IMG/VR virus record: IMGVR_UViG_3300021964_000065
Span: 1 to 60,201 of that record
Length of the DNA stretch: 60,201 nucleotides
Source: a virus
Strand: one strand, 5' to 3'
How positions within the stretch are numbered: position 1 is the first letter of the stretch; every line of letters starts with the position of its first letter. Below, in pieces: positions 1 to 60,201 of this stretch. Made by a program: the position numbers and the translations under genes. The notes under the pieces are model-generated. The model was given only the letters and a program-made list of their open reading frames with translations. It was not told where the DNA came from and did not search any database.

Positions 1-11
1 ATACACAAACC
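1..11. repeat. Terminal direct overlap (left copy)
   Basis: The first 11 bases are identical to the last 11 (60191-60201). Removing one copy closes the sequence into a circle of 60190 bp. A small reading frame runs without interruption through the join, which supports a circular or terminally redundant genome over a chance match. Confidence 0.85.
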
Positions 12-114
12 TAATACATATCAGTTAGTGTATAAAGATTTATACAACGAAGAAAAAACATTAACTGGTACACCAAAGCAAATTATTAATCATATATTAC
101 AACAACAGTTATAA
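1..114 (+). CDS. C-terminal part of a junction-spanning small protein
   Basis: This is the 3' part of a gene that starts at 60158. Read across the closed junction the frame gives a 48-residue protein from ATG to TAA. I do not recognise it. It is polar, with a Gln-rich end (NHILQQQL). It is the last micro-gene before the structured RNA region at 120-355. Function is unknown; the coding call rests on the frame staying open across the join. Confidence 0.6.
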   Translation: MHKPNTYQLVYKDLYNEEKTLTGTPKQIINHILQQQL

Positions 115-119
115 CATAT

Positions 120-198
120 ATGATGGTCCTCTACCCCGTTGGCTTCGGCGAGGATAAGGATTAGCTACCTGAAGAACCCGCACAAGGGACGCCATCAT
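120..198 (+). ncRNA. Candidate structured RNA element 1
   Basis: A 79-nt stem-loop in a gene-free stretch. The outer stem ATGATGG (120-126) pairs perfectly with CCATCAT (192-198) and continues as TCC (127-129) with GGA (187-189) after a 2-nt bulge. Inside, CCTC (128-131) can pair with GAGG (150-153), and CCC (177-179) with GGG (186-188). CTTC in the left loop is complementary to GAAG near 171-174, a possible pseudoknot. It is more GC-rich than its surroundings. I could not match it to a known family, and it has no tRNA cloverleaf. Confidence 0.5.
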
Positions 199-213
199 TA
201 TAATATTAAAAAC

Positions 214-282
214 TACAGAGGATTACCGACGGGTAAATAGATACTCGAGTTGAAGTGAGAATAATGTTCCTCCTCCTCTGTA
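214..282 (+). ncRNA. Candidate structured RNA element 2
   Basis: A second long-range stem lies 15 nt after the first. TACAGAGGA (214-222) pairs perfectly with TCCTCTGTA (274-282). Just inside the left arm is a compact hairpin, TTACC (223-227) with GGTAA (232-236) closing a GACG loop. The AGAGGA arm could alternatively pair with TCCTCT of element 1 (127-132), so the two elements may switch partners. No reading frame with a plausible start occupies the stretch. Confidence 0.45.
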
Positions 283-310
283 CCATATTAATAATACCTT
301 TTTTTGTTGT

Positions 311-355
311 TTGTTACGGGTGGGAGTTAATTCTAAAATTGCTCTCACCTAACAA
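311..355 (+). promoter_or_regulatory. Large hairpin upstream of the early operon
   Basis: TTGTTA (311-316) pairs with TAACAA (350-355), and GGTGGGAG (319-326) pairs with CTCTCACC (342-349) with one G-U. That gives 14 base pairs around a 15-nt loop with a 2-nt bulge. It ends 26 nt before the first ATG of the early block (382). It could be an attenuator, an mRNA-stabilising 5' hairpin or a terminator; no clean U-tract follows, so I favour a leader element. Confidence 0.5.
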
Positions 356-381
356 CAAAACAAATAATAAATTAAATTAAA

Positions 382-564
382 ATGATAAACAACTTAAATG
401 ATACCACTTCTGGTATATGGAATTTTTTACTAGATTTTCAAACTGGTTTATATGACAATAGCCCTATAAATGAAAATGAACAATATAGTATATATGAATT
501 TTCAAAAGCTATTGAAGCAACACAAAAAGAATTAAATGAAATAATAAAATTAATAGACAGATGA
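382..564 (+). CDS. Hypothetical protein, first gene of early block
   Basis: A 60-residue acidic protein I do not recognise. The ATG is preceded by TAAATTAAATTAAA, the leader sequence shared by many genes here. Its last codons overlap the next ATG by 4 nt (ATGA), which indicates coupled translation. It sits directly downstream of the hairpin at 311-355. No domain or membrane segment is visible. Confidence 0.6.
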   Translation: MINNLNDTTSGIWNFLLDFQTGLYDNSPINENEQYSIYEFSKAIEATQKELNEIIKLIDR

Positions 565-746
565 CAAAGAAATATAAAAACAAAAAAGAATTAATAATAA
601 CTGACCCTGCAGATTTTCCTGATGACTTTTGGAATTACTGGGTAAACCCTATCGTTGGTTATTATATACCTAACAGAAAATCAATGACAAAAAAAGAAGC
701 ACAAAGAAAAAAAGAATTAAACGAACAAATTAAAAATGAGTATTAA
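561..746 (+). CDS. Hypothetical protein
   Basis: A 61-residue Lys-rich protein containing an aromatic stretch (DDFWNYWVN) in its first half. Its start overlaps the stop of the previous gene (ATGA). No family is recognised. It belongs to the string of small early genes at 0.4-2.5 kb. Confidence 0.6.
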   Translation: MTKKYKNKKELIITDPADFPDDFWNYWVNPIVGYYIPNRKSMTKKEAQRKKELNEQIKNEY

Positions 747-767
747 CAATTAAATTAAATAACTATT

Positions 768-980
768 ATGAAAAAAATCAAAGAAGAAACAATTAAAGTA
801 AAATCAGCAGCAATTAAAAAAGCTAAATACAACCGCAGAAAAAAAATATTAGCTATTAAATTTCACAACGGCGATATATATTATTATCCTGAAATTGAAC
901 CATTTATTTTTGAAGGCTTGAAAGCGGCTAAGTCTGTAGGAAAATTTTTAAACAAATATATTATCCATGCAAAAAATTAA
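768..980 (+). CDS. KTSC-domain protein
   Basis: This 70-residue protein is essentially one KTSC domain (PF13619). It starts with a Lys/Ser-rich strand, then carries FHNGDIYYYPEIEP and ends with the family signature AKSVGKFLNKYI. KTSC domains occur in small phage proteins and as add-ons to lysyl-tRNA synthetase; a nucleic-acid-related role has been suggested for the family but is not established. TTAAATTAAAT lies about 10 nt before the ATG, and the 3' end overlaps the next gene by 14 nt. Confidence 0.8.
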   Translation: MKKIKEETIKVKSAAIKKAKYNRRKKILAIKFHNGDIYYYPEIEPFIFEGLKAAKSVGKFLNKYIIHAKN

Positions 981-1182
981 AGAAGAAGCATTAAACAAAA
1001 TGCATGCAAAGCTAATAAACCAAACCAGAAAAGTAAGAGAGGCTGAAGAATTTAAAGGGTTTTGGTGGGATGATAGTGCAGATGAAATTGAATCGTCTAA
1101 ACAAATGTTGTTAGATGACGCTATTAAAAATCAAGAAGTATACGAATACATATATAAATTAATAAAGAATGACATTAACTGA
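967..1182 (+). CDS. Hypothetical protein
   Basis: A 71-residue, mainly helical charged protein with a WWDDSADEIESS segment in the middle. It is not recognised. It overlaps both neighbours by 14 nt, as expected within a tightly packed operon. Confidence 0.55.
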   Translation: MQKIKEEALNKMHAKLINQTRKVREAEEFKGFWWDDSADEIESSKQMLLDDAIKNQEVYEYIYKLIKNDIN

Positions 1183-1465
1183 TGGAGATATTGAGCGTAT
1201 TGCTCAACTAATATTTGAAAAGCTTCTTGACAAACAAAAAAAGTTTGAAGAAGAAGAAGAAGAGATTGAACAAATATATCATATACATGATGAGCTAGGG
1301 CAAATTGCTGTGGTAAGTGAACAAGAATTTTTTGAATATGAATTAGACAGACTAATTGATTTAGAAAGAAAATATGTAGAAGAAGAAGAATTTGAAAAAG
1401 CTAATATTATTAAAAATAAAATACGTAAAGTCAAGTTGAAAATTAAAAAACAAAATGGAATCTAA
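1169..1465 (+). CDS. Small coiled-coil protein with UVR-like motif
   Basis: A 98-residue acidic protein. Its C-terminal third reads LERKYVEEEEFEKANIIKNK, resembling the UVR helical hairpin (PF02151) that UvrB and UvrC use to contact each other. A Glu-rich run (about residues 24-33) precedes it. If real, the motif could bind host UvrB or UvrC or similar coiled-coil partners; this is inference from a short motif. It overlaps both neighbours. Confidence 0.55.
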   Translation: MTLTDGDIERIAQLIFEKLLDKQKKFEEEEEEIEQIYHIHDELGQIAVVSEQEFFEYELDRLIDLERKYVEEEEFEKANIIKNKIRKVKLKIKKQNGI

Positions 1466-1658
1466 AAGAATAAAAACAAGATTAATAACTTTAGGCATAC
1501 CAGATAATTATAACGCTATGAATTACAGAGTGTTATGGAAACACAAAGACGGAATTTATGCAAATTATAAAGACTTCTCAAATATAAATGAAGCAAAAAA
1601 ATACGAACAAGAAATACCTAACAATTTAAAATTAAACACATGGATGGACAAACGATAA
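1455..1658 (+). CDS. Hypothetical protein
   Basis: A 67-residue basic protein with a likely beta-beta-alpha pattern (MNYRVLWKHKDGIYANYKDF followed by a helix). This resembles very small nucleic-acid-binding folds, but no family is recognised. It overlaps the DnaA-like gene by 19 nt. Confidence 0.55.
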   Translation: MESKRIKTRLITLGIPDNYNAMNYRVLWKHKDGIYANYKDFSNINEAKKYEQEIPNNLKLNTWMDKR

Positions 1659-2035
1659 CGCCAACAATATCTTTAGCAGCTTTAAAACATTTAGTTGAAA
1701 AAGAACTAAACATTAAAGACTTAAGTAATAAATGCAGATCAAGAGAATTAGCTCAAGCAAGATTTGTTTATTTTAAATTAAGCCGTAAATTCTGCCCACT
1801 TAGAAGCTTAACAGCTATAGGTAGAGAAGTTAAAAGAGACCATGCTACAGTTATTAATGGATTAAAAAAATGGGATGTAGAAATTATATATGACCCATAT
1901 ATGGAGATGGTATATGATAAGATTAGTTCTATATTAACTAATTCATCTATAATAGTTAGTGCTGGAGAAAACGCAATGACGTTTCAAATACTAGAAGAAA
2001 GAATATCTAAATTAGAAGAAGCTTTATTAGTATAA
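1640..2035 (+). CDS. Orphan DnaA domain IV-like DNA-binding protein
   Basis: A 131-residue protein. Residues about 28-80 match the C-terminal DnaA-box-binding domain (Bac_DnaA_C): a SRELAQARFVYFKLSRKF helix, then GREVKRDHATVINGLKKW, the signature helix-turn-helix with its RDHATV core. The AAA+ ATPase domain of DnaA is absent. The tail (about 110-131) is a predicted coiled coil. It may bind DnaA-box-like sites to mark the phage origin or compete with host DnaA. It lies at the head of the replication block. The fold call is strong; the role is inferred. Confidence 0.8.
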   Translation: MDGQTITPTISLAALKHLVEKELNIKDLSNKCRSRELAQARFVYFKLSRKFCPLRSLTAIGREVKRDHATVINGLKKWDVEIIYDPYMEMVYDKISSILTNSSIIVSAGENAMTFQILEERISKLEEALLV

Positions 2036-2037
2036 TT

Positions 2038-2133
2038 ATGATGGAAATATTAAGTTTTAGTTTATTTATTATGTCAATTGGTATATTGTTAATTGGCATT
2101 GGGTTCATAATTGAAGTATCTAAAAAAAAATAA
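2038..2133 (+). CDS. Single-span membrane micro-protein
   Basis: A 31-residue frame beginning MMEILSFSLFIMSIGILLIG, with one hydrophobic helix covering most of the length and a Lys-Lys-Lys end. It begins 2 nt after the DnaA-like stop. The pattern is that of small phage membrane peptides. It is not assigned to a family. Confidence 0.5.
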   Translation: MMEILSFSLFIMSIGILLIGIGFIIEVSKKK

Positions 2134-2218
2134 TAATATTAAACATGCTATTAAATAAGCAATATTTAATAATACCCTTTATTATAAAACATATTAATAC
2201 TAATTTAAAATAAAAAAT

Positions 2219-2425
2219 ATGAAAATAAATGTATCGAGTAGAAAAAAGAAACATGTTAACTATATAAGAGATTATATATTTAGCATTCATAGAGAATTAT
2301 CACAAGAAGTATTAGAAATAGGTGAGTTGTCTGGAAGACAATTAAATGAAAAAGTAAAAGGTTTACAAGAAAAAACAAATAAAATAAAGAAATATAAAAA
2401 ATATTTAAATTTATTATTATTCTAA
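2219..2425 (+). CDS. Hypothetical coiled-coil protein
   Basis: A 68-residue, strongly Lys-rich helical protein, not recognised. It has its own A/T-rich leader (TTTAAAATAAAAAAT) after an 85-nt gap. Its TAA overlaps the next start by one base (TAATG). Confidence 0.5.
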   Translation: MKINVSSRKKKHVNYIRDYIFSIHRELSQEVLEIGELSGRQLNEKVKGLQEKTNKIKKYKKYLNLLLF

Positions 2426-2526
2426 TGGGAAAAACAAAACAACTATTATTGGGTATGTCTGAAGAAGAATTATTAGATTTGCAAGTATTATACGAAGTAA
2501 TCGGAGCAGAGTGCGACGATAGGTAA
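2425..2526 (+). CDS. Small acidic protein
   Basis: A 33-residue frame (MGKTKQLLLGMSEEELLDLQ and onward, ending AECDDR). The start shares a base with the previous stop (TAATG), which argues for coupled translation. The amphipathic helix with EEELLDLQ may be a protein-binding peptide. It was found by reading between the larger genes; function is unknown. Confidence 0.5.
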   Translation: MGKTKQLLLGMSEEELLDLQVLYEVIGAECDDR

Positions 2527-2550
2527 TTATATATAAATAGTAATAGGCTA

Positions 2551-3192
2551 ATGTCGCATAGAAATACTGAGTATTTAAATCGTAGAAAAATAATTTATAG
2601 GAGAGATCCTGTGAATGATACCCCGACTGAAATTTTTGGTTGGGGTAAATTCTATAAAGAAGGTACGTATGAATGTTATGAGCTGTTTAGAAGTAAAGCT
2701 AAAATAACCACATATAAGTCTTTTAAATGGCATGCACTAGTTCTTTGGTATTTAAATCCTCAGTTAAATAAAAAAGATTTTGAAAATTTAATCTATTTTA
2801 TAGCTGAAAAGCAAAATGGTTTTATTACCTTCACAATTCCCATGCATGCTATACACAATATTATTTATGAAGTTTCAATGGAAGATTTAGAAGATCCCCC
2901 TAAAAACAGAATGAGAAAAATAATATTTAAAGATAATTGTGGATTAACAAGCAAGGAGAAATTAAAGATAGTAGGAACTTTAATGGGAAGAACTAAAAAA
3001 GCAGAAGAAACGGATATTTATGAGGCTATGATAGTACTGCATGACAACTCTAAAAAAATCACAATGAAAAGTTTATCTAAGATATTAAAAGTATCTACTA
3101 GAACGATATACAGAAACATTACAAATGATTTGAACAGAGAAAAAGCATTACTAAATGAAGAAATTCAACATACAAAACTATGCAAGGTTTAA
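2551..3192 (+). CDS. Helix-turn-helix DNA-binding protein
   Basis: A 213-residue protein. Near the C-terminus, ITMKSLSKILKVSTRTIYRN (about residues 170-190) forms a clear helix-turn-helix. The N-terminal 150 residues match nothing I know but look globular. It could be a transcription regulator or a replication-initiation-type protein. It overlaps the sigma factor gene by 38 nt, so the two are probably co-translated and may act together. Confidence 0.6.
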   Translation: MSHRNTEYLNRRKIIYRRDPVNDTPTEIFGWGKFYKEGTYECYELFRSKAKITTYKSFKWHALVLWYLNPQLNKKDFENLIYFIAEKQNGFITFTIPMHAIHNIIYEVSMEDLEDPPKNRMRKIIFKDNCGLTSKEKLKIVGTLMGRTKKAEETDIYEAMIVLHDNSKKITMKSLSKILKVSTRTIYRNITNDLNREKALLNEEIQHTKLCKV

Positions 3193-3892
3193 AAACGATT
3201 TAAACGAAGTAAACCTTGACCTATATAACGATAGAGATAAATTAATAGTAGAAAACATAAAGCTAGTGGAAAACATAGCAAGATCATTTTCAACCATGCA
3301 ACAAGCCTCAGGGGTGTTAGATATAACTGACATGATACAAGAAGGTACTATAGGCTTAATAGCGGCTGTAGACAAAATTGAATGGCAAACTATAAAGCTA
3401 TCTACAAATCCAGAAAGAACATTAAAATCCTTCTTAAGCAAAAGAATTAAAGGTGCTATAAGAAGAGCTATTGATATTAATAGAGGAAATATTAGAATAC
3501 CAGAGCATAAACTTAATGATATGCGCAAAAATTCAGAACAAGAAAAAAAAATGGTAGAAATATTCTTTAATAGTATTTTTCAGAGTATTGATACTATTGA
3601 ATATAATACAAATACAACATACGACATAATTGATCCAGCAAAAGAGTACAATATAGATATATTAAATAAATATTTATTAAGTATAATGGGAGCTCATTTA
3701 TCTATAAAAGAATATGATGTACTCCGTATGAGTTATGGATTAGATTGTGAAAAAATGCAAGCTAAAGAAATTGCAAATAAATTAAAAATAGAAGGAACAG
3801 CCGCTTACGTTAGAATATCTCAAATAAAAAGAGATGCTATTAATAAACTAATAGAAAATGTAGATCCAGCGCAAGTATCTGACTTATTTTAA
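3155..3892 (+). CDS. RNA polymerase sigma-70 family factor
   Basis: A 245-residue protein. The N-terminal half has sigma region 2 (NIKLVENIARSF, then LDITDMIQEGTIGLIAAVD and a basic stretch). The C-terminal part has a region 4-like segment (LSIKEYDVLRMSYGLD, then AKEIANKLKI and YVRISQIKRDAINKL). Such factors direct host RNA polymerase to phage promoters. Lying among replication genes, it is the best candidate to activate the minus-strand late operon or the repeated elements at 56.4-59.4 kb. Its target is inferred. Confidence 0.8.
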   Translation: MKKFNIQNYARFKNDLNEVNLDLYNDRDKLIVENIKLVENIARSFSTMQQASGVLDITDMIQEGTIGLIAAVDKIEWQTIKLSTNPERTLKSFLSKRIKGAIRRAIDINRGNIRIPEHKLNDMRKNSEQEKKMVEIFFNSIFQSIDTIEYNTNTTYDIIDPAKEYNIDILNKYLLSIMGAHLSIKEYDVLRMSYGLDCEKMQAKEIANKLKIEGTAAYVRISQIKRDAINKLIENVDPAQVSDLF

Positions 3893-3920
3893 ATTATGTA
3901 TAATATTAAATTAAATAAAT

Positions 3921-4475
3921 ATGACAATTCAAGAAAAATTAAGTTTAATTCAACAAGAGTTTAAAGCAAAAAAATCTCGCTATAACTCATTCGGCAAGTA
4001 CAACTTTAGATCTGCTGAAGACATTTTAGAAGCACTTAAACCAATTAACAAAAAGTATAAAGTATACTTTACAATTGAGGAACAAGTCAGTGAAATAGCA
4101 GGTATACCAATTATTCATTCAGTTGCAAGTATGAATGATGGCGACCTTAGTATTACAGCTACCGCTATTGTTGGTGTAGATTTAAATCAAAAAGGTATGC
4201 AGGTACCTCAACAGTTTGGGTCTGCTTCTTCTTATGGTAAAAAATATGCTTTAGGTAATCTTTTATTAATTGATGATACAGCTGATTCCGATGCTACAAA
4301 CACTGGAGGTAATCAACCTAAAAATAATTTAGTTAGAAATATAGCTAAACCTGAAATTAATATGGATAACATTGAGCAAGCTAAAAAGTTTTTAGCGAGT
4401 GGTGGTTCTATAGAAACATTGCACGAAAAATATACTATTAGCCCAACTATGTTGAAAATATTAAAAAATGGATAA
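3921..4475 (+). CDS. ERF-family single-strand annealing protein
   Basis: A 184-residue protein matching ERF recombinases (PF04404): an early FGKYNFRSAEDILEALKP segment and later PQQFGSASSYGKKYALGNLL, with the usual DDTADSD acidic stretch. ERF proteins anneal complementary single strands during recombination. The gene overlaps the downstream exonuclease-like gene by 8 nt, giving the usual annealase plus nuclease pair. It is preceded by ATTAAATTAAATAA. Confidence 0.9.
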   Translation: MTIQEKLSLIQQEFKAKKSRYNSFGKYNFRSAEDILEALKPINKKYKVYFTIEEQVSEIAGIPIIHSVASMNDGDLSITATAIVGVDLNQKGMQVPQQFGSASSYGKKYALGNLLLIDDTADSDATNTGGNQPKNNLVRNIAKPEINMDNIEQAKKFLASGGSIETLHEKYTISPTMLKILKNG

Positions 4476-5199
4476 GGATAAAATTTTAAAAAAATTACAA
4501 GAAGATGAACATTACTATGGGGCATTTGGTAAGCAATATTTAAGTAATTCTGATATAATGGCATTACTTAATAATCCTTTGGATTTTAAAAAGCCATCAC
4601 CACCATCCTCAGCTTTTTTAATTGGAGGATATTTTCACACTTGCATATTAGAACCAGACAAACTAAAAAAATACAAAGTAGTTCAATCATCAAATAGAAA
4701 TACAAAAGTATATAAAGAAATATCTGGAGGAGAGTTATGTATGTTACAACATGAAGTTGATATGGTTGAAATGCTTAGAGACAAAATGTTTAGTAACGAA
4801 ATTTGTAGAGATTTTATACAAAATCCAAATAACGATTATGAAGTACCAGGTATTGTTGAATTGCAAAACAATATGTGGAAGGGGAAAGCTGATATTATTA
4901 ATCATGACGAAAAATTAGTTATAGATTTAAAAACCACAAATGATATATCAAAATTCAAATGGAGTGCATATAAATATAATTATGATAGCCAAGCTTATAT
5001 ATATAAGAAAATATTTGGATATGATCTTTTATTCTTGGTTATAGATAAAAATACGCAACAAATTGGTATCTTTGATTGCTCGGACAAATTTTATGAATCA
5101 GGGTCTGATAAAGTTACTCGAGCAATTGAAGTATATGAACTGTTTTACAAAACAGAAAACTTTGATCCAAATCAATATTTTTTAACAAAGACCCTTTAA
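4468..5199 (+). CDS. PD-(D/E)XK exonuclease, RecE/YqaJ-like
   Basis: A 243-residue protein. Its layout (YLSNSDIMALL, SSAFLIGGYFHTCILEP, then GKADIINHDEKLVIDLKTT) is that of phage PDDEXK exonucleases related to RecE/Exo VIII (DUF3799-type). The catalytic core is D in KADII plus D-x-K in IDLKTT, followed by QAYIYKK. It would resect double-stranded ends to feed the ERF annealase encoded just upstream. Confidence 0.85.
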   Translation: MDKDKILKKLQEDEHYYGAFGKQYLSNSDIMALLNNPLDFKKPSPPSSAFLIGGYFHTCILEPDKLKKYKVVQSSNRNTKVYKEISGGELCMLQHEVDMVEMLRDKMFSNEICRDFIQNPNNDYEVPGIVELQNNMWKGKADIINHDEKLVIDLKTTNDISKFKWSAYKYNYDSQAYIYKKIFGYDLLFLVIDKNTQQIGIFDCSDKFYESGSDKVTRAIEVYELFYKTENFDPNQYFLTKTL

Positions 5200-5213
5200 T
5201 TAAATTTTATATT

Positions 5214-5534
5214 ATGGCAGGAATTTTAAAAGGAAGCATTAACTTAAGTGCAATTCCAAAAGACAAGATTATCGCAGGTAAAAAAGGACAATACCTACCG
5301 GTAACAATTACTTTTAACGATGAAGTAGATCAATTTGGCAATCAAGGGCCTATTATTGTCGAACAAACTAAAGAAGAAAGAGATAGTAAAGTGGCTAAGA
5401 CTTACTTGGGAAACATTAAAATTGTTTGGACTAATGGTCAAGTTGAAGCAGCACCTAGGCAAGATCAAGGTATGCAACAGCAAATTAATGCAGCTATACC
5501 ACAACAACCATCAACACCAGATTTACCATTTTAA
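5214..5534 (+). CDS. SSB-like protein with acidic tip
   Basis: A 106-residue protein. The first 75 residues look like a small beta-barrel. Then follows a Gln/Pro-rich linker (MQQQINAAIPQQPS) and the C-terminal peptide PDLPF. A disordered tail ending in an acidic hydrophobic tip is the hallmark of single-strand DNA-binding proteins that recruit partners. It sits between the nuclease and the primase-helicase. I do not see a canonical SSB OB-fold signature, so the call rests on architecture and neighbours. Confidence 0.55.
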   Translation: MAGILKGSINLSAIPKDKIIAGKKGQYLPVTITFNDEVDQFGNQGPIIVEQTKEERDSKVAKTYLGNIKIVWTNGQVEAAPRQDQGMQQQINAAIPQQPSTPDLPF

Positions 5535-5544
5535 ATTAAATTAA

Positions 5545-7254
5545 ATGAACACAACGGAGATCAATGGATTTTTGATTGATAAATTCAATCAACATGGTCT
5601 ACCAGAAGGGAAAACGCAGGGGATTTGTCCCCTGTGCTCTTTAGATAGACAACCTAAAAATCAGAAAGCAAACTGTGCTTCTTATGATTGGGAACGTGGT
5701 CTTGGTACTTGTCACAATTGCAACAAAACATTTCAGCTACATTCATACCAGCGTAAAGGTTCATCAAATAAAGTATACGTTAGGCCAACTACGCCTGACT
5801 TTATTGAAGAAGTGAGCACTAACGTGGAGAAATGGTTTGATGGTCGAGGTATATCTAAAAACACGCTAAAGGAACTTAAGGTTACTGAAGGTGCTGAATT
5901 TATGCCGCAGACGGGTCAAATGGAAAATGCTATACACTTTAATTATTTTATAGGAGACCAATTAATAAACGTCAAATATAGAGATGGACGCAAAAACTTT
6001 AAATTATATAAAGGGGCGGAAAAAGTATTTTACAATATAAATAGTGTTGTAGGATATGAATACTGTGTTATAGTTGAAGGTGAAATGGACGTACTAAGCT
6101 TACATGAGGCAGGAATTGAAAATGTAGTATCTGTACCTAATGGTGCAACTTTAAATAACAACAACCTTGACTATTTAGATAATTGTATAGATTATTTTAC
6201 TGATAAAGATAAAATAATAATTGCAGTTGATGATGATGATGCTGGACAAGCTCTACAACAAGAGTTAGTTAGAAGATTAGGTGCGGAGATATGTTATTTA
6301 GCTACATTTGAAGATTGTAAAGACGCAAATGAATATTTATTAAAATATGGAAAAGAAGAACTGGCGAAGCGTATTGCCAAAGCAAAACCGGTCCCTCTTG
6401 AAAACGTTACAACGTTCAGGGACATTGAAGCAGAAATTACAGATTTTGTTGAAAATGGTTTTAAACCCGGTTTCCAAGTTGGATTACCTAATTTCGATAG
6501 TATTTTCAGTACTTATACTGGTCAGTTTATTACTGTTACTGGTATTCCTTCTAGTGGAAAGTCTGACTTTGTTGATCAAATGGTGGTGGGGTATAATGTA
6601 AATTATCAATGGAAAACCGCTTTTGCATCGCCTGAAAACGCTCCAACATATTTGCATGCTCATAAGTTAATGAGAAAAGTTTGGCAAGATATGCCATCTA
6701 AAAAAGATATTGGTACAGATAAATGGAATCAAGTAGCAGAACATATTAATGATAACTTTTATTTTATTGATATGGATAAATATAGTTTAGAAGCTGTATT
6801 ACGCAAAGGTGCTGAATTAGTAAAACGTAAAGGGATTAAATGTTTAGTTATTGATCCTTTTAATAAAGTTAGATCTAATGATGCATCAGGAGATGTTAAT
6901 GTATACACCCTTGAATATTTATCTAAAATAGAAATATTTGCAAAAAAATATGATGTTTTAGTTATTGTGGTTGCTCATCCTACTAAAATGTATAAAGATG
7001 CTAATGGTAAGATTGAAGAACCTACAATGTATAATATTAAAGGAGGAGGAGAATGGTATGATGCCAGCTATCATGGTATATTAGTTCACAGAGATTATGA
7101 GCAAAGAACTGTTAAAGCTAAAATATTGAAAGTCAAATTTCAAAACCTTGGTGAAAATGGGGCTGAAGCTCATTTTAAATGGGAACCAAAATCAGGTTGC
7201 TTTATACCACATGAGCCTTTAGATTTAACTGAGGAAAAAATGCCTTGGGAATAA
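5545..7254 (+). CDS. Bifunctional DNA primase-helicase (T7 gp4-like)
   Basis: A 569-residue fusion. A zinc-ribbon (C28, C31, C56, C59) comes first. A TOPRIM primase core follows: VEGEMD at 177-182 and the acidic AVDDDDAGQAL at 227-237. The DnaB/RecA-type helicase has Walker A GIPSSGKS (333-340) and Walker B CLVIDPF (433-439). It would unwind the fork and make RNA primers. No DNA polymerase gene was recognised in the window, so the phage may rely on the host polymerase. The start follows TAAATTAAATTAA directly. Confidence 0.93.
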   Translation: MNTTEINGFLIDKFNQHGLPEGKTQGICPLCSLDRQPKNQKANCASYDWERGLGTCHNCNKTFQLHSYQRKGSSNKVYVRPTTPDFIEEVSTNVEKWFDGRGISKNTLKELKVTEGAEFMPQTGQMENAIHFNYFIGDQLINVKYRDGRKNFKLYKGAEKVFYNINSVVGYEYCVIVEGEMDVLSLHEAGIENVVSVPNGATLNNNNLDYLDNCIDYFTDKDKIIIAVDDDDAGQALQQELVRRLGAEICYLATFEDCKDANEYLLKYGKEELAKRIAKAKPVPLENVTTFRDIEAEITDFVENGFKPGFQVGLPNFDSIFSTYTGQFITVTGIPSSGKSDFVDQMVVGYNVNYQWKTAFASPENAPTYLHAHKLMRKVWQDMPSKKDIGTDKWNQVAEHINDNFYFIDMDKYSLEAVLRKGAELVKRKGIKCLVIDPFNKVRSNDASGDVNVYTLEYLSKIEIFAKKYDVLVIVVAHPTKMYKDANGKIEEPTMYNIKGGGEWYDASYHGILVHRDYEQRTVKAKILKVKFQNLGENGAEAHFKWEPKSGCFIPHEPLDLTEEKMPWE

Positions 7255-7515
7255 ATGGCTAAAAGAAGAGAAACAATTTGGATGCCAGAATATATGACTT
7301 CTAAGAATGAAAATGAATGGTATGCTTGGGGAGTTAACAATAACATTAGAATTTCACCTAAGCCAGCAACTCAGGGTCCAAACCCTAAGGAATGGTATTT
7401 AGAGGTTTTTAATAATGGTAGATGGTATAAGTCTCCTAATGTTTATGGACCAAAAGAAATATGGTATGAATTTTATTTAATGTATAAATTTTATTTTGAC
7501 AAATATAAAAAATAA
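7255..7515 (+). CDS. Hypothetical protein
   Basis: An 86-residue protein rich in Trp and Tyr (ETIWMPEYM, NEWYAWGVNNN, KEWYLEVFNNGRWYKSP). It starts immediately after the helicase stop with no gap. Not recognised; the aromatic content suggests a compact beta domain. Its position implies a replication-associated role, without direct support. Confidence 0.6.
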   Translation: MAKRRETIWMPEYMTSKNENEWYAWGVNNNIRISPKPATQGPNPKEWYLEVFNNGRWYKSPNVYGPKEIWYEFYLMYKFYFDKYKK

Positions 7516-7522
7516 TTAAATT

Positions 7523-8347
7523 ATGATAAATATAGATGAAGAATATAGAGGATTACTCTCTGGAGTATTTCACGCAGGTAAAAGTAAAGAAGACCGAACA
7601 GGTGTTGGTACAAGATCAGTGTTTGGTAGAACCATAAGACACGATATGCGTGCTGGTTTTCCTTTAATAACTACTAAAAAAGTAAATTTTAATCATGCAC
7701 TTACAGAAATATTATGGATACTTCAAGGCCGCACTGATTTACAATATCTTATTAACCATAGGGTTAATTATTGGACTCCCAACTATGAAGCCTCAGGAAG
7801 GACTGATGGAACTCTTGGTAAGGTTTACGGTTATCAGTGGAGAAATTTCAATGGGGTTGATCAATTGTTCAATTTATTATTGGACATCAATAAAAACCCA
7901 GATTCGAGAAGACTCATGGTTAATGCTTGGAATCCTGCTGATTTCGATGATATGGCATTGCCTCCTTGTCATTATGGTTTTCAAGTCTATATAAATGATG
8001 GTGTTATGGACCTTATGTGGCAACAAAGATCAGTTGATGTATTTTTAGGATTACCATATGATATAGCAATGTACGGTTTATTATTATTAATGTTAGCTAA
8101 AGGAAGTGGCTATGAGCCGGGACAACTGATAGGACAGCTTGGTGATTGTCATTTGTATAATAACCATTTAGAGCAAGCTAAAATACAATTAGCAAGAGAA
8201 CCAAAAGCATTACCTACGGTTGATGTTTCATTTGGTTTAAAAGTTCAAGAAGGAGCGGGAAACTTTTTATTTGTCCCTTCACATAATATGTTTAAAATAA
8301 ATAACTATGAATCACATCCAGGAATCAAAGCAGAACTTGCAGTCTGA
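7523..8347 (+). CDS. thyA: Thymidylate synthase
   Basis: A 274-residue ThyA that methylates dUMP to dTMP using methylene-tetrahydrofolate. It shows DRTGVGTRSVFG, the active-site LPPCHYGFQ with nucleophile Cys149, WQQRSVDVFLGLPYDIA (dUMP binding), QLGDCHLYNNH and a normal C-terminal PGIKAELAV. Length is close to the bacterial enzyme. It supports dTTP supply for an AT-rich genome, together with NrdAB. Its 3' end overlaps a small frame at 8307. Confidence 0.96.
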   Translation: MINIDEEYRGLLSGVFHAGKSKEDRTGVGTRSVFGRTIRHDMRAGFPLITTKKVNFNHALTEILWILQGRTDLQYLINHRVNYWTPNYEASGRTDGTLGKVYGYQWRNFNGVDQLFNLLLDINKNPDSRRLMVNAWNPADFDDMALPPCHYGFQVYINDGVMDLMWQQRSVDVFLGLPYDIAMYGLLLLMLAKGSGYEPGQLIGQLGDCHLYNNHLEQAKIQLAREPKALPTVDVSFGLKVQEGAGNFLFVPSHNMFKINNYESHPGIKAELAV

Positions 8348-8441
8348 TAGAATATGGTTTCAAAAAACCAATTACCCATCAAAATGGCTATCAGAAAGAA
8401 GTATTAAAATAATAAATGATATTTTAAAAAAAAACAAATAA
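8307..8441 (+). CDS. Small hypothetical protein overlapping thyA
   Basis: A 44-residue frame that begins inside the last 41 nt of thyA in another frame and fills the gap up to the next gene. It begins MNHIQESKQNLQSD, then WFQKTNYPSKWLSERS. It ends 1 nt before the MazG fusion gene. Filling the gap and the close spacing make it a plausible gene; function is unknown. Confidence 0.45.
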   Translation: MNHIQESKQNLQSDRIWFQKTNYPSKWLSERSIKIINDILKKNK

Positions 8442-8442
8442 T

Positions 8443-9195
8443 ATGTATTATATTTACCATATACCTAATAAAAAAATTGGTGTTACGCGTAATTTAAATA
8501 ATAGAGTTACTGTAGCACAAGGTTACAAGCCTGATGAATATGAAGTTCTAGATTCTTCTAACGATATAAATTATATATCCAACAGAGAAATAGAGCTTCA
8601 AAAATATTATGGCTATAAAATAGATAGAAAATTATATAAAAATTTATTTAAAAAAATGAAGATTAACGCTACAGAACAAACCACAACATTTCCAATAGCT
8701 AAATCAGAGCTTAAAGGTTTTTTAAAAGAAAACTTAGGTTTAAAATGGGAAACATCATTAGGCGAATTTGAATTAACAGAGCAGTCTATAAAATGGATAA
8801 AAGCTAATGCTAAAAAATCAATGTATAATGATACACGTACATACATTTATAATAAAGCTTTTTATGAAGCTTTATTGGCACAACCATCATATAACAAGGA
8901 AAACATATTTGGACTCATTAGAGAGTGGGCACAAGAACGTGGTTTATATGATAAGGGAGATTCTAAGACTCAATATATAAAACTTATAGAAGAATCAGGT
9001 GAATTAGCTCAAGCCATATTAAAAAATGATGAACCGGAAGTTATTGATGCTATAGGAGATATGGTTGTTGTATTAACTAATTTAGCTAAGTTACGGGGAT
9101 ACAATATTGAAGATTGTATTCAGTCTGCTTATGATGAAATATCTAATCGTAAAGGCAAGATGGTTAACGGTACATTTGTAAAAAATACGCTATGA
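8443..9195 (+). CDS. GIY-YIG-like / MazG-like fusion protein
   Basis: A 250-residue protein. Residues 1-72 resemble a GIY-YIG nuclease fold: YYIYHIPNKKIGVTRNLNNR, then a Glu in NREIELQKYYG. Residues about 160-250 are a MazG-type NTP pyrophosphohydrolase: KLIEESGELAQAIL supplies the EExxE metal site and DAIGDMVVVLTNLAKLRG the second acidic helix. MazG enzymes hydrolyse (d)NTPs or alarmones. The joining of the two parts is unusual. The MazG call is firm; the nuclease call is tentative. Confidence 0.75.
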   Translation: MYYIYHIPNKKIGVTRNLNNRVTVAQGYKPDEYEVLDSSNDINYISNREIELQKYYGYKIDRKLYKNLFKKMKINATEQTTTFPIAKSELKGFLKENLGLKWETSLGEFELTEQSIKWIKANAKKSMYNDTRTYIYNKAFYEALLAQPSYNKENIFGLIREWAQERGLYDKGDSKTQYIKLIEESGELAQAILKNDEPEVIDAIGDMVVVLTNLAKLRGYNIEDCIQSAYDEISNRKGKMVNGTFVKNTL

Positions 9196-9422
9196 GAGAT
9201 AAGGTAATACAAGATGTAGTTGAAAAGTTTCAACAACGCTCAGATGTGGGTTATAAAAAATACGGTGTTACTCTTCATGATGATGAACCTAACTTACATA
9301 AATGGCTTAATCATTTACAAGAAGAATTAATGGATGCGGTTAACTATATTCAGAAGCTCAAGATGGAATCTACTACGGCTTTAGAAGAGAAGCTGTTAAA
9401 AGACTTTGAAGAAGATGCTTAA
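9192..9422 (+). CDS. All-alpha NTP-pyrophosphohydrolase-like small protein
   Basis: A 76-residue protein. SDVGYKKYGVTLHDDEPNLH is followed by WLNHLQEELMDAVNYIQKL, the pattern of small phage MazG-like (all-alpha NTP-PPase) proteins where the EELMDAVNY helix supplies metal-binding acids. It overlaps the MazG fusion by 4 nt, so two related domains are encoded side by side. Activity is inferred from motif shape. Confidence 0.65.
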   Translation: MRDKVIQDVVEKFQQRSDVGYKKYGVTLHDDEPNLHKWLNHLQEELMDAVNYIQKLKMESTTALEEKLLKDFEEDA

Positions 9423-9879
9423 TAGAAATAGAAAGGGAAGAAGAAAGAAAGGTCCTGTTAGAGCTAAAAAAGTTAGCTTTGATGGGATTGACTTTGCTTC
9501 AGGTTTAGAAAAGTATATGTATACTGCCTTAAAAAAAGCAAAGATTAAAAATAAATATGAAGGTGAAACGTTTGTTTTAATTAATGGTTTTCATTTTGAA
9601 AACGAATCTTATGAAAGACAAGCTAATGGTAAAGGGGAATTAATTAATAGAGGTAGTAAAAGAATATTACCTATTAAGTATACACCTGATTTTATTGGTG
9701 AAGATTTTATAATAGAAACAAAAGGTAGAGCCAATGAATCTTTTCCTATTAGATGGAAACTGTTTAAAAAATTAGTTACTGAGCAATTTCCCCAGTATAC
9801 TTTATATAAACCACAAAATCAAGGAGAGTGCCAAAGAGTTGTAGAGCTTATATTAGAAAAACAAAAAAGCAAACGATAG
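9415..9879 (+). CDS. DUF1064-type PD-(D/E)XK endonuclease
   Basis: A 154-residue protein with a Lys/Arg-rich N-terminus, FDGIDFASGLEKYMY, then the nuclease core YTPDFIGEDFIIETKGR (D and E-x-K). This fits DUF1064 (PF06356) and Holliday-junction-resolvase-like phage nucleases that process branched DNA. I chose the ATG at 9415 over an upstream TTG; it overlaps the previous stop by 8 nt. Confidence 0.75.
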   Translation: MLNRNRKGRRKKGPVRAKKVSFDGIDFASGLEKYMYTALKKAKIKNKYEGETFVLINGFHFENESYERQANGKGELINRGSKRILPIKYTPDFIGEDFIIETKGRANESFPIRWKLFKKLVTEQFPQYTLYKPQNQGECQRVVELILEKQKSKR

Positions 9880-9896
9880 CAACACTTTAGAATAAA

Positions 9897-9934
9897 AAAA
9901 GCTTACTGTTACGTAAATTGTAGAAGCAGCTTTT
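9897..9934 (+). promoter_or_regulatory. Weak intergenic hairpin
   Basis: AAAAGCT (9897-9903) pairs with AGCTTTT (9928-9934) across a 24-nt loop, in the only sizeable gap (62 nt) in this part of the operon. There is no long U-tract after it. It may be an attenuator or mRNA processing site, or chance in AT-rich DNA. Confidence 0.25.
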
Positions 9935-9941
9935 CATTTAC

Positions 9942-10151
9942 ATGGATATTATGGGTGTAATTATAAATAATAAAAGAATGCGACAGAGTAGTAGAAATAA
10001 TCCTGAGCAAGAAAAAAAAGTAGCTCGGCTTAGATATGCTGAAAGGCAGATTGAAAAATGGATTAAGTGGTCTATCCAAAATAGAGGATATGTAAAATAC
10101 AAAGAGATAGTTGAAATACATGATAAATATAATATAAAATGCTATGGCTAA
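9942..10151 (+). CDS. Hypothetical protein
   Basis: A 69-residue basic helical protein (RNNPEQEKKVARLRYAERQI, then WIKWSIQNRGYVKYKEI). Not recognised; the charge suggests nucleic-acid contact. A second in-frame ATG lies at 9951. Its end overlaps the next gene by 8 nt. Confidence 0.55.
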   Translation: MDIMGVIINNKRMRQSSRNNPEQEKKVARLRYAERQIEKWIKWSIQNRGYVKYKEIVEIHDKYNIKCYG

Positions 10152-10278
10152 AGTAATATCAAATAATTATAAAAGTAACACAAGGGTTAAAAGACCAGGA
10201 GTACATGCTAAATCTAAATCTTCTAGTTTAAAAACAAGCAAAAATTATGTTAAACAATATAAAGGACAAGGTCGATGA
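10144..10278 (+). CDS. Small basic protein
   Basis: A 44-residue very basic protein beginning MAKVISNNYKSNTRVKRPGV with a Lys/Ser-rich centre (HAKSKSSSLKTSKNYVKQYK) and ending GQGR. It overlaps the next start by 4 nt (ATGA). The composition fits a disordered nucleic-acid-binding peptide. Short basic proteins of this style are common in phages; function is unknown. Confidence 0.5.
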   Translation: MAKVISNNYKSNTRVKRPGVHAKSKSSSLKTSKNYVKQYKGQGR

Positions 10279-10409
10279 GGAGTTGGGAGCTTAGTGTAGG
10301 ATTATACCCAGGGGTATTATTTGGAATTAGAACATACGTTGAACCAGAATATAAACAACACGTGCTATACATGCCGTTTGTAGATATTTGTTTAGAAATA
10401 GAAAATTAA
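10275..10409 (+). CDS. Small hypothetical protein
   Basis: A 44-residue protein beginning MRSWELSVGLYPGVLFGIRT, with a likely beta-strand character and an acidic end. It overlaps the previous gene (ATGA) and stops 1 nt before nrdB, so it fills the gap precisely. Not recognised. Confidence 0.55.
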   Translation: MRSWELSVGLYPGVLFGIRTYVEPEYKQHVLYMPFVDICLEIEN

Positions 10410-10410
10410 T

Positions 10411-11379
10411 ATGGGATTATTTGATAAAAGAGTAGCATATAAACCTTTTGATTACCCCGAATATTACACTGATGGGTGGTTAAAACAAGCTCAAGCTTTT
10501 TGGTTACACACTGAAATATCAATGTCGGGTGATGTAAAAGATTGGAATGAAAAGTTAACACCTGAAGAAAAAAGTTTAGTAGGTAATATATTATTAGGAT
10601 TTGCACAAACAGAATGTGCTGTATCTGATTATTGGACGCAAAAAGTAGTGGGTTGGTTTCCAAAACACGAAATACAACAAATGGCAATGATGTTTGGATC
10701 ACAAGAAACAATTCACGCTGTTGCTTATAGTTATTTAAATGAAACATTAGGTTTAGAAAATTTTGAAGCATTTCTCCAAGACGAAGCTACGATGGCTAGG
10801 TTTGATAATTTGGTTGCCTATAATGGCAATGATAATAAAGGTATTGGAACATCACTCGCCGTTTTTAGCGCATTTGCTGAGGGCGTTAGTCTTTATAGTG
10901 CTTTTGCGGTTCTTTATTCTTTTCAGTTACGAAACCTACTTAAAGGAGTTGGACAACAAATGAAATGGAGTGTAAGAGATGAATCTTTGCATTCTAAAAT
11001 GGGTTGTAGACTTTTTAGACATATGTGTGAAGAAGATGAAAGTTTATTAGAGGATTGTAGAAAAGATATTATTAGTGCAGCAACAGCAATGCTTAAAGCA
11101 GAAGAAAATTATATTGATAAAATGTTTGAAGCCGGAGACGTTGAAGGAATTAAAGCCTACGATCTTAAGCAATTTATTAGAAAAAGACTTAACGAAAAAT
11201 TACAAGAACTTGGTTACTTCGACCTCGGGCTCTACTTTGAATTTAACGAAGAGGGCGCATCAAAACTCGATTGGTTTTACCATCTTACAGGTGGTCATAC
11301 TCATACTGATTTTTTCGCTGTTAGGTCAACTGATTATTCAAAAGCAAATGAAGGTGAAGATTTTGAAGATATTTGGTAG
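10411..11379 (+). CDS. nrdB: Ribonucleotide reductase, class I small subunit
   Basis: A 322-residue ferritin-like R2 subunit holding the metal-radical cofactor for ribonucleotide reduction. Ligands read as E68 (FAQTE), E99 and H102 (QETIH), E157 (FAEGVSLY) and E191, H194 (RDESLH), with a tyrosine at 106 in the radical position. The first ligand is Glu where E. coli has Asp. The gene precedes nrdA, the reverse of the usual AB order, and its 3' end overlaps a lipoprotein gene. Confidence 0.93.
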   Translation: MGLFDKRVAYKPFDYPEYYTDGWLKQAQAFWLHTEISMSGDVKDWNEKLTPEEKSLVGNILLGFAQTECAVSDYWTQKVVGWFPKHEIQQMAMMFGSQETIHAVAYSYLNETLGLENFEAFLQDEATMARFDNLVAYNGNDNKGIGTSLAVFSAFAEGVSLYSAFAVLYSFQLRNLLKGVGQQMKWSVRDESLHSKMGCRLFRHMCEEDESLLEDCRKDIISAATAMLKAEENYIDKMFEAGDVEGIKAYDLKQFIRKRLNEKLQELGYFDLGLYFEFNEEGASKLDWFYHLTGGHTHTDFFAVRSTDYSKANEGEDFEDIW

Positions 11380-11524
11380 TTTATTTTTATTTTTGTTTTT
11401 AAGTTGTACGGCAGAAGATATTATAGAAGAAGATTGTATTAAAGTTGCAAAACACTGCATAACAAATAGAGACCAAACAATTATGTGTACTAGTTATTAT
11501 GAATGTATTATTTATAACAATTAA
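11348..11524 (+). CDS. Small lipoprotein, possible surface protein
   Basis: A 58-residue protein starting inside the nrdB end in another frame. It has a Lys-rich N-terminus, a hydrophobic segment (IFGSLFLFLFLSC) ending in a lipobox-like Cys, then TAEDIIEED. Acidic residues just after the Cys resemble the Bacteroidota lipoprotein export signal, predicting display on the outer membrane. Four further Cys could form disulfides. Phage lipoproteins such as T5 Llp block receptors; superinfection exclusion is therefore a reasonable guess. Confidence 0.7.
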   Translation: MKVKILKIFGSLFLFLFLSCTAEDIIEEDCIKVAKHCITNRDQTIMCTSYYECIIYNN

Positions 11525-11566
11525 AACCTAATAAAAATTATTAAATAAAATGAAAAAACAAAAATT

Positions 11567-13312
11567 ATGAGTTGGAATGAAAAATGGATAAAAGGAGAAG
11601 ACTATCCAACCTGGGGGGATACTGAAGTTTATAAAAAAACAATTTCAGGAGGGTATTTGTTTCAAGGTGAAACACCTAAACAAGCATATGAGCGAGTAGC
11701 TAATGCAGTTGCTAAGCGTTTATATAAGCCAGAACTGGCTGAAAAGTTTTTTCAGTATATATGGGATGGTTGGCTATGTTTAGCTTCACCAGTGCTTTCT
11801 AATACAGGTACAGATCGAGGTTTACCAATTAGTTGTTTTGGTATTGATGTTGCTGATAGTATAAATGATATTGGACAAAAGAATTTGGAAATGATGCTCT
11901 TAGCCAAGCATGGAGGCGGTGTTGGCTTAGGGGTTAATATGATAAGACCCGCTGGTGCTAAAATTACAGGTAATGGAACAAGTGATGGAGTGGTCCCGTT
12001 TTGCAAGATATACGATTCAACAATACTTGCCACTAATCAAGGATCTGTCCGCAGAGGAGCTGCGTCAGTTAATATCAATATTGATCACGCCGACTTTGAA
12101 GAATGGTTGGAGATCAGAGAACCTAAAGGAGATGTCAATAGGCAGTCCCTCAATCTACACCAGTGCGCTGTGGTCGGTGACAAGTTTATGCGAAGACTTG
12201 AACAAGGAGATACAGATGCTAGACGTAAATGGGGAAAACTATTACAAAAGCGTAAAGCAACTGGAGAGCCTTATATTCTCTTTAAGGGAAATACAAACAA
12301 GAATAACCCAAAAGCATACAAATCAAATGGGCTCAAAGTTCATATGACAAATATATGTAGTGAAATTACATTACATACAGATGAATCACATTCTTTTGTT
12401 TGTTGTTTGTCTTCTGTCAATTTAGATAAATATGATGAATGGAAAAACACAAATTTAATATATGATGCAACATGGTTTTTAGACGGAGTGCTGGAAGAAT
12501 TTATTCAGAAAGCAAAAAATATGAAAGGTTTCGAGAACTCTGTCCGCAGTGCGGAAAAAGGGCGTGCCCTTGGTCTAGGAGTATTGGGATGGCACAGTCT
12601 ACTCCAAAAGAATGGCATTGCGTTCGAAAGTTTATTAGCTCAATTTAAAACCCGTGAGATTTTTAGTAAAATTAAGATTGAGTCTGAAAGAGCATCGCGA
12701 GATCTTGCAGAAGTATATGGCGAGCCGCTGTGGTGTGTTGGTACTGGTATGCGCAACACTCATCTTCGAGCTGTGGCCCCTACTGTCTCTAACAGCAAGC
12801 TTAGTGGAAATATATCTCCTGGAATTGAGCCTTGGGCTGCTAACGTATTTACAGAACAATCTGCTAAAGGTACGTTTATTAGAAAGAATAAAGAACTTAA
12901 AAAAGTATTAAGAAAAATTGGAATTGATAATAAAGAAACTTGGGATAAAATTTTGGAAGATGGCGGATCCATTCAGGATATTAAAGAACTCGATGGATGG
13001 AATTATGATCACCAAGGAAGACTTACCGAAGAAGATGGTGAGTCTGTAAAGAATGTATTTAAAACATTTAAAGAGATTAATCAATTAGAATTAATTAATC
13101 AAGCTGGTATACGCCAAAATTATATAGATCAATCGGTAAGTTTAAATTTAGCATTTCCTTCTGTAGCAGATCCTAAATGGCTTAATAAAGTTCATTTAGA
13201 AGCATGGAAGCGTGGTATTAAAACTTTATATTATATGAGGACTGAGTCTGTACTAAGAGGTGATATTGCTGCTAAAGCTATGGATCCAGATTGTATAAGT
13301 TGTGATGGCTAA
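11567..13312 (+). CDS. nrdA: Ribonucleotide reductase, class I large subunit (short form)
   Basis: A 581-residue catalytic subunit. C90 (LPISCF) and C280 region (FVCCLSSVNL) are the redox pair candidates. TNICSEI (N262, C264, E266) is the active site, YY at 555-556 the radical relay, and CISC at 576-579 the thioredoxin-facing tail. It lacks an N-terminal ATP-cone, so dATP feedback inhibition is probably lost, and is about 180 residues shorter than E. coli NrdA. Parts of the gene (about 11985-12190 and 12535-12800) are much richer in G+C than the rest. Confidence 0.93.
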   Translation: MSWNEKWIKGEDYPTWGDTEVYKKTISGGYLFQGETPKQAYERVANAVAKRLYKPELAEKFFQYIWDGWLCLASPVLSNTGTDRGLPISCFGIDVADSINDIGQKNLEMMLLAKHGGGVGLGVNMIRPAGAKITGNGTSDGVVPFCKIYDSTILATNQGSVRRGAASVNINIDHADFEEWLEIREPKGDVNRQSLNLHQCAVVGDKFMRRLEQGDTDARRKWGKLLQKRKATGEPYILFKGNTNKNNPKAYKSNGLKVHMTNICSEITLHTDESHSFVCCLSSVNLDKYDEWKNTNLIYDATWFLDGVLEEFIQKAKNMKGFENSVRSAEKGRALGLGVLGWHSLLQKNGIAFESLLAQFKTREIFSKIKIESERASRDLAEVYGEPLWCVGTGMRNTHLRAVAPTVSNSKLSGNISPGIEPWAANVFTEQSAKGTFIRKNKELKKVLRKIGIDNKETWDKILEDGGSIQDIKELDGWNYDHQGRLTEEDGESVKNVFKTFKEINQLELINQAGIRQNYIDQSVSLNLAFPSVADPKWLNKVHLEAWKRGIKTLYYMRTESVLRGDIAAKAMDPDCISCDG

Positions 13313-13351
13313 AGGCTAAAAGTCATAACTTTTATATATATATAAATTATT

Positions 13352-13385
13352 AAGGGGAAAGCTTTTTGCAATCCCCTTTTTTTTA
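13352..13385 (+). terminator. Rho-independent terminator of early region
   Basis: AAGGGGA (13352-13358) pairs with TCCCCTT (13372-13378), followed by a T-run to 13385. It stands 40 nt after the nrdA stop, exactly where plus-strand early genes meet minus-strand late genes, and the T-run is in the plus direction. Confidence 0.85.
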
Positions 13386-13679
13386 TTTTCTTTTCTTGTT
13401 GTCGGCTTCTTTTTGAATCCATTCAAGATCTTTCATAAAATCTCTCATTTCTAATTTTATTTCTTGAAATTCTCCCTCAAGCTTTCTTTGAGCTGGCCAA
13501 GTGTACTTCTGTTCATTTTCTTTTAATTTGCTATATGCTTCTTCTACAGCATCAACACGAGCATTTAAAGTATAATAAGATCCAATTATAGAAGCAAACA
13601 TTGTTGCTATAGTTATTATTTGAATAGGGCTTATACTAAAATCCGCTACGCCGTCGCCGTTAATGTCTATTTTTGCCAT
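13383..13679 (-). CDS. Membrane-anchored coiled-coil protein, lysis region
   Basis: A 98-residue protein. DINGDGVADFS (4-14) resembles an EF-hand or dockerin calcium loop. One membrane helix (about 17-39, ISPIQIITIATMFASIIGSYY) follows, then a charged coiled coil. It is the last late gene, next to a holin-like frame and the endolysin, so an inner-membrane spanin-like or holin-associated role is plausible. The EF-hand resemblance may be coincidental. Confidence 0.6.
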   Translation of the reverse strand: MAKIDINGDGVADFSISPIQIITIATMFASIIGSYYTLNARVDAVEEAYSKLKENEQKYTWPAQRKLEGEFQEIKLEMRDFMKDLEWIQKEADNKKRK

Positions 13680-13830
13680 TTGTTTTGTTTTTTAATTTTT
13701 CGGTTATTTGTATAACAGTATATATTAATGTTGCACTCAAAACTAAAGTAGATAAAATAGGATTTAAATCACTAATCATTCCCCCACCTAAAGCGGATAA
13801 GCTTATTCCGTATATCTTCAAATCATCCAT
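13660..13830 (-). CDS. Holin-like small membrane protein
   Basis: A 56-residue frame between the endolysin and the gene above. ISLSALGGGMISDL and ILSTLVLSATLIYTVIQI are two hydrophobic stretches; the C-terminus is basic (EKLKNKTNGKNRH). Size, topology and position next to the endolysin fit a small class II-type holin. It overlaps the downstream gene by 20 nt and starts 3 nt after the endolysin stop. Confidence 0.6.
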   Translation of the reverse strand: MDDLKIYGISLSALGGGMISDLNPILSTLVLSATLIYTVIQITEKLKNKTNGKNRH

Positions 13831-13832
13831 TT

Positions 13833-14291
13833 TTAAATTATTGTATATGTTGTTTTGCCATTTATTCTTGACGCTTTTAAAATTCTATTTCTATTTTCTT
13901 CTTTAGATACATAACTCACATGGACCCAATCAGGGTTAGCATCATCCCCAAACTCCCATATAAGTTGATCAAAATTTAAATTTTCTTTAATATAATTAAA
14001 CATTTCTGCATTTGTTTTATTACCAAATGTGTCATCTACATCTATTGCTCTGCCTTGACAATGTTGCGACCTTGAACTTCCACCAATAGCTGTATTTAAT
14101 TCTTCACATCTAAACATACTATTAATCTTTATTGGACCACCTACCCACTTTCTAAGTGGTTCAAAAATATTTTCAGCAATTCCAACCATATTAGTTATTT
14201 CATAATCCCCAGGGGTATTATCAATACCTCTTCTTATTGCTGTATTAGATTTTATTGCTTCTGTATAAGATATATGATCAGATATTTTCAT
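13833..14291 (-). CDS. Endolysin, peptidase M15 family
   Basis: A 152-residue M15_3-type (PF08291) zinc peptidase that cuts peptidoglycan stem peptides. MFRCEELNTAIGG is followed by the ligands His77 (SSRSQH), Asp84 (RAIDVDD) and His124 (DWVHVSY). No signal peptide is seen, so it needs a holin; one candidate is adjacent and another lies at 51.5-52.0 kb. The start is preceded by TAATTAAATTAAATAAA. Confidence 0.9.
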   Translation of the reverse strand: MKISDHISYTEAIKSNTAIRRGIDNTPGDYEITNMVGIAENIFEPLRKWVGGPIKINSMFRCEELNTAIGGSSRSQHCQGRAIDVDDTFGNKTNAEMFNYIKENLNFDQLIWEFGDDANPDWVHVSYVSKEENRNRILKASRINGKTTYTII

Positions 14292-14301
14292 TTTATTTAA
14301 T

Positions 14302-17300
14302 TTAATTAGCTATTTTTCTTGTAGCTGTTTTTCTTTTTATAGTTTTTCTGTTTATAGTTTTTCTTTTTATAGTTTTTCTGTTTTTTCTTAATGGAGTTTT
14401 AGATTTTTTAGTTTGTTTTTCAATCATACCTAATTCCCATTCTCCCCACCCAAGTGACAATGCTATTGCTTGCCACAATTCTGTTTCAGGTTCCATAGCT
14501 GTTTTTATGTGATCTAGCTTAGTAACAATTCTATCAGCAGGTATATTAGTTCCTGCAGAAATAACTTTTCCTGCGGCTAAAAAAGCTGGGTTTTCTAAAC
14601 TTAAGCCTTCATTAAATACCTTCTTTCGCGATTGCTTATATTTAAAGGTATTACCAGCAGAAATTAATTTTCTTAATTTAGAATTTATAGGAGGCGAAAT
14701 TGAAGTTGCGGCAATAGCTGCTTTAGTGTAGTCAGGTCTATTGCTTTTTGCTTGATCAATAATTTCAAGTATTACATTTTTAACAGTAGAAGCCGCTGCA
14801 CCATAAACACCCATGCCTCTCAAGAAAGTATCAGCAGAGCTGTTTGCTACTCTAAAGTATTTTTCTTTCTTTTCCGGTTCTTCTTCGTCATCAAATAATA
14901 ATGTGAATAATGCAGACTGAAGTGAAGAGAATATAATGTTTTGTATCACACCATAATAAGCAATTTTACTAATATTTGTCTTCCAATCTCCTCTTCCATT
15001 ATATAAATCTAACGCAGCCTTTTTCTGAAGTCGGGCATATTGCATAGGAGTATTTGCAAAAGCTAAAACAACACGTCCTAAACTACCGGCTTGCTCCATA
15101 GAAACTCTATCTGGCCTTGACGATTGTTGTGTTTCTTCAGCAATCTCCTGAAAATCAGTAAATGCCTTTTGTTCTGCCTCTTGTTTGGTTAAACCTTCTT
15201 TAACATACTTATTAATTCTATTACGATAAAATGTAGCACCCCCGGAAGCAATTGCAAAGCTATCCGCTATTTGAGTTGGTGTAAAACCAATTTTTAACAA
15301 AGCATTGAACAACGCTCTAGGTGATCTTTCATTTCCTTTAGTTGCTTTAGCAATTTCATCTGCACTAATGTCTGTTTGCAAACCGCTTCTTCTTTGTTTT
15401 AAGAAATCAGAATTGAATAGGTTAACAAAATCTTTTCTATATTGTCCAAAATTAGCAAGAGCAATTGCTGCGTTAATAGGATTATTATCTGAAAAATTTA
15501 TAAAGTTTACTGTAGACAAAGTTTGTAGAACGGCAGATCTTGCGTTAAAGAACATGATAGCACCCACAGAATTATTCACCCAATCCATCCAAGCTCTTTC
15601 CTGTTTGCTTGTTCCGAATTTTCTATTAACACCTGTTTTCATTCTATAAAGAATGTTTTCAAGAGCCTCAACATATCTTTCGCCGTATAGCCCTCTTAAC
15701 TTTGTAATGTTTTTTTCGGAAAATATTTCATTTACGTTTTCTTGCCATTCAGATAAAAATTCAGATCGTTTTGTTTTATTAATATATCCAATTAAATCGG
15801 TAGTAATATCACCGTCTACCCAATTGTTTTCAGGTTTAGGGTAACCCTCTGAATTTAAAGCCATTAAATTATCAGCAAAGCTTTTAAACTTTTCGTTTTT
15901 ATTTACAGCTTTTATAGCATCATTAACTTCCCCCTTCTTAATGTTTGGTATGTCAAATCCTTGTTTTTGCCACATATACATTCTAAGAGATTGCTCGTTG
16001 GTAAATCCAGATTCGTTTTGTTTTGTTAATCCTCCAGGAACATCTTTTTTGGCACGTTGCTTTAATACAGACCATTCACGCATTGCTCTTTGCTTTTCAG
16101 ACTCATATGCTTGAATACCTCTAGAAAATGGGCGTAATAAGTTTTCACGATACCAATCCATTTGTTGGTTACCTTTTTCGCCTTCAGATAATGTTGTGTA
16201 TAATAAACCTACAAAATCATCTGCTGAATATGGAACAAAAATAGCTCCTTTGCCTTTGCCTTTAGCCATTACTCTAGCCTTAGCAGGGGAGAATCTTTCT
16301 GCCCATTTAACACCAGTAGATTCTTCTAATATTTGGTTAAAACCTTTATTTAGTGATTTAGAAAGTTTAATCTGCCCTTCTTTATATACACTTTTAATAT
16401 TTTTGTATACAATTCCATCTGCTATATCTTGCTTAAAAGCCTCAATAACTAAAGGGTGTTGCATTCTATTTTTACCACTACTTTTTAAGTTTGCGGTTGT
16501 AAGAGCTTTATCAACTCTTTTTGTAACTAAATTTACTTGAGCATTATCAAATTCTTTTTCTAATTGTTCCTGAGATATTTTTCCGTCTAAAAAATTATTA
16601 GAAGCTAATGTTATTTCTAATATTGGATTTTGATGTTCTAAAGTTGTTTCTTTAGTAGAAAGATTTTCAACATACATGCCAGCTTTTGCTATTTTTCTTA
16701 AAGCACCAATTTGGTCATTAGCTAAAAGCTTTATATGAGCTTTACCTTCGTTAATTAAATTATTATCTTTATAATAAACCAATAAATCTAAAATATATTG
16801 AGAAGCTTTTTTTGCTTCATCATTTATTCTGGATGTATATTCACTAAAATTTATTTTTATATCAGTTGTTGATTTATATCTATTAATAGGTGTATTATTT
16901 AAAAATAATTTTTTACCTCTACCTAATGGATTTTTATCTACATTAAAGCCTTCTATGTTATATTTTTTTAATAAAGTTTTAAGTACTTGATTAAAAATAT
17001 GTTGAATTTTTGTTATATTAGGAAGCCCATTAAATGTTGTAATTGCTTTTGATTCATTTATAAACCAATTTAAAATTACTGTTGAGTAATCATTTTTTGA
17101 TGCATTTTTTAAACGATTTTCAAGTAATTTTTTTGATGATTCATAACCAAGCTCTGCAATTTCTTTTTTAAGAGCAATTCCTGTTGCTTGTTTTACTTTT
17201 AAAAAGTAATTTCTAGTTAATTTACCATCAGTATCTAAAACAGCTTTTGAAATTAAATTTTTACCAGTTTCATCCGCTATAAAACTATTTGTTGCATTAA

Positions 17301-20300
17301 TTACATTTTCTAATATTTTATCTAAATTTAAATCTTTTTCAACTTCTTCATTAAATTTATTAAGAATAAAAAAATTTAAATCATCTATAAAGTTTACATT
17401 TTCAGACTCTATATTTTTTAAAATATCACTTTGTAATTTATTTATAATTTTACCAGCAGCAGCTTTTTCTTTTGGGCTTAGACTAAATTTAATATTAGCA
17501 GGATTTGCCTCATAAATTATAGCATCGGATATTAATGGATATTTATTACTTAATTTATCTAAACTTGTTTTATTAAGTATTCCGGCTAGCTCTTGCTGTT
17601 CTAAACCATATTCAGTTTTAGCAGTATTAGCTAAGCTTTTAGAAAATTTAAAACCTTCTGCTCTATCAACTTGCTTAGCTATTAATGATTTAAAGTTTTC
17701 TGGTAATATCTCACCCGTTATTCCAGCTATGTCTTGATACTTTTGAATAACATCAGGATCATTTAATACTTCCATTGTAGCATCAAACGCAATCTCTTCT
17801 GCAATACCCTCAACAATAGCTGTTTTTCTAGCCCCTTTAGTTGATCCACCAACCTCAGCACCTAAAAAATATTTAATCCACTCAGCTTTGTTTATTTTCT
17901 TTTTAACATATATCTTATTACCTTCTGCTGTTTTTTCTCTAACTTGTTTACCATTCTTATCTAAAACAGGCTCGGCGAATTCTTTAAATCTTCTGTTAAT
18001 TAAAGATTGTGGCATTTTGCTATACACAGATTCAAAATTATCTCTTAAGAAAGATTCGTAATCAGCTTGTTTTCCAACAAATTGGAGCATAGGCTTTTTA
18101 AGTTCCGTTCTAAATCTTTTTTGTAATTCAAACCTAAACTTTGGATCTTGAGGATTTGGTAATTTAGTACCAAACGTTTTTACTACCGCATTTTTAACAT
18201 CAGTTATAAGCCCCTCAGGTAGCCCAATTTCTTTTCTTAGGCTTTTTATTTCATCAGCAATCTCAGCTTGCTCTTGAGTCTCTATAGCCTCCTCCGTAGC
18301 TGTATCTGTAACACCTTTGGCCTCTGTTACGTCTACAGTAAATTCAGTATCCAGTATACGATTAGCTGCTTCAATAGCTCTACGGCTTAAAAATGTATTT
18401 ATATAACCAGCGAGTGGAGCACCTTTTGCTTTTTTAGGTGTGTATTCCATTACCATGTCTAAAATGCCACGCTTACCAGTCTCTATTTCATCCTTAAGAA
18501 GCTCATATTCAAACCCAGGAACATCTCTATACTTATTTACTAGCTTGTCTACAATTGGCTTAAACTGGTCAATTATATCCATTGCGCCAGCAGTGCCTTG
18601 TTCTTCGTATATACGTTGAACTTCATCAGATGCTTTTTGTTGTCTTGATTCTTTAATTATTGAATCTAACTCATCAATCTCTTTTTCTTCTTCTGGTTCA
18701 GCAGGTTTTATAATTCTACTAGAGCCTGTTGACAACACATCTTTTGAAAATGTTTGTACCATGCTCCAAGCATCTTCTGCCGAATTAATATTAAAGTTAT
18801 CAGATTCTTCTTTTCCTATAACGGAACCAATAATTGACTTTATATTGGAAGCAAACTTTTGCAAAAAATTAAAATCAGTTTCTTTTATTACCTGTAAATT
18901 AACAGCGTCGGCAGTAAGATTTATTAATTCTTCTGCTTGGGCTTTAGTGCCGTCATATAAAGGTAGTCTATCAAAAATAGAATTATATTGTTTTTGAGTC
19001 AGCTCTTTATTGTCCAGCTTAGTTTTTAATAAAACCTTGTAGTCCTCTTTAATATTATTGAATTGTTCTTCTGTAAAACCTTTCTTTTTAGCTAAAGCGT
19101 GAAAATACTCATGCAAAGTTGTAGAAGGATTTCTAGCTGCAGCTCTTTCAACAATAGTATAGACATTTTCGCTACTATTGAAAGCAAACCCTCCGTCTGC
19201 GTCGTTTTCCCAAATTTCAACTACTTCTTGAGCTTCTTTCTTATTTATAACATTTTTATCTCTTAAAGTAAACAAAGTTTCTTCAGAACTAACAAAATCT
19301 TTTATAGATTCAATCTCATTTGAATAAACATTAACAACCTTATTGGCTAATTTATTTAATGAATTATTTCTTTTAACAGCTTTGTCATTTATCTGGTGTA
19401 TCTTAAAGCCTCTATTAAAATCTCCAGATTTTAAACCTTCTGGTATTTTTAAATTTTTATACGTAGAGCCTTCTTCAATTAATGATTTTTTTTGATTTTG
19501 ATAATCATTATACTCTTTTTCAAGGTCTTTTCTTATTAAATCTTTACTTTGTTCATTTAAATTAGAAGATGCTATTTTATTCCATCTTTGATTAACTTTT
19601 TCAGATTGTCTTTGTGCTTCGAAAACAGCTTTTTGCTCTGATTGAGAAAGATTTAAAAAATTAGTAGCAGTAAAATCTTGATTTAAATTTAATTCTTTTA
19701 TTTTATTTCTAACAGATTTTTTTGCCTCTGCTCTTACATTTATATCTAAATCTAAATTTGTTATCGTATTAGATAACTCTTCAATATCTTTTAAGGTTTT
19801 TTGTATTTTACTTTTATTATTCTTATCGGTTATAACGTCTAAAACATAGGCTTTTGCTAAACTACCTGCCTCAGCTACTTTAAACCCACTACCTATTAGT
19901 GCGCCCTGTGCAGCGGACTCAGTGACTCCTTCAAAAATATTTTTATCTTCACCTAATATTACATTATCAGCTACATTACCTATAAGTGTATTTAAACCCT
20001 CGCCCCCACCTTCTAAAGTGCTTCCTTTAGGAATATCTAAAATAGCTTGCTTAAAAGCTGGTTTAAATCCTTCTTTATAAAACAAAGTATTAGCAGATTT
20101 TAAATCTTTAACTAATTTTAAAGTAGTTAATTCTTCAGTATATTTTTCAGCTGCGCCATATATAGCACTAACTCCTACTTTTTTTAGATCAGTAGTACTC
20201 AGCACTTTTGTATACTCATCTATTTGTTTTTTAATATTTATTTTTTCAAAATCATCTTCTGTTTTATCATAAAGTTTCTGCAATTTAGGCAATTGTCTTT

Positions 20301-21489
20301 CTGCTTCTTTTTTTTCTAATTCAAATTCAGACATTCTTCCTCCATACCCCATTGCAAAAAATAAAGATGGAGCTGCTGCTCCTGAAAAAGCCGCTATTCC
20401 AGACGGCACAAAATTAACAAAAGCATCTGCCCCCCAATTAACTAAATCATTAAGATTTGAAATGCTTTCTACAGGTATTGTTTTAGGTAAAGTTTTTTCA
20501 GCTTCTTTTTTTAATTCCTCTCTGTATTCTAATAAATCTTTTGTATAGGATTTATCTTTTCCAGCTTCGGACTTCAGCATGTCTAAAGTAACTAAAGGCC
20601 CTAAAACTAAATCTGTAGCAGTAGACGCTAAAACATTAGATAGTTGGTCAATATTATTATAAGATCTTTTGAAAGAATCAATAAATTCATTTTTTCTATT
20701 TAAAACAGAAGTATTTTTTAAAAAATTGCTTTCCATTTCAGTGGTTGATTTTAAAATATCATTATATTCAGCTATTTTATTATTATAATCTTGCTTTGAT
20801 ATTTCAATTCCCATTTTTTTATTTTCTTCAAAAAAACTTTTAATATTTTTTAAAGAATTAATATTATCATTTATTTTAGAAAATAATTCATTATTTGATT
20901 TTTGTAAAGAATCTTTTATTGATGTTTCTTTATTAAGTAATTGAACGCGTTGATTATACGGAATATTTTCCATAAAATCACGCTGATTATTTGATATTTT
21001 TTGATTTACTTCTTCAAAATTTAATTGAACAGGCTCAATAGTGTTATTTATTTTAAAATTATCATAATCTTGTTTTTCTGATAATTTAAATTGGCCCTTT
21101 TTAAATCTATTTAATTTTTCTTGTGTAGCCTTTTTATTTTCAAAATCAACATTTAAGGCACTAGCTTTTTCAAATTCTTTTCGTACTGCACTGTATTCTT
21201 CTTCAGAAATTTTTTCTAATTCAATAGTAGTATCTTCTACTGTACCAGTTTTAGGTTGTTCTGGTAAAGCCAATGAAATATCTTCCGATGGTAACTCCGT
21301 AACGGTTGGTTGTATTTCGGGTGTTGCATTTACCTCCGCAGGCACACCCTGATCGATTTCCTCCGGAGGATCTATCTTTCCCGATTCTGCAGAAGTTATT
21401 TCTATAGCGTCAGGATTGTCTTGCAAAAATTGAGTTGAAATATCATCTGGAATATTATAGAACTCATCATTTAATTGAAATCTAGGCAT
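14302..21489 (-). CDS. Giant internal virion/ejection protein with protease motif
   Basis: A 2395-residue protein, 12% of the genome. The long Lys/Asn/Glu-rich N-terminal half is helical. LHEYFHALAKKKG at about 792-804 carries an HExxH zinc-protease motif (793-797). Residues about 975-1055 (GKRGILDMV, PLAGYINTFLSRRAIEAANR) resemble sigma region 2. Hydrophobic segments appear near 2175-2210. The C-terminus is a run of Lys/Arg/Thr 5-residue repeats. It resembles the multi-domain polyvalent proteins that some phages inject with DNA. Position beside other internal-virion-type genes supports this. Confidence 0.7.
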   Translation of the reverse strand: MPRFQLNDEFYNIPDDISTQFLQDNPDAIEITSAESGKIDPPEEIDQGVPAEVNATPEIQPTVTELPSEDISLALPEQPKTGTVEDTTIELEKISEEEYSAVRKEFEKASALNVDFENKKATQEKLNRFKKGQFKLSEKQDYDNFKINNTIEPVQLNFEEVNQKISNNQRDFMENIPYNQRVQLLNKETSIKDSLQKSNNELFSKINDNINSLKNIKSFFEENKKMGIEISKQDYNNKIAEYNDILKSTTEMESNFLKNTSVLNRKNEFIDSFKRSYNNIDQLSNVLASTATDLVLGPLVTLDMLKSEAGKDKSYTKDLLEYREELKKEAEKTLPKTIPVESISNLNDLVNWGADAFVNFVPSGIAAFSGAAAPSLFFAMGYGGRMSEFELEKKEAERQLPKLQKLYDKTEDDFEKINIKKQIDEYTKVLSTTDLKKVGVSAIYGAAEKYTEELTTLKLVKDLKSANTLFYKEGFKPAFKQAILDIPKGSTLEGGGEGLNTLIGNVADNVILGEDKNIFEGVTESAAQGALIGSGFKVAEAGSLAKAYVLDVITDKNNKSKIQKTLKDIEELSNTITNLDLDINVRAEAKKSVRNKIKELNLNQDFTATNFLNLSQSEQKAVFEAQRQSEKVNQRWNKIASSNLNEQSKDLIRKDLEKEYNDYQNQKKSLIEEGSTYKNLKIPEGLKSGDFNRGFKIHQINDKAVKRNNSLNKLANKVVNVYSNEIESIKDFVSSEETLFTLRDKNVINKKEAQEVVEIWENDADGGFAFNSSENVYTIVERAAARNPSTTLHEYFHALAKKKGFTEEQFNNIKEDYKVLLKTKLDNKELTQKQYNSIFDRLPLYDGTKAQAEELINLTADAVNLQVIKETDFNFLQKFASNIKSIIGSVIGKEESDNFNINSAEDAWSMVQTFSKDVLSTGSSRIIKPAEPEEEKEIDELDSIIKESRQQKASDEVQRIYEEQGTAGAMDIIDQFKPIVDKLVNKYRDVPGFEYELLKDEIETGKRGILDMVMEYTPKKAKGAPLAGYINTFLSRRAIEAANRILDTEFTVDVTEAKGVTDTATEEAIETQEQAEIADEIKSLRKEIGLPEGLITDVKNAVVKTFGTKLPNPQDPKFRFELQKRFRTELKKPMLQFVGKQADYESFLRDNFESVYSKMPQSLINRRFKEFAEPVLDKNGKQVREKTAEGNKIYVKKKINKAEWIKYFLGAEVGGSTKGARKTAIVEGIAEEIAFDATMEVLNDPDVIQKYQDIAGITGEILPENFKSLIAKQVDRAEGFKFSKSLANTAKTEYGLEQQELAGILNKTSLDKLSNKYPLISDAIIYEANPANIKFSLSPKEKAAAGKIINKLQSDILKNIESENVNFIDDLNFFILNKFNEEVEKDLNLDKILENVINATNSFIADETGKNLISKAVLDTDGKLTRNYFLKVKQATGIALKKEIAELGYESSKKLLENRLKNASKNDYSTVILNWFINESKAITTFNGLPNITKIQHIFNQVLKTLLKKYNIEGFNVDKNPLGRGKKLFLNNTPINRYKSTTDIKINFSEYTSRINDEAKKASQYILDLLVYYKDNNLINEGKAHIKLLANDQIGALRKIAKAGMYVENLSTKETTLEHQNPILEITLASNNFLDGKISQEQLEKEFDNAQVNLVTKRVDKALTTANLKSSGKNRMQHPLVIEAFKQDIADGIVYKNIKSVYKEGQIKLSKSLNKGFNQILEESTGVKWAERFSPAKARVMAKGKGKGAIFVPYSADDFVGLLYTTLSEGEKGNQQMDWYRENLLRPFSRGIQAYESEKQRAMREWSVLKQRAKKDVPGGLTKQNESGFTNEQSLRMYMWQKQGFDIPNIKKGEVNDAIKAVNKNEKFKSFADNLMALNSEGYPKPENNWVDGDITTDLIGYINKTKRSEFLSEWQENVNEIFSEKNITKLRGLYGERYVEALENILYRMKTGVNRKFGTSKQERAWMDWVNNSVGAIMFFNARSAVLQTLSTVNFINFSDNNPINAAIALANFGQYRKDFVNLFNSDFLKQRRSGLQTDISADEIAKATKGNERSPRALFNALLKIGFTPTQIADSFAIASGGATFYRNRINKYVKEGLTKQEAEQKAFTDFQEIAEETQQSSRPDRVSMEQAGSLGRVVLAFANTPMQYARLQKKAALDLYNGRGDWKTNISKIAYYGVIQNIIFSSLQSALFTLLFDDEEEPEKKEKYFRVANSSADTFLRGMGVYGAAASTVKNVILEIIDQAKSNRPDYTKAAIAATSISPPINSKLRKLISAGNTFKYKQSRKKVFNEGLSLENPAFLAAGKVISAGTNIPADRIVTKLDHIKTAMEPETELWQAIALSLGWGEWELGMIEKQTKKSKTPLRKNRKTIKRKTINRKTIKRKTATRKIAN
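14327..14386 (-). repeat. Four 15-bp tandem repeats at the giant gene's 3' end
   Basis: Four back-to-back 15-bp units (GTTTTTCTTTTTATA on the plus strand, with G/T variation at one site) encode KTI[K/N]R repeats near the C-terminus of the 2395-residue protein. The result is a strongly basic tail that could contact DNA. In-frame units allow copy-number change without breaking the gene. Confidence 0.8.
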
Positions 21490-22868
21490 TAGTTTTGTTC
21501 TTTATATTGTGAATAATCAATTGGGGTTGTAAATTGGTATCCATACCTATAAGCTTCTTCTGGAGTAGCACCTCTATTTTCAAATAGTTTTCTAGCAAAA
21601 ACTTGAGCAGATTCATTAGGTAATATTTGTATTGCTCTTGAATCAGGTTCACCAATTTTCTTAACAGTAATACTTTCTAAAGTTGGATCATCTTCTGATG
21701 TATCAAATTTTTCTACAATTTCATAATTAATTTCATTAAACGCTTTATCTATATTTGGGTCTTCAAGGTTTATTTGGCCAGTGAATACACCCGCTTTATT
21801 TCTACCTATATTAAATTCTGATTTCTTTTGCTCAAAATCTTGCATAAAAACATTTAAGTCAGAAACTCTTTTACGTTCTGTTTGTCTCCTTTTTTTATCA
21901 GTCTTATCAGGAGTTGTTGGCTTAGGCATTTTAGATTTATTTAAATCAACACCGTAAGCTATTAGTTCCCTGTCATATAATATGTTTTCAACATCTTTTC
22001 TAATTTTAAACATGTGTTGCTCAGGGGGTACACCTGGAGGAGGAGTGAAATACTTTACTTGAGCTTCTTTAGATAATTTAGCTCCAGTTTCTACATTTGT
22101 TAATACGTAATATAGAGCTGCATTTTTTGCTTGTTCATCTGTTAATCCTAAAACTGTTTTTTCAGCAACAGATCTAACTCTTTCTGGAGTTAAAGAACCA
22201 GGTGTTAAAGAAGACGCTTTTAATCTCTTTCTAGCTTGATCTTCTATTGTAAGGAAAATACTAGGATCTGAAGTTTCAACAGGTTTTAAATCAGCTAAAT
22301 TTATATCTGTTGTTTTGCCATCTTTTGTTACAGATAATAAAAATTTACCATCTTTTTTAATCCATTTTTTGTCTTTTATATCTTGGTCAACGGCTAATTG
22401 TATGAGTTCTTGATTAGGCGAATTAGCCCACGGCGCAGCATCACCATTCTTCATAGACTCAATATACTGTGTTCCTAATGCTTTTTTAATTTTATTCATG
22501 CCATTTAAGCCTTCAATTTCTTTAAGCAGAGAAGAATACTGAACATTAAATTCAGTAACGCCTAAATTGCTTTTGTTTTTTATTAGATCAAAAGCTTTGT
22601 TTTTTACATCAGTAGCATAAGCAGTAGTAGATCCTAAAACGTCTGTTCCTAAACCAGCGGTATCAACATTGTCTATTGATAAATATTGTTTTGATCTAAG
22701 CTCATTTTCATTTTTTTCAACGTCAAGTTGTTTTTGCCTAAGTAAAGCGTTTTTGTTTAAGTTTTCTTTAAACCTACCTATTTCTTTGCTATATCCAGCA
22801 AACTTAGGAGCCACGTCCGCTGCTCCTTTAACGAGCAGATTTTCATTAATACCTGTAGTATAAGCCAT
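21489..22868 (-). CDS. Probable internal virion protein
   Basis: A 459-residue, mostly helical, charged protein with a Pro-rich stretch (FTPPPGVPPEQHMF) around residue 280 and a Tyr-rich end (EEAYRYGYQFTTPIDYSQY). Its stop abuts the start of the giant protein (1-bp overlap), and it is followed in the operon by no other structural type. By position it matches the set of ejected proteins found between tail genes and lysis genes in podoviruses. No family is recognised. Confidence 0.55.
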   Translation of the reverse strand: MAYTTGINENLLVKGAADVAPKFAGYSKEIGRFKENLNKNALLRQKQLDVEKNENELRSKQYLSIDNVDTAGLGTDVLGSTTAYATDVKNKAFDLIKNKSNLGVTEFNVQYSSLLKEIEGLNGMNKIKKALGTQYIESMKNGDAAPWANSPNQELIQLAVDQDIKDKKWIKKDGKFLLSVTKDGKTTDINLADLKPVETSDPSIFLTIEDQARKRLKASSLTPGSLTPERVRSVAEKTVLGLTDEQAKNAALYYVLTNVETGAKLSKEAQVKYFTPPPGVPPEQHMFKIRKDVENILYDRELIAYGVDLNKSKMPKPTTPDKTDKKRRQTERKRVSDLNVFMQDFEQKKSEFNIGRNKAGVFTGQINLEDPNIDKAFNEINYEIVEKFDTSEDDPTLESITVKKIGEPDSRAIQILPNESAQVFARKLFENRGATPEEAYRYGYQFTTPIDYSQYKEQN

Positions 22869-22883
22869 TTTTATATTTTAATT

Positions 22884-22938
22884 TTATTTACCTAATAAAC
22901 CACCTAAACCGCCAACATTACCAGTAGCTATTTTTTTT
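22884..22938 (-). other. Out-of-frame Gly-rich tail remnant
   Basis: Directly after the stop of the next gene upstream (22939), a +1 frame stays open for IATGNVGGLGGLLGK before a TAA at 22884-22886. It has no start codon. The Gly/Leu pattern resembles GQGVGGLGGIAMG inside the same protein. The shift point is flanked by runs of 5, 6 and 8 A's. It may be the original C-terminus, reached by frameshifting or cut off by an indel. Confidence 0.4.
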
Positions 22939-23835
22939 CTATTTTTTCTTTTTCAATAGCGGAGCTAAACTTAATGCTGAACTAGCTACATCCGAAATAC
23001 CCCCTACTATAGAAGCAGTAGCTTGTTGTCTAGCAAGATCTGCAGCTGCTCTTCTTTGTTGATCCATTCCTAAAACAGTGGCAGTTCTACCGTATTCTCT
23101 TCCTTCAACAGATTCAGCCCCTTGAGCTTCTAAAACATTTAATCTTCCTTGGAAGCTTGCTCTAGCACCTTCATTAGCAACTTCTTGTCTTGCTATATCT
23201 CCAGCAATACGTTGTGTTTGTCTTGATTGTGATTGTGATAGTGCTTGGGCTAATGCTGCAGCTCCAGCACCACCCCCACTAGACCTAAGGGCATCTAGTG
23301 TTTGTGATAATCCTTGCTGTTGTTGTTGAGCTTCAAATTCAGCAGCTTCTTTAGAAACCCTTAAATCTTCAAATGGATTTTCAACATCTGCATAGGCATT
23401 TTCAAATTGAAAGTTTTTAAAATCAGATAGAGACTGCTCGTAAGCTGCGGTTGCGGCTTTTTGTTCTCTTTGTCTTTTACCACTACCAATGATTCCCATA
23501 GCAATACCACCTAAACCTCCAACCCCTTGGCCTATAAGGTTAGCCTTTTCTTCAAGACTAAAGCCAGGCGTTACATCTAAACTACCCCCGCCAGATGTCG
23601 CAAGATTACCCGCGCCTGATGTAATTCCATTAAAGCTCGGTGCTGTATAACCTATTGAGGTATTGCCTAAATATGGGGTTTGAAAAGAATTACCAATTCT
23701 TGGCACTGAGGGGACTGATGCACCACCTAAACTACGACTTTTTGGAGCTGTAAGTATGATTTCGTTTAATCCTTGAGTTTGTCCTGACACTATACTTCCG
23801 CCTGCCGAAAATGGAATTATATTTTCTTCATCCAT
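22939..23835 (-). CDS. Probable internal virion protein, Ala/Gln-rich
   Basis: A 298-residue protein. Residues about 95-120 (LIGQGVGGLGGIAMGIIGSG) form a Gly-rich hydrophobic segment. Then follow a Gln-rich helical part (EAQQQQQGLSQTL) and Ala-rich helices, ending in a second hydrophobic stretch and KKKK. Short proteins of this type (T7 gp14-like in layout) line the ejection channel. The coding sequence ends in A-rich DNA where a frameshift is possible. Confidence 0.55.
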   Translation of the reverse strand: MDEENIIPFSAGGSIVSGQTQGLNEIILTAPKSRSLGGASVPSVPRIGNSFQTPYLGNTSIGYTAPSFNGITSGAGNLATSGGGSLDVTPGFSLEEKANLIGQGVGGLGGIAMGIIGSGKRQREQKAATAAYEQSLSDFKNFQFENAYADVENPFEDLRVSKEAAEFEAQQQQQGLSQTLDALRSSGGGAGAAALAQALSQSQSRQTQRIAGDIARQEVANEGARASFQGRLNVLEAQGAESVEGREYGRTATVLGMDQQRRAAADLARQQATASIVGGISDVASSALSLAPLLKKKK

Positions 23836-23846
23836 AATTTTATATT

Positions 23847-24164
23847 TTAATTACTACTTATAAATACTTCTGAACTTACTGCAAATATTTCAGCTTCAGA
23901 AGTTGATTCGTTTTTCATTTGTACTTCAGCATAATAACCTATTACGCTTGATGTATTTATTTCATTGTCTTTTCCAAAAAACACAAAAGAATTTGTTTGC
24001 AAATCAGATGTATCACCATCAATAGTACAAACTATTGAGTCAGTATTAATAGAGTCTACGGGTCCTATTCTTTTAACAGTACCGCTAGCGTCATAGTAAA
24101 CAACATCCCCAGATTGTAGGGATGTGTTTTTGTCAAAATTAATATCAAGTGTTATTTGGCTCAT
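23847..24164 (-). CDS. Small beta-rich virion protein
   Basis: A 105-residue protein with alternating polar and hydrophobic residues and repeated short strands (SGDVVYYDASGTVKRIG, SSVIGYYAEVQMKNES). It lies between Ig-domain proteins and internal virion proteins. A decoration or tail accessory role is likely, though no family is recognised. Confidence 0.5.
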   Translation of the reverse strand: MSQITLDINFDKNTSLQSGDVVYYDASGTVKRIGPVDSINTDSIVCTIDGDTSDLQTNSFVFFGKDNEINTSSVIGYYAEVQMKNESTSEAEIFAVSSEVFISSN

Positions 24165-24195
24165 ATAAAGTATTATTACATTCTAATTAAGTATA

Positions 24196-25248
24196 TTAAG
24201 CGTTGTAGTCTATAGTGTTATTATCGGCTAGTTTTGGCTGGGGTAGTGGGCCTGATGCCCTTAAAGAAATCTCAACATCCTCTTGCCAAAGAGGGCTACC
24301 ATCATATGTGACAGTTATAGGAGTTGTACCTGGACCACCTGTATACGTATTTAATGTAAAATGTGTTGCATATGTACCTCTTAAACTAAGTTGCCAGTTT
24401 GTATTAGAAGTTACTTGAAATTGGGAAGTTTTAGGAATTTGACTTCCAGGATTAAATGCAGAAACAGGCCCACTAAAAGAACCAGTTGGGATTGTTGATG
24501 TACCAGAGGCTGTTGCTGGACACCCTGTTATATTTTGACCACTATTAGTATAGCCAGTTGCAGGCACCGTAATTTCGGCGTAATAATTATTTAAACCCTC
24601 AATATAAGTAGTAACATCATCGCCATTAATATCCCTAATGGCTACTAAAGTTCCCTCGGCAACAGTTGCATTTGCACCAATTGCTGCACCGGCAACACCA
24701 TTTGATATATTGAAGCCTGCATTACCACACTCAAATTCGTCCAATGCACCGCCCGTATTTATTGAAAGATTATCGCTACATAAAATTTGTGCGTCTGTAT
24801 TATCCCAATCTGCTTCTGAATTACTAAATGTATAAGTTACATCAATGTTTCCACTGTTGACAGGAATGTTTGTTGGTTCATAACTATGTATTGTAGTGTT
24901 GGCAGATGGAGTAAGTGTAACAGCTCCCGTGCTTGAATTCCAATTAACAGTTGCCCAATTTCTTGTGCTACAGTTGTAAGACACTCCTGGTGTTGAAGGA
25001 GTTTCTGCAACCGGTGGGGTTGCGCCCGCATCTTGAGCTATGTCACTAGCTATAACGTTTGAACAAGTGCCACTTGTTGCAACGGCGGTTACTGTAGCTC
25101 CATCGTCAATTTCTACATTTAAACCAGCCGCTAAAGCCCCTTTAGTTGTTGTTGATGGTGTTATTGAACCAGAACTTACAGATAACAATATTGTGTCACT
25201 GTTTTCAAATGATGTTCCAAATGTTCCTGTTATAGTGTATTGTGCCAT
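24196..25248 (-). CDS. Virion protein with Cys-rich module and BACON-like domain
   Basis: A 350-residue Thr/Ser/Gly-rich beta protein. Residues 174-250 form a module that recurs twice in the next gene (C-G-N-x-x-F at the start, TVPATGYTNSGQNITGCPA at the end). Residues about 262-331 (SQFQVTSNTNWQLSLRG) look like a BACON domain, an Ig-like fold common in Bacteroidota proteins and thought to bind carbohydrate or mucin. A host-surface or matrix binding role is inferred. Confidence 0.6.
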   Translation of the reverse strand: MAQYTITGTFGTSFENSDTILLSVSSGSITPSTTTKGALAAGLNVEIDDGATVTAVATSGTCSNVIASDIAQDAGATPPVAETPSTPGVSYNCSTRNWATVNWNSSTGAVTLTPSANTTIHSYEPTNIPVNSGNIDVTYTFSNSEADWDNTDAQILCSDNLSINTGGALDEFECGNAGFNISNGVAGAAIGANATVAEGTLVAIRDINGDDVTTYIEGLNNYYAEITVPATGYTNSGQNITGCPATASGTSTIPTGSFSGPVSAFNPGSQIPKTSQFQVTSNTNWQLSLRGTYATHFTLNTYTGGPGTTPITVTYDGSPLWQEDVEISLRASGPLPQPKLADNNTIDYNA

Positions 25249-25259
25249 TTTTTATTATT

Positions 25260-27026
25260 TTAATTTTCTTGTATATCAATGAAAAGTGTATCTCCATTTG
25301 CAACATTTGTAAATGTATACCCTTGAGAAGTTACCGCGTTAGTAGGATTAATAGTTACTTGATTTGTTTCTTGTTGTACCAAACTTGAGTTTTGTCTTGT
25401 CCAAGTTATTTCTGTGGTTGCATCGGCTATAGCATCAGGTGAGGTTCTTGAAACACTAACCGCAATTGATGTATTTGATAAAGTTTGAGTTGCAATTTTT
25501 GTTGCACCAGAACCTGTTGAAACTAAACTTACTGTTTGTGAATTATCTGACCAAGTAATCTGATATGTTGGGTTATCAGTAACACCTTCAGCTAATAACA
25601 TATTTCTAGTATATGCATCAGTACCTGTTGCAGTGGCTGGACAAGCAGTTAAAATTAAAGATTGGCCTGAATTTGTGTACCCGACTGGTACCGTTATTGT
25701 TGCTGTATAAGTGGCTGATCCAGAAGTATAAGTTGAAGGACTTATTGAATACGTTGTTATATTACTATCTGAAAAAGTTGCCCCGGGAACAGTAGCGTTT
25801 CCAGTTGTTCCATTAGCCTGAGTGTAGGTTGTATTGCTACAAGAATATGTTGGTGTAGCTGCTGTTCCAGTTGCTGTATCTCCGCAATCAGGATTACCAC
25901 TAGTACCATCAAATGTTACTGAACTTCCTGCGCCAGCATATGTTGGAGGAATTGTTACTGTAGGATAGTATGTGCTAGAACCAGATTGATAAGTAGATGG
26001 CGTAACAGCAGTTACAGTTCCTTCATCAACAGTAATATCACTGTTTAAATTTATTGTAGCTCCTGTGGTACCATCAGAAATAGCAAAATTAAGATCGCCA
26101 CAAGTAAATACCGGTAAACTAGCTGCCCAGTTTACAATGTGCGTATCAGCATAAGCACCATCAACAGTAGCTCCATATTCTACATTCCCTGTACTCGTTT
26201 CTGTAATTGTTATTGTTTTAGAAGTAAGCCCTTGAGCAGCTCCTCCTGTCCATGCCCAAGTTGTACCAGTGAAATTGTAATCTTCCGCAGTTAAAGTTAT
26301 ATTACTATTTACAGCACCGCCAGTAACCCCGTTTATTTGTATAAAAGGTGCTGGAGGACTCCAAGTAACTGTATGTGTATCTGAATAAGTTCCATCAATA
26401 GTTACTCCGTATGTCTGAGTACTAGCACTTGTTTCCGTAATTGTTATTACTTTGCTTGTTAAACCAGCCGCCGCACCACCAGTCCATGACCAAGTACTTC
26501 CAGTAAATCCATCATCTTCTCCTGTTAAAGTTATATTGCTATTTATAGTTTGTGAAGTTGGGCCTGTAATTGTTGCAGAATAGGGGTTAGTCCAATTAAT
26601 AGAATGTGAATCTGTATATGTATCGTTTATTGTTACTCCATAGGTAACAGAACCTGCTGTTGATGAAGTAGCTGAAACATTTTTAGTTGTTAAACCTTGT
26701 AAATTTCCACCTGTCCATTCCCATTTGTAACCGGTAAAGTTATTGTCTTCTCCTACTAAAGCAACGTTTGTGTTTGTGTTCGCAGAAGTTTGTCCTGTTA
26801 TTTCCGCTGTTCTAGCTGGACCAGAATAAACAGATGTTAATGTAATTCCACAACTGTCATCTGTAGGTAGTGGTGATATAACTGCTGGAACAAATTTATC
26901 TACAGAAATAGAAAAACTACAGTCGGTAGGAATAACTGGAGCTGGAGGTCTATTAGTAAACGTAAGTATATATTGCTTACTATGTATGTCGTAACTTCCT
27001 ATTATATTTTCTGCGTTTATACTCAT
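25260..27026 (-). CDS. Virion protein with tandem Ig/PKD-like repeats
   Basis: A 588-residue protein. Three repeats of about 72 residues (74-145, 151-222, 229-300) share TLTxED..FTG..W.WTGG, GLTSK.ITITETS and YGVTIDGTY.DTH. They resemble PKD/Ig-like domains. Two Cys-bounded modules follow (309-388 and 395-468), like the one in the neighbouring 350-residue protein. A distinct C-terminal part of about 115 residues ends the protein. Such repeats usually decorate capsids or tails and bind glycans. Confidence 0.65.
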   Translation of the reverse strand: MSINAENIIGSYDIHSKQYILTFTNRPPAPVIPTDCSFSISVDKFVPAVISPLPTDDSCGITLTSVYSGPARTAEITGQTSANTNTNVALVGEDNNFTGYKWEWTGGNLQGLTTKNVSATSSTAGSVTYGVTINDTYTDSHSINWTNPYSATITGPTSQTINSNITLTGEDDGFTGSTWSWTGGAAAGLTSKVITITETSASTQTYGVTIDGTYSDTHTVTWSPPAPFIQINGVTGGAVNSNITLTAEDYNFTGTTWAWTGGAAQGLTSKTITITETSTGNVEYGATVDGAYADTHIVNWAASLPVFTCGDLNFAISDGTTGATINLNSDITVDEGTVTAVTPSTYQSGSSTYYPTVTIPPTYAGAGSSVTFDGTSGNPDCGDTATGTAATPTYSCSNTTYTQANGTTGNATVPGATFSDSNITTYSISPSTYTSGSATYTATITVPVGYTNSGQSLILTACPATATGTDAYTRNMLLAEGVTDNPTYQITWSDNSQTVSLVSTGSGATKIATQTLSNTSIAVSVSRTSPDAIADATTEITWTRQNSSLVQQETNQVTINPTNAVTSQGYTFTNVANGDTLFIDIQEN

Positions 27027-27039
27027 TTTCTTTTAATTA

Positions 27040-30000
27040 TTATACTATTGTAAAACCAGTTATATTGCCTAAACCTTGAATTGAAAATTCTTTGGTATCT
27101 AAATTATTATCTGAGTTCGCAATACCTTTAATATTATTAAACCATTTACCCTCTTTATTTATAAAAGAATCTATTTTTCCAGATTGTTGATCCGTTTCTA
27201 TTGAAGGTGTAACCCACCCGCTAGTACCTTCGTAGTTTAAAGTCTTAAAGCCTTTTCTAATGGACGCATCTTGATTGTATACAAGATTAACAGTAGAATA
27301 GTTTTGAACCCCATAGAATCGATTATAACCAGCTGTAGGATCGTGGTGTTTATACAGTTCGCCGTTCTTTACAGTAAAATAGTTTCCATTTAAAGAAAAA
27401 CCAGATTCAGGAACAAAGGTTAATCTTGATGTCCATCCATCAACGCCCTCTCTAAAAGAAATAGATTCCGCTGTTGTAAGAGTGTTGAATTTATCCCTTA
27501 TAAAATCAGATATTCCGTAATTTGAAATAACCGTTAATCCATCCATTGATAATCTTAACACTGCATTTCTTGATCTATCTGTAAAATATATTTGGTAACC
27601 ATAAGAAGCAAATGATTCAGGGTTCGTAGATATACCAAATTGTCCTTTGTATGGAATTGCTTGGCCAACAACAGATCTTGTAGATGTTAAATTAATATTT
27701 CCGTCTGCATTATAAAGAGCATCTTTATTAGCTAATATCCTTAATACTTTGTCTTCACAAAAAGTTATTATATCAGTATCTCTAGTATGAAGTTTTTGTA
27801 TACTACCATATTCTGGATTAAGATCTTTGGTTATAGGCTCCGCTGTATTAAATTGATTTATATCATTGACACCACTTCTTGAGTTAAATAGTCCACTTGA
27901 AAATATAAGACCATATTTATTGTGTCTTTCTTTATCTGCATTTTCAACTACTGTAGAAACACGGACCTGATTAGTTAGTGTAGGTTGATTAAAATCATCT
28001 TTTATTCTATCACTTTCAACACCATTTGCAAAATCAAAACAATTAAACCATCTTAGTACTTTTGATTGAGTATACTCAGATATATTATAAGAGTCTTCTG
28101 TTTCGTAATATAAATCTAATATATTATCTTCCGGTATTGTTTCAAAAATAGCACCATTATAATCTGACAATGTAAGATTGCTATTTTTATTAATTTTAAT
28201 AAAAAAATTACCATTAAAATCATTTGCATTGTCTAATGTTGTTGGCTTAGACCCTGTGGAATTTAATACTTTAAATTCAAAGTTTTCATCAGCAACCGGG
28301 TAATAACTAGGGCCTTTTCTTTTTAACCTTATAAAGTCGTTCTCGTCTACTTTGTTTATTTCAAAGCTAGGTATTACAAGCCAAAGAACTCCTGAATCCT
28401 CCGTGTCTTCATGCCCACTGTGTACTAACACATTATAATAGTCTTTAGATTGTTCTTTTATATAATATTTAAAAGTTTTAATTCTATTGTCAAATGTTGT
28501 GCCTACAGGTAAAGGACTCATTGAAATTTTAAATTGTTTGCCATTTTCTTTACCAGTATTATAAACATCCGCCCCTACACCTCTTACTTGTGCTATTTCT
28601 GTTATAAATGTTCCAGTGCCATTGGAAATAACTGGAGTAGGCCTTCCGTATTTATCTTCAAACAAAATACCAAATTGGTAAGTTCTGCCCGATTTAATTG
28701 ATTTTATAGGCTCAGTGGTTCTTTCTTGTGTAGAAATATTAAAAGTAGGAGAATAAGTTATTGATTTTTTATTAGCATCTTTTGTTATATTTAAACCATC
28801 TTTATAATTACCAAATATAATTCTATTTGCGACTATTTCTGAAGCTTTAGCTCTATAAGGAACGTTATCATATTGTCTAAATAATTGATTATCTGGCAGC
28901 ACATTATAAAAGCTTTCTTTAGTAATACTAATTTCACAATCTCCAGGAACAGACCCGCTTCTAAAGCCAACTAATTCTTGTTTCTTTAAAGTTGTATAAA
29001 TATATACATTTGTGTTATTAGACTCTTTATAAAGTATATCTACGGATTCAATATTAGTATCTGAACAATCTATTCCATAGAGATCAATGCCCTTTATTGC
29101 ATTTTTCATTGCATCATTATAACCTTTTTCTATAGTATAGCTACTTCTATCCCCTGCATTATTAATCATATTTTCAGGATAAAAAGCTGTTTCTGTAAAA
29201 GGAGACATAACAGAGTACTGCCCATTTTTAAATTTCCATCTATAAGCAAATCTTACAAATTTATCTTCAAACAAAACATCGCCTCTTCTTACTGTTCCAG
29301 TAAAATTATCAAAATCTAAAATAGTAGTACCGCCTAATCCTTGTAAAATTTTGCACTTATCAGAGGTAGCGTGCATATAACCTTTAACTTTTTGAACTAA
29401 ATAAACTTTAGTTAAATCATTATTTGCTAAAACAAATGTTTCTCCATTTTCAATCCCAGAATCTGCTGAAAAATCAATATCTAAAAGATCGCCAAAATTA
29501 GAGCCTGTCATATCTACGCGAGCAGTTATATTGGCCCCGTTTACTTGCACAGCTTGGCCGTATGTGTTTGTAATTAACTTAGGTGCAGATTTAGGCTTGT
29601 TTTTTATTAAAGTAATATCTTGTTCTACAATGTTTCTATTTGCTAAAAGCAAATCATCATATATAGTAGTGGTGGTGGAAAAATTAACAGACCCTGATTT
29701 AAAGAAATTTATATCAATATTTTTTGGCTCAGAATAATCATCTGTCCACATTAAATATCCTTCTATAACATTTATAGCGGTTATTTGTGTGTTTGGGAAA
29801 GTTAATATTGTTTTTGTTGCATCAACTATTACAGGAGATATCGTTTCTGTTGCTTCATCATATTCAGCAATTGCATCTACTGATGTCCCGTAAATAAACC
29901 AATATATTTTATTATTTTGTGTGTCAACAACACTACCAATACAGGAAGCCCCAGAAATATTAAGAGACCCTATTTGAGCGTTACTTAAAACATTATGTAA

Positions 30001-30135
30001 GCTACCAGCATCGCCATTTTCAGCAACCCCAACTTGAATGTTTAAAGCGTCTTTGTATTCTCCAGGTGGCAATACTCGCTCATCTGCGTCTTTATTCATT
30101 TTCCCTTTAAGGAAATTGTTTTTGATTTCCGGCAT
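27040..30135 (-). CDS. Large tail protein (tail nozzle/tubular B-like candidate)
   Basis: A 1031-residue protein with the N-terminal signature NKDADERVLPPGEYKDALNI, common at the start of large marine-phage virion proteins. Repeated blade-like segments follow (NKIYWFIYGT, INVIEGYLMWTDDYSEPKNI, DIITFCEDKVLRI). The pattern fits a beta-propeller-type tail nozzle like T7 gp12. It sits after two connector-like genes, the expected order. The exact tail role is inferred. Confidence 0.6.
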   Translation of the reverse strand: MPEIKNNFLKGKMNKDADERVLPPGEYKDALNIQVGVAENGDAGSLHNVLSNAQIGSLNISGASCIGSVVDTQNNKIYWFIYGTSVDAIAEYDEATETISPVIVDATKTILTFPNTQITAINVIEGYLMWTDDYSEPKNIDINFFKSGSVNFSTTTTIYDDLLLANRNIVEQDITLIKNKPKSAPKLITNTYGQAVQVNGANITARVDMTGSNFGDLLDIDFSADSGIENGETFVLANNDLTKVYLVQKVKGYMHATSDKCKILQGLGGTTILDFDNFTGTVRRGDVLFEDKFVRFAYRWKFKNGQYSVMSPFTETAFYPENMINNAGDRSSYTIEKGYNDAMKNAIKGIDLYGIDCSDTNIESVDILYKESNNTNVYIYTTLKKQELVGFRSGSVPGDCEISITKESFYNVLPDNQLFRQYDNVPYRAKASEIVANRIIFGNYKDGLNITKDANKKSITYSPTFNISTQERTTEPIKSIKSGRTYQFGILFEDKYGRPTPVISNGTGTFITEIAQVRGVGADVYNTGKENGKQFKISMSPLPVGTTFDNRIKTFKYYIKEQSKDYYNVLVHSGHEDTEDSGVLWLVIPSFEINKVDENDFIRLKRKGPSYYPVADENFEFKVLNSTGSKPTTLDNANDFNGNFFIKINKNSNLTLSDYNGAIFETIPEDNILDLYYETEDSYNISEYTQSKVLRWFNCFDFANGVESDRIKDDFNQPTLTNQVRVSTVVENADKERHNKYGLIFSSGLFNSRSGVNDINQFNTAEPITKDLNPEYGSIQKLHTRDTDIITFCEDKVLRILANKDALYNADGNINLTSTRSVVGQAIPYKGQFGISTNPESFASYGYQIYFTDRSRNAVLRLSMDGLTVISNYGISDFIRDKFNTLTTAESISFREGVDGWTSRLTFVPESGFSLNGNYFTVKNGELYKHHDPTAGYNRFYGVQNYSTVNLVYNQDASIRKGFKTLNYEGTSGWVTPSIETDQQSGKIDSFINKEGKWFNNIKGIANSDNNLDTKEFSIQGLGNITGFTIV

Positions 30136-30139
30136 TTAA

Positions 30140-31228
30140 TTAGTGTTTTATTTGCTTACTTTTACCACGCATTATTTGGGCCATTTCTAATGACTTCATA
30201 TTTGAAAGTCTAAGTTTAGCATTTCTCATTGCAGCTCTTCTTTCTCTTTTAAATCTATTAACTATATACTCAGGCATGTTTGCTTTAGAAGCAATTACTG
30301 CATGAGATACATATTTATAAATAGCGTCTTCAGCAAGTTTATGTACTTTCATTTCTGAATCAGTACCTAAACCATCTGATATATATTTTAAAGTAAGAAT
30401 TTGAGATTGTAAGTTGCTGCTAAAACCAAATTGACCATTAAGCTCATCTATTACAAACAACCCATTAGATTGCGTTGTTTCCGGATTATTACCGTACCGT
30501 TGGCCTAAACCACTTACAGATAAAGAATTATCTAAATCATCAAATAAACCGGTGGTGTCTGTATTTTCAATTCCTTTAAATCTTTGTGTTGCTATTGATG
30601 TACCAGTAAGTAAACTATCATCATTATCATACAAATAATTTGCATCACTATCTTGTAAAATAGATTGAGAGGGTCTTGATGTATTTGTTGATGGATACAA
30701 TATTCTTTCAATGCCATTTGTATCAACCCAAGATAATTGTACGTAATTTACGTAGTCTTGAGGAAATGGTACTGTTAAAGTAGCTCCAACTTCAATTTCT
30801 TGTATTTTTTCAACCCTTGAAATATCGTAACTAAATTCTTGTATTGCTCTTTTAACATGAAATATAACATCAAGCGTTCTTGCTGTATTTATTATTTTAT
30901 CATCACCAACATATGATACCATAAAATTGCTCACAATATCATTTAAAGAAATATATCTGTAACTACCGTGTTTCTGGTTTTTTAAAACAACTTTTACTTC
31001 TGCATTTGCTGCAGGCGGAGTGGAGGGAGAAAAATCAATAATTCCTGTTCCACTGCTATAAGTATAGTTACTATCATCAATTTCATTCCCATTGATAAAT
31101 ACTATAAAAGAATTTATATCTAAAGGTAATGGATCTAATGTTAAAGTAAAAGTTGATAAACTACCAGTACCTAAAAACTTTTCTGTTAAAGTATAATATT
31201 GTCTTGCTGTTTGTGTTATTAGTCCCAT
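30140..31228 (-). CDS. Connector/tail-adaptor protein with beta N-domain
   Basis: A 362-residue protein. Residues about 17-85 (FTLTLDPLPLDINSFIVFIN and a YTYSSGTGIIDFSPSTPP segment) match the beta-sandwich found at the N-terminus of some phage tail fibres. The remainder is helical, with YISLNDIVSNFMVSYVGDDK and DVIFHVKRAIQEFSYD. The end is strongly basic. It is encoded next to another connector-like gene and before the large tail protein. T7 gp11-like tail tube A is the nearest analogue by position. Confidence 0.55.
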   Translation of the reverse strand: MGLITQTARQYYTLTEKFLGTGSLSTFTLTLDPLPLDINSFIVFINGNEIDDSNYTYSSGTGIIDFSPSTPPAANAEVKVVLKNQKHGSYRYISLNDIVSNFMVSYVGDDKIINTARTLDVIFHVKRAIQEFSYDISRVEKIQEIEVGATLTVPFPQDYVNYVQLSWVDTNGIERILYPSTNTSRPSQSILQDSDANYLYDNDDSLLTGTSIATQRFKGIENTDTTGLFDDLDNSLSVSGLGQRYGNNPETTQSNGLFVIDELNGQFGFSSNLQSQILTLKYISDGLGTDSEMKVHKLAEDAIYKYVSHAVIASKANMPEYIVNRFKRERRAAMRNAKLRLSNMKSLEMAQIMRGKSKQIKH

Positions 31229-31231
31229 ATA

Positions 31232-31930
31232 TTATGACTTTTCTTGAGTTATTTTTTTGTTTTCTTTTCCATCCGCTACTTGAACAACAGCAGCATCTTT
31301 TATATTTAAACCAGCATAAGCAAGTATTTTTAAAACTAAAGTTGTTTCTTCAGATTCGTGCAATTCAAAATTTACAGAAGTACTAGCGTTGTATAAAGCA
31401 TTTCCTGAAATACTAGTATAACCCCAGTTTGCTGTGCCTGGTTTTTTAATATATGTACATAAAACATTATCTATTATAGTATCTGGATATATTTTTATAG
31501 ACCAATCTCCACTACTGTTTGCTGAATTTTGTATGTATACAGGGGAAGTTATTGTTGGCTGTGTTAGCTTAGACATTTGATAATCAAGCAGTTGCTTTCT
31601 GTCTACTTGCTCAACTTCGGTGCCATTGTAAATGACAGTTCCCAACTTGTGAAGATTGCTGGGAAAATTAAAATGATCTGTTGAATATGTCAAATTTTGC
31701 TCTGTTTTAAACTTGCTTAATTTTTCATCAACAATTTTATATAAATTAGCATATTCAGTATTATTATCTTGTTGTCTCATATACTGATTGAGATCAAAAA
31801 AATACTGTTCAAATATTTCTAATTGTGATTGATTTGCAAATAAATTAAACTCTTGAGGTGTAATGTATCCTCTATTTTCTTTATTAACAATTGATAATAC
31901 TCTTTGGTAAACCGTATCTATGCTAATCAT
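31232..31930 (-). CDS. Head-tail connector-type protein
   Basis: A 232-residue protein. The opening ISIDTVYQRVLSIVNKENRG and PQEFNLFANQSQLEIFEQYF segments are typical of small structural proteins encoded after the capsid gene in Bacteroidota podoviruses and crAss-like phages. It likely forms a ring below the portal. The closely spaced next gene (4-nt gap) fits a connector pair. Confidence 0.55.
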   Translation of the reverse strand: MISIDTVYQRVLSIVNKENRGYITPQEFNLFANQSQLEIFEQYFFDLNQYMRQQDNNTEYANLYKIVDEKLSKFKTEQNLTYSTDHFNFPSNLHKLGTVIYNGTEVEQVDRKQLLDYQMSKLTQPTITSPVYIQNSANSSGDWSIKIYPDTIIDNVLCTYIKKPGTANWGYTSISGNALYNASTSVNFELHESEETTLVLKILAYAGLNIKDAAVVQVADGKENKKITQEKS

Positions 31931-31959
31931 ATTTGTTTTTATTATTTATAGTAATTAAA

Positions 31960-31974
31960 CCACCTTTAAGGTGG
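31960..31974 (-). terminator. Short intergenic hairpin, possible weak terminator
   Basis: CCACCTT and AAGGTGG form a perfect inverted repeat around one base; as RNA this makes a 5-bp CCACC/GGTGG stem with a 5-nt loop. It lies in the 65-nt gap between two structural genes. Only a short T-run follows in the minus direction, so termination would be partial. Confidence 0.35.
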
Positions 31975-31995
31975 CTTAACCACTGTAAAAGGTAA

Positions 31996-32733
31996 CTATT
32001 TAAGTTTCTTTTCTACTGCTTTATATACTTCAATTCCTTCATCTGTTTTAAACCAAGCAGCTAAAGCTGAGTATGGGTTTTCATCAAAAGGTACAGTCAT
32101 TAATTTTCTATCATTACTACCAAATTTAAAAGTACGTTGATCATCTGATAATTTAATGATACCTGCTTCGGTAGCTTTTAGTCCAACATTTCTAACTTGA
32201 ACATTTTCGTCATTAGCCAGTTCTATGAACAATAAAGGATCTGATTTAGCAAATACTAATAAGTCTCTTTTAAGTTCCTTAGAAGTCATGCTAGACACCG
32301 CAGATCCAGCATTAATACGAACAATTGCTTCTGCCTGGTCAATATCCATATCCTTAGCCATCATTAACGCTTCTAATTCGTATTCAATAATTTCTAATTC
32401 ATCACCAGCCTCTACATTAGGGTCAAACTCTTTGTATACTTTATCCCTAGAGGGATGATATAATGAAAGTAATTTCTGTAATGTTTGTTTATTTTTAGGT
32501 ACAGTTAAAACACCATCTTCAAACACAATATGTGCTAATCTTGCATTTCCTACAAATTCATCAACAAATGGTGATTTTTGATTAACCGTATATTTCAATT
32601 CTCTTTCGTAACCTTTTTCTTCATCATACCAAAAAATATTTTTTGATTTAATAGTAAAAGTTAATGGAGATAAATTTTTTTTAAGAAGGTATGTTCTATC
32701 TTTTACCTCCCAAGTATTAGTTTTTTTAGTCAT
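31996..32733 (-). CDS. Structural-region protein of unknown function
   Basis: A 245-residue protein. The N-terminal half has beta character (YLLKKNLSPLTFTIKSKNIF, and FWYDEEKGYERELKYTV), the C-terminal half is helical. It lies between the capsid gene and the connectors and is set off by hairpins on both sides, so its level may be adjusted separately. Not recognised; head completion or decoration are possible. Confidence 0.5.
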   Translation of the reverse strand: MTKKTNTWEVKDRTYLLKKNLSPLTFTIKSKNIFWYDEEKGYERELKYTVNQKSPFVDEFVGNARLAHIVFEDGVLTVPKNKQTLQKLLSLYHPSRDKVYKEFDPNVEAGDELEIIEYELEALMMAKDMDIDQAEAIVRINAGSAVSSMTSKELKRDLLVFAKSDPLLFIELANDENVQVRNVGLKATEAGIIKLSDDQRTFKFGSNDRKLMTVPFDENPYSALAAWFKTDEGIEVYKAVEKKLK

Positions 32734-32762
32734 GATATAATAATATTAAATAAATAAAAACA

Positions 32763-32803
32763 AGTAAATACCCCCACTAATAATAGCAGGGGTGTAATTT
32801 ACT
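32763..32803 (-). terminator. Terminator after the major capsid gene
   Basis: AGTAAAT plus ACCCC (from 32763) pairs with GGGGTGT plus AATTTACT (to 32803), about 12 pairs with small bulges. On the minus strand it is followed by TTGTTTTTATTTATTT. A leaky terminator right after the capsid gene would raise capsid mRNA relative to downstream genes. Confidence 0.7.
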
Positions 32804-32810
32804 CAATTAA

Positions 32811-34208
32811 TTATGCAAAGTTTCCAAACAATACGAAGTTATTCGCAGCTTGAGTTACTAAACATCTTTCAGATAAATAGTGCACTTCCATCTTGTCAAC
32901 ACCAGAAGTTGAAGCTCCTCCAACAGATCCAGTGATCCAAGATTTCATTTTTCTATCATCAGCTTCAGAAGCACGGTAACGTACATGCAAGAAAGGACGC
33001 TTAAGGTTTTTACCAAGAATTTGGTCGTAAACAGTAGACGTTCCTGCAGGTACTAAAATACCAGTAACATCAGAAGCAATTTCTCCACGTGTAGCAGCAT
33101 CATTTAAGTATTTCCAGTCAGTTTTGTAGAAGTCATAAGAACCTCTGCGGAAACCACTAAATCCTAAATTGATAGCCATATCCTCACTGTTGTTGAATAC
33201 TCCGTAAGAAGTTCCACCAGCACCGTAAGAATTTTGTGCAGCTAACATGTCATCAATATTTAAAGAAAGATCACGATTCAAGAAAAGAACATTTTCTTCA
33301 ATAGCTCCTTGCTTATCAAGCTTCTTTAACATATTGTCAAAATCTGCTAAATCATCCGAAGCAGAAGAACCGTCTAGTCCATCTTCATGAATATGACCTC
33401 TGCTTGTAACAGCAGCAAATAAACCTTCAGATCCTGCAATTGTAGAAGTAGAAGTATTAATATTCTTCTCAGCTTCAACTAGTGCCATTTCTGTATAGTC
33501 TTCAAAACGTGAACGAGTTTCTCCTTCAGCTTTGATATACCATAAGTATCCAGATTCTCCAGATTCTCCAGTAACTTCAACCCATCCAATTTGAGAAGCA
33601 TCAGATCCAGAGATTTCATACTTATCTTTTAAGATAATAGGGTTGTTAGTGTAAGATTGGAAACTTGGCGTTACCGCTTCGTTCATTGAATCAGTACCTT
33701 TTGCAAATTCAGAACCGTATACAAATAATTTGATTGCTGAAGCAGTTGTTGCAATTCCAGCAGCAACACATCCAGTATCACTTGTATAACAGTTAACTTT
33801 AATAGAGTTCGCATCAGGAACTTGAGATACATAAGCCTTTACTGTAGCAGTACCATCAGAGATAACAACTGTTTGACCAACACGAATTGCATGACCAGTA
33901 AGTCCTGTAATAGTATTAGCTTTAGCTGTATCAGCTCCCATAGTCCCACCTGAATAAGAAAGGTGTAGTCTTCCTTGTTCTGACCAAATAACTTGATCTG
34001 AACTCATAGGCATTTCAGCGCCTACCATTTTCAAAAATCCACCTACTGTTCTGTCACCGAATTTTTCAACTTCAGCTTCATATAGATCTGGTAAATATTG
34101 TTGTGCCCATCCTGCAGTACCTGCAGCGGTAAAATCAACGTAGTTAGTTGATAATGTTTGTTTTACTGGAGCTGGAGTTATAGTTCCGCCCCCTAGAGTA
34201 ATAGCCAT
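32811..34208 (-). CDS. Major capsid protein
   Basis: A 465-residue protein placed between scaffold and connector genes. Its codon use is visibly richer in C-ending codons than its neighbours, as expected for the most abundant virion protein. Segments such as DLYEAEVEKFGDRTVGGFLK, GETRSRFEDYTEMALVEAEK (spine helix region) and FLHVRYRASEADDRKM are consistent with an HK97-type capsid. It is followed by a terminator hairpin. The call rests mainly on context and size. Confidence 0.8.
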   Translation of the reverse strand: MAITLGGGTITPAPVKQTLSTNYVDFTAAGTAGWAQQYLPDLYEAEVEKFGDRTVGGFLKMVGAEMPMSSDQVIWSEQGRLHLSYSGGTMGADTAKANTITGLTGHAIRVGQTVVISDGTATVKAYVSQVPDANSIKVNCYTSDTGCVAAGIATTASAIKLFVYGSEFAKGTDSMNEAVTPSFQSYTNNPIILKDKYEISGSDASQIGWVEVTGESGESGYLWYIKAEGETRSRFEDYTEMALVEAEKNINTSTSTIAGSEGLFAAVTSRGHIHEDGLDGSSASDDLADFDNMLKKLDKQGAIEENVLFLNRDLSLNIDDMLAAQNSYGAGGTSYGVFNNSEDMAINLGFSGFRRGSYDFYKTDWKYLNDAATRGEIASDVTGILVPAGTSTVYDQILGKNLKRPFLHVRYRASEADDRKMKSWITGSVGGASTSGVDKMEVHYLSERCLVTQAANNFVLFGNFA

Positions 34209-34225
34209 TTTAAATTTGTTTTAAG

Positions 34226-35431
34226 TTATTTTTTTATTTTTATTCTTAATTTAGAACTATCATTCCCACTAATTGCTCTTACTTTTACTCCACCCGCATC
34301 AACAAAACCATTAGCACTTTTTCGAGGATCCATATTAATATTTTTGGATTCCGCTTCTAATTGTTTAATAGCATCTGCTTTGCCTTGTTCGTAAAAGTGA
34401 CTTGCAATTTTGTCAGAATTTTTAGCAGCAAATAAAGCTTTATGATAAGAAGAAGGATCTGAAAGCATACCTTTATCATCTAAGTAACTACCTAGAAATT
34501 CAGTAATATTACTTTGTACATTCTTCACTTGACCAACATCATTTACTTTAAACCTATATTTATTATCTCCAACTTTAAAATCAAAACCTTTGAAATCTTC
34601 GTTAAAGAAACTATTAGTTTTTTCGGTAAATGTATTTGCTTTAACCTGTTGCTCGGCAGTTAGTTTCGACTGCTCCTCTTTGTAAGCATTGTAAAATTCA
34701 ATTGCTTCTTGTTGTTCTGGAGCTAACTTAGAACCCAACTTGACTTCTTCGTAATATTTACTCTTTAAACCTTCAAGAAAACCTTTGGCTTTCACAAGCT
34801 CTTCTTTATAAGCTAATTTCTTACGTCTAATATCTCGATCATCATCAATCTCTTCGTCATAAGAAAAATTATCTTCAATTAAAAAATCAATTTCATCATT
34901 ATCTAAATGAGATTTTGATTGTTTATAGTACTCTTTTAACAATGTATCTTCATCCACAGTTGAGTAATCTGCATTTAACCTTACGTAGTCTTCAAGGCTA
35001 CCCCCGGTTTCTTGCATAAATTCAACCACCTTCTGTATATTCTCAGGTAATTCAATTTTATTGTCTACAGCTTCTTGAGCCGGAGCCTCTTCAGCTTTTG
35101 TTTCTGTAATGTTTTCAACTTGTGTTTCTGTAGTATCTTCTTCTACTAATTCTAATACTACTTCTTCTTTTTCTTCTTTGGAAGGTTCTTCGGTACTCCG
35201 TACTTCTTCTTCCACTTTTTCGCTAGATTCGGATTCGTTGCGAACAGGAATCTCATCTGTGCTTTGCTCTGGAATGGCATCTTCTTGTTTTTCAGGTGGT
35301 TTTGATAAATCAACTTTATAAGTTGTGTTTCCCGAGTCTGTATTAACTCCTGCATTTTGAAGTACTGTTTCTTCTTTCTCCGCAGTACTAGGCGTTTCGC
35401 CTTCTACTAAATTAACTTTGTAGTCTTCCAT
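34226..35431 (-). CDS. Capsid scaffolding protein
   Basis: A 401-residue protein encoded directly before the capsid gene. The first 130 residues are very acidic and disordered-looking (EEKEEVVLELVEEDTTE). The middle is helical, and the C-terminus is basic (SSKLRIKIKK), as in scaffolds that bind the capsid inner surface by a positive tail. Residues about 51-92 are encoded over a second gene in another frame of the same strand (35158-35280). Confidence 0.75.
   Translation of the reverse strand: MEDYKVNLVEGETPSTAEKEETVLQNAGVNTDSGNTTYKVDLSKPPEKQEDAIPEQSTDEIPVRNESESSEKVEEEVRSTEEPSKEEKEEVVLELVEEDTTETQVENITETKAEEAPAQEAVDNKIELPENIQKVVEFMQETGGSLEDYVRLNADYSTVDEDTLLKEYYKQSKSHLDNDEIDFLIEDNFSYDEEIDDDRDIRRKKLAYKEELVKAKGFLEGLKSKYYEEVKLGSKLAPEQQEAIEFYNAYKEEQSKLTAEQQVKANTFTEKTNSFFNEDFKGFDFKVGDNKYRFKVNDVGQVKNVQSNITEFLGSYLDDKGMLSDPSSYHKALFAAKNSDKIASHFYEQGKADAIKQLEAESKNINMDPRKSANGFVDAGGVKVRAISGNDSSKLRIKIKK
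35158..35280 (-). CDS. Small basic phage protein nested inside scaffold gene
   Basis: A 40-residue frame on the same strand as the scaffold but shifted. It reads MPFQSKAQMRFLFATNP, then LAKKWKKKYGVPKN and a Lys-rich end. This matches a widespread group of tiny phage proteins (MPFxSKxQMR, then P.LAKxW), known to me from many phages but not named with certainty. The acidic GAA-rich scaffold frame reads as AAG (Lys) in this frame. The specific N-terminal match is much harder to explain by chance than the Lys tail. Confidence 0.75.
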   Translation of the reverse strand: MPFQSKAQMRFLFATNPNLAKKWKKKYGVPKNLPKKKKKK

Positions 35432-35465
35432 AATAAAATAATATATAATAATTTAAAAAAGTGTT

Positions 35466-37883
35466 CTATCTGGGGCTAAATTGCTCTAACCCAAATCCCC
35501 CTAATGTATCAAAACTAGATGATTCAAAATCTTTGGGGGGTTTATTGTTTTTTCTTTGATCAATCAACTCAGATTGTTGAGAGGCTTGGATTTTAGTTCT
35601 TTTATCCTTGCGATCTTCTTTATACTCTTCTTTATTGTTAATCACTTGTAAATCTAGTTCTTTAAGCTGCTTGCTTAGTTCAAACTCATACGTCATAAGT
35701 TCTTTTTTATATTGAACTTCATACCCCATTTTTTGAACTTCTAGCTCGTGTTCAGCATTTTTAACTTGTAGTTTTGTTTGAGATAAAGCTTGCTGTTTTT
35801 GTACATCAGCTTGTGCAGCAGCCTGAGCCGCCTGTGCATTAGATTGAGATTGTAATGCAATATTTTCTTTTTGCATTTCCCTATCTTGATTCATTTTCTT
35901 TTTTCTTCTAAGCTTTAATAGCTCATTAGCTAACTTTAAGTTTTTAACATTTCTAATATCAATAGCATCTTCTAAAAATATTTGATCACGTGATAAAGCC
36001 ATTTGAATGTTATTTTCTAATAATTGCTTTTCTTCATCATCAGGTGATAAATCTAAAAATATCCCAAAGTCATGTAAGTGCAATTCTTTTAAATCGTCTA
36101 AAACACCTACATTATATTTACCTATACTTTGAATAAAATTATTTCTAGTACTAGAGTATTCCAATACATCAGATATTCTTAATGCAACTGCTTCCGCTGT
36201 TTTCAATGTTAAATATAAACCGGCTTGTAGTATGTGTCTTGTAGCTGTATTTGAATTAGCAGCAGCTAACTTCTGTAAACCAACTAGTGCATTAGAATCA
36301 GGTTTGCTACCATCTCTTGCTTCATTTAGACCCGTTACATCACGAATCATTTGCAGATAATAATTATAAGAGTTTATTAAGCTAGATATTTTAGCATTGG
36401 CACCCGAAGTTTGCAGTTCTTGAATAGGTACTCTACCATTATTAAACTCGCCATCTTGGTTCATAGATCTACCAATTACTGAACCCGTTTGAAAATACAT
36501 ATTTAATGCTTCCTGCGGATTGTAATTAGTACCATTGCCTAAATCTATTTCAGCAATACCATCTGCATCTAAAAATACACCATCTGGCACCATTCTTGAC
36601 AACACTTGTTGTAATTTTAAATGAGTTAATTGAATCATATCAGCAAACGTAGTCATACGTCCTACTAAAGATTCAATAGCTCCTTTGTAAATTCTAGGTG
36701 CTACAATATTATAACTAAACTGTGCTTTTGTAGTATCAGTTTTTGGCCTTGTCATATTTTCAGCCAATTGCCATTTTAAAAGTTTGTTGTGCCCAATAAC
36801 TTTAGCACCTTCGTATATAACCTCTATTGATCTTGAAACTTTCTTAAACCTAGCTTTGTTGTCCTTAGGTGGGTCAAAAGTATCATCTTTTTTGATCACT
36901 TTGCTTCCGCCAGTACTAGTATCTTTTATTTTATATACTTGATTATTAAAAGTTTTATACTCAAAATACAAAACATACACATAAGAACTATCAGAAGAGT
37001 CTTGAGCATTGTGGGACCTATTATATAAAATGCCATTAGCTCCTTTATCTTCTATTTCTTTTATATCTTCAGTAGTTAAATCTGGATATTGCTTTTTTAA
37101 ATCAACAATAGAAACTCTACGCACCTCACCAACATAATATATATCGTCAAAATAAGGTGATTCGGTATAAGAATAAACAAGATCAGAAGGATCTACATAA
37201 TCTATTTTAATCCCTTCAGCAGTGTTGAAACTGTTTTTACACGAAGACATACCAATGGTTACAGCATCATAATTTAATCTTCTTTGTAAAAGATCATATT
37301 TATTATGGTCAAGAACATTGTTTATAGCTTCTTCTTCGGCAATCTCAATAGACTGCTTGTATTCAAGCTGCATGTGTAACTCTAATTCTTCTTCTGTTTC
37401 AGGAAGCTTTTCTTTATCATTCTCATACACATCAATACCTAACTGTGCTTGAATTTGATCAGATATCTCTCTTGTTTGCATATCCTTCAACATGGATTCT
37501 ACATAGCTACTTCTTTTCTTTATAGAAGCTGGATCCTGAGAATATGCTTTAATATCATAAGCTCTTTCAGACATACCATTAACTACAATATCAACAAACT
37601 TTGGTATAATTGGAACAGGCTTCCAATCTAAATTAAGATAAGACAAATCACCATTAATAGATAATTCATCTTTATATTTTTGAATAGACTGTTCACCTCT
37701 TGCGTATAGTCTTAATCTGTGAAAATTATCTCTACTTGCAAAGTAACGCATTGTCCCAGAGTCTCTCTTGAACCATTCGCTTTCAATTGCCCGCGCTATT
37801 TCTAAACCATATGCATTTGCTTTTTTTTCAGAATCTGAAACCGCTTGGCTCGGAAATATACCTTTTGTTTGAGTTTTTAACAT
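35466..37883 (-). CDS. Portal protein
   Basis: An 805-residue protein encoded directly after TerL (stop and start abut). RLRLYARGEQSIQKYKDEL, DWKPVPIIPKFVDIVVNG and ERAYDIKAYSQDP are typical of large portals of Bacteroidota phages and crAss-like relatives. The 140-residue C-terminal part is a Gln/Ala-rich coiled coil (QSNAQAAQAAAQADVQKQQ), consistent with a barrel extending into the head. It would form the dodecameric DNA gate. Confidence 0.85.
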   Translation of the reverse strand: MLKTQTKGIFPSQAVSDSEKKANAYGLEIARAIESEWFKRDSGTMRYFASRDNFHRLRLYARGEQSIQKYKDELSINGDLSYLNLDWKPVPIIPKFVDIVVNGMSERAYDIKAYSQDPASIKKRSSYVESMLKDMQTREISDQIQAQLGIDVYENDKEKLPETEEELELHMQLEYKQSIEIAEEEAINNVLDHNKYDLLQRRLNYDAVTIGMSSCKNSFNTAEGIKIDYVDPSDLVYSYTESPYFDDIYYVGEVRRVSIVDLKKQYPDLTTEDIKEIEDKGANGILYNRSHNAQDSSDSSYVYVLYFEYKTFNNQVYKIKDTSTGGSKVIKKDDTFDPPKDNKARFKKVSRSIEVIYEGAKVIGHNKLLKWQLAENMTRPKTDTTKAQFSYNIVAPRIYKGAIESLVGRMTTFADMIQLTHLKLQQVLSRMVPDGVFLDADGIAEIDLGNGTNYNPQEALNMYFQTGSVIGRSMNQDGEFNNGRVPIQELQTSGANAKISSLINSYNYYLQMIRDVTGLNEARDGSKPDSNALVGLQKLAAANSNTATRHILQAGLYLTLKTAEAVALRISDVLEYSSTRNNFIQSIGKYNVGVLDDLKELHLHDFGIFLDLSPDDEEKQLLENNIQMALSRDQIFLEDAIDIRNVKNLKLANELLKLRRKKKMNQDREMQKENIALQSQSNAQAAQAAAQADVQKQQALSQTKLQVKNAEHELEVQKMGYEVQYKKELMTYEFELSKQLKELDLQVINNKEEYKEDRKDKRTKIQASQQSELIDQRKNNKPPKDFESSSFDTLGGFGLEQFSPR

Positions 37884-40091
37884 TTATTTTATTATTTTTG
37901 AAGCATTACCCTGGTTGTTGTATTTTTTAAAACCAAAATCTAATACTTTTTTTGTAGTATTTGCTTTAGGTTGATATGAATGTTTATTACAAGCTATAAT
38001 AGCTAGTCCTGAACTAATAGAGGCATCAAATTTAGTTCTATTATTAATATTAAATTTAGACCAATCATTCAACGTATTATTGAAATATATATTCCCGTAA
38101 TCACCGTTTTCTTGCAAGCCAACATAATTTTCTATATAAGTTTCAATTGCAGCTGCGTGCACTTGCTTTATATCCTCTGAGGAGTTAGGCATTCCCCCAA
38201 TCTCTTTTTCAGTGACAGATAATTTGTTTATTAATTTATCTGGTCTATTCATTGAAAACCCTCTATATCCTCTTCTTTTTAAATAATATAATAGTCTTGG
38301 TTTATTGTTTTCCGCAAGTATAGGCATCCCATAAAATACTAAAGACATCAAAACGTCTTCAAAAAATATTTCAGCGGTTTGAGGCCTAGCAATGTATTCT
38401 AAAAAAAACGTATTAGCTGGAGCATTTTCCATACTAAATTTAGTTAGCCCGTGAAGAGCTCCTTTTGATCCATTGCCGTCAGTTGTTCCTGATATATCAT
38501 ATGAGTCACATCCGAATGCTCCCATGTGTTCATTACCAGGGTATCTGCCTCCATTTTTTAGTATTACACGGTTTTGCAAATTTAAAGTTGGAATCCATGA
38601 AATATTAAACCTTCCGTCCTTACTTGGATAAAATATTACTTTAGTATCTTTAATACCATTTTCCCATTGAAAATTTCCTTTAACAACAGCCCTTGTAGAT
38701 AGTGTGCCATCATTATAATCTATTTGTTCGTATATTTTTGTTAAATTAAATATACTGTTTTTGCTTTCATCACGAAATGCATGCTCTTCAGATCTTGGGA
38801 ATTGCCTATAGAATTCATTTAAACCGTTTTTATCATTCTTAAGTCCTTCTGCTTCGTTTTCCCAAAACTCAATAACACCTATATCTATGTACTCATTATC
38901 GTTTCCAACAACGGGTTTTTCTGGTGTATCAAATACAGGGTATCCATAAGAATCAATGTATCCTTCGTAGTTCCATTCCATAGGAATGAACAAACTATAT
39001 AATCCCGAGCTAGTCTGTCCATTGCGATTTCGTTTTGTAACATCTGATGCTTTGTATAATTTTTTAAAATTTTCACCACCTTTGTCTAAAGCGTTTGATG
39101 TTGAGCCCATTAAACATTTACCTATTATCTTACTACCTAGTCTTAGTGTAGTTTTAGTAACTCTCCAATTGTTTAATATGTTGTCAGGCTTTTCCCATTT
39201 CCCTGATTCATCATGAACTAATAACTTAAGTTTTTCTCCATCATAGCTGTTATCACCTGTGTTTTTCCAATCTATTGTTGTATCAAGGCCTTCGAGTTGT
39301 GTACGGGTCTCGCTGGAAGTGATGGATTTCCTGGTGAGCTTTGAGGCTGGAACACGGAAGGCAAGTTCCGTTTTGGGGCGGTCCATTCCGTCCTGTATTG
39401 GTTTGAAAAAGAATGGATAGTTGATGGATATTGGGACCACCTTGTCTGTAAACATCTTCTTTGCATCAGATCCCGTTTTTGATAATATTCCAAACCTTGC
39501 ATCGGAAGTAATGGTAGCCTCATGTACTGTTTCGGAACTGGACATAAAAGAAAATCCCGAGCGCCTATTCTTAAGGTAACACATTCCGTAGCATCTTTTA
39601 TCTGCTTTGCAAGCTTCCCAGAAAATGAAGAATAATCTATTTGCTTCTCTAAAGTCTGGTTTCCCAACATCAATTTTGGACCACTGCAGGTACATATAAT
39701 GGGAACCAGTAATATAAGTAGGTACGTTTTTGTTTTTAAACCAAAAACCTTCTTCACGCCTTGTAAACTCTTTATTAATATATCCATACCACTTTTCTTT
39801 AAATTCTTCTGAGTATTTTTCCCAATCAAAAATAGTTTTAATATTTTTTAACTCTTTAGGATATTCATTTGGTACCCATCTATTATTAATTGTAGAAACG
39901 CCCTTAGGTTTTGGAAGAGCAATTTTTAAATTTTGTATTTCATATATATCTCCAATTTCACCTGTATGGCTTATTACAATAACGTCATGCTCTTGATTAT
40001 ACCCATACTTCCAAGCTTTTTTCTTATTAAGTCTGTCCATTGTGGTTAACTTAATTGGCTCAATTATTTTTAATAACTTTTGCTCGTACAT
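37884..40091 (-). CDS. terL: Terminase large subunit
   Basis: A 735-residue packaging motor. The N-terminal ATPase carries a Walker A-like NRRSGFS (175-181) and Walker B LLVHDES with D294/E295. The nuclease part starts at GAFGCDSYDISG (D529). It is longer than most TerL, with an N-terminal extension of about 150 residues. Between about 39285 and 39440 the DNA is far richer in G+C than the rest of the gene and uses different codons. It overlaps the small gene upstream by 1 nt. Confidence 0.9.
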   Translation of the reverse strand: MYEQKLLKIIEPIKLTTMDRLNKKKAWKYGYNQEHDVIVISHTGEIGDIYEIQNLKIALPKPKGVSTINNRWVPNEYPKELKNIKTIFDWEKYSEEFKEKWYGYINKEFTRREEGFWFKNKNVPTYITGSHYMYLQWSKIDVGKPDFREANRLFFIFWEACKADKRCYGMCYLKNRRSGFSFMSSSETVHEATITSDARFGILSKTGSDAKKMFTDKVVPISINYPFFFKPIQDGMDRPKTELAFRVPASKLTRKSITSSETRTQLEGLDTTIDWKNTGDNSYDGEKLKLLVHDESGKWEKPDNILNNWRVTKTTLRLGSKIIGKCLMGSTSNALDKGGENFKKLYKASDVTKRNRNGQTSSGLYSLFIPMEWNYEGYIDSYGYPVFDTPEKPVVGNDNEYIDIGVIEFWENEAEGLKNDKNGLNEFYRQFPRSEEHAFRDESKNSIFNLTKIYEQIDYNDGTLSTRAVVKGNFQWENGIKDTKVIFYPSKDGRFNISWIPTLNLQNRVILKNGGRYPGNEHMGAFGCDSYDISGTTDGNGSKGALHGLTKFSMENAPANTFFLEYIARPQTAEIFFEDVLMSLVFYGMPILAENNKPRLLYYLKRRGYRGFSMNRPDKLINKLSVTEKEIGGMPNSSEDIKQVHAAAIETYIENYVGLQENGDYGNIYFNNTLNDWSKFNINNRTKFDASISSGLAIIACNKHSYQPKANTTKKVLDFGFKKYNNQGNASKIIK

Positions 40092-40369
40092 TACTTAGAT
40101 CTTTTTTCAGCAAAACCACTAAAAGATTTTTCTTCTTTTTGCAATGTTTTGTTTTCTAGCATTGCTTTTTCTAACTCTATACGATTAAGTATTTCAAAAG
40201 CATCAAATATTGCTAATTTTTTTGTGGCAGCTGCATTTTTTAATCTGTCAGCGGCTAATTCATCTTCAGCACCATCTACTATAATTTCTTCCTCAGCAAC
40301 TTTTATTAGCTCTTCAACTGCTTTGTACCCAGACTGGATTATACGGTTCTTCTGTTCCTTTGCTGTCAT
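40091..40369 (-). CDS. Terminase small subunit candidate
   Basis: A 92-residue helical protein (AEDELAADRLKNAAATKKLA, then FDAFEILNRIELEKAMLEN) encoded directly before TerL with 1-nt overlap. TerS proteins are small, helical and found in this place. No DNA-binding motif is obvious, so the call is positional. Confidence 0.45.
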   Translation of the reverse strand: MTAKEQKNRIIQSGYKAVEELIKVAEEEIIVDGAEDELAADRLKNAAATKKLAIFDAFEILNRIELEKAMLENKTLQKEEKSFSGFAEKRSK

Positions 40370-40910
40370 ATTTAATAGTAATAGATTGTATTGGTACTCT
40401 ATATAATCGTTTATCTTCTATAATAAACTCATATTCTGATTCAGGTGAAAAACCTACTAGGGTATTTTTGCTATACACGCCACTAGAATACGTTACAAAG
40501 CCTTTTAAGGGTTCTTCAGTATCTTCTGATATAATAGTATCAATTTGCTTTTTAATCGGCTGTACAAAGCAAAAACCTTCTGTAGCTTTCCACTTGCTGT
40601 TTTGTTTATATAAAAATATTTGATCTAAGTAACAAAAGTACAAATCATCTTTAAAATAATTTGTACTGTCTTTTTCATTACCGCGTACATCATAAAATCT
40701 TCTAAAAATATTATGATGCACTATGATTTCATCACCTACTTTTATATTTGTTTTTAAAGCTTTAGGAATAGATACAACAATAGCATTTCTACTGACAAAC
40801 TTATGATCCTCTATAGAGGTGTTTAGTATTAAACTTTTGTCTTGTATTTTTTTTGTATTATTATATCTATTCTCTTTAGGCTTTATTATGAAAGAATAAA
40901 TGCTATTCAT
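40314..40910 (-). CDS. Conserved phage protein with GroES-like segment
   Basis: A 198-residue protein. ALKTNIKVGDEIIVHHNIFR and DVRGNEKDSTNYFKDD, followed by DQIFLYKQN, recall the GroES beta-barrel (the VGDxVxV strand plus a long loop). A true GroES lies at 53.7-54.0 kb, so this may be a diverged relative or an unrelated barrel. It overlaps the terminase-side gene by 56 nt and the next gene upstream by 8 nt. Confidence 0.5.
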   Translation of the reverse strand: MNSIYSFIIKPKENRYNNTKKIQDKSLILNTSIEDHKFVSRNAIVVSIPKALKTNIKVGDEIIVHHNIFRRFYDVRGNEKDSTNYFKDDLYFCYLDQIFLYKQNSKWKATEGFCFVQPIKKQIDTIISEDTEEPLKGFVTYSSGVYSKNTLVGFSPESEYEFIIEDKRLYRVPIQSITIKYDSKGTEEPYNPVWVQSS

Positions 40911-41124
40911 AGTTTAAATTAAATTCAATACTAACCGCCATATTTTTATTAAAAGATTTCCATGGTAGTACTTCATTATTCTTAACTATATATACTACAT
41001 AATTTTCTTCTTTTTCTAAAATATCGCATATCTTATGGCCTCCGTATACTTCTTGTCCTACTGCATAATGCATTGCGTCATTCTTATAGTCTCTGCCTAT
41101 AGATATTTTTCGTATTAAATTCAC
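40903..41124 (-). CDS. Conserved small phage protein
   Basis: A 73-residue protein, apparently GTG-started, reading KISIGRDYKNDAMHYAVGQE, then KSFNKNMAVSIEFNLNYE. This layout recurs in phages of Bacteroidota in the region upstream of terminase; function is unknown. It is compact and beta-rich. Confidence 0.6.
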   Translation of the reverse strand: MNLIRKISIGRDYKNDAMHYAVGQEVYGGHKICDILEKEENYVVYIVKNNEVLPWKSFNKNMAVSIEFNLNYE

Positions 41125-41137
41125 TTTAAATTATTTT

Positions 41138-41416
41138 TTATTCTGCAACAAGTAACTCAGGTTCCGCTTGCTCTTCTTCAACAGGGGTTAATTCGCCTGT
41201 ATTTATATCTAATGTAGACTTTCCATGCTCTTCTTCAATTTCTTTTACAATTTCATTCATTTTATTTTGAATGACAGAGTACTCTGAAAGTAAGGCGTTT
41301 TTTTGAAAACTGTATTGCATTTCTAAATCTCCAAGACTATTTTTGATTTTTTCAATTGCTGAATAGTTTTCTTGAACTTTTTTAAGTTCTTTTTCTGATA
41401 ATTTTTGTTTTTCCAT
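41138..41416 (-). CDS. Coiled-coil protein
   Basis: A 92-residue protein, helical over residues 1-62, then EEEHGKSTLDINTGELTPVE and an acidic tail. The coiled coil plus a short conserved-looking tail resembles small phage proteins seen near structural genes. Function is unknown. Confidence 0.55.
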   Translation of the reverse strand: MEKQKLSEKELKKVQENYSAIEKIKNSLGDLEMQYSFQKNALLSEYSVIQNKMNEIVKEIEEEHGKSTLDINTGELTPVEEEQAEPELLVAE

Positions 41417-41459
41417 TTTATTAAATATTAATTAATTGTTATATAGTATATTACGAATA

Positions 41460-41813
41460 TTATTCATTATTTATGTCTTCAACTATTTCGTTTGTAGCTC
41501 CTATTGTTTTTGTAACTACTGTAGGATTTACTTGCTCTGCAATTTGAGCATCTATACTAGTTTTTAATTCAGCAACTCTTTCTTCTCCTAATGCTGTTTC
41601 AACCCATCCATTAATATCTTCTTCTGTAATATCAACAAATGCTGTAAAATTAGAAAGGTCTGAAGTTTCTAAAGATTGGGTTCCGTAAGTGCTACCTACG
41701 TTTCCATTTTCGTCTTCTCCTGTAAGTCTCCAATGAACATTAAAGATTACGTCGTTATTACCCTCTAGTGTAGGGTAAGTATCTACTGTTTTGTTATTCC
41801 AAGTGTAAGTCAT
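41460..41813 (-). CDS. Small structural-region protein, paralog of 43568-43912
   Basis: A 117-residue acidic protein: TYTWNNKTVDTYPTLEGNND, then VDITEEDINGWVETALGEER and EQVNPTVV. The protein at 43568-43912 follows the same plan, so the two are duplicates around the tail fibre genes. The type is common next to marine phage tail fibres; function is unknown. Confidence 0.6.
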   Translation of the reverse strand: MTYTWNNKTVDTYPTLEGNNDVIFNVHWRLTGEDENGNVGSTYGTQSLETSDLSNFTAFVDITEEDINGWVETALGEERVAELKTSIDAQIAEQVNPTVVTKTIGATNEIVEDINNE

Positions 41814-41834
41814 TATTTATTTATTTATTTATTT
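41813..41834. repeat. TTTA tetranucleotide repeat
   Basis: About five and a half copies of TTTA lie immediately upstream of the gene ending at 41460, covering its leader. A length change would alter spacing of the leader rather than a protein. Simple repeats are expected in such AT-rich DNA. Confidence 0.7.
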
Positions 41835-41844
41835 GTAAAAATTT

Positions 41845-41925
41845 TTAAATTATATCATTATAATTTGGTTGTAAGGGGCTAGTGTCATAAGGTATATAAT
41901 CTCTTATTTCTTTTATTAAATTCAT
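41845..41925 (-). CDS. Possible micro-protein
   Basis: A 26-residue frame (MNLIKEIRDYIPYDTSPLQP and onward) in the 123-nt gap between two genes. It has ATG and TAA and mixed amino-acid content. It is too short to judge; it is reported because the gap otherwise holds only an AT-rich repeat. Confidence 0.3.
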   Translation of the reverse strand: MNLIKEIRDYIPYDTSPLQPNYNDII

Positions 41926-41936
41926 ATTTTATTATT

Positions 41937-43055
41937 TTATGCTATAGCCCAATAAAAATAACTTTGACCAGACCTATTTAATTCATATGATGACGATGTT
42001 ACTGAAAACCCCGTTGAAGTAAAACTAACACCTGAAACAGTATTTGAAGTAGTGGAGTTATCAATTTCAAAAGCAGCGCCCGATCCCCTAGTGGAATCAA
42101 ATAATTTCCAAGACTCATTACCCGTTCCTAAAGTATGGCACTTAATTACTAAAAATCTAGGCTGAAAACCTGTATTAATAGCACGAGTGCCGCTATTGCC
42201 GCTATAACCTCCTATATTTTGATACCCACTAATATTTGTAAAGCAATAAGCCATCATTGTCTTACCTGAACCATTTACTGAAGAGCTACTATTTACGGTA
42301 AAAACACTAGATGTTGGTGCTGTATTATTCCACCTACCACCTATAACAGAGTACCAACCGTCATCATCGTGTAAATTTAAATAACCAGCAGCTCCAATAG
42401 CTGAAGTGTAAACGTCTGTGCCTACACTTTGATTTGAATTCATTACAATAATTAACCGTGGTACTGCACCTAAACCGTGACCTACTCTTGTTGGGTTTGT
42501 CCCTGTCCCTGTCCACTTAACAATACTAAATCCTCCAGCCTGGTTAGCTCTAACTGAAGAAGTAACTGTGCCGCTTGTATTACTCACGGTACTATTTGAA
42601 CCTTTCCAACAATAAGACATATAATTAAACCCCGTGTCATTATATAAAAGGCCCCCTGCGTCCCCACTACCTATAGTATAACTACTAGAATTAAAACTTG
42701 TTAATTGATTGCTCCTACCAGTTATAATATTACCCCCTGAACCACCTGGAAAACGCAATTCATCAGCCCCCAAAAGCGCATCAAACCAACCATGATCTCC
42801 CGTACCAATTTTTTTAGACCAAACTAAATCAGGTCTAAATCCTGTAGATATATTACGTGATACACCATTTCCAGAATAATTAATTATTTTAAAATGATCA
42901 GATGGAGTAAAAGAACTATATCCATAAAATTCACTTATAGCATCAGGAGTTGATTTACCAGCAGCAGCCGATAAAGTTCTTAAAGAACCACTTGAGCTAC
43001 CTAATTCTGTTCTTATGTCATCTATAGATAAAGGTCCACTACTTGGTAAAGCCAT
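41937..43055 (-). CDS. Tail fibre / receptor-binding protein candidate
   Basis: A 372-residue Gly/Ser-rich beta protein. The N-terminus (MALPSSGPLSIDDIRTELG, then EFYGYS) is a common virion-attachment sequence. Two related halves follow: GFRPDLVWSKK with GDHGWFDALLG, and GFQPRFLVIKC with NESWKLFDSTRG. This matches a repeated phage tail domain (DUF7483-like) I recognise from marine phages. Host-surface recognition is inferred. Confidence 0.65.
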   Translation of the reverse strand: MALPSSGPLSIDDIRTELGSSSGSLRTLSAAAGKSTPDAISEFYGYSSFTPSDHFKIINYSGNGVSRNISTGFRPDLVWSKKIGTGDHGWFDALLGADELRFPGGSGGNIITGRSNQLTSFNSSSYTIGSGDAGGLLYNDTGFNYMSYCWKGSNSTVSNTSGTVTSSVRANQAGGFSIVKWTGTGTNPTRVGHGLGAVPRLIIVMNSNQSVGTDVYTSAIGAAGYLNLHDDDGWYSVIGGRWNNTAPTSSVFTVNSSSSVNGSGKTMMAYCFTNISGYQNIGGYSGNSGTRAINTGFQPRFLVIKCHTLGTGNESWKLFDSTRGSGAAFEIDNSTTSNTVSGVSFTSTGFSVTSSSYELNRSGQSYFYWAIA

Positions 43056-43064
43056 AATAATATA

Positions 43065-43568
43065 TTATAGCTCATATAAAGCTATATCTCTTTTTGTTGT
43101 TAAAGCATTAACTTCAGTTTCTTTACTAGAACACTCTGTTCTTAATGCTGCTCTAGAATCTAAAATAGATTGATCAGTAGCTTGATTTAATTCTTTATCT
43201 CTAATTATAACCCAATCTGTTTCAGATAGTTTTTGGTTATATAAATATTTCAAACCTTGTATTTTTTCAGCTTTCATTTCTTTTAATGTTGATGACCATT
43301 CAATGTCAACAACCGTAGCTTCAAAAATATTATTAGTAGTATTAAATGTTATTTCTGATATTGTTTGAATTGCTGTATCATACTCAGGCTTTGTATAAGG
43401 ATAGAAACCAAAAGATTCCCATTCTTCTTGTGTTAAAGACTCACCGCCCCAATAGCTTACTCCAACGGTAAAATCATTTTCATAGCCTTCTATTATTTGA
43501 AAAGGCTTTGGAGAGTTGCCGTCATAAACAACAACTTCTCCGTTTTCTATTCTAGCCTTAACTGTCAT
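43065..43568 (-). CDS. Tail fibre assembly-type protein
   Basis: A 167-residue protein from an ATG that shares a base with the previous stop (TAATG); a longer form from 43598 is possible. LYNQKLSETDWVIIRDKELN followed by SRAALRTECS resembles tail fibre assembly or tail-assembly-chaperone proteins (SETDW, then R..LR). Position between tail fibre genes agrees. Confidence 0.55.
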   Translation of the reverse strand: MTVKARIENGEVVVYDGNSPKPFQIIEGYENDFTVGVSYWGGESLTQEEWESFGFYPYTKPEYDTAIQTISEITFNTTNNIFEATVVDIEWSSTLKEMKAEKIQGLKYLYNQKLSETDWVIIRDKELNQATDQSILDSRAALRTECSSKETEVNALTTKRDIALYEL

Positions 43569-43912
43569 TATTCTGGTATTTGTTCTGCGGGTGCCCATGG
43601 CATATCTGCTTCTACGTTAGTCGGAGATACTTTTTGGGTAATTGCTTTTGTGATAACTTCATTCATATGATCTGTAGGATGATTTGCTTTTACCCACTCA
43701 ATAACATCTGCTTCTGTTAAAGAAGCTAACTCTGTAAAGTTTTCCGTATCAGGCAAGCCAATAGGGCAAGCTCCAGGAAAAACGTGTGTTTCTCCAGAAT
43801 CTGCATCTGTACCCGTATAATCAAATCTAATATGTGTGATAACATCTGACAACCCCTCAAGCACTGGTGCTTTTTTCATAGCCGTTATTTTCCAATCGTA
43901 TGTAATATTCAT
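43568..43912 (-). CDS. Small structural-region protein, paralog of 41460-41813
   Basis: A 114-residue protein: YDWKITAMKKAPVLEGLSDV, then LTEADVIEWVKANHP and KVSPTNVEADMPW. It shares spacing and key positions with the 117-residue protein at 41460-41813 (Y-x-W, LEG..DV, LTE.D...WV, NPT or SPT). Both flank the tail fibre gene. Confidence 0.6.
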   Translation of the reverse strand: MNITYDWKITAMKKAPVLEGLSDVITHIRFDYTGTDADSGETHVFPGACPIGLPDTENFTELASLTEADVIEWVKANHPTDHMNEVITKAITQKVSPTNVEADMPWAPAEQIPE

Positions 43913-43936
43913 AATACTTATTTAAAATTTTAATAA

Positions 43937-46900
43937 TTATTTATTTTCTAATGCTTTAACTTTATCTGAAAGTTCTTTTATTGCTTCAATAAGCAAAGGT
44001 ACTAATTTTTCGTATTTAACAGCCTTATATCCGTTATCTCTTGTGCTTACTAATTCAGGTGCGATTTTTTCAACTTCTTGTGCAATGACTCCAATGTCAT
44101 GCCCCTCATAAACATCTTGCTTATCATTCCAATCAAACTCAACACCATTTAATGACTCTACTTTTTCAAGAGCATTATTAATATTCTTTTTATTATCTTT
44201 TAATCTTTCATCTGATGATGAATAAGCTACAACATCACCATTAAAATGAGCGTTTCCTGTTCCAGAAATACTAGCTACTAGATTTGTGCCGTGCTTAAAT
44301 ATCCAACCCCTAGATGTGGACCCGTTCATAGTGAAATAAGTAGCCCAATCACTTGTTACAGAGCCGTGTGTTCCAGATCCAGCAGTTCCAGTGAAAGCCA
44401 AGCCGTATGCTGGCATACCAGTTGTTTGAGTACCGTGAAGAGATATACCGTGTTTGGAGGTGGATGAAGCTGCTGAATTAACAGAAATACCAGCATAAAA
44501 CCTAGCTTGATTTAAATTACTAGCGCTCGCGGGATTGCAATAATATGAGGTATCATTAGAATCGTAGAAGATAGGGGATCTGAATGAGTTTGCTGCGTAA
44601 ACATACCCTGCATTTCCTGGTAATAAATTTACTGATGATATTAAAGCTGTTCCTCCTTGCCCAATATTTATTTGAGCAGATGTGTCAAACTGTAATATAC
44701 TTCTTAAATAACTACCATCATCATTATATATTCTAAACCCACGGTCTATAATAAGAGCTGCATCAGTAACCGAATCAACTCCTGATGAATAAGTACTTCC
44801 TTTTAAAGCAATACTACTCATATTGGATATCCCAGCTGGATTTACATAATAACCAGTATTATCAGAATCGTAGAAGATGGTTCCACGTATATCTCCGTTA
44901 ACGTGTAGCTTACCCGAAGGACTCACAATTCCTATCCCTACGTTGCCTCCAAAAGGACTTAAAGCTAAGTCCCAGTTAGCTGTTGCTGGGCCATTAGTAA
45001 CCTGTAGTCCTATCCCATTACCTCCGTTTACCTGTGCAAATAGTAAATTTGTAGAGTTAGTAGCATGTGGCTGTAATTTTAAAACAGCTTCTGATAGCAT
45101 TGATGCTTTACTTGTAGCATCACCTCCGCTAGAGTTATAAACGTGTAACTTAGCGCCTGGACTAGTAGTCCCTATACCTACGTTGCCTGCAGAGTCAATA
45201 CGCATACGTTCTGTGCTATTAGTTCCAAGCAGCAAATCAAAAGCACCAACCGTTGTAATTGCTGTTTTTGAATTACTAGTAATAGCTGAACCATTAGCAC
45301 CAACATTTAAATAAGTACCTCCTGAATATGCTGAACTGTAAATTACAGTTTCTATACCTTTGGAATTATCATTTTTAATTTGATGGATATTCGCAGAAGT
45401 AGTTGATGTTATATTAGATAAAAAAGTATTTGAGTTAGGAGCAGTAATTACAAGTTTAGCACTCGGACTACTCGTGCCTATTCCAACGTTGCCTGAACTA
45501 TATAAAGCCTGGACTGAGGTACCACGAGATATAAAATCAAGACTAGCATAATCAGTACCTGAAGCGGAACCGGCTGATAAAGTACCTGTATATACTGTTG
45601 TAGATGCGTTATATCCTAATAGCCAGTCATGATAAACGTTGAATGATAAACCATTACTGTTAGAAGCACAATAAATTTCTAAATAATATTTACCATCACT
45701 ACTATCCAGTCTAATTTTAGCTTGTGAGATGTACCCACTCGCACCGTATTTTTCTAATTTTACAGTAGTTACGTCAGTCCAGTTTTTATAGTACTTTATT
45801 ACATAAGTTACAGGTGTGAAACTACCCCCTGTAAAACTTAAAGTAAATATACCTCCTCCTCTAGTATCTACTTTAGCTAATTTATACCATCCTGCTGAAT
45901 TAGCGGGTGTTGCGGCTCCTCCAATTGCGTTGTGATAAAAGCCTGATGAGTATACCTTTGATGTACTATATATAGTCCCAGCAACATAAAGTTTTTGAGT
46001 AGGATTATTAGTCCCTATCCCAACGTTGCCACTCGAATCTATTCGCAGGCGTTCGTGAAATATATTTACAGTATCCCTTGTATGGATTCTAAATCCACCA
46101 CCATATCCTGCACCTCCACCATCAGCAAAGCCATCAATATAAAATCTTTGATTATTACCGTTACCTCCATTAGAACGCATATAAAATTTTGGACTTCCTG
46201 CTGCTCCTAGAGTTACGTCTCCACTCGAATCAATACGCATTCGTTCGGTTCCTGCGGTTTCGAAAATGACCCTTCCCGCACCATCAGTAACACCTACTCC
46301 GTTGTGGTGTAGACCACCTTCAATAATAACATCTCCTGCCCTTATTCCTAGACCAGTATTCACACGCCCTAATCCTGCTGATATTCTTACATTACCCCCT
46401 TGTTGGGCTTGTCCAGATGTTCCAGTAGGTTCAGCATTAGCTCCTTTTATTAGCAATTCTCTTGCTGTTGTAGAATATGGGTTTGTTGGAGATTGTTGTA
46501 TACCGATAGTAGAAGTTCCAGTAGTAGAGTATGGAAAATTAATATTTCCATTTACAGTTAATTTAGCACTAGGACTCGTAGTACCTATTCCTACGTTGCC
46601 ACTCGAATCTATGCGCATTTTTTCGCTTCCATTTCTTGAAAAGCGAACATAGCCCGAAGCATAATCAAGCGTTATTGGATAACCTGAGTCAATTAGAAAT
46701 CCATCAGTAGTACGATTATCATAAGTAATACCTGCTGAAGCAAAAACTGTTGAATCACTATTAAAAGTCCACTGTATATCACCTTTTGTTCCAGCTATTC
46801 CTGCTTTTATTTTTAAGTTAGCATTTGAAGCATCAAGAATTGCATTTCCAAAAACTTCAAGTTTTTCAGTAGGACTCGTAGTCCCTATCCCAACGTTGCC

Positions 46901-49450
46901 GGCACCGGCAATATAGATTCTAGTAGTATTGTTTGTTCCAAAAGCAAAATAATTGTTTCCAACTGTTGTTAAAAAACCAGTACTATCCGTTACAATGCTA
47001 TTCCCATCTAAATACATATTAGCATTACTATCTTGTATTCTCAACCCAGCATTGGCTGTAGTAGTTGATGTTATAGCACCAATTGTAGCATTTTTGTATA
47101 TGTGAGTGGTGTTAGAAGGACTAGCAGTCCCTATACCTACATTACCTGTCTTTTCAATAGTTATAATATTGCCAGTAGTTGAGCTATCTATTTCAAAAGC
47201 ATCGTCATTAGTGTCATCATTTCTGATTGTCCAAGTTTCTTGGGTGTTTTGAAGTTCAATAGCAGAGCTGTCATTGTCTGTTGATGCAGCTACTCTTATA
47301 TAAACATTTCCGCCACCCTGTACTTCAAGTTCTCTAAAAGGATTACTCGTCCCTATCCCTACGTTGCCGTTAGAATCAATACGCATTCGTTCTGTATCAC
47401 CAGAGCCTCCACCGCCACCAGTTCTAAAAGCTAATTCTCCAGACCCTGCTGTAGCACCATAAGCCCTAATTCTTAAATCGTCACCAGCCCTATCTAATAC
47501 ACCTGCACTTGTTTGGGATGTAGTTAAAGGGCCTTCCCACACAATAGCGCCATTAACTTCAAGTTTTTCGGTTGAAGGTGTTTTATTTATCCCTACTCTA
47601 CCACTCGAGTCTATGCGCATACGTTCGGTTTCAGAACCTGCCGTACTAAATACTATCCCATCATATCCGTGCAGTTTAGCGTTTCCATTAACACCTAAAT
47701 CCTCATTTTTAGTTAAATAAACAATATTAGGAGAATTGTCACTTGCTCTCTCCCATCCAAGTTTTGTTCCTGTTCCTTTTATCCCTACATTACCACTTGA
47801 GGTTATGCGCATTTTTTCTATATTCCCACCGCTTGCAAATAATATATTAGAATTTGAACGTATTGCAAAATCATCAACAGCAGAAGTGCTTATCATATCT
47901 CCTGCAGTTGTAGCCACTTCTATCCCTGCTTTAAATGTTGTGCTATTATAATATCTTAAAGCTAAATTGTCTGTGGCTTGTAAATCTAATAATTTAGAAG
48001 GCGTCATTCCTATCCCTACGTTGCCTGCTTCTGTAATACGCATTCTTTCCACATCGGCGCCGCTTATTACTGAACCAAAAACGTGGTCTCTGTTTGGAAA
48101 ATATAATATATCAGAACTTGAGTTAGAGGTTATTCTGCTGTTTGCATTTCCTAAGTATAAAGAATCGTTAAGGCTAATATAAGCGTCTCCATTTACATCT
48201 AACTTATAAGCAGGACTATCAGTCCCTATACCTACCTTACCGTCTCTATCGATTCGCATAGCCTCCGCCATACTTCCAGCATCTGTTTTTGTTTCAAATG
48301 CCAATTCACCAGATGGATTAGCACCAAGGTGATCCGGATATATTGCTGTTATTCTTGCCGCGTCTAATAAGTCACCAGTTTGATTGTTGTCTGAATTTGA
48401 TTGAAAAGATATTCTATTAAAATTATTATCTGTTTCATCATTATTTTGTAAAACTAAATCGCCTGTGTTCGTGCCAGCATCACCTGTAGAATAGACGGTG
48501 GTAGAGTCATCTCTAATTGTTAGTTTTTGAGAAGGACTCGTAGTCCCTATCCCAACGTTGCCACTTGCGGCTATGCGCATTCGTTCGGTGCTATTTGTAT
48601 TAAGAGTTAAATAGCTTGTTGCTAAACTGCTCCCCCTTACACCTCTAATGTAAATAGGAGATACTGAATTATCCGCAGTTGATGGAACAAAAGAAAGTTG
48701 TGAATAATCCCCTTGTGTTGTAGAATTTATCTGTAGTGTTAAACCTTCTCCATTTACGCTTGTTTTAATATGCTCAATATTATTTGGACTAGCAGTCCCT
48801 ATTCCAACTCTACCGTTTAGTTCATCAATATGTACAACTGTAGATTCAATAGTATTACCATCACCTACCCATATCTTTCCTGTTGATAAATTAGGAACGT
48901 CATTTGTTCTAAGAATTGATGATACTATAAGAGATCCGTTAGAAGAATGGACTCTTGCTACTTTAGCAATGTTTTGTATAAAGTTTGTTGACCCAGTTGG
49001 CTTTGTTAAAGTTAATCCACCACCCGCTTTTACATATACTGTATCATTAGCTGTAGATGATGATCCATCGATTGTGTCCGTTACAAGACCTTTTAATAAA
49101 CCACCTTGTACTACAAAACCTTCACCGTTATTAGCTAAGGTAGATTCTAAAAGACCAATAGCTGGCATATGTGATGCGTTAGAAGCATCTGCTGGTGCAA
49201 TTTCAAGCTTATCAGTATTTCCAACATTACCTGTTACATATACAGGAGTACCTTTTGCTATAGAAGCTCCCGAAGTATTTTTAACATTTAAATGTGTAGA
49301 TTCAGCTGAATCAGCGGAAGATGCTACTGCACTCCCAAATGTTAGGTTTCCTGCCCCGTCGGTAACAATTGCCTGCCCTACAGATCCATCATTATCAGGA
49401 AAAGTATAAGCGTCGTTTATTCTTAAATTACTTAAAAAACGGTTAGCCAT
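43937..49450 (-). CDS. Giant tail fibre with S74 autoprotease chaperone
   Basis: A 1837-residue protein. About 15 copies of a repeat around MRIDSSGNVGIGTTSPSAKL are spread from residue 210 to 1600, separated by variable blocks. The C-terminal about 95 residues are a peptidase S74 intramolecular chaperone: SSDERLKDN gives the Ser1746/Lys1751 dyad, followed by GVEFDW and IGVIAQEVEKIAPELV and a coiled coil. The chaperone drives trimerisation and then cuts itself off. It is likely the main receptor-binding fibre. Confidence 0.85.
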   Translation of the reverse strand: MANRFLSNLRINDAYTFPDNDGSVGQAIVTDGAGNLTFGSAVASSADSAESTHLNVKNTSGASIAKGTPVYVTGNVGNTDKLEIAPADASNASHMPAIGLLESTLANNGEGFVVQGGLLKGLVTDTIDGSSSTANDTVYVKAGGGLTLTKPTGSTNFIQNIAKVARVHSSNGSLIVSSILRTNDVPNLSTGKIWVGDGNTIESTVVHIDELNGRVGIGTASPNNIEHIKTSVNGEGLTLQINSTTQGDYSQLSFVPSTADNSVSPIYIRGVRGSSLATSYLTLNTNSTERMRIAASGNVGIGTTSPSQKLTIRDDSTTVYSTGDAGTNTGDLVLQNNDETDNNFNRISFQSNSDNNQTGDLLDAARITAIYPDHLGANPSGELAFETKTDAGSMAEAMRIDRDGKVGIGTDSPAYKLDVNGDAYISLNDSLYLGNANSRITSNSSSDILYFPNRDHVFGSVISGADVERMRITEAGNVGIGMTPSKLLDLQATDNLALRYYNSTTFKAGIEVATTAGDMISTSAVDDFAIRSNSNILFASGGNIEKMRITSSGNVGIKGTGTKLGWERASDNSPNIVYLTKNEDLGVNGNAKLHGYDGIVFSTAGSETERMRIDSSGRVGINKTPSTEKLEVNGAIVWEGPLTTSQTSAGVLDRAGDDLRIRAYGATAGSGELAFRTGGGGGSGDTERMRIDSNGNVGIGTSNPFRELEVQGGGNVYIRVAASTDNDSSAIELQNTQETWTIRNDDTNDDAFEIDSSTTGNIITIEKTGNVGIGTASPSNTTHIYKNATIGAITSTTTANAGLRIQDSNANMYLDGNSIVTDSTGFLTTVGNNYFAFGTNNTTRIYIAGAGNVGIGTTSPTEKLEVFGNAILDASNANLKIKAGIAGTKGDIQWTFNSDSTVFASAGITYDNRTTDGFLIDSGYPITLDYASGYVRFSRNGSEKMRIDSSGNVGIGTTSPSAKLTVNGNINFPYSTTGTSTIGIQQSPTNPYSTTARELLIKGANAEPTGTSGQAQQGGNVRISAGLGRVNTGLGIRAGDVIIEGGLHHNGVGVTDGAGRVIFETAGTERMRIDSSGDVTLGAAGSPKFYMRSNGGNGNNQRFYIDGFADGGGAGYGGGFRIHTRDTVNIFHERLRIDSSGNVGIGTNNPTQKLYVAGTIYSTSKVYSSGFYHNAIGGAATPANSAGWYKLAKVDTRGGGIFTLSFTGGSFTPVTYVIKYYKNWTDVTTVKLEKYGASGYISQAKIRLDSSDGKYYLEIYCASNSNGLSFNVYHDWLLGYNASTTVYTGTLSAGSASGTDYASLDFISRGTSVQALYSSGNVGIGTSSPSAKLVITAPNSNTFLSNITSTTSANIHQIKNDNSKGIETVIYSSAYSGGTYLNVGANGSAITSNSKTAITTVGAFDLLLGTNSTERMRIDSAGNVGIGTTSPGAKLHVYNSSGGDATSKASMLSEAVLKLQPHATNSTNLLFAQVNGGNGIGLQVTNGPATANWDLALSPFGGNVGIGIVSPSGKLHVNGDIRGTIFYDSDNTGYYVNPAGISNMSSIALKGSTYSSGVDSVTDAALIIDRGFRIYNDDGSYLRSILQFDTSAQINIGQGGTALISSVNLLPGNAGYVYAANSFRSPIFYDSNDTSYYCNPASASNLNQARFYAGISVNSAASSTSKHGISLHGTQTTGMPAYGLAFTGTAGSGTHGSVTSDWATYFTMNGSTSRGWIFKHGTNLVASISGTGNAHFNGDVVAYSSSDERLKDNKKNINNALEKVESLNGVEFDWNDKQDVYEGHDIGVIAQEVEKIAPELVSTRDNGYKAVKYEKLVPLLIEAIKELSDKVKALENK

Positions 49451-49458
49451 AATTTAGA

Positions 49459-50769
49459 TTATATCTTTTGGATTAGCACTCTTATATCGTTTGTTGCTGG
49501 TGCTGATGTGAAATTTATAGTGACTTGATTAACAGAATTTCTAATAACGTCTGCATATACTGTGTCAAAAGTAGAAGTGTCAAATAATTGTACTATAACA
49601 TCTTTTGTATTTAAAGAGTGTGTTATAACAAATGATGTTGTGGTTGTATCCCCAATAGAAGTTTTATAGCTATCATTAGATGTGATTATGTTATAATAAT
49701 CAGTCCCATTTTCTGTAACTTGCCATTTATCCGTTGATTCTTCCCATCTTAATTGAACATTGTCAGAAGTACCTCTTTGGATTTCAATACCACCATTTTC
49801 GCTAGGAGCATCATCAATTACATTACTATTAAGTAATATAATGTTATCCGCTATTGTAAGTGTTTCTGATTTTACTGTAGTCGTAGTTCCTTCTACTATT
49901 AAATCACCCCATACGGTTAAATTTTTTGCATTACTAGCATCACCAATAATTGTATTACCGTTTAACTGCACTGTATTGGCTGCACCAGCAACGCCAGTTA
50001 TAAAGTTACCATTTATAGTTAAATCAGCATTGTTACCAGATGTACCAAGCGTTGTGTCACCATATATAGTCACTGTATCTGTGCCAGCAAAACCGTCTCT
50101 GCCTAATTCAGTAGTACCTTTAACTGTTAAACTAGCATCACCAGCTGTACCTGTTTCACCCGAAGGAGGATTCACTGAAGCATCGTTTTGAATTACAACG
50201 TCTGAAGGTAAACCTATTTTAATTACTGCACCCTCTGTAATGCCAGGATTTAATTGTGCCGCTGGCGTTCCATAAACATCAGTATCATCTGAGAACACGT
50301 CAATTTCATTTGAAGTACCTGAAATAGTAACAAATTCTTTTAAGTATTCAAAAATGTGCTTACTACGTACAAGAAATTCGCCTTTATCGCCATTAGCTAT
50401 TATATCCTCATATATACCATCAGTTTCTAAAACCCTAAGATCTACAGTCCCATGATCATGACTGCCATTACCACCTGTATTAGTCCCTGTATCAGATTCA
50501 TTAACCTCAACGAGCGGAGGATTAGTTGATGCGCCTGGCGTTGATGCTGATACCGCGCCATTTATGTTTATAGAGTTACCTTCTATTGTGTGTAAATCAC
50601 CAACAGGCTGCCAATCCGTACCATCATAAACATATATTTTATCATCTCCTGAATTATAATATATTTGCCCTTCAACAGGAGAACTAGGGGCTGTAGCTAA
50701 AGGTTGAATAACAGCATTCTGTAATTCATTCTTATTAAGGTTAATGTTGTTTAAGTAATTTATAGACAT
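49459..50769 (-). CDS. Tail fibre / tail spike-type protein
   Basis: A 436-residue Thr/Asn/Gly-rich protein. SPVEGQIYYNSGDDKIYVYD is a common virion-anchoring stretch; the middle is beta-helical (LTVKGTTELG, TIYGDTTLGT, LTVWGDLIVEGTTTTV). ETLTIADNIILLNSNV and VQLRWEESTDKWQV are motifs of marine phage fibres. The last 70 residues share a fold with the end of the next protein (238 residues). It ends 8 nt before the giant fibre. Confidence 0.65.
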   Translation of the reverse strand: MSINYLNNINLNKNELQNAVIQPLATAPSSPVEGQIYYNSGDDKIYVYDGTDWQPVGDLHTIEGNSININGAVSASTPGASTNPPLVEVNESDTGTNTGGNGSHDHGTVDLRVLETDGIYEDIIANGDKGEFLVRSKHIFEYLKEFVTISGTSNEIDVFSDDTDVYGTPAAQLNPGITEGAVIKIGLPSDVVIQNDASVNPPSGETGTAGDASLTVKGTTELGRDGFAGTDTVTIYGDTTLGTSGNNADLTINGNFITGVAGAANTVQLNGNTIIGDASNAKNLTVWGDLIVEGTTTTVKSETLTIADNIILLNSNVIDDAPSENGGIEIQRGTSDNVQLRWEESTDKWQVTENGTDYYNIITSNDSYKTSIGDTTTTSFVITHSLNTKDVIVQLFDTSTFDTVYADVIRNSVNQVTINFTSAPATNDIRVLIQKI

Positions 50770-50801
50770 TTTTTTTATTTTAAATAATTTTTATTTTTTT
50801 T

Positions 50802-51518
50802 TCAATTTAGGTATGCTACGCCACTGAAAGGCGCGCTGAAATTAATAGTTATCTGATTCGTCCCATTATAAGTTGTATTTCCATAAACTATACTGCTTCC
50901 TGAATCTACAACAGTAACAGACGGTCTTTTATCTAAATTATGCGTTATTACCCAAGTATCAGATGCCGATTCTTGTATGTAAAGAAAATTTTTGTCTCCA
51001 GGAGGAGGTGGCACTAATGTTACTTTTTCAATAAAGCTATAAAGTTTGCCTGGCTCGAACGAGCCTTGTCCTTCCACAAATTCTACTTCTATATCTAAAA
51101 AAGCTACCTGGGAAAATCTATTTGTTATGTCAGTTAAACGATATTTTGCAAAATTATTTATATTTGAAGTTTCAAATATAAATATATATTTTCTTTCTAA
51201 ATATTCTAAGTAATTAGTTATAGTTTCACCCGCTAAATTTATTTTACTAAATACAAGATCCGTTATCGTTGAAAAAGGTATAGTGCCTCCAGTACTGTCT
51301 GGCAAAGAAATACTTCCGGTTTCTCTACCTGAAACACTTCCTGAATAAAATTTATATGTTTGCTGTCCACCTGCTGATATTTTGCCAGTAGTATTAAAAT
51401 TGTCTGCAATTCCTTGTGCGGTAAAGTTTTTTGTTATTCCAGTTGGCCCGTCAGTCCCAATCCATTTGTCAGTGTCTTGTATTATAAGGTCTCTAGCGTA
51501 ACTACTTATTTTAGCCAT
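50802..51518 (-). CDS. Tail-associated structural protein
   Basis: A 238-residue protein whose N-terminus (ISSYARDLIIQDTDKWIGTD) is typical of phage fibre adaptors. The C-terminal domain (TWVITHNLDKRPSVTVVD, then YNGTNQITINFSAPFSG) resembles that of the neighbouring 436-residue fibre. It may be a fibre connector. Confidence 0.55.
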   Translation of the reverse strand: MAKISSYARDLIIQDTDKWIGTDGPTGITKNFTAQGIADNFNTTGKISAGGQQTYKFYSGSVSGRETGSISLPDSTGGTIPFSTITDLVFSKINLAGETITNYLEYLERKYIFIFETSNINNFAKYRLTDITNRFSQVAFLDIEVEFVEGQGSFEPGKLYSFIEKVTLVPPPPGDKNFLYIQESASDTWVITHNLDKRPSVTVVDSGSSIVYGNTTYNGTNQITINFSAPFSGVAYLN

Positions 51519-51978
51519 TTTTATTTTCTTTTTTTACAGCTGATCCAAAATAATAACCGAAGATGCTTAATGCAACACCCTCTACAATACCAATCATATG
51601 AATGAATATTTCTTTATTACTTTCCGGAACGTTTGTTGTTACTACAGTATATACTAAAAAAGCAAAAGCAGATAACCCGACTATTCCAGTTAAGGACATC
51701 ATCCAGTCATTACCGCCTGCTTCTTTTATTCTAGCTTCCCTACTCCTAGCAGAGTCTCTATCCTCTACTTCTAGTCTATAAAGTTCTAATAATTGATCGT
51801 GAGCAGCCTCTTTTTCTTCAGTAGACATGTCAGGGTCAGTATCAATAATATTTTTTATTATACCCAGAACACCATTATCTGGTAATACTTTTGAAGCGCC
51901 TTTTATTACTTGAGGTAAAACACCAGTTAATATTTTGCCAAGACCTGTTTCGGAAAAAGATTTTTTATTTTTAGACAT
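51511..51978 (-). CDS. Holin (3TM-type family candidate)
   Basis: A 155-residue protein. EVEDRDSARSREARI plus GGNDWMMSLTGIVGLSAFAF are followed by a second span, MIGIVEGVALSIFGYYFGSA, and a basic end. This plan matches phage holins of the 3TM/2TM families (PF11351-like), where an acidic and Arg-rich helix precedes two spans. It overlaps neighbours by 8 nt. A second holin candidate lies next to the endolysin at 13.7 kb. Confidence 0.7.
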   Translation of the reverse strand: MSKNKKSFSETGLGKILTGVLPQVIKGASKVLPDNGVLGIIKNIIDTDPDMSTEEKEAAHDQLLELYRLEVEDRDSARSREARIKEAGGNDWMMSLTGIVGLSAFAFLVYTVVTTNVPESNKEIFIHMIGIVEGVALSIFGYYFGSAVKKENKNG

Positions 51979-52249
51979 TTTTCTTTCTGCCTTTTCTTTT
52001 TGTTTTCAACGCATCCGGAATATCTCCCAGTTGATCCCCAACCTCTTTAACAGCATCTTTAACATCACCAATCTCTTCGCCTAGTCTTGATTTTATTTCT
52101 GAAATATCTTGTTTTATTCCTTTTACTTTATCTTCTAAACTGTCTGGAATAAAATTTTTATCTTCATCCTTAATAGCACCAATATGTACAAACACTAAAT
52201 ACACTATAGCTATTAATAGTATGACATTTATAATAATACTTGGTATCAT
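51971..52249 (-). CDS. Membrane-anchored coiled-coil protein
   Basis: A 92-residue protein with an N-terminal hydrophobic helix (IIINVILLIAIVYLVFVHIG), then a periodic coiled coil (IKQDISEIKSRLGEEIGDVK), and a Lys/Arg-rich end. This is the layout of inner-membrane spanins, but no partner outer-membrane spanin is seen. It overlaps the holin-like gene. Confidence 0.55.
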   Translation of the reverse strand: MIPSIIINVILLIAIVYLVFVHIGAIKDEDKNFIPDSLEDKVKGIKQDISEIKSRLGEEIGDVKDAVKEVGDQLGDIPDALKTKRKGRKKNV

Positions 52250-52254
52250 AATAG

Positions 52255-52410
52255 TTATTTTTTATATGGAAATAAATTATTTAATTTTTCTTTTCTTTCT
52301 TTACAACCACACGGAACATTTAGTCCATTAGATATTTTTTCTGTAATAGTCTTTATACCTGTTGCTTTAGTTATTTTTTCAATAGAATCTCCTAACCCTT
52401 TTGATTTCAT
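52255..52410 (-). CDS. Small conserved-type phage protein with CGC motif
   Basis: A 51-residue protein: MKSKGLGDSIEKITKATGIK, then PCGCKERKEKLNNLFPYKK. The GLGDxIEKITKATGIK plus CGCxxRKExLN arrangement recurs in marine phages. The CxC pair could bind metal. ATG overlaps the upstream TGA. It is followed after 5 nt by the spanin-like gene. Confidence 0.6.
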   Translation of the reverse strand: MKSKGLGDSIEKITKATGIKTITEKISNGLNVPCGCKERKEKLNNLFPYKK

Positions 52411-52682
52411 TTTTTTCTTTTTAAAGATTTAACCCTTCTTGGCTTGCCTGCCGGTTGGCCTAACCGTTTTTTTTCCGCAATTTTCTTTTTCTTTTCGGAA
52501 GAGGTCATTTCAGATGCTGTTTTTGGTGTTTCCGATGAAACTCTTTTTTTAGGGCGGCAATATGGTACACCTCTTTTTTCACCTTTAGTTCTACCACAAG
52601 GCTCTCCAGTGCGGACATCAATCCATTCTTCTTTAAACCATCTTTTTAGGCTTGCTCCTTTTTTACTTTTTCTTACTGCCAT
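52407..52682 (-). CDS. Lys-rich conserved-type phage protein (DUF5872-like)
   Basis: A 91-residue protein. MAVRKSKKGASLKRWFKEEW, then GKPCGR-type and GEKRGVPYCRPKKRVSSETP, matches a family of short basic phage proteins (KKGxSLxxWFxExWxDV, CGR, PxCRP). I chose the ATG at 52682 over an upstream GTG at 52700. It likely belongs to a set of small virion or DNA-associated proteins. Function is unknown. Confidence 0.65.
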   Translation of the reverse strand: MAVRKSKKGASLKRWFKEEWIDVRTGEPCGRTKGEKRGVPYCRPKKRVSSETPKTASEMTSSEKKKKIAEKKRLGQPAGKPRRVKSLKRKK

Positions 52683-52797
52683 TGCCCCAATTTTTTGCAC
52701 CTACTTTACGGCATTTAGCAATAGCACCGCTTGCATATGCAGATGGAAAAACTTTATATCGTTTTTTTACTTTAGTATAACATGCGTCTTTTGGCAT
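52663..52797 (-). CDS. Small Lys-rich conserved-type protein
   Basis: A 44-residue protein: MPKDACYTKVKKRYKVFPSA, then YASGAIAKCRKVGAKNWG and SKKK. The block CxxKVKxRYKVxPSAYASGAIxKCRKVGAxNWG is shared by many phages. It overlaps the next gene by 20 nt and its ATG shares a base with the upstream stop. Confidence 0.7.
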   Translation of the reverse strand: MPKDACYTKVKKRYKVFPSAYASGAIAKCRKVGAKNWGNGSKKK

Positions 52798-52904
52798 TAC
52801 TTTCTTTTTTTGTTTTTTATTGTTTTAAAATCAGCTCCAGTGATTTTATTGTAAGGCTTTGCCATTTTAGCAATGCGCATTTGTTTTGGTGATAATTTTT
52901 TCAT
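52797..52904 (-). CDS. Small Lys-rich conserved-type protein
   Basis: A 35-residue protein: MKKLSPKQMRIAKMAKPYNK, then ITGADFKTIKNKKRK. The KLSPKQxxIAxxAxPxNKITGADF pattern occurs in many phage genomes beside similar basic peptides. TAATG overlap with the next gene. Function is unknown. Confidence 0.65.
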   Translation of the reverse strand: MKKLSPKQMRIAKMAKPYNKITGADFKTIKNKKRK

Positions 52905-52908
52905 AGTC

Positions 52909-53196
52909 TTAACAGTTCCATTTACGTCTTGCAGCTTTACCTCTTTCTGAGGTCCAGCTTTTGGATCTAGCACAGAATGCTTTTCTACGCTTCCAAGCCT
53001 TACTTCCTTTCTTTAATTCAGATGGAGGAGTAGTAACTGCTGTTTTTAATTTACTTCCAGGATTATCCTTTCTGTATTTAGCAACACCTTTGGCCGTCAT
53101 ACCGCCACCTGCTTTGGAACCAGTACCACCTTTTTTATTTACTTTAGCATAATAGCCAAGGGATTTTTTTCTTGAAGGTGCGTTTTTAGTTGCCAT
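52909..53196 (-). CDS. Lys-rich conserved-type phage protein (DUF6321-like)
   Basis: A 95-residue protein: MTAKGVAKYRKDNPGSKLKT, then AFCARSKSWTSERGKAARRK and a C-terminal WNC. The MTxKGVxKYRxxNPGSKLKTAVT and RxSFCARxxG, RKWNC pattern is shared with many cyanophage-type genomes. Very basic; perhaps packaged with DNA. Confidence 0.7.
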   Translation of the reverse strand: MATKNAPSRKKSLGYYAKVNKKGGTGSKAGGGMTAKGVAKYRKDNPGSKLKTAVTTPPSELKKGSKAWKRRKAFCARSKSWTSERGKAARRKWNC

Positions 53197-53288
53197 TATT
53201 TTTTGCAGCTACATTTAGATCCTGTATACATTTTACCGCACTTGCTGCATTTTTTTTTAGTTGAAGTCTTTTTTTTAGAATAGGGCAT
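53196..53288 (-). CDS. Small zinc-finger-like protein
   Basis: A 30-residue Lys-rich protein: CSKCGKMYTGSKCSCKK holds CxxC and CxC pairs that could bind zinc. Its stop shares bases with the next ATG (TAATG). It follows the wHTH-type gene after 11 nt. Function is unknown. Confidence 0.55.
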   Translation of the reverse strand: MPYSKKKTSTKKKCSKCGKMYTGSKCSCKK

Positions 53289-53299
53289 AATATTAATTT

Positions 53300-53740
53300 T
53301 TATCGTTCTTTATCTTTTAACATATCATCTATAGCTTTATTAAATACTTTATCTGTATATGTTTTATTATTATAAAATACATTAGTACGTTTAAAAGGAA
53401 TGTCTTCTTTGCCTAACAATATATTGTATATCCTTGTTATTAATCTTTTTGCTTTTGAAGATGTTTCGTATATGTTGTATTTTTGGGTTGTATGGTTTCT
53501 AGGCCTCCATACTTTTATCCAATCTAATTTTCTGAGCTTTTCCCAGCGGTGTTTGTCCCAACTCATTAGGTATGTACCGTTTTTATAATCATTACGCGTA
53601 AATCTACCAACGCAATCTAAATAAATTAATAATTCAAGGTCACCATCAGTGAGCTCATATGTTTTACAAGCCCACTTTCTGGTTAACCTATAATATCGGA
53701 AAAGTTGCATTTCTCTTAATTCAGATGCATCTAGTCTCAT
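53300..53740 (-). CDS. Winged-helix-like protein
   Basis: A 146-residue basic protein. DGDLELLIYLDCVGRFTRND and KHRWEKLRKLDWIKVWRPRN, followed by KYNIYETSSKAKRLITRIYN, fit a MarR-like winged helix (a recognition helix then a beta-wing). Related proteins occur in the structural region of crAss-like phages. It may regulate late genes or be a virion protein. It overlaps groES by 4 nt. Confidence 0.55.
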   Translation of the reverse strand: MRLDASELREMQLFRYYRLTRKWACKTYELTDGDLELLIYLDCVGRFTRNDYKNGTYLMSWDKHRWEKLRKLDWIKVWRPRNHTTQKYNIYETSSKAKRLITRIYNILLGKEDIPFKRTNVFYNNKTYTDKVFNKAIDDMLKDKER

Positions 53741-53991
53741 TCGACAATTATTACATCCTGCTGCTTGATAACTGTGTAGCTTTTACCCTCTAGCACTATG
53801 TCGTGCCCTGCGCGTCTATCATAATATATAACGTCTTCTGGATTTATGCACTCGGTTTTTTCACCGCAGTTAACCACTTTTCCTTTTAAATAACGAATTT
53901 CATTTTTATTATCTTGAATAATGAATCCGTAATCTGTTTTAAGCTCTTCTTTAATCTTAGTTATGATTATATAATTATTTACTGCTTTCAT
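53737..53991 (-). CDS. groES: Co-chaperonin GroES
   Basis: An 84-residue Cpn10. NNYIIITKIKEELKTDYGFI includes the mobile-loop site (YGFII in place of GGIVL), then LKGKVVNCGEK, PEDVIYYDRRAGHDIVLEGK and a final VIKQQDVIIVE strand. It caps GroEL rings and closes the folding chamber. The gene follows groEL with a 17-nt overlap, the reverse of the usual bacterial order. Confidence 0.85.
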   Translation of the reverse strand: MKAVNNYIIITKIKEELKTDYGFIIQDNKNEIRYLKGKVVNCGEKTECINPEDVIYYDRRAGHDIVLEGKSYTVIKQQDVIIVE

Positions 53992-55537
53992 TTATTCTAA
54001 TGTTTGAAATTATACAATCTGCTGAAATTATAGTTAATGCAACGGAAACTGCATTAATAAGAGCGGTTTTAGTAACTAGTACTGGATCTATAATACCTTC
54101 CTTAACAAGGTCGCATGTTTTTCCAGTAACAACGTTTATTCCTTTACCCTTGTCAAAATAATGAGGGTAAGCGATACCCGCGTTCTCTAGTATTTTTTTA
54201 TAAGGTGCTTTTATAGCATTATAAAGAATATTCTCGGCAATGTCGCCTTTTAGTTCGTCAGCCGCATTATGTAATGCAACACCCGCTCCTGGAACAATAC
54301 CTTCTCTAAGTGCTGCTTTAACGGCGTGTATGGCGTCCTCTACTCGATCCTTTTTTTCTTTTAGCTCTACCTTACTATTTGCACCTACTTTGATCACACC
54401 GACAGCTCCAGAGAGCATAGCCAAGCGTTGTTCAAGCTTTGTTTTAATAAAACCGTTGCTTTCAGATTTTATTTTCTTTTTAACTATAGAAATTCGCTCT
54501 GAAACATCTTCAGGCATTTTTTCTACAGTTACTATAGTATTGTTGTGATCAGTAACTGCTTTTAAGGCTGTACCTAAACAACTTGGGTCTATAAGGTCTA
54601 AATCATCACCTAATTCTTCTGAAATAACGGTTGCTCCGGTAATTACAGCTAAATCTTCTAGTGTGTCTTGCTTTGTTGCTCCAAAGCCAGGCGGATCTAT
54701 TATATTGACTTTTATATTACCTTTTACTTTATTCATTATTAATGCAGAGAGTGGTTGCTGGTCTAAATTAGCTACAACTAGTAGACTTAGTTTGTTTTTA
54801 ACAACATGCTCTAATACATTCTGTATTTTACGAATATTACTTATCGGGCTGGCAACAATAAGTACAGCTGGATTTTCTAGCTCTACTTTGTTTTTCTCTA
54901 CATCTGTTACTAGATGCTGTGATTTAAGCCCTGAATCAAATTCCACACCGTCTATTATATTAACATGTGTTTCGTCTGTTTCAGATTCTTCCATAAGGAC
55001 TATACCGTCTTTACCTACTTTTTTATATGCTTTAGCAATAACACCGCCCAGCTCATTATCATTATTCACCGATATTGATGCAACTGATTCCAGCATTTTA
55101 TTACTTACTTTAACTTTAGAATCGTCGAGGTACTTTATTACCTTTTCTTTTGCCTTTTCTACACCAGCTTTAATATCCCTTAGATTTATCTTGCCTGATG
55201 CTTCTAAGCATTCTGTTAATATAGAGTGAGCAAGGACAGTACTAGTTGTAGTACCATCCCCTGCTTCTTTAACCGTTTTTTGAGCCGCTTCTTTTATAAG
55301 TGTTGCCCCTATGTTTTCTACAGGGTCGAAAAGCACTACACTGTTAGCTACGGTTACTCCATCTTTTGTTACTATAGGTTTACCTGTAGCATCTTCGTAT
55401 ATTACGCACATACCTGATGCACCTAACGTGGAGCTTACAGCACTAGTTAACTTGTTTATTCCGTTTACAATCTTAGACTTAGCATCATTGCCAAAGTCAA
55501 GATTCTTAATAATCTCACTTGGGTTATTGTATTCCAT
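53975..55537 (-). CDS. groEL: Chaperonin GroEL
   Basis: A 520-residue Cpn60, near full length. ATPase residues are present: KDG at 58-60, GDGTTT at 93-98, and DRVEDAIHAVKAALREG with GAGVAL near 405-420. The usual Gly-Gly-Met tail is missing (ends NIRINESSK). The apical region is diverged. Phage GroEL/GroES pairs help fold capsid or other phage proteins when host chaperonin is not enough. It starts the groEL-groES pair, preceded by AAATTAAATTTA. Confidence 0.95.
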   Translation of the reverse strand: MEYNNPSEIIKNLDFGNDAKSKIVNGINKLTSAVSSTLGASGMCVIYEDATGKPIVTKDGVTVANSVVLFDPVENIGATLIKEAAQKTVKEAGDGTTTSTVLAHSILTECLEASGKINLRDIKAGVEKAKEKVIKYLDDSKVKVSNKMLESVASISVNNDNELGGVIAKAYKKVGKDGIVLMEESETDETHVNIIDGVEFDSGLKSQHLVTDVEKNKVELENPAVLIVASPISNIRKIQNVLEHVVKNKLSLLVVANLDQQPLSALIMNKVKGNIKVNIIDPPGFGATKQDTLEDLAVITGATVISEELGDDLDLIDPSCLGTALKAVTDHNNTIVTVEKMPEDVSERISIVKKKIKSESNGFIKTKLEQRLAMLSGAVGVIKVGANSKVELKEKKDRVEDAIHAVKAALREGIVPGAGVALHNAADELKGDIAENILYNAIKAPYKKILENAGIAYPHYFDKGKGINVVTGKTCDLVKEGIIDPVLVTKTALINAVSVALTIISADCIISNIRINESSK

Positions 55538-55561
55538 TAAATTTAATTTATAAAAGTGGTT

Positions 55562-55852
55562 CTATTTAAATGTTTTAACTACAGTTGGTCCTTCCAATGC
55601 TTTTAATCTCTTCTTGTAGTGATCTACAGAAGAATCAATTGCTTGCTCTGCACCATCTATAGTTTCGCGTCTTGTAACGCTTGTCCAATTGTTATCTTCT
55701 ATGTTAAACTCTGTTTGATAAAAGCCGTTAGGCAATTGTGTAATCCTCCAGTTTTTCTTTTTAGATAACATCTTCCACTGGTTTTTAGCCTCTTCAGAAA
55801 CTTTAGGTTCTTCGTTGGTCCATGTGTTGGTCTTGTAATAATAATACGTCAT
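55562..55852 (-). CDS. Hypothetical protein
   Basis: A 96-residue protein with aromatic content (TYYYYKTNTWTNEEP, WRITQLPNGFYQTEF) and a conserved-looking SVDHYKKRLKALEGP end. Not recognised. It is the second gene of the late operon, just before groEL. Confidence 0.55.
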   Translation of the reverse strand: MTYYYYKTNTWTNEEPKVSEEAKNQWKMLSKKKNWRITQLPNGFYQTEFNIEDNNWTSVTRRETIDGAEQAIDSSVDHYKKRLKALEGPTVVKTFK

Positions 55853-55887
55853 TGGTTTTTTGTTTTGGTTAATTGTTAATTGGTTGT

Positions 55888-56133
55888 TTACTTAGTATTG
55901 TTTTTCTTGGTTCCTTTTCCATGCCCCGAGCGGTTAGCTCTAATAGACACAAACTTTTTCTTAGTGTGATCATAATCCTTATCCGATAAATCCACACCAC
56001 TCTTTAAAGCCGCCCTGCGCTTTCTCTGGTTCTCAGCTTTCATCTTCCTCCTACGAGGCGTCATCGCATAAGCCAAATCCCGAATCTTCTTCGCAGCCGA
56101 AGCCTTACTAGATAATTTTTGTTTACTTTTCAT
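55888..56133 (-). CDS. Small basic DYDH-type phage protein
   Basis: An 81-residue protein: AMTPRRRKMKAENQRKRRAA, then DLSDKDYDHTKKKFVSIRAN and GHGKGTKKN. The TPRRR..K.E.QR.RR and DYDH..KKFVS..NR..HGKGTK pattern recurs in phage genomes as a small conserved protein. I take the ATG at 56133 over an upstream TTG. First gene of the late operon. Confidence 0.65.
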   Translation of the reverse strand: MKSKQKLSSKASAAKKIRDLAYAMTPRRRKMKAENQRKRRAALKSGVDLSDKDYDHTKKKFVSIRANRSGHGKGTKKNNTK

Positions 56134-56189
56134 ACATGTATAATTACAAATAAAATACAAATGTTAAAAGTGCGACGATAGCCCCCTAC

Positions 56190-56217
56190 ATTATATATAC
56201 TAACACCCTAATGTCAC
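56190..56217 (-). promoter_or_regulatory. Candidate late-operon promoter
   Basis: On the minus strand GTGACA (56217-56212) and TATAAT (56195-56190) are separated by 16 nt, a near-consensus bacterial sigma-70 layout. It lies 57 nt upstream of the first late gene and inside the loop of an inverted repeat. Bacteroidota primary sigma usually prefers TAxxTTTG, so recognition is uncertain. Confidence 0.35.
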
Positions 56218-56427
56218 ACTTTTTCGTAATTATTGTTGTAAGATATACTGAAGTAATGGGTTATACATAACATTCTGATAACCAGCGCTTTAAACTAAAC
56301 CCTTTATTTTAACCCCACGGGGCCCCCTTTTTTGTAGTTTTTATTAGGATTTTTAGGTTTTTGTTGTGTTATTTGTGTGAGTGTTGTGCTAACTAGTTTC
56401 GTGTAACCTCAGCACTTACTTTGAACC

Positions 56428-56459
56428 GATCTGTGTTTTTTACGAACTTAACACGGATC
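56428..56459. promoter_or_regulatory. Inverted repeat over promoter element 1
   Basis: GATCTGTGTT (56428-56437) and AACACGGATC (56450-56459) are inverted copies with one G-T mismatch. The right arm lies inside repeated element 1. It may be an operator or a hairpin unique to this copy. Confidence 0.45.
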
Positions 56460-56474
56460 TCTTTGGATAATATA
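56441..56474 (+). promoter_or_regulatory. Repeated promoter-like element, copy 1
   Basis: TACGAACTTAACACG then GGATAATATA, with 24 nt from the T to the GG. It is the most diverged left box. It overlaps an inverted repeat (56428-56459). No gene follows directly; copy 2 lies 80 nt on. Confidence 0.6.
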
Positions 56475-56520
56475 ATTATGCTCTGACCTCAACCACACCC
56501 ATCGACGGTGGTATATTTTT

Positions 56521-56554
56521 TACAAGGTTAACACGACCTACTTTGGATAATATA
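56521..56554 (+). promoter_or_regulatory. Repeated promoter-like element, copy 2
   Basis: TACAAGGTTAACACG then GGATAATATA at the same 24-nt spacing. It lies 31 nt before the ATG at 56586, so it is the likely promoter of that gene. Confidence 0.65.
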
Positions 56555-56585
56555 AGTGTAACAAATAATAATTAAAACTATAACT

Positions 56586-56735
56586 ATGTCAACTACTAAA
56601 CAACTTAAAAAATTAATCTCTAAAGTATCAAACAAAAAATATTTAAACTATGAGTATTCTATAGAACATGTTCTTAAAAAATTAAATAAAATATACTTAG
56701 AAGAATTAGAGTATCAAAAGGAATTAAATAAATAA
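56586..56735 (+). CDS. Micro-gene: small helical protein
   Basis: A 49-residue Lys/Leu-rich protein (MSTTKQLKKLISKVSNKKYL and onward to EYQKELNK) downstream of element copy 2. Not recognised; a two-helix bundle is likely. First gene of the early array. Confidence 0.55.
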   Translation: MSTTKQLKKLISKVSNKKYLNYEYSIEHVLKKLNKIYLEELEYQKELNK

Positions 56736-56739
56736 TTCC

Positions 56740-56772
56740 TACAAAGTAAACACGACCTCAACGGATAATATA
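56740..56772 (+). promoter_or_regulatory. Repeated promoter-like element, copy 3
   Basis: TACAAAGTAAACACG then GGATAATATA; spacing is 23 nt, one less than the others. It starts 4 nt after the previous stop. Confidence 0.65.
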
Positions 56773-56794
56773 TATGAACATTAAAATAAATAAA

Positions 56795-56938
56795 ATGAAT
56801 AGAGAAGATCAAATAGAAGAATTATACAACCAAGTAATACAAGAGTATTCAGAATTACAATACGAATATTCTGATGACGAACTACAAGATGTAATAATGA
56901 ATATAGTTTATGAAGAACTTGATAAATTACAAAGTTAA
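56795..56938 (+). CDS. Micro-gene: small acidic protein
   Basis: A 47-residue protein: MNREDQIEELYNQVIQEYSE and onward. An in-frame ATG at 56774 lies at the edge of promoter copy 3 and would probably not be transcribed fully, so I start at 56795. That start has the same 21-nt distance seen in two other genes. Its stop lies inside element copy 4. Confidence 0.55.
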   Translation: MNREDQIEELYNQVIQEYSELQYEYSDDELQDVIMNIVYEELDKLQS

Positions 56939-56961
56939 TACGAACCTCAACGGATAATATA
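56928..56961 (+). promoter_or_regulatory. Repeated promoter-like element, copy 4
   Basis: TACAAAGTTAATACG then GGATAATATA at 24 nt. The TAA stop of the preceding gene (56936-56938) is part of the element. Confidence 0.65.
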
Positions 56962-56983
56962 TATGTAACTAAATATAACAAAC

Positions 56984-57148
56984 ATGAAAATAGACTTAAC
57001 ACAAAAAGAAATAGATAGAATATACTTTACATTAAAAGATTATATTAAAATATCAAACGATGTTGATTACCTAAATGAATTAACTGAAGTTAATAAAGAA
57101 GAATTTAAAGTAGAATTAGAATTAATTGAAAAGTTTAGTGAACTATAA
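56984..57148 (+). CDS. Micro-gene: small acidic helical protein
   Basis: A 54-residue Glu/Lys-rich protein (MKIDLTQKEIDRIYFTLKDY and onward, ending EKFSEL). The ATG is 21 nt after an ATG-like triplet at the edge of element copy 4. Not recognised. A 134-nt gap follows it, holding only a 6-codon frame. Confidence 0.55.
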   Translation: MKIDLTQKEIDRIYFTLKDYIKISNDVDYLNELTEVNKEEFKVELELIEKFSEL

Positions 57149-57282
57149 ATAGACACTTAAAATTACAAACTAAAATAACAAATATGACTAAAAATACTAA
57201 GTAAAACAAGGGTTTAAGAGACATTCACACACTGAACTATACCTATACACTTAAAAACATTAACAAATAAACAACACACCTT

Positions 57283-57471
57283 ATGACTACTGAAACATAC
57301 AACAAGATACAAAAGAGAATAACAAGACAAAACCAACGTACTCAAGACCTTATGTCTAACTATGTACGACCGATTAAGAGAGTAACAAGAGTAACATTCT
57401 CACGTAAAGCATTGTGGGATAATATAGACACAACAAAAGTATACTACTCTTATACTAAACTACAAGCTTAA
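57283..57471 (+). CDS. Micro-gene: small basic protein
   Basis: A 62-residue Arg/Lys/Gln-rich protein (MTTETYNKIQKRITRQNQRT, then RPIKRVTRVTFSRKALWDN). The charge suggests nucleic-acid or ribosome contact. Its stop TAA lies inside element copy 5. It follows a 134-nt gap with no copy of the element, so it probably depends on read-through. Confidence 0.55.
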   Translation: MTTETYNKIQKRITRQNQRTQDLMSNYVRPIKRVTRVTFSRKALWDNIDTTKVYYSYTKLQA

Positions 57472-57494
57472 TACGGCTTTAAATGGATAATATA
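57461..57494 (+). promoter_or_regulatory. Repeated promoter-like element, copy 5
   Basis: TACAAGCTTAATACG then GGATAATATA at 24 nt. The preceding stop (57469-57471) is embedded in it. Confidence 0.65.
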
Positions 57495-57516
57495 AATGAA
57501 TATAAAAACAAACACA

Positions 57517-57693
57517 ATGAAATATAACACTGCATTACACAACTACTTCAACCAACATAAAAACCTCAACAAGTTATTCAATGAGATGAATGATATAGAT
57601 ATTGAAATTGATCCACTACATAATAAAAAACTATACTTACAAAGTCTAGGTTTCAATCAAGAAAAAATAAACCAACTATTAAAAATAAAATAA
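57517..57693 (+). CDS. Micro-gene: hypothetical protein
   Basis: A 58-residue protein: MKYNTALHNYFNQHKNLNKL, then DIEIDPLHNKKLYLQSLGFN. An upstream in-frame ATG at 57496 sits at the edge of the promoter element; the start 21 nt further on matches the spacing seen at 56795 and 56984. Not recognised. Confidence 0.55.
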   Translation: MKYNTALHNYFNQHKNLNKLFNEMNDIDIEIDPLHNKKLYLQSLGFNQEKINQLLKIK

Positions 57694-57694
57694 T

Positions 57695-57874
57695 ATGTCA
57701 CAACTAACAAGACTACACGAACTGAATGGCAAATTAGATATGCTACAAGATCTTAAAATATCTGGTCTAGGTTTATCGCTTGACCAACAAGAAAAGTTGC
57801 TATACACACACCAACAAGTACTTGACCAACGTTTTGAATTACTAAAAGAAATTAAAAAAGAATATATACTATGA
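57695..57874 (+). CDS. Micro-gene: small helical protein
   Basis: A 59-residue protein (MSQLTRLHELNGKLDMLQDL, then LSLDQQEKLLYTHQQVLDQR), a likely helical hairpin. It begins 1 nt after the previous stop and overlaps the next gene (ATGA), forming a small operon from element copy 5. Unknown function. Confidence 0.55.
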   Translation: MSQLTRLHELNGKLDMLQDLKISGLGLSLDQQEKLLYTHQQVLDQRFELLKEIKKEYIL

Positions 57875-57984
57875 CTATAATAAACAAATATACAGGACGT
57901 GACGTCTCAAGAGAATTCCTAGCCTTAATGGAAGGTATAATAACAAACGAAGAATTTGAACTAATAACATTAACACTAAAATAA
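57871..57984 (+). CDS. Micro-gene: small protein
   Basis: A 37-residue protein (MTIINKYTGRDVSREFLALM, then EGIITNEEFELITLTLK) starting in the previous stop codon (ATGA). Not recognised. Confidence 0.5.
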   Translation: MTIINKYTGRDVSREFLALMEGIITNEEFELITLTLK

Positions 57985-57989
57985 ACACT

Positions 57990-58319
57990 ATGAGCTATAC
58001 AAATTACAAAATAGACGAACTAGCGCAAGATTTTTCTGAAGATGCATGGAATGCATTTCACAATGCAGAAATAAATGACCAAGATGATCTATATGATTAT
58101 AGACACCAATGGGTTGACAACAAAGTAATATACACACACGATTGCAAAAGATATACTGACGATTTAAACTATGATATATTTGAAGAGCATGACTTATTTG
58201 GCCGTGCAGAAAACTGGTCGCAAGCAGCATATAATGCTATCTACGACGCTCTAGATGAGTCCGATGACACTGTCTCTTGGTATGATATGGAACAGGTATT
58301 GCAAGAAGCCACAAACTAA
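57990..58319 (+). CDS. Acidic early protein, possible DNA mimic
   Basis: A 109-residue protein with about 27 Asp/Glu against about 6 Lys/Arg. Acidic pairs are spread along a likely helical chain (AQDFSEDAWNAF, NDQDDLYDYRHQW, ALDESDDTVSWYDMEQ). Size, charge and early placement resemble phage DNA-mimic inhibitors such as Ocr, though no sequence similarity is claimed. Alternatives are inhibitors of other nucleic-acid-binding proteins. Confidence 0.65.
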   Translation: MSYTNYKIDELAQDFSEDAWNAFHNAEINDQDDLYDYRHQWVDNKVIYTHDCKRYTDDLNYDIFEEHDLFGRAENWSQAAYNAIYDALDESDDTVSWYDMEQVLQEATN

Positions 58320-58325
58320 ATAACA

Positions 58326-58451
58326 ATGGAAGAAATAACATTTGAACCAATTTACTGTAACTCTTGCAACAATACAGATCTTACATACAACCAAAGTATT
58401 ATGGATTCATATTGTGCAAACTGTGGCGAATGGCAAGGCGGTGAATATTAA
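58326..58451 (+). CDS. Micro-gene: zinc-ribbon protein
   Basis: A 41-residue protein with CNSC (11-14) and CANC (30-33): two CxxC knuckles separated by 15 residues, a zinc-ribbon layout. Such micro-proteins often bind RNA polymerase or nucleic acid. It ends 6 nt before element copy 6. Confidence 0.6.
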   Translation: MEEITFEPIYCNSCNNTDLTYNQSIMDSYCANCGEWQGGEY

Positions 58452-58457
58452 TACAAT

Positions 58458-58491
58458 TACAAACTAAATACGAACAACAATGGATAATATA
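58458..58491 (+). promoter_or_regulatory. Repeated promoter-like element, copy 6
   Basis: TACAAACTAAATACG then GGATAATATA at 24 nt. An ATG (58480) lies inside the right box, so that frame's true start is probably further down. Confidence 0.65.
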
Positions 58492-58539
58492 TACGAATCA
58501 GAAATAACGACTAGTCTTCCTCTAGGGCAGCTTCCAATA

Positions 58540-58740
58540 ATGACTAACACATGGATATTTTATGGTACTGACCATAGCGGAATCAAAACAATACACCACA
58601 TTAAACAATGTAAACGCCCTGAAGCAACAAGCGAATACAAAGAAATGATGCACTTACTAGAAAATAATACTTATTACACAACAGGATATATGACTAGTAA
58701 AGCATGGAATAAAGATCACCAATATATAAAAGTAATATGA
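58540..58740 (+). CDS. Micro-gene: hypothetical protein
   Basis: A 66-residue protein from MTNTWIFYGTDHSGIKTIHH, then ENNTYYTTGYMTSKAW. A longer form would start at 58480, but that ATG is within element copy 6 and likely upstream of the transcript start. The next gene overlaps it (ATGA). Not recognised. Confidence 0.5.
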   Translation: MTNTWIFYGTDHSGIKTIHHIKQCKRPEATSEYKEMMHLLENNTYYTTGYMTSKAWNKDHQYIKVI

Positions 58741-58844
58741 AAGAATGCTCTTACTGTAACGAACCTTTAAACGAAGACGAACAAATATATTTTAATCGCG
58801 TTGTAGATGAAATGCCTCTATGCGCACAATGCTTAACATTATGA
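58737..58844 (+). CDS. Micro-gene: zinc-ribbon protein 2
   Basis: A 35-residue protein with CSYC (4-7) and CAQC (29-32): another two-knuckle zinc ribbon. It overlaps genes on both sides by 4 nt. A second CxxC protein in the same array suggests a shared class of host or polymerase targets. Confidence 0.6.
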   Translation: MKECSYCNEPLNEDEQIYFNRVVDEMPLCAQCLTL

Positions 58845-59026
58845 ACACACTAATACAACAAATAGCAGATAAGTGCATCGAAGAAATTGATGAACACATT
58901 GAAAATACAATTCACTGGCAATTTGAATTTGATAATGAAATTATTGAAGGCGATGAATTAAACGAATTACAATTAAAAATTAAACAACAAATATTATTTA
59001 CATTAATTAAAAAAGTAACAAAATGA
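58841..59026 (+). CDS. Micro-gene: acidic helical protein
   Basis: A 61-residue protein (MNTLIQQIADKCIEEIDEHI, then FDNEIIEGDELNELQLKIKQ). I start it at the ATG overlapping the previous stop (58841); an upstream ATG at 58820 is possible. Unknown function. Confidence 0.55.
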   Translation: MNTLIQQIADKCIEEIDEHIENTIHWQFEFDNEIIEGDELNELQLKIKQQILFTLIKKVTK

Positions 59027-59370
59027 CACACATTGAACAACTAACAAAAATATTAAAAATAGATAAAGTAACAGAAGACTACGGAAGATATTGCAATTTG
59101 CATATCTACACACAAACAACTGCGGATGGTTATGAAGTCTATGTAGTATCACACGATCCATCTAATATGGACTGGGAAAATGATGTATTCTATTACAAAC
59201 CAGACTTTGATATTTTAATAGAAACTATATCAGAATTAGATGAAGATGCTATTGTATACTGCTCAGATGTAGATGAATTCTTTCCTGAGTATGAAGTTGA
59301 AAACTTTATTGAATGCAATGATGAAGAATACAAAGTTGATGATGGAGTAATTAATTATTTTACAAAGTAA
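59023..59370 (+). CDS. Acidic early protein
   Basis: A 115-residue Asp/Glu/Tyr-rich protein (PSNMDWENDVFYYKPDFDIL, then SELDEDAIVYCSDVDEFFPE and EYEVENFIECNDEEYK). Its charge resembles the 109-residue protein upstream. Its stop is within element copy 7. It may be another inhibitor; not recognised. Confidence 0.6.
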   Translation: MTHIEQLTKILKIDKVTEDYGRYCNLHIYTQTTADGYEVYVVSHDPSNMDWENDVFYYKPDFDILIETISELDEDAIVYCSDVDEFFPEYEVENFIECNDEEYKVDDGVINYFTK

Positions 59371-59394
59371 ACACGAAGCATAGCGGATAATATT
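59361..59394 (+). promoter_or_regulatory. Repeated promoter-like element, copy 7
   Basis: TACAAAGTAAACACG then GGATAATATT at 24 nt; the stop codon of the preceding gene is embedded. It drives the last micro-gene group. Confidence 0.65.
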
Positions 59395-59420
59395 AACGAA
59401 CAACAAAACTAGTTGAACCA

Positions 59421-59474
59421 ATGAAAACAACCACTCCATACACAACATATATGGCCAAAGAATTAACAAAATGA
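59421..59474 (+). CDS. Possible leader peptide
   Basis: A 17-codon frame (MKTTTPYTTYMAKELTK) between element copy 7 and the next gene, with an ATGA overlap to it. It may be a translation-coupling leader; confidence is low because of its size. Confidence 0.3.
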   Translation: MKTTTPYTTYMAKELTK

Positions 59475-59617
59475 TTATAGACGTAAGATCACAAGAATCT
59501 GTATTTATAACAATAGGTACTGAAACATATTATATAGACAACTCAACTGGTGAACATATTATGGACCACTGGAATAATGAAATTGAATACTGTAATGATG
59601 AATATGAAAACATTTGA
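59471..59617 (+). CDS. Micro-gene: small acidic protein
   Basis: A 48-residue protein (MIIDVRSQESVFITIGTETY, then GEHIMDHWNNEIEYCNDEYE). Beta-rich first half, acidic end. It overlaps the next gene by 14 nt. Not recognised. Confidence 0.5.
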   Translation: MIIDVRSQESVFITIGTETYYIDNSTGEHIMDHWNNEIEYCNDEYENI

Positions 59618-59801
59618 CAGGTACAAACAAAACTTAAAACTAATAGGTAATGACGTTATATCGTATGATACACACGTCGCAGAAATTAAAGATGGTAAAC
59701 TATATAAACTTAAATGGAATGTAAGAGGCATGACCTCAAGCCCAACTACAACTAAACATATTAATTATGTTGCAAGAGAATTAAACCTTGAAATTATATA
59801 A
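59604..59801 (+). CDS. Micro-gene: small protein
   Basis: A 65-residue protein from MKTFDRYKQNLKLIGNDVIS, then YDTHVAEIKDGKLYKLKWN. I chose the ATG close to the previous stop; a longer frame from 59550 would largely overlap the previous gene. The pattern suggests a compact beta fold; not recognised. Confidence 0.55.
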   Translation: MKTFDRYKQNLKLIGNDVISYDTHVAEIKDGKLYKLKWNVRGMTSSPTTTKHINYVARELNLEII

Positions 59802-59805
59802 ACAC

Positions 59806-59952
59806 ATGACACTACACGACGTATACATACTAGATAAAATAAATGAAAACAAAATGCATACAATGCACGAGAAAACTTTCATTGCTAAAAATAAATATCA
59901 AATAAAGTTACCAACTGAAAAATTAAATGACTACTTTTACAATAACAAATAA
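59806..59952 (+). CDS. Micro-gene: small protein
   Basis: A 48-residue protein (MTLHDVYILDKINENKMHTM, then EKTFIAKNKYQIKLPTEKLN). The gap after it holds TACAATAACAAATAATACG, a possible degraded left box of the repeated element without its right box. Not recognised. Confidence 0.5.
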   Translation: MTLHDVYILDKINENKMHTMHEKTFIAKNKYQIKLPTEKLNDYFYNNK

Positions 59953-60002
59953 TACGACAATAGCAATTTAAATAACAGGCTAACGTCACAAAACAAACAA
60001 CA

Positions 60003-60152
60003 ATGGGTAAATTAATTATAACATATAAAGGTGAACAACTAGAATACTTAATCAACACAAAAGTAGCCGACCACGTATCTATGAAAGCTATTGAACACAT
60101 ATTAAAAGAATTCCCACCTGAGGCACCCGTTGATTTTATAGAACTATATTAA
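60003..60152 (+). CDS. Micro-gene: small protein
   Basis: A 49-residue protein (MGKLIITYKGEQLEYLINTK, then EHILKEFPPEAPVDFIELY). Not recognised. The 50-nt gap before it is AT-rich. Confidence 0.5.
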   Translation: MGKLIITYKGEQLEYLINTKVADHVSMKAIEHILKEFPPEAPVDFIELY

Positions 60153-60157
60153 ATATT

Positions 60158-60201
60158 ATGGCAGGAAATAAACACAACACACAGTTTGCTATACACAAAC
60201 C
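60158..60201 (+). CDS. N-terminal part of junction-spanning small protein
   Basis: ATG at 60158 opens a frame (MAGNKHNTQFAIHKP) that runs off the window and continues in frame from base 1 to TAA at 114. The full product is 48 residues. Not recognised. Confidence 0.6.
   Translation, partial: MAGNKHNTQFAIHK
60191..60201. repeat. Terminal direct overlap (right copy)
   Basis: ATACACAAACC, identical to bases 1-11. It marks where the circular or redundant genome was opened. Confidence 0.85.

Follow-up and report, generated by a model that had tools for sequence, protein, structure and literature searches.

A conserved 40-codon reading frame of phages lies nested in a putative head scaffold gene and, in sister phages, in unrelated giant genes

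Introduction

In phage lambda, the o-spanin gene Rz1 is nested out of frame within the i-spanin gene Rz, and in the Microviridae (phiX174 type) genes overlap such that both frames of one stretch of DNA are translated. Nested phage genes are known already from these two systems, and the usual account of overlaps is that new small proteins arise within old genes. The protein family PHROG 1375 consists of tiny basic proteins of the MPFKSKAQ...LP type, is annotated as being of unknown function, and has an available family description that does not include a nested state inside other genes. Here we describe a protein of this type that is encoded within a putative scaffold gene, together with its relatives that are free-standing or nested elsewhere.

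Results

A basic 40-aa frame inside an acidic putative scaffold gene

The locus is located in a stretch of DNA of 60,201 bases, the whole of which was analysed and is referred to as the window, and the small gene is present in this record as a single copy (Table 1). The nested open reading frame (ORF) starts 151 nt inside the host gene. A preliminary description, made from the sequence alone, had claimed that a conserved phage protein is overprinted in the scaffold gene; this main claim is supported, and the coordinates, strand, ATG start and 40-codon size that it gave all held exactly. The pattern of a Glu-rich host and a Lys-rich nest that it reported also held, with a mean net charge per residue of +0.31 for the nested protein and -0.27 for the host, as did its claim that the N-terminal match is unlikely to be due to chance (see below). 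The nested protein has a net charge of +14 in 40 residues and is predicted to form two short helices (residues 6-15 and 17-27; pLDDT 83).

Table 1 Features of the window discussed in the text
Feature	Coordinates	Strand	Remarks
Nested gene, 40-aa basic protein MPFQSKAQMRFLFATNPNLAKKWKKKYGVPKNLPKKKKKK followed by a stop	35158..35280	(-)	+1 frame of the putative scaffold gene
Putative initiation region of the nested ATG, A-rich TGAAAAACAAGAAG	35281..35294 (-14 to -1)	(-)	4/6 favourable adenines; inferred
Host gene, 401-aa acidic putative head scaffold protein	34226..35431	(-)	Between portal and capsid genes
Portal protein, upstream neighbour	35466..37883	(-)	PHROG 6547, E 4e-151
Virion structural protein, probable major capsid protein, downstream neighbour	32811..34208	(-)	PHROG 13704, E 1.4e-103
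Giant 2395-aa late gene, without nest	14302..21489	(-)	Distant homologue of the nest-hosting elemovirus giant gene

The host protein had no match in PHROG or Pfam, and no homology to a known scaffold family was found; the name scaffold is inferred from position and acidity, and the major capsid label of the downstream product is likewise an inference resting on position.

Synonymous recoding of the host gene produced a same-strand, out-of-frame ATG ORF of at least 40 aa in 44% of cases, and an out-of-frame length of 40 codons is therefore unremarkable; when only the nest segment was recoded, the nested ATG and 40 open codons were retained in 20% of recodings. The motif MPFxSKAQ appeared in 0.0165% of recodings in which the host amino acids were held fixed. 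What lies beyond chance is the motif and its conservation, not the length of the ORF.

Conservation among scaffold relatives

Relatives were gathered by scaffold similarity using six search peptides, one of which overlaps the nest while the other five do not, resulting in 80 loci. All 80 have an ORF starting with MPF at the same place and in the same +1 frame, and the host frame is open in 80/80. Across 109 distinct scaffolds, a set whose motif-found portion was ascertained for the nested ORF, the nested start falls in a single alignment column.

One sequence, present in two records (L023/L024, an 8,297-base contig and a 49.5-kb contig), is a natural loss mutant with a TAG after residue 22, the loss of two aromatic residues and an intact scaffold. 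No other copy of the small gene was found in the 49.5-kb record. Loss of the nested gene may possibly be tolerated, since the nest is broken in this sequence while the scaffold is intact and the longer record has no second copy.

Selection in the two frames

Substitutions were taken from 47 disjoint pairs and classed by their effect on both frames, with bootstrap 95% intervals. Within the overlap, the ratio of nonsynonymous to synonymous change (N/S) was 0.174 (95% interval 0.119-0.233) for the nested frame and 0.667 (0.494-0.837) for the host frame, whereas in the remainder of the same genes it was 0.809 for the +1 frame and 0.228 for the host frame. Stop gains in the +1 frame were depleted in the overlap only (0.37 versus 0.93 elsewhere). 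Host third positions contributed 31% of substitutions in the overlap versus 59% in the main part of the gene, and host first positions, which are the wobble positions of the nested frame, contributed 49% versus 25%. This inverted substitution pattern indicates that the nested frame is the constrained one in the overlap, and the 40-aa ORF is very likely a selected gene. Of the properties looked for in a nested gene pair, purifying selection on the nested frame as a protein was met, including in the giant hosts described below, and so was a host that is real, open and conserved across the overlap.

Free-standing homologues

The PHROG 1375 profile matched 52/52 scanned family members at E <= 0.1 (best E 2.2e-7), and the window protein alone matched it weakly (E 0.0044). 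Direct comparison of the window protein with two free-standing copies gave 67% identity over 39 residues and 71% over 34 residues (E 2e-20 and 1e-16, respectively, each from a single comparison). No family was identified by a Pfam search with the small protein, and nothing significant by a PDB fold search; PDB sequence matches to designed repeat proteins (about 5-7 bits per repeat) were rejected as spurious.

Sampling by DNA motif gave 112 distinct copies: 31 nested and 81 not, 12 of the latter being the N-terminal portion of a longer protein. The nested copies are all in one and the same phase (31/31), and host-phase stops are present in 44 of the 69 short free copies. The Phe3 codon of nested copies in this sample is always TTC, because TTT-AAR would create a stop in the host frame.

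Most annotated neighbours of free copies are TerL, portal, major head protein and head-assembly/scaffold genes, the exceptions being GroES, ribonucleotide reductase and glycosyltransferase genes. A free-standing relative in Streptomyces phage Vorvolakos adjoins the holin gene, and a free copy in Phage C75C1 is unannotated.

Two further arrangements were observed. In L256, L259, L287, L295, L300 and L319, MPFKSKAQ begins proteins that are longer (about 180-200 aa or more), and for this reason the small protein may also occur as a fused domain. In GC-rich contigs (L146, L148, L276, L289, L325 and similar), an ORF of 120-140 aa overlaps the small gene in the same +1 phase, starting about 28 nt upstream of it and extending about 220-260 nt past it; this could perhaps be a third kind of overlapping neighbour.

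The same small gene inside giant genes of sister phages

A second scaffold clade, comprising the Flavobacterium elemoviruses, ctfjg026 and 80 further contigs, has a scaffold without the nest. Where the small gene was found in this clade, it is usually within a giant late gene, again in the +1 frame (elemovirus, ctfjg026, G010, G014 and six further contigs). The elemoviruses and ctfjg026 belong to the same group as the window phage, with a homologous scaffold and the same tiny gene nested in +1, but differ in that the nest lies within an 11-kb giant structural gene rather than the scaffold; the elemovirus version of the small protein has 42 aa. In G046 the small gene stands free and follows, at a distance of 9-12 nt, an ORF with a match to the C-terminal portion of the giant elemovirus protein. 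The small gene had no match in 7/13 contigs with a nest-less scaffold, most of them fragments and one of 62.8 kb. The nest is unannotated in the public records inspected, namely two elemoviruses and ctfjg026. The giant protein of the window matches that of the elemovirus across about 450 residues (BLASTP E 2e-7).

Giant hosts align with each other on either side of the nest (e.g. L142/L161), and 14 pairs gave a nested-silent rate of 0.093 versus 0.028, with an N/S of about 0.3 for the nested frame and about 1 for the host. DNA similarity between scaffold-hosted and giant-hosted copies is confined to the small gene, with none past its edges: L032 (scaffold-hosted) and L166 (giant-hosted) are 77% identical across 136 nt, a stretch that begins 6 nt ahead of the ATG and ends 4 nt past the stop. 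Exactly one copy was present in each of the 18 records first examined; due to these records having been chosen for bearing the small gene, the informative point is that none has two. In a tree of the small protein, host context shifts repeatedly, and well-supported branches force at least three changes for the scaffold label and at least three for the giant label, although the tree is based on only 43 columns and most forks are unresolved.

Two observations concern sequence upstream of the nest in giant genes. In the elemovirus giant gene of L166, a decayed second copy (positions 6605-6637) precedes the intact nest by about 400 nt and reads MPFKSKKLMK and then a stop; the two copies share the same phase and the host reads QEDAVQKQ at both, suggesting that the unit was once duplicated or inserted in frame. 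A different short ORF, MPLKPLKPSKQKRKD..., precedes the nest by about 650-690 nt in the giant genes of L111 (ORF at 2350-2424) and L115 (ORF at 2308-2379); it shares the +1 phase of the nest and could be another nested gene.

Context of the nested start

An in-frame stop is present at most 10 codons upstream of the nested ATG in 96/109 scaffolds, which favours initiation at the conserved ATG and disfavours entry by frameshifting. Flavobacterium johnsoniae favours adenines at -3, -6, -12 and -13, with over-representation from -14 to -11 (PMC6847099), and related phages infect Flavobacterium. Starts were scored for adenines at six positions (-3, -6 and -14 to -11) using the determinants of that study. 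The mean number of favourable adenines was 4.74 for nested starts, 2.39 for other out-of-frame ATGs and 4.04 for the gene starts of the window genome itself. A position weight matrix (PWM) trained on the gene starts of this genome scored nested starts at -3.9 bits, real starts at +7.3 and other internal ATGs at -9.3; the adenine test, whose result was clearer, was picked after this outcome, which gave moderate support only. We infer that translation from its own ATG is most likely, in the absence of transcript, ribosome-profiling or peptide evidence. The small protein would be made from a late polycistronic mRNA by means of an A-rich start context of the Bacteroidota type.

Discussion

The comparison of synonymous change in the two frames that the preliminary description had proposed showed the nested frame to be constrained and the host nearly free over the nest, and the free-standing homologues that it had suggested searching for were found. 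Relatives in which the nest is broken while the scaffold is conserved, which would have refuted its claim, were not found save for the one sequence in two records (L023/L024). It had left undecided which frame shaped the other; this is resolved in favour of the small gene being the older and constrained one. Not visible to it was the nesting of the same gene, in +1, in unrelated giant genes of sister phages.

We conclude that the small gene is the older and conserved one, and that the host reading across it is newer and weakly constrained, because free homologues exist, N/S is inverted in the overlap, and the DNA shared between host contexts is limited to roughly the stretch between ATG and stop. 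The scaffolds without a nest (ctfjg026, 357 aa; elemoF, 339 aa) align to the window host protein from residue 127 only, and host residues ~1-126, which cover the nest, have no alignment with these nest-less relatives. In another phage (L320), a free copy lies 10 nt upstream of the head-assembly/scaffold gene. We infer, as the simplest history of the window lineage, either a 5' extension of the scaffold frame over a small gene that preceded it or an insertion of the small gene at this place.

The fixed phase is not accounted for by avoidance of stop codons. On random recoding of AT-rich nest-bearing contigs, the actual host frame opens in 0.35/31 genes and the other forward frame in 8/31, and all 31 hosts use the phase that is harder to open; stop-codon avoidance was rejected as the source of the bias, since the other forward frame opens much more readily. 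Possible explanations are that the gene is transferred as a unit with its phase kept, or that an acidic host peptide is selected for. A bolder reading is that the locus represents a recurrently relocating nested gene of ~130 bp with its own start signal, a unit that would enter unrelated late genes of phages or be overrun by them, invariably in a single phase, with one copy per genome, repeated changes of host gene and both frames remaining open; taken as a whole, we see this reading as equally poised between being right and wrong.

The best combined explanation, and a likely one, is a genuine old nested gene that is started from its own ATG and serves as a head or packaging helper, its expression and function being inferred. 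A small basic two-helix protein would assist head assembly or DNA packaging and would probably bind nucleic acid or an acidic partner. The helper function considered by itself is tentative, inferred from neighbours and charge, and in our judgement falls slightly short of being the probable one.

Four alternatives were considered. The one that survives best, and remains possible, is that the nested gene is real and has its own start but acts in host takeover or lysis, as suggested by the Vorvolakos copy beside a holin gene and others near GroES, glycosyltransferase and ribonucleotide reductase genes; against this, annotated neighbours are mostly TerL, portal, capsid and head-assembly genes, and the hosts of the nest are late structural genes. 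Programmed frameshifting from the scaffold, which would yield a fusion and not a free 40-aa protein, is very unlikely: in the window the nested frame is open for 25 codons upstream of the nested ATG, but most scaffolds have the nearby in-frame stop described above, and the ATG is invariant, as it is in free-standing copies. It is also very unlikely that the host-frame peptide (D/E/N-A-V/I-Q-x-Q-S-T-x-x-x-P-V...) is a conserved domain of which the small ORF is a codon by-product; although this string is shared by scaffold and giant hosts and never changes phase, the host frame has an N/S of 0.67 in scaffolds and about 1 in giant genes, compared with 0.17 and about 0.3 for the nested frame, and a host-frame domain as the driver was rejected on these values and on the host-phase stops in 44 of 69 short free copies. 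A chance ORF, with a +1 frame that happens to be open in a disordered, Glu-rich region and a motif that arose by coincidence, is all but excluded and was rejected on the conservation and codon tests, since out-of-frame ORFs of 40 aa are common on recoding but the 80/80 conservation, the inverted substitution pattern and the free-standing homologues are not explained by it.

Conserved phage genes may drop from view once they are nested, given that annotation missed the gene in the nested records inspected and in the free copy of C75C1. The occurrence of free, scaffold and giant states in one phage group constitutes a natural experiment on the formation and cost of overlaps. No report of the motif or of the arrangement was found in the open-access literature searched, and what appears to be new, within that scope, is a conserved small family whose members, within one phage group, occur free, in a scaffold gene and in unrelated giant genes, the nested ones all in a single phase.

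Like Rz/Rz1, the locus has a small gene on the same strand and in another frame inside a phage gene, and both products of Rz/Rz1 are used (PMC6139136, PMC5295617). The properties of a spanin pair of that type, a nested lipoprotein and a membrane host, were not met: no signal sequence or lipobox was seen by inspection in the 40-aa protein, which is Lys-rich, has no Cys and has the two short predicted helices, and the host protein is acidic and soluble-looking, unlike a membrane protein of the i-spanin type. Rz1 and Rz act together, whereas the nest described here occurs in two unrelated kinds of host gene and also free, with no need for host and nest to have a function in common. The usual direction of overlap formation is also reversed, in that newer host sequence has come to lie over an old and widespread small gene, in a single relative frame and in no fewer than two unrelated kinds of host gene; in overlaps of the phiX174 type a new small gene lies inside an old one, whereas here it is the small gene that is old and the host reading that is new.
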